DNA of 9,923 nt from Nitrospina sp. (GTDB lineage: Bacteria; Nitrospinota; Nitrospinia; Nitrospinales; VA-1): assembly GCA_003545625.1 (NCBI GenBank), contig DODH01000238.1, positions 749 through 10,671 of the forward strand. The letters are read 5' to 3'. Of the stretch, positions 1 to 9,923 are shown piece after piece. Under the pieces are notes generated by a model. It made no database searches, was not told where the DNA came from, and was given only the letters and a program-made list of their open reading frames with translations. The position numbers and the translations under genes are program-made. The stretch's first letter is position 1; every line of letters starts with the position of its first letter.

Positions 1-162
1 AAGCATGTTAACGATAAAATGAAAAAATCAGAAAAAAACCATGAAGTGTCTGAGGACGAAAGCCACAAAGGGATTGATGATATCCAGAAAACAACTGATA
101 AGTTTGTCGCTGAAGTCGATAAAATTTCCCATGCTAAAGAAAAAGATGTGATGGATGTGTGA
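1..162 (+). CDS. frr: Ribosome recycling factor, C-terminal part (5' end outside window)
   Basis: Reading frame 1 is open from the first base to a TGA at 160-162 and gives the last 53 residues of ribosome recycling factor, the cytoplasmic protein that splits post-termination ribosomes together with EF-G. The segment begins KHVNDKMKKSEKN and continues with EVSEDE, DDIQKTTDKF and a charged tail ending KEKDVMDV. These match the order seen in the family's C-terminal long helix (for example ANDKVK, EISEDD, DDVQKLTD and a KEAELM-like end in E. coli). The N-terminal two thirds lie upstream of the window. Its position just before uppS fits the common frr-uppS-cdsA-dxr order. The 93-base gap to uppS shows no clear terminator, so co-transcription is plausible. 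Recognition is from memory of the family and is good despite the short length. Confidence 0.88.
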   Translation, partial: KHVNDKMKKSEKNHEVSEDESHKGIDDIQKTTDKFVAEVDKISHAKEKDVMDV

Positions 163-255
163 AGCAATTTTTTGTAATATCTTGGTAGTATGTTTGTCAA
201 AGAGCCTACCTTCTTCTCACCGGCGGGTTTGGCCGATTAATCAGGAGCCGCCTTC

Positions 256-1011
256 TTGCTCAATACAGCGTTACAGGAAAAAATAGACCCCAATCGTCTG
301 CCCCGGCATGTCGCCATTATTATGGATGGCAATGGACGCTGGGCGCAAAATCATTCTCTCCCTCGGGTTGAGGGCCATTGGGCAGGGGTTAAGGTAGTGG
401 ACCGCATTGTCACTCTGAGCCGAAAACTCAAACTGGAAGCCCTAACCCTTTATTCGTTTTCAGATGAGAACTGGAACCGACCTTCTGCAGAAATCAACAC
501 GCTCATGAAAATTCTGAGCTTTTATTTGAAAAAGGAACTGAAGCGAATGAAAGAAGAGAATATACGCTTCAATACCATTGGGCATATTGAGGACTTGCCC
601 GAGGCAATTCGAAAACTGACCCATGATTCCATGGAAGATACCCGCGGCAACACTGGCATGGTTCTTACCCTGGCTCTGAGTTACGGAGGCAGGCAGGAAA
701 TCATAGATGCGGTAAAAAAAATTGCCGAACAGGTGCGTTCGGGGCAGCTCAGACCAGAAGAAATTGACTTGCCACTGTTTGGATCGTTCCTTTCCACCTA
801 CCCGCTTCCCGATCCGGACCTGATTATCCGTACCAGCGGAGAAAGAAGGATCAGCAATTTTCTTTTGTACCAGAGCGCTTATACTGAATTATTTTACAGC
901 AATGTGTTGTGGCCGGACTTTTCGGATGAGGATTTCCTGAACGCCATCATCGACTTCCAGGGCAGAGAGCGGCGCTTTGGAATGACGCAAGAGCAAATTG
1001 TAAAAGCCTGA
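256..1011 (+). CDS. uppS: Undecaprenyl diphosphate synthase (cis-prenyltransferase)
   Basis: A 251-residue cis-prenyltransferase that condenses farnesyl diphosphate with isopentenyl diphosphates to make the C55 lipid carrier for peptidoglycan and other envelope polymers. It is a cytoplasmic enzyme working at the membrane surface. The family motifs appear in order: MDGNGRWA (residues 23-30, with the catalytic Asp24), SFSDENWNRP (67-76), LSYGGRQEI (141-149), and RTSGERRISNFLLYQ (192-206), followed by AYTE and WPDF. Length is normal. One small difference is GHWAG at 40-44, where a basic residue commonly follows the His. The start is TTG at 256. It is preferred because CAGGAG at 242-247 sits 8 bases upstream and the protein begins about 20 residues before the first motif, as is typical. 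It consumes IPP made by the pathway containing dxr and ispF downstream. Confidence 0.96.
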   Translation: MLNTALQEKIDPNRLPRHVAIIMDGNGRWAQNHSLPRVEGHWAGVKVVDRIVTLSRKLKLEALTLYSFSDENWNRPSAEINTLMKILSFYLKKELKRMKEENIRFNTIGHIEDLPEAIRKLTHDSMEDTRGNTGMVLTLALSYGGRQEIIDAVKKIAEQVRSGQLRPEEIDLPLFGSFLSTYPLPDPDLIIRTSGERRISNFLLYQSAYTELFYSNVLWPDFSDEDFLNAIIDFQGRERRFGMTQEQIVKA

Positions 1012-1097
1012 CCTCAAACCTTGACCATTCCTATTTTGAAACCCATACCCATTGTCCTAAACATTCCGCTTCATCCAAACCTGACAGGAGCAGGCTC

Positions 1098-1892
1098 TTG
1101 AAACGCGTTAGCAGTGGAGCCATTGCCATTCCGCTTGTATTGGGAGTTGTGTTGTATGGTTCTCCCCTTTTGTTCTTTTTTCTTGTTGCGGTGATTGTTT
1201 TGATTGCAAGTCACGAATACTTTTCCATGATTTCAAAAATGGGTGTGGAGGGTTTTCCCATCGAGGGGGGGCTATTGAGTTTCCTGCTCCTATGGGGTTT
1301 TTACCTGGGGACAAAATTTCTACTTATTTTTGCAGTCCTGCTGCCTTTAGTTTTCTTTACCACCTGGTTCTTCAGGGAAATAAATGTGAAAGTGGCTTTG
1401 GACCCTATTGCTTATACGCTGATGGGAATCTTTTACATCGCGGGATTGGGCGGGTACTTTCTGTTGATACATAGTCTGGAAGGGGGAAGCCAAATGATCG
1501 TGTTCCTCCTGCTACTGATTTGGGCCGGTGACGCGGCGGCTTATTATGGAGGCCGGAACCTGGGAAAACATAAGCTGCTGCCTGTGATCAGCCCCAATAA
1601 AACGGTGGAAGGGGCTATCGCCAATGTACTGGGAACTCTTCTAGCTGCAGGTGTCTCCAAAGTATGGTTTTTTGGGGAAATTTCGCTAATGCATTGTTTG
1701 ATTGTGGCCTTTATATGCGGTATCATCGGACAGTTTGGAGATTTTTTGGAATCTCTGATAAAAAGAAATTGTCGGGTGAAAGATTCCGGCTCATTGATTC
1801 CAGGTCACGGTGGTGTTCTGGATCGTATTGACAGCCTGTTGTTTGCTGGCCCGGCTTTCTATTGTTATTACCAATTGTTCCTGGGGACATAA
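1098..1892 (+). CDS. cdsA: Phosphatidate cytidylyltransferase (CDP-diacylglycerol synthase)
   Basis: An integral membrane enzyme of 264 residues that makes CDP-diacylglycerol from phosphatidate and CTP, the branch point to all major bacterial phospholipids. Most of the chain is made of hydrophobic segments (for example about 10-40, 57-92, 105-125, 132-148, 175-192, 198-215 and 248-262), consistent with a multi-pass inner-membrane protein. The diagnostic C-terminal signature is complete: SLIKR (219-223), KDSGSLIPGHGGVLDRID (228-245), including the Lys-Asp pair, HGG and the DRID acidic residues. WAGDAAAYYGGRNLGK (142-157) and SPNKTVEGA (165-173) are also typical. The start is TTG at 1098 with CAGGAG at 1085-1090, seven bases away, the same start style as uppS. 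The 86-base gap from uppS contains no obvious gene or terminator. It is slightly shorter than the E. coli protein, within family range. Confidence 0.96.
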   Translation: MKRVSSGAIAIPLVLGVVLYGSPLLFFFLVAVIVLIASHEYFSMISKMGVEGFPIEGGLLSFLLLWGFYLGTKFLLIFAVLLPLVFFTTWFFREINVKVALDPIAYTLMGIFYIAGLGGYFLLIHSLEGGSQMIVFLLLLIWAGDAAAYYGGRNLGKHKLLPVISPNKTVEGAIANVLGTLLAAGVSKVWFFGEISLMHCLIVAFICGIIGQFGDFLESLIKRNCRVKDSGSLIPGHGGVLDRIDSLLFAGPAFYCYYQLFLGT

Positions 1893-1922
1893 TTAAGAGG
1901 CTCTCTAGAGAGGCTCTCTTAA
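1893..1922. repeat. 30-base interrupted inverted repeat right after the cdsA stop
   Basis: The outer arms TTAAGAG (1893-1899) and CTCTTAA (1916-1922) are perfect inverse complements. Between them lies the perfect palindrome CTCTCTAGAGAG (1901-1912). The same bases also form a direct repeat, GAGGCTCTCT at 1897-1906 and 1910-1919. It begins on the base after the cdsA TAA and ends 28 bases before dxr. There is no T-run after it on the + strand, so a standard intrinsic terminator is not supported. An mRNA-stabilising or processing hairpin, or a protein-binding palindrome, remains possible. Confidence 0.5.
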
Positions 1923-1950
1923 ACCTCCTCTTCGTTGTCAGGGCATCCGC

Positions 1951-3108
1951 ATGAAAAAAATATCCCTTTTGGGCTCAACGGGTTCTATCGGTGTCAACAC
2001 TCTGGATGTTATAGAGCGTTATCCGGAAAGTTTTCAGGTTTGCGCCCTGTCTGCCGGAAGCAATGTAGACTTGTTTGCCCGCCAGATTCGAAAATTCAAA
2101 CCCGCGCTGGCGGCCCTGTTTGACTCGACGAAAATAGATGCGTTGAAAGAGCTTGTTGGCGATTTGGATGTGGAAATCGTTTCTGGTCAGGAAGGCACGG
2201 TTTCTGCCGCTTCTTTTTCTGAAGCCGACCTGGTTGTTTCCGGAGTGGTTGGAAGCGCCGGATTGCTCCCTGCCCTTTCGGCCCTCAAAGCTGGTAAAAA
2301 CCTTGCACTCGCCAATAAGGAAACGCTTGTCATAGCAGGGGAACTGGTTCTTAAAGAAGCGGAACGTACTCATACCCGCATCATCCCTATTGACAGCGAA
2401 CACAGCGCAATTTTCCAGGTATTAAACGGGGAAAAACCTGAGCGTATCAAGAAAATTATCCTGACTGCGTCCGGCGGACCTTTCAGAACTTTTACCCTCA
2501 AGCAGATGGAGAACGTGACGGTAAAAGAAGCACTCAATCACCCCAACTGGAGCATGGGAGCTAAAATCACCATCGACTCTTCCACCATGATGAACAAGGG
2601 CCTTGAGTATATAGAGGCTAAATGGTTGTTCGGGGTGGATACGAAGGTCGAGATCATCGTTCACGCGCAGAGTATCATTCATTCGATGATCGAGTTTGTC
2701 GACACTTCCATCATCGCGCAGTTGGGGATTCCGGATATGCGGGTTCCCATTGCTTACGCGCTGACTTATCCGGACCGGTTTGAAAGTGAACTGCCTTCTT
2801 TAGACCTGGCCTCTATGGGAAATCTGACTTTTGAGGCCCCGGACTTTGAAAGATTTCCCTGCCTGAAATTGGCCATGGATGCTATGGAAATGGGCCAGAC
2901 TATGCCGGCGGTACTCAATGCCGCTAATGAAATTGCGGTGCAGGCGTTCCTCGATGAACTGATCCCCTATAAAGATATCGCAGAGATCATTCGCATGGTT
3001 ATGCAAAATCACAGCCCGGTTTCCCTGCATGAATTGCAAAATGTTCTGGATGCCGACCACTGGGCCCGTGAAGAAGCCACTAAACTCATTACCGTCACCC
3101 ACCACTAG
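1951..3108 (+). CDS. dxr: 1-deoxy-D-xylulose 5-phosphate reductoisomerase
   Basis: A 385-residue enzyme of the MEP pathway. It rearranges and reduces 1-deoxy-D-xylulose 5-phosphate to 2-C-methyl-D-erythritol 4-phosphate using NADPH and a divalent metal, and it is the target of fosmidomycin in other species. The N-terminal dinucleotide motif GSTGSIG is at 8-14. LANKETLV (120-127) is typical. The metal ligands lie in PIDSEHSAIFQ (Asp148, Glu150) and MNKGLEYIEA (Glu219). The substrate-binding stretches SGGPFR (174-179) and HPNWSMGAKITIDSS (197-211) and the HAQSIIHSMIEF segment (238-249) are all intact. The ATG at 1951 places the nucleotide-binding motif at the usual distance. The ribosome binding site is weak (AGG near 1940). 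It is separated from cdsA by 58 bases containing an inverted repeat. The gene commonly found next, rseP, is not here. Confidence 0.97.
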   Translation: MKKISLLGSTGSIGVNTLDVIERYPESFQVCALSAGSNVDLFARQIRKFKPALAALFDSTKIDALKELVGDLDVEIVSGQEGTVSAASFSEADLVVSGVVGSAGLLPALSALKAGKNLALANKETLVIAGELVLKEAERTHTRIIPIDSEHSAIFQVLNGEKPERIKKIILTASGGPFRTFTLKQMENVTVKEALNHPNWSMGAKITIDSSTMMNKGLEYIEAKWLFGVDTKVEIIVHAQSIIHSMIEFVDTSIIAQLGIPDMRVPIAYALTYPDRFESELPSLDLASMGNLTFEAPDFERFPCLKLAMDAMEMGQTMPAVLNAANEIAVQAFLDELIPYKDIAEIIRMVMQNHSPVSLHELQNVLDADHWAREEATKLITVTHH

Positions 3109-3177
3109 CCCGGGCCAAGCGGCCGGCGGCGATTAGCAATGACTTAAACTGGTAAACATAAAGTTCTCTCGGCCTAA

Positions 3178-3219
3178 GGAGCTTTTCTCCCTCTTTTTAA
3201 AGAGGGGCTGGGGTGATTT
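3178..3219. repeat. Palindromic repeat-like element between dxr and ispF
   Basis: CCCTCTTT (3189-3196) and AAAGAGGG (3199-3206) form a perfect inverted pair. It is flanked by GGAGCTTTTCTC on the left and GCTGGGGTGATTT on the right. The pattern of a C/T-rich and A/G-rich palindrome next to CTGGGGTGATTT resembles a class of short dispersed, REP/MITE-like elements that I have seen in many bacterial intergenic regions. Only one copy is visible in this window, so dispersal is inferred. As RNA it could fold into a hairpin between dxr and ispF. It has no following T-run, so a simple terminator call is not supported. The rest of the 145-base gap holds GC-rich sequence just after dxr (CCGGGCCAAGCGGCCGG) and no gene. 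Confidence 0.45.
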
Positions 3220-3253
3220 ACATTATGGGGTTGTTTAATATTTTTCTCTCGCA

Positions 3254-3745
3254 ATGAATTTACCTGATATTCGTATTGGCAATGGTTACGATGTGCACCG
3301 TCTGGTTGAGGGCAGAAAACTCATCCTGGGTGGAGTCGATGTTCCGCATTCGATGGGACTGGACGGGCACTCTGATGCCGATGTTCTGGTGCATGCTTTA
3401 TGCGATGCCCTGCTTGGCGCATTGGGCGCTGGAGATATCGGTAAGTATTTCCCGGACACCGATCCGAAGTGGAAGGGCGTCTCCAGCCTGCACCTGCTCA
3501 AAGAAGTCGTGCGCATGTGCAAAGGTTTTAAACTTGCTAATGCCGACTCGGTGATCGTTGCACAACAACCCAAGCTGGCCCCCTATATTTCGCAAATGAA
3601 AAAGAATATTGCTTTGGCGATGGATGTCGAACCAGACCGGATTAATATCAAGGCCACCACAACAGAAAAGCTCGGTTTTGCCGGGCGGGAAGAAGGCATC
3701 TCTGCGTATGCGGTGGCCTTATTGGTAAAAAATGACAGACCCTGA
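3254..3745 (+). CDS. ispF: 2-C-methyl-D-erythritol 2,4-cyclodiphosphate synthase
   Basis: A 163-residue MEP-pathway enzyme, trimeric in the family. It cyclises CDP-methylerythritol 2-phosphate to 2-C-methyl-D-erythritol 2,4-cyclodiphosphate with release of CMP. The zinc ligands are visible as Asp13 and His15 in GNGYDVHRL and His47 in [16 protein letters not shown], the same spacing as D8/H10/H42 of E. coli. [12 protein letters not shown] (60-71) and [17 protein letters not shown] (133-149) are the other standard blocks. Length is normal. The ATG at 3254 gives a short natural N-terminus, but I see no convincing Shine-Dalgarno sequence before it. ispF is usually near ispD. Here ispD is absent and the last 14 bases overlap the start of a ketosynthase gene, which suggests translational coupling of a housekeeping isoprenoid gene to the acyl cluster. 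Confidence 0.96.
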
Positions 3746-4985
3746 TCAACGCATCGTAATCACAGGGATAGGCTTGACTTCCCCCAATGGCAACAACCTG
3801 CAGGAGTTTCGTCAAAACCTGTTAAACGGGGTTTCGGGAGTGCAACACTTCGAGACCCGGTATATGGGAAAGGTCCTCGCGGGGGTCTGTGATTTTGATG
3901 AACTGAAATACCAGAAAAAAAAGGAACGCCGCCGTGGCACCCGGGCCGGGTCCGTTGCCATCTACTGCTCGCGCGAAGCTTTTGCCAATGCCGAAATTGA
4001 CTTGGAAGCGATTGACCGCTCCAGGGTAGGCGTCTATCTGGGGGTGACCGAGCATGGCAATGTCGAGACCGAGAACGAGGTCTACAACATCAGCCAGTAT
4101 GATTATGATGTTAAGTTCTGGTCGCACCATCATAATCCTCGTACGGTTTCCAACAACCCTGCGGGAGAAGTGACCTTGAACATGAAAATCACCGGGCCGC
4201 ATTACACCATCGGTGCGGCCTGCGCGGCAGGAAATCTGGGAGTTATCCAAGGTCTGCAGATGTTGCGGCTGGGTGAGGTCGATCTCGCTTTGGCGGGAGG
4301 GGTGTCCGAGAGTATTCATACCTTCGGTATATTTGCCAGCTTTAAAAGCGAAGGCGCCCTGGCCACGCATGAAGACCCCGCTAAAGCCAGCCGGCCCTTT
4401 GATAAAAACCGTAACGGAATTGTTTGCTCAGAAGGAGGGTGCGTCTATACCCTGGAACGGCTTACTGACGCTAAAAAGCGCGGGGCGAAAATTTACGGAG
4501 AGATCGTGGGGTATTCCATGAACTCTGATGCGATTGATTTTATTCTGCCCGACCCGGGCAGGCAGGCCCAGTGCATACGTCTGGCGCTGGAGAGGGCCGG
4601 ACTCGAGCCGGGCGACATCGATATCCTCAACGCGCACGCAACGGCAACGCAAATGGGAGACATCCAGGAAGCCAAGGCCCTGCGCGAAGTGTTCGGCGAT
4701 AACTGCAAAGTGCGGATCAATAATACAAAAAGTTTCATCGGTCATACCATGGGTGCGGCAGGCACGCTGGAACTTTCCGGCAACCTGCCAGCATTCGATG
4801 ACCTCATAGTCCACCCCACTATCAACCTGGACGATCTCGATCCGGAATGCGCCTTGAATAACCTCGTGGCTAACAAACCGGAAAAACTTCCCTCCGTAGA
4901 TTACATCATGAACAATTCCTTCGGCATGTTCGGCATTAACTCTGTCCTGATAGTCCGCAGTCCCTCTGCTGGGAACTTGCAATAG
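3732..4985 (+). CDS. FabF-type beta-ketoacyl-ACP synthase (specialised paralogue)
   Basis: A 417-residue condensing enzyme of the thiolase-fold KAS I/II family, expected to extend an acyl chain with a malonyl-ACP unit in the cytoplasm. The catalytic Cys-His-His set is present: Cys164 in GAACAAGN, His302 in [11 protein letters not shown], and Lys333/His338 in [12 protein letters not shown]. The spacing and length match FabF. It departs from primary FabF at the two substrate-gating loops. The C-terminal GFGGTN is GMFGIN (398-403), and the loop after NSDA (264-267) reads IDFILPDPG instead of a YHMTSPP-like sequence. An unusual His-rich segment, WSHHHNP, is at 130-136. The ATG at 3732 overlaps ispF by 14 bases. 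No strong Shine-Dalgarno sequence is seen, so coupling to ispF translation is likely. The following gene is an ACP, its probable partner. The active site suggests a working enzyme with unusual substrate preference (inference). Confidence 0.93.
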
Positions 4986-5035
4986 CTTTTTACTGCGCCC
5001 AACTGGTCTTTAAGCTTTATGGACCATGGCAATTT

Positions 5036-5150
5036 GCCAGCGGAGGCTCTCCGCCCACTCCTGTGGGGGAAATCAGCAAGCACTTCTCAAGCCGACGGGG
5101 CCTCCGGATCGCCAGAGAAAGTTTTTGCCCGCTGGCCCCACGCCTAGTGG
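5036..5150 (+). other. Hairpin-rich segment in the gap between the ketosynthase and ACP genes
   Basis: The 233-base gap 4986-5218 contains no convincing gene but several complementary arms. GCCAGCGG (5036-5043) pairs with CCGCTGGC (5129-5136). CGGAGGC (5041-5047) can instead pair with GCCTCCG (5100-5106). GCGGAG/CTCCGC can form a local hairpin near 5040-5053. CCCAC/GTGGG (5054-5058 with 5063-5067) encloses TCCT. CCAC/GTGG (5138-5141 with 5147-5150) encloses GCCTA. The alternatives are mutually exclusive in part, as in a switching leader, but chance pairing in GC-rich sequence is also possible. I recognise no known RNA family. The segment ends just before a promoter for the ACP gene, so if it acts as RNA it would belong to the ketosynthase transcript's tail. 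Confidence 0.3.
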
Positions 5151-5160
5151 AAAATTAGGG

Positions 5161-5189
5161 TTGAAATCTGCCCTATCTTCTACTAAAAT
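5161..5189 (+). promoter_or_regulatory. Sigma-70-type promoter for the ACP gene
   Basis: TTGAAA (5161-5166) and TAAAAT (5184-5189) are each one base from the -35 and -10 consensus and are separated by exactly 17 bases. Transcription would begin near 5196, giving a leader of about 23 bases that contains the ACP Shine-Dalgarno sequence GGAG (5209-5212). This would let the ACP gene and those after it be expressed apart from the dxr-ispF-ketosynthase stretch. Read from sequence only. Confidence 0.6.
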
Positions 5190-5218
5190 CAGGGTTAAAG
5201 TGGATTTCGGAGACAAGT

Positions 5219-5482
5219 ATGACGATTGAAGATATACGACAGGTTATTCTTAATATCCTTGCCGATATTGCCCCGGATGAGGATATCAGTTCCATTGACG
5301 ACAACACAAAACTGAGGGACCAGATTGATCTGGATTCCATGGATTTTCTCGATATCGTCATGGAGCTTCGCAAGCGGTTTAACATCGAAGTGCCGGAAAA
5401 GGATTACGAGCATCTGGCAACGCTGGCCGGTTGTGTTTCTTATCTCACCCCATTATTAAAAGACCGACAGTTGGCCAGTTAG
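5219..5482 (+). CDS. Acyl carrier protein
   Basis: An 87-residue stand-alone acyl carrier protein. The DSMD motif places the phosphopantetheine attachment site at Ser40, in the context QIDLDSMDFLDIVMEL, with normal four-helix-bundle size and a typical acidic N-terminal half (PDEDISSIDDNT). It would carry the growing chain for the neighbouring ketosynthase, ketoreductase and dehydratase. The ATG at 5219 has GGAG (5209-5212) six bases upstream and a promoter just before. Unusually, after the conserved acidic positions Asp42 and Asp45 the recognition helix reads ELRKRFN (49-55), with Arg51-Lys52-Arg53 where E. coli AcpP has three glutamates. This suggests it is a pathway-specific carrier rather than the general fatty-acid ACP (inference). 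The gene symbol is withheld because acpP is normally a different gene, next to fabG and fabF in primary synthesis. Confidence 0.93.
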   Translation: MTIEDIRQVILNILADIAPDEDISSIDDNTKLRDQIDLDSMDFLDIVMELRKRFNIEVPEKDYEHLATLAGCVSYLTPLLKDRQLAS

Positions 5483-5536
5483 GTTTTCATACCCCCTCCC
5501 TTTTTTGACCCCAAAACAGATTCAGTTAAGTCGATA

Positions 5537-5632
5537 TACCTTTTGCTCGCAAGGTAGAGTTATTGCTTACTGGGTCCAGCGAGTTATATCTTCTTCATTA
5601 AATTTCATGCCCCGCATGGGGTATCACGCTGG
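5537..5632. repeat. Nested inverted repeats upstream of the first FAD oxidoreductase
   Basis: Three inverted pairs lie in the 173-base gap after the ACP gene: TACCTT/AAGGTA (5537-5542 with 5551-5556, loop TTGCTCGC), CCAGCG/CGCTGG (5576-5581 with 5627-5632) and, nested inside the latter, the perfect CATGC-CCC-GCATG (5606-5618), which can alternatively pair as CCCC-GCAT-GGGG (5610-5621). The last lies about 35-50 bases upstream of the inferred transcription start at 5656, where an operator or activator site would sit. None is followed by a T-run of terminator type. No gene is seen in the gap. The function is unproven, and short repeats can arise by chance. Confidence 0.35.
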
Positions 5633-5640
5633 CGCAGTGG

Positions 5641-5649
5641 TGGTATAAT
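5641..5649 (+). promoter_or_regulatory. Extended -10 promoter, possibly giving a leaderless mRNA
   Basis: TGGTATAAT (5641-5649) is a perfect extended -10 element (TGn followed by TATAAT). No good -35 is present at the usual distance, which extended -10 promoters tolerate. A start seven bases after the final T would fall on the A of the ATG at 5656, so the mRNA would have no leader. No clear Shine-Dalgarno sequence precedes that ATG, which agrees. If real, it excludes the alternative TTG at 5650 as the start for this transcript. Confidence 0.5.
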
Positions 5650-5655
5650 TTGGCT

Positions 5656-7038
5656 ATGCGTTACGACACTATTATTATCGGCGCGGGTTTATCGGGTTTG
5701 GCCGCGGGCATTCGGTTGGCCATGTTCGATAAAAAGGTCTGCATTGTTGAAAAACATAGCGTGATTGGCGGTTTGAATTCCTTTTATGTAAGGAAAAACC
5801 GCGTATTTGATGTCGGACTCCACGCCATGACCAATTTCACTCCTAAAGGAGTCCGGTCATCGCCGCTCGGCAAGCTACTGAAACAATTGCGTTTCAGCCA
5901 TGACGATTTTCGCCTGTGCCAGCAGGATATGTCGGAAATACATTTTCCTGAGAATTCCCTGCGTTTTACCAACGATTTTGAGTTTATGCGGCAGGAGGTG
6001 GCCGAACAGTTTCCCGATCAGATTGACGGATTCAACAAGTTGGTGGAAAAGATCCTTTCTTTCGATGAGTTGAACCTTGACGATGCTGACCGTCTTTTGT
6101 CTCGGCCGGTTTTGGAGTCTTATATCAGCGATCCGGTGTTGATCGACATGCTGTTTTGCCCCTTGATGTATTATGGCAATGCGCGTGAGGGGGACATGGA
6201 TTTTTATCAATTTGTCATCATGTTCAAGAGCATTTTTGTAGAAGGATTTTCCAAGCCCCAAGGTGGAATGCCTTACATCCTCAATCTCCTGGCTGATAAG
6301 TTCAAGCATCTTGGCGGTGAATTGAAGATGGGAAACGGGGTTAAAACCATCAATGCAAAGCAGGGAACGGTCGATTCGGTGACGCTTGCAAATGAGGAAG
6401 AATTAGCAACTGCAGCGGTACTTTCTTCCATGGGCTATGTGGAAACGCTTAACTGTTGCCAGCCTAAGCTTGCCGAGGCAGGTGTATGCGAGACGGGCCA
6501 GGTTTCGTTTATGGAATCCCTTTTTGTGGTGGACCGGGAGCCACGTGACCTGGGTTATGATAAGAGCATTGTCTTTTTTTCCATCCATCCACGCTTCGAT
6601 TATAAAGTACCGGGCGATTTGATCGATATTTCCAGCGGTGTGTTGTGTTGCAGCAATAATTTTCAATACCCACAACCGCTTGAGGAAGGGCTGATTCGCC
6701 TGACCAATCTTGCCCATTTCGGAAAATGGGACAGCCTGCCGAGAAAGGACTATATCGCCGCCAAGAAGGAATGCCGGACCCAGGCTTTGGAGGCTTTATT
6801 TACATTTTTTCCCGATTTTCGCGATAATGTGGTATTTTTAGACTCGTTTACGCCTAAGACCATTAAAAAATATACAGGCCACATTAATGGGGCTGTTTAT
6901 GGGTCTCCGCAGAAAATTAAAAATGGAAAAACCCCTGTTAAAAACCTGTATATTTGCGGGACAGATCAGGGGTTTTTAGGTATTATTGGGGCCACATTAA
7001 GCGGAATATCCATGGCCAACCTGCATATTTTACAATGA
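5656..7038 (+). CDS. CrtI/phytoene-desaturase-like FAD oxidoreductase 1
   Basis: A 460-residue flavoprotein of the amine oxidase/phytoene dehydrogenase superfamily. It starts MRYDTIIIGAGLSGL, with the FAD-binding GAGLSG at 9-14, the ribose-binding Glu32 in VEKH, and IGGLNS at 37-42. A second FAD-contact region ends the protein, ICGTDQGFLGIIGATLSG (about 433-450). Members of this family remove, add or isomerise C=C bonds in carotenoids, retinoids and other polyenes, usually at a membrane. No transmembrane helix or signal peptide is obvious. The substrate here is unknown. The flanking ACP, ketosynthase, FabG and FabZ point to an acyl chain or polyene made on the ACP, and no phytoene synthase is present. 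The ATG at 5656 is chosen over TTG at 5650 because MRYDxIIIGAG is the normal family N-terminus and the -10 element lies directly upstream. Confidence 0.9.
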   Translation: MRYDTIIIGAGLSGLAAGIRLAMFDKKVCIVEKHSVIGGLNSFYVRKNRVFDVGLHAMTNFTPKGVRSSPLGKLLKQLRFSHDDFRLCQQDMSEIHFPENSLRFTNDFEFMRQEVAEQFPDQIDGFNKLVEKILSFDELNLDDADRLLSRPVLESYISDPVLIDMLFCPLMYYGNAREGDMDFYQFVIMFKSIFVEGFSKPQGGMPYILNLLADKFKHLGGELKMGNGVKTINAKQGTVDSVTLANEEELATAAVLSSMGYVETLNCCQPKLAEAGVCETGQVSFMESLFVVDREPRDLGYDKSIVFFSIHPRFDYKVPGDLIDISSGVLCCSNNFQYPQPLEEGLIRLTNLAHFGKWDSLPRKDYIAAKKECRTQALEALFTFFPDFRDNVVFLDSFTPKTIKKYTGHINGAVYGSPQKIKNGKTPVKNLYICGTDQGFLGIIGATLSGISMANLHILQ

Positions 7039-7072
7039 CAGGCCCATCAAAAAATTCATCGTTTGAGAATCA

Positions 7073-8521
7073 ATGAGTAAACCATCGAAAGACTGGTTAA
7101 AGGGTGTTTTGTCTGCCTACGATACGGTTGTGATTGGCAGCGGTCTGGCGGGAATGACGTCTGCCAATCTTCTGGCTAAAATGGGGCACAAGGTTTTGCT
7201 GGCAGAGCATCATTACAATATGGGGGGCCTGGCCACCTGGTTCAAACGCAAGGGCGGGCATATCATGGATATCTCCCTGCACGGGTTCCCCTGCGGGATG
7301 ATCAAAACCTTGCGAAAATACTGGAGCCAGGACATTTCCAAACGGGTCATCCAGCTTAAAAATGTTCGTTTCGACAATCCACAGTTTTCCCTCAATACCA
7401 CTTTCGACAAAATAGACTTCACACATATCTTACGCGAGCGTTTCGGCATCCTTAAAGAAGTGATCGATGAGTTTTTTATGACCGCCCGAAGCATGAATTT
7501 TTATGACGAAGTGGTCATGACTACCCGCGACCTTTTTGAGAAATTTTTTCCGGGCCGCACCGATGTCTGGCGGTTTCTCATGGAACCGATCACCTATGCC
7601 AATGGTTCCACCTTGGATGATCCGGCACTGACTTACGGTATTGTTTTTTCCAACTTCATGGACAAGGGAGTTTTTACCTATCAGGGTGGTACCGATCACC
7701 TGATTAAGGAAATGAAGAAGGAGCTTTTGCGAAACGGTGTGGACATTCGCACTCACTGTTTGGTCGAAAAAATTTATGTGGAAGATAAAACGGTGCAGGG
7801 GGTTCGCATCAACGGGCAGGATATTGTGTGCAAGTCCGTCCTTTCCAATTCGAATTTATTGACTACCATCGAACAACTGACAGGCGAGGAACATTTTTCT
7901 CCCGAATTTATCAAAGAGGTCAAAAAAGTTCGGCTCAATAATTCCAGTTGCCAGGTTTATATGGGAATCAAAAAAGGGGAAACCGTGCCGCATGTAGGCG
8001 ACCTGCTGTTCTCGTCCGTGGCGGACGAATACTGCACGGATAAAATATTGAGCAAAGACGTTACCAGCCGCACCTTTTCGTTTTATTACCCGGAGATCCG
8101 CCCGGGAACCAATCGTTATTCCATCGTTTCTTCGACCAACGCCCGGTATCAGGACTGGGCTAACCTGAGCGAATCTCAATATAAGAAAGACAAGCATGAC
8201 TTGGAGCAAAGCACTCTCGATGCGCTGGAAAAATATGTTCCTGGCATTCGCAAAAAAGTGGATCATGTGGAAGCGTCAACACCAAAAACTTTCAAGCGCT
8301 ATACCCTGCACCCTTCGGGTACTTCGTTTGGAACCAAGTTTGAGGGACTTAAAATAAGCCGAGACCTTCCTAATCAGATTAATGGGTTGTTCCATGCTGG
8401 GTCGGTGGGAATTATTATGTCGGGCTGGCTGGGAGCGGCGAACTATGGAGTCATTGTCGCCAACGAAACGGATAAATTCCTCCGGCAGTTGAGCCCGAGC
8501 CTGGTGACCGCATCAGCCTGA
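7073..8521 (+). CDS. CrtI/RetSat-like FAD oxidoreductase 2
   Basis: A 482-residue flavoprotein of the same superfamily as its upstream neighbour but clearly divergent from it. After a 16-residue extension ([16 protein letters not shown]), the FAD fold begins [14 protein letters not shown] with GSGLAG at 22-27, Glu45 in LAEHH and MGGLAT at 50-55. YQGGTDHLI in mid-protein is a typical substrate/FAD-domain element. The C-terminal FAD segment is [19 protein letters not shown], sharing a G-x-x-GII pattern with the first oxidoreductase. Family members include phytoene desaturases, carotenoid isomerases and retinol saturases, so desaturation, saturation or isomerisation are all open. It follows the first FAD gene by 34 bases with no terminator and with only a weak ribosome site (GAG near 7067). 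Two dissimilar copies side by side suggest sequential steps or a heteromeric complex (inference). Confidence 0.9.
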
Positions 8522-8562
8522 AGTCAAATGGCCTCTTTTCGCTTTCCTGAAACTCAATAACT

Positions 8563-9306
8563 ATGAAATTCGATTTTACCGGGCAAACGGCTCTGGTCAC
8601 AGGTGGTACGCGTGGCATAGGCCGGGCCATCTCAGAGGCGTTCCTCAAAGCCGGAGCAAAAGTCATCGCTACTTATCTGGGTAATGATGGGGAAGCGGAG
8701 AACTTTAAACACGCCAATGCCGACCACGCAGACTTTCTCGACATTCATAAGTTCGATGTTTCCGATTATGTAGCGGTTGAAAAGTTTTATAAAGAAATCG
8801 AAACGAAATACGAAAACTTCCAGATCCTTGTTGTCAGTTCAGGCATTCGTTCCGATTCCATTGTTGGCATGATGAAGGCAGAGGACTGGAACCGGGTCAT
8901 CAACACCAACCTGACAGGAACTTTCAATTTGTGCAAGCTGGCAGTACAGTCCATGATGCGCCAGAGATATGGAAGGATCATCACTTTAACCTCTCCCATT
9001 GGCAAGTTCGGGTTTGCGGGCCAAGCCAATTACGCCGCGTCAAAAGCGGGTCAGGTGGCATTCACACGATCCCTCTCCAAGGAAGTAGCGAGCCGTAAGA
9101 TAACCGTTAATTGTGTTTCGCCAGGTTTCATCGATACCGATTTCATTGGCGATCTGCCGGAAGAACAGAAAAAATTCTATAAAGACCAGATTCCCCTGAA
9201 ACGCTTTGGAACCCCGGAGGATGTAACCTGCCCGGTGCTGTTTCTTGCGTCAAAAGAATCTTCTTACATCACAGGTTCGGTGTTAGAGGTAACCGGGGGA
9301 CTATAG
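8563..9306 (+). CDS. fabG: FabG-type 3-ketoacyl-ACP reductase (SDR family)
   Basis: A 247-residue classical short-chain dehydrogenase/reductase, expected to reduce 3-ketoacyl-ACP to 3-hydroxyacyl-ACP with NADPH. The cofactor motif TGGTRGIG is at 13-20. The catalytic residues are present: Asn116 (NTNLTGTF), Ser144 (TLTSPIG), Tyr157 and Lys161 (NYAASKAG). VNCVSPGFIDTDF and the TGSVLEVTGG end are typical of FabG. The oddity is at the structural NNAG motif, which reads VSSG (91-94) in ILVVSSGIRSD. The sequence is otherwise intact, so this is a variant and not decay. It lies 41 bases after the second FAD gene, has no clear Shine-Dalgarno sequence, and is one base from fabZ, so the two are surely co-expressed. 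Because it sits in a specialised cluster, it may act on chains other than normal fatty acids. Confidence 0.93.
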   Translation: MKFDFTGQTALVTGGTRGIGRAISEAFLKAGAKVIATYLGNDGEAENFKHANADHADFLDIHKFDVSDYVAVEKFYKEIETKYENFQILVVSSGIRSDSIVGMMKAEDWNRVINTNLTGTFNLCKLAVQSMMRQRYGRIITLTSPIGKFGFAGQANYAASKAGQVAFTRSLSKEVASRKITVNCVSPGFIDTDFIGDLPEEQKKFYKDQIPLKRFGTPEDVTCPVLFLASKESSYITGSVLEVTGGL

Positions 9307-9307
9307 G

Positions 9308-9733
9308 ATGTCACAGGACTTTCTTCAATACATTCCCCATCGTCCGCCTTTTCTGTTTATCGACCGGGTGCTTGAAGAAAGCGACGATACTATCAAGGCG
9401 GAAAAAAAGATCGATCCGAAAGAACCGTTTTTTGAGGGGCATTTTCCTGGAAGACCGATCATGCCGGGAGTGTTGATCTTTGAATCCATTTTTCAGGCCG
9501 GCGCAATCATGATGGGGAAACGTATGGCCAACGAAGGCAAGATCCCGGTTCTCACCCGTGTCAATAACATTAAACTCAAGCATGCTGTTCATCCGGGAGA
9601 TACGATGCAGATTGAGGTGAAGCTCAAAGATTTGGTCAGTACCGCCGCATACATGACGGGCAAGGCCACCGTCAACGGTAAAACTGCAGTCACCCTGGAG
9701 TTCTCCGCCATGCTGGTTGAGGAGACAAAATAG
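9308..9733 (+). CDS. fabZ: FabZ-type 3-hydroxyacyl-ACP dehydratase
   Basis: A 141-residue hot-dog-fold dehydratase that converts 3-hydroxyacyl-ACP to trans-2-enoyl-ACP. The catalytic His45 lies in EGHFPGRPIMPGVLIFES and the catalytic Glu59 in the same stretch, at the standard 14-residue spacing. The N-terminal block IPHRPPFLFIDRV (9-21) is the usual substrate-tunnel region, with Pro-Pro where many FabZ have Tyr-Pro. Length is normal for FabZ, and the longer FabA-type isomerase pattern is not seen. The ATG at 9308 is one base after the fabG stop, with the G-run 9295-9300 as a likely ribosome site. It completes a condense-reduce-dehydrate set with the ketosynthase and FabG. No enoyl-ACP reductase follows in the window, so its trans-2-enoyl product may be kept, or handled by the FAD oxidoreductases. 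Confidence 0.95.
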   Translation: MSQDFLQYIPHRPPFLFIDRVLEESDDTIKAEKKIDPKEPFFEGHFPGRPIMPGVLIFESIFQAGAIMMGKRMANEGKIPVLTRVNNIKLKHAVHPGDTMQIEVKLKDLVSTAAYMTGKATVNGKTAVTLEFSAMLVEETK

Positions 9734-9791
9734 CGGAGAATGAGCACGTTATACTTTTCATTAGCCTTTGTGCCTCGAAGGAGATCTTTGC

Positions 9792-9830
9792 ATGATCTGG
9801 TATTTTCATTACATACGCTCTTCAGCATAA
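9792..9830 (+). other. Twelve-codon open frame behind a strong Shine-Dalgarno sequence
   Basis: AAGGAG (9778-9783), the best ribosome-binding site in the window, lies eight bases before an ATG at 9792. The frame encodes only MIWYFHYIRSSA before TAA at 9828-9830. It may be the remnant of a former next operon gene cut short before the palindromic repeat, a tiny peptide gene, or a coincidence. I do not recognise the peptide. The 117 bases 9734-9850 hold nothing else I can support. Confidence 0.2.
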
Positions 9831-9850
9831 CAAATCAAATCTCACAAGAT

Positions 9851-9923
9851 CGTCATCGCTAGCCGCAAAGCGGCGTGGCGATCCAGAGTTTTTCTGGATT
9901 GCTTCACTTTGTTCGCAATGACG
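9851..9923. repeat. Palindromic dispersed-type repeat reaching the window edge
   Basis: The element starts CGTCATCGC (9851-9859) and ends GCAATGACG (9915-9923), imperfect terminal inverted repeats. Inside are two perfect hairpin arms: GCCGC-AAA-GCGGC (9862-9874) and ATCCAGA-GTTTT-TCTGGAT (9881-9899), the latter followed by TGCTTCACTTTGTTCGC. This composite resembles a well-known style of bacterial intergenic repeat with ends like CGTCATTGCGA and inner GGATTGCTTC. Only one copy is visible, so dispersal is from memory, not shown here. It may continue beyond the window. It could also act as a transcript-end hairpin for the cluster, though no T-run follows. Confidence 0.6.

Follow-up and report, generated by a model that had tools for sequence, protein, structure and literature searches.

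In Shewanella and other bacteria, the polyene hydrocarbon hentriacontanonaene (C31:9) is made by Pfa together with OleABCD, an arrangement in which KS, ACP, KR, DH and ER functions form a dedicated acyl synthase that feeds OleA. According to the available portion of PMC6463001, the ole genes of Pfa systems are adjacent or located elsewhere in the genome, and its authors conclude that OleA in Shewanella takes acyl chains from the ACP domains of Pfa. The same portion of the text assigns the acyl chains used by the OleA-D families of Xanthomonas and Stenotrophomonas to the core type II synthase (PMC6463001). Clusters proposed to make ladderanes or PUFA in Kuenenia stuttgartiensis and Desulfotalea psychrophila combine Fab-like genes and ACP with CrtI-like proteins, and also hold radical SAM genes (Rattray, 2009; Javidpour, 2016). 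D. psychrophila makes C31:8 and C31:9, carries three CrtI-like genes and is said to be without other known PUFA pathways, and the FabF paralogues of K. stuttgartiensis are without normal active sites, as given in the accessible part of PMC2649909. For kuste3336 and kuste3607, the excerpted text of PMC4790861 states that no lycopene was obtained.

The Nitrospina locus analyzed here resembles Pfa with OleABCD in that a dedicated acyl synthase probably feeds OleA, but its functions reside in discrete proteins rather than in a megasynthase, and two CrtI-like flavoproteins (F1 and F2) take part. To our knowledge, Pfa systems do not contain CrtI-like flavoproteins. While the OleA-D families are the same as in Xanthomonas and Stenotrophomonas, the acyl chains would come from a dedicated set instead of the core synthase. 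Like the clusters of K. stuttgartiensis and D. psychrophila, the locus joins Fab-like genes, ACP and CrtI-like proteins. However, no radical SAM domain was detected by Pfam in eight ORFs of the window or in 30 proteins encoded at the loci of relatives, and the KS active site is kept. F1 is similar to the carotenoid desaturases and isomerases CrtI, CrtD and CrtISO in its FAD fold and overall structure, whereas the gene context is one of acyl-ACP and hydrocarbon genes, not carotenoid genes. The preliminary description considered the pathway a candidate for an undescribed one, and in the literature searched the combination was indeed not met as such; nor did the search return a paper joining oleABCD with a Nitrospin- name.

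Other known cluster types were rejected. A type I Pfa PUFA synthase disagrees with the single-domain-type proteins of the window (Pfam) and with the PfaD-family model (TIGR02814), which gave no match above cut-off in 42 module genomes and weak matches in 15 of them, in a search that covered PfaD. In the control for this model, 3 of 14 named genomes matched, one of them above the cut-off. An aryl polyene or flexirubin cluster was discarded since the FlxB model reached 234.4 bits against a cut-off of 340.

Gene content and order of the locus

The window, i.e., the whole stretch of 9,923 nucleotides that was analyzed, holds the six genes behind four flanking ones:

256..1011, + strand: uppS, undecaprenyl diphosphate synthase, housekeeping flank and conserved neighbor (TIGR00055 above cut-off; synteny)
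1098..1892, + strand: cdsA-like ORF, flank (ORF and synteny; name presumed from position)
1951..3108, + strand: dxr-like ORF, flank (ORF and synteny; name presumed from position)
3254..3745, + strand: ispF, upstream flank (PF02542; TIGR00151 above cut-off)
3732..4985, + strand: KS, beta-ketoacyl-ACP synthase (PF00109/PF02801; Cys-His-His intact)
5219..5482, + strand: ACP, stand-alone acyl carrier protein (PF00550; DSM serine present)
5656..7038, + strand: F1, CrtI/amine-oxidase-fold FAD enzyme (ATG start; alternative TTG at 5650)
7073..8521, + strand: F2, second CrtI-like FAD enzyme (PF01593)
8563..9306, + strand: FabG-like 3-ketoacyl-ACP reductase (PF13561/PF00106; NF009466 above cut-off; TIGR01830 279 bits vs 297.75)
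9308..9733, + strand: FabZ-like 3-hydroxyacyl-ACP dehydratase (PF07977; NF000582 above cut-off)

That KS, ACP, the two CrtI-like genes, FabG and FabZ follow each other on the plus strand with no gene between them, as first described, was confirmed by ORFs and Pfam/NCBIfam models. The 3' end of ispF and the start of KS share 14 bases, and the gaps from KS to FabZ are 233, 173, 34, 41 and 1 bases. The tail of the window after FabZ contains a dispersed repeat, which is seen in four other Nitrospinota loci as well. Compared with consensus motifs, the catalytic motifs are intact in KS (Cys-His-His), ACP (DSM serine), FabG (YxxxK and TGGxxGIG) and FabZ (GHFPGxPxMPGV), as is GxGxxG in F1 and F2. The KS-ACP gap varies from 69 to 1808 bases across Nitrospinota loci and contains a promoter-like match at 5161-5189 in the window. 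Therefore, the six genes need not share one transcript.

The same gene order is found in relatives whose F1 and F2 are as little as about 70% identical, which excludes a chance arrangement. Of the Nitrospinota loci, 26 extend more than 2.5 kb beyond F1 on its upstream side. KS-ACP lies immediately before F1 in 17 of these, ACP without KS in 6 (the sequence upstream of ACP is only about 2.7 kb long in L020), and neither in 3. In all 20 Bdellovibrionota loci sampled by their KS, KS-ACP-F1 was contiguous, and 19 of the 20 F2 loci sampled from this phylum had F2-FabG-FabZ-FabI in this order, the remaining one being cut by a contig end. Comparison thereby shows two conserved blocks, KS-ACP-F1 and F2-FabG-FabZ-FabI. 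Scattering of the six genes in close relatives had been named as evidence against a joint pathway. Such scattering is seen in part: KS or KS-ACP is missing from the position immediately before F1 in 9 of the 26 Nitrospinota loci, and in Bdellovibrionota the blocks are usually separate, but they stay within the same genomes.

An enoyl reductase was reported as absent from the set, which does not hold in relatives. A FabI-like enoyl reductase comes directly after FabZ in 24 of 26 relatives' loci holding FabZ, with a largest gap of 171 bases, and the remaining two loci stop within 94 bases of FabZ. No FabI start was found in the 190 bases between FabZ and the window end; judging from the relatives, a FabI is likely to lie behind FabZ here as well.

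Separation from primary fatty-acid synthesis

The KS shows 60-92% identity to the other nine sequences of a ten-row alignment, 13 of the 14 clade members examined share an 11-residue KS motif, and the tree splits the clade from its paralogues with 100/100 support. By these comparisons, KS is a member of a distinct and highly conserved clade of beta-ketoacyl-ACP synthases. Furthermore, a second KS was found in eight of eight relatives' genomes and two FabZ copies in all 13 Nitrospinota genomes, while canonical fab loci of relatives hold further FabG (L040, L042 and L044) and further ACP (L040 and L044; the ACP of L042 was not called). Because relatives have these second copies and canonical fab loci, the six-gene set is, as seen from relatives, not the primary fatty-acid set. 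The concern that KS, ACP, FabG and FabZ might be sole copies is thus refuted in relatives, and the second copies and KS tree support the original view that an elongation set and two CrtI-like enzymes make up a dedicated ACP-based pathway. The FabI of the cluster is the sole FabI-like gene found in six of six Nitrospinota genomes in a search for FabI homologues (E <= 1e-15), and it may therefore have an additional role in the primary pathway. A second FabI was found in genomes G277 and G273. Only a 37% FabI was detected in G005, where KS, F2 and OleA are present and the contig ends 644 bases from F2.

In the close relative L001, the two flavoproteins share about 23-24% identity. F1 has a CrtI-type fold with carotenoid desaturases as the best match, and amine oxidases and a fatty-acid isomerase also match. 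Since the fold fits several families, it does not separate desaturation, isomerization and saturation by F1; the structure model of F2 was poor and unusable (pLDDT 44.5). All listed NCBIfam carotenoid models score far under their cut-offs (at best 80 bits against 549.7 for F1 and 95.4 against 586.9 for F2), and membership of both proteins in the curated CrtI-type carotenoid desaturases was rejected on these scores.

Association with OleABCD

A partner overlooked in the preliminary description is OleABCD, which brings a KAS III-like OleA and a release route. Co-occurrence was counted in related genomes, raw as to kinship, with the best few candidates scored per genome. Among 290 Bdellovibrionota genomes, KS was found in 83, F2 in 84, OleA in 90 and all three in 76, and KS occurred without either partner in none. 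KS and OleA were both present in 79 genomes (KS only 4, OleA only 11, neither 196), and KS and F2 in 80 (KS only 3, F2 only 4, neither 203). In seven Bdellovibrionota genomes, OleA occurs in the absence of both KS and F2, which means that it can do without the module. At the level of gene order, OleA immediately follows F1 in 18 of 20 Bdellovibrionota KS loci, and OleA to OleD form one run in 13 of the 20 (12 at first count; L118 was added after its OleA was placed by a separate search). All eleven genes, i.e., the module and oleABCD, are on a single strand in G061 and G277, and G291 has nine of them on one strand of a contig that begins inside F1.

In Nitrospinota, OleA is located away from the module and is present in 41 of 53 genomes with KS. 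Without genome completeness given, missing sequence may or may not be the cause of the mismatches, namely 12 of 53 KS genomes without detected OleA and 7 of 24 KS-less genomes with OleA. OleC was found in 7/7 and OleD in 10/10 Nitrospinota genomes tested, and OleB adjoins OleA in all four loci read. For relatives overall, the counts are 11/11 genomes for OleA (one being the query's own), 11/11 for OleC and 12/12 for OleD; OleB was not found at the Opitutales locus L125. Opitutales and Planctomycetota genomes with the module also have OleA (G006 and G008), and a 60% FabI homologue adjoins OleA in G006. A Nitrospinota OleA scores 246 bits against chain 3row (X. campestris OleA). Collectively, the comparison shows module-OleA co-occurrence across Bdellovibrionota and a less tight one in Nitrospinota, and strongly suggests that head-to-head hydrocarbon synthesis by OleABCD is the partner of the module.

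Proposed function and alternatives

The module is probably a dedicated dissociated (type II) acyl-ACP synthase that provides OleABCD with unusual, presumably polyunsaturated chains, where the polyunsaturated product and the roles of F1 and F2 are inferred from family chemistry. On the dedicated ACP, KS would extend the growing chain by condensation with malonyl-ACP. FabG, FabZ and FabI would carry out the reductive cycle, and F1 and F2 would place new double bonds in the ACP-bound chain or move existing ones, which is the role of the dehydratase/isomerase domains in the Pfa PUFA synthase. Two such acyl-ACPs would be condensed head to head by OleA, and reduction, lactonization and decarboxylation of the product by OleD, OleC and OleB would give a long-chain polyene hydrocarbon like C31:8 or C31:9. 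The transfer from Pfa ACP domains to OleA in Shewanella is a precedent for such a hand-over. More tentatively, the position of F1 between ACP and OleA suggests that it might perform the last modification before OleA, while F2 might act during chain building.

In its broadest form, the proposal is a second, independently assembled bacterial PUFA synthase of seven dissociated proteins (KS, ACP, FabG, FabZ, FabI and two CrtI-type flavoenzymes). It would make polyunsaturated acyl-ACP de novo without Pfa or an oxygen-dependent desaturase and pass it to OleA, which would use it for C31 polyene hydrocarbons. The range of this synthase would cover Nitrospinota and Bdellovibrionota; Verrucomicrobiota and Planctomycetota would share the KS-ACP-F1 part, and Syntrophales (Smithella) at least KS. 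To this wider version we attach about equal belief and doubt.

It is rather unlikely that the module instead makes unsaturated fatty acids for membrane phospholipids, as an alternative to FabA/FabB or oxygen-dependent desaturases, with OleA drawing on the pool and the Ole link being indirect. The elongation cycle completed by FabI in relatives, the sole FabI-like gene in 6/6 Nitrospinota genomes and the 12/53 Nitrospinota KS genomes without detected OleA would all agree with such a function. However, it does not account for the operon-like fusion with oleABCD, or for the tight co-occurrence in Bdellovibrionota, where OleA is missing in only 4 of 83 KS genomes and both are missing in 196 of 290. 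A conjugated polyene pathway, pigment- or ladderane-like, in which conjugated bonds are installed by KS, KR and DH and the product is completed by the CrtI-like enzymes, is very unlikely. This was the initial proposal, and its argument falls with the FabI after FabZ in relatives, as it rested on a missing enoyl reductase. In addition, the partners are Ole genes, and no radical SAM or methyltransferase domain was found by Pfam in 20 proteins from relatives' loci L002, L003, L024, L030, L034 and L036. A further fatty-acid synthase of the ordinary kind that makes no special product, with F1 and F2 acting on other substrates such as isoprenoids from the neighboring MEP genes, would fit uppS, cdsA, dxr and ispF upstream and the overlap of ispF with KS, but is hardly tenable given that this neighborhood was not found in seven Bdellovibrionota, Opitutales, Planctomycetota and Pseudomonadales-labelled loci, and that in Bdellovibrionota F1 is flanked by ACP and OleA and F2 is followed by FabG.

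If the flavoenzymes of the proposed acyl-ACP synthase desaturate or isomerize acyl-ACP, they would represent a new oxygenase-free route to polyunsaturated chains and a new function of the CrtI family. Under the proposal, Nitrospina, which is a major nitrite oxidizer of the sea, would be expected to contain polyene hydrocarbons. The module could also explain C31:8 and C31:9 in D. psychrophila without Pfa, provided that this organism carries it. The eleven-gene hypothesis for polyene hydrocarbons is testable in culturable bacteria such as Halobacteriovorax. The KS of Halobacteriovorax marinus (P0327 and P0328, the former placed by tree) falls in the module KS family, and the OleA of this species is reported as active in the available part of PMC7064751.

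Gene content of the window and its closest relatives

The window is Nitrospina-type DNA. Among the 39 loci within named genome contigs that encode relatives of F1, 32 are titled Nitrospina, Nitrospinaceae, Nitrospinae or Nitrospinota (L001-L029, L031, L037 and L038), with best-segment identities of 67-93%, and the other seven (two Opitutales, three Halobacteriovoraceae/Bacteriovoracaceae, one Planctomycetota and one Pseudomonadales) show identities of 47-50%. The + strand carries, in order, uppS, cdsA, dxr, ispF, KS, ACP, F1, F2, FabG and FabZ, where cdsA and dxr are putative names based on position. The six genes from KS to FabZ thus lie together on one strand as the preliminary description had stated, and the catalytic motifs of the module genes are intact. 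The features discussed here are:

3732..4985, + strand, KS (beta-ketoacyl-ACP synthase)
4986-5218, KS-ACP gap of 233 bases (69 to 1808 bases in relatives)
5161-5189, promoter-like match inside the KS-ACP gap
5656..7038, + strand, F1 (CrtI-like FAD enzyme)
7073..8521, + strand, F2 (CrtI-like FAD enzyme)
9834-9923, window tail with a dispersed repeat, matching L041, L029, L017 and L004 (81-97% over 29-66 bases)
9877-9903, terminator-like stem

Given the KS-ACP gap and the promoter-like match within it, the module may consist of two transcription units.

Separation from primary fatty-acid synthesis and the enoyl reductase

Searching with the window KS detected at least one additional full-length KS in each of eight genomes. 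The cluster KS scored 566-874 bits in these searches and the best paralogue 204-241 bits. A tree of 21 KS proteins places all 14 cluster KSs together and splits them with 100/100 support from seven paralogues (from G001, G003, G005, G006 and G008), although the program flagged a long paralogue branch (L047) that meets this group. The paralogue loci L040, L042 and L044 have a canonical look, as all three hold KS, FabG and a FabH-like gene, and an ACP was called in L040 and L044. Two FabZ matches were found in 13/13 Nitrospinota genomes tested. These second copies in relatives agree with the earlier proposal of a dedicated set rather than the only copies in the organism, and gene content argues that the module is distinct from the primary fatty-acid set. 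A third KS, with 29-31% identity to the window KS, occurs in the Nitrospinota genomes G001 and G003 (L041 and L043) and belongs neither to the canonical fab locus nor to the module.

The preliminary description also held that the set lacks an enoyl reductase, which the relatives contradict. In these, the next gene 3' of FabZ is a FabI-like SDR (PF13561). Within the 32 Nitrospinota loci examined, FabI follows FabZ at 0 to 171 bases in 24 of the 26 that hold FabZ, and the other two stop 94 and 2 bases past FabZ. Because no FabI start was found in the 190 bases between FabZ and the window end, a distance wider than the FabZ-FabI gap of all 24 relatives, FabI in the window's own organism is predicted from these loci. 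Part of the window tail matches the dispersed repeat present in four other Nitrospinota loci. The cluster FabI is the sole FabI-like match in 6/6 Nitrospinota genomes, in a search confined to FabI homologues. A second FabI-like match is present in G277 and G273, and the best FabI found in G005 was a single 37% match.

Association with the OleABCD genes

In the Halobacteriovoraceae locus L030, the four genes immediately 3' of KS-ACP-F1 encode an ACP_syn_III, an alpha/beta hydrolase, an AMP-binding and a 3-beta-HSD domain (Pfam), the domains expected of OleA, OleB, OleC and OleD, respectively. A search of 290 Bdellovibrionota genomes of unstated completeness detected the KS clade in 83 of them, OleA in 90 and F2 in 84. 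Scoring here, and in the Nitrospinota below, was limited to a few top candidates in each genome, which makes absences soft. All three occur together in 76 genomes, and KS is never found with neither of the others; KS and OleA without F2 were seen in three, KS and F2 without OleA in four, OleA and F2 without KS in four, and OleA alone in seven (Fisher p = 2e-53 for KS and OleA and 2e-62 for KS and F2, ignoring kinship). Twenty of the 83 KS loci were picked by hand, chiefly for long contigs. KS-ACP-F1 is contiguous in all of them, OleA comes next after F1 in 18 (in L118 placed by a separate search), and the run from OleA to OleD is unbroken in 13. The order F2-FabG-FabZ-FabI is kept in 19 of 20 loci chosen out of the 84 F2 genomes, the remaining one being cut by a contig end. 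All eleven genes lie on one strand in G061 and in G277, and nine are visible in G291, where the contig start cuts the set.

Directly 5' of KS, a TrmB-like winged-helix protein is encoded in L030 (7858-8502, 214 aa) and L111 (10079-10717, 212 aa; just under the Pfam cut-off), and several other Bdellovibrionota loci have ORFs of similar size at this place. It is possibly a dedicated regulator of the module.

Among 77 Nitrospinota genomes, KS was found in 53 and OleA in 48 (both in 41, KS only in 12, OleA only in 7, neither in 17; p ~1e-4, uncorrected). OleC was found in 7/7 and OleD in 10/10 genomes tested. A Nitrospinota OleA aligns over its full length with 3row (246 bits), and the aligned cysteine, histidine and asparagine are presumably the catalytic residues. 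OleB adjoins OleA in all four loci read. The ole genes are located away from the module, and OleC away from OleA, in those genomes that were read. Contiguity of the six genes holds in part: the order is kept in many relatives, but KS, or KS and ACP, is not immediately 5' of F1 in 9/26 Nitrospinota loci (including L020, where just ~2.7 kb precedes ACP), and the best FabZ of G308, G309 and G338 is on a different contig from KS or 55 kb off. Co-occurrence despite separation is stronger evidence of shared function than linkage alone. With KS and OleA both present in 120 genomes (79 Bdellovibrionota and 41 Nitrospinota), the module is now tied to Ole, and this distribution points to OleABCD as its partner pathway. 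The reading that the module would supply OleABCD rests on the genomes of relatives and not on a FabI in the window.

In Nitrospinota, the OleA-OleB pair is preceded by genes for an ABC exporter-type protein and a Usp/PCP_red protein (Pfam, L122 and L123) and, in L123, is flanked on its far side by an AdoHcyase gene; ORF sizes around the pair in L124 and L127 resemble these. The exporter-type protein might move the product.

Published systems and other phyla

C31:8 and C31:9 hydrocarbons were reported in D. psychrophila, which has three CrtI-like genes and no known PUFA pathway, and an anaerobic PUFA pathway common to this species and anammox bacteria was proposed (Rattray 2009, PMC2649909). 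The module may be the core of that pathway. Two anammox CrtI-like proteins are reported not to make lycopene (Javidpour 2016, PMC4790861). C31:9 in Geobacter bemidjiensis has been connected with pfa-like genes (Shulse and Allen 2011; 2016 review, PMC4882568). OleA of H. marinus is reported to be active, and section 11 of that article does not mention the module gene set (mBio 2020, PMC7064751).

KS-ACP-F1 is also present in Opitutales (L033 and L034) and one Planctomycetota record (L036). Since L036 and L039, the latter labelled Pseudomonadales, have identical module coordinates and identities, one of these bins probably carries a wrong label. F2, FabG and FabZ were not seen beside KS-ACP-F1 in L033, L034 or L036/L039. 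OleA was found in G006 (Opitutales), where a FabI homologue of 60% identity adjoins it, and in G008, the genome of L036. By protein name, KS occurs in Halobacteriovorax marinus, Bacteriovorax sp. and Smithella/Syntrophaceae, the last of which are strict anaerobes. As the Smithella and Syntrophaceae KSs (P0254 and P0278) nest within the Bdellovibrionota group of the KS tree, their position suggests horizontal transfer. Five F1 homologues (P0135, P0142, P0155, P0201 and P0207), named from Chloroflexi, Thermodesulfobacteriota, Planctomycetota, Dehalococcoidia and Wallbacteria bins, share 51-53% identity with the F1 of L036.
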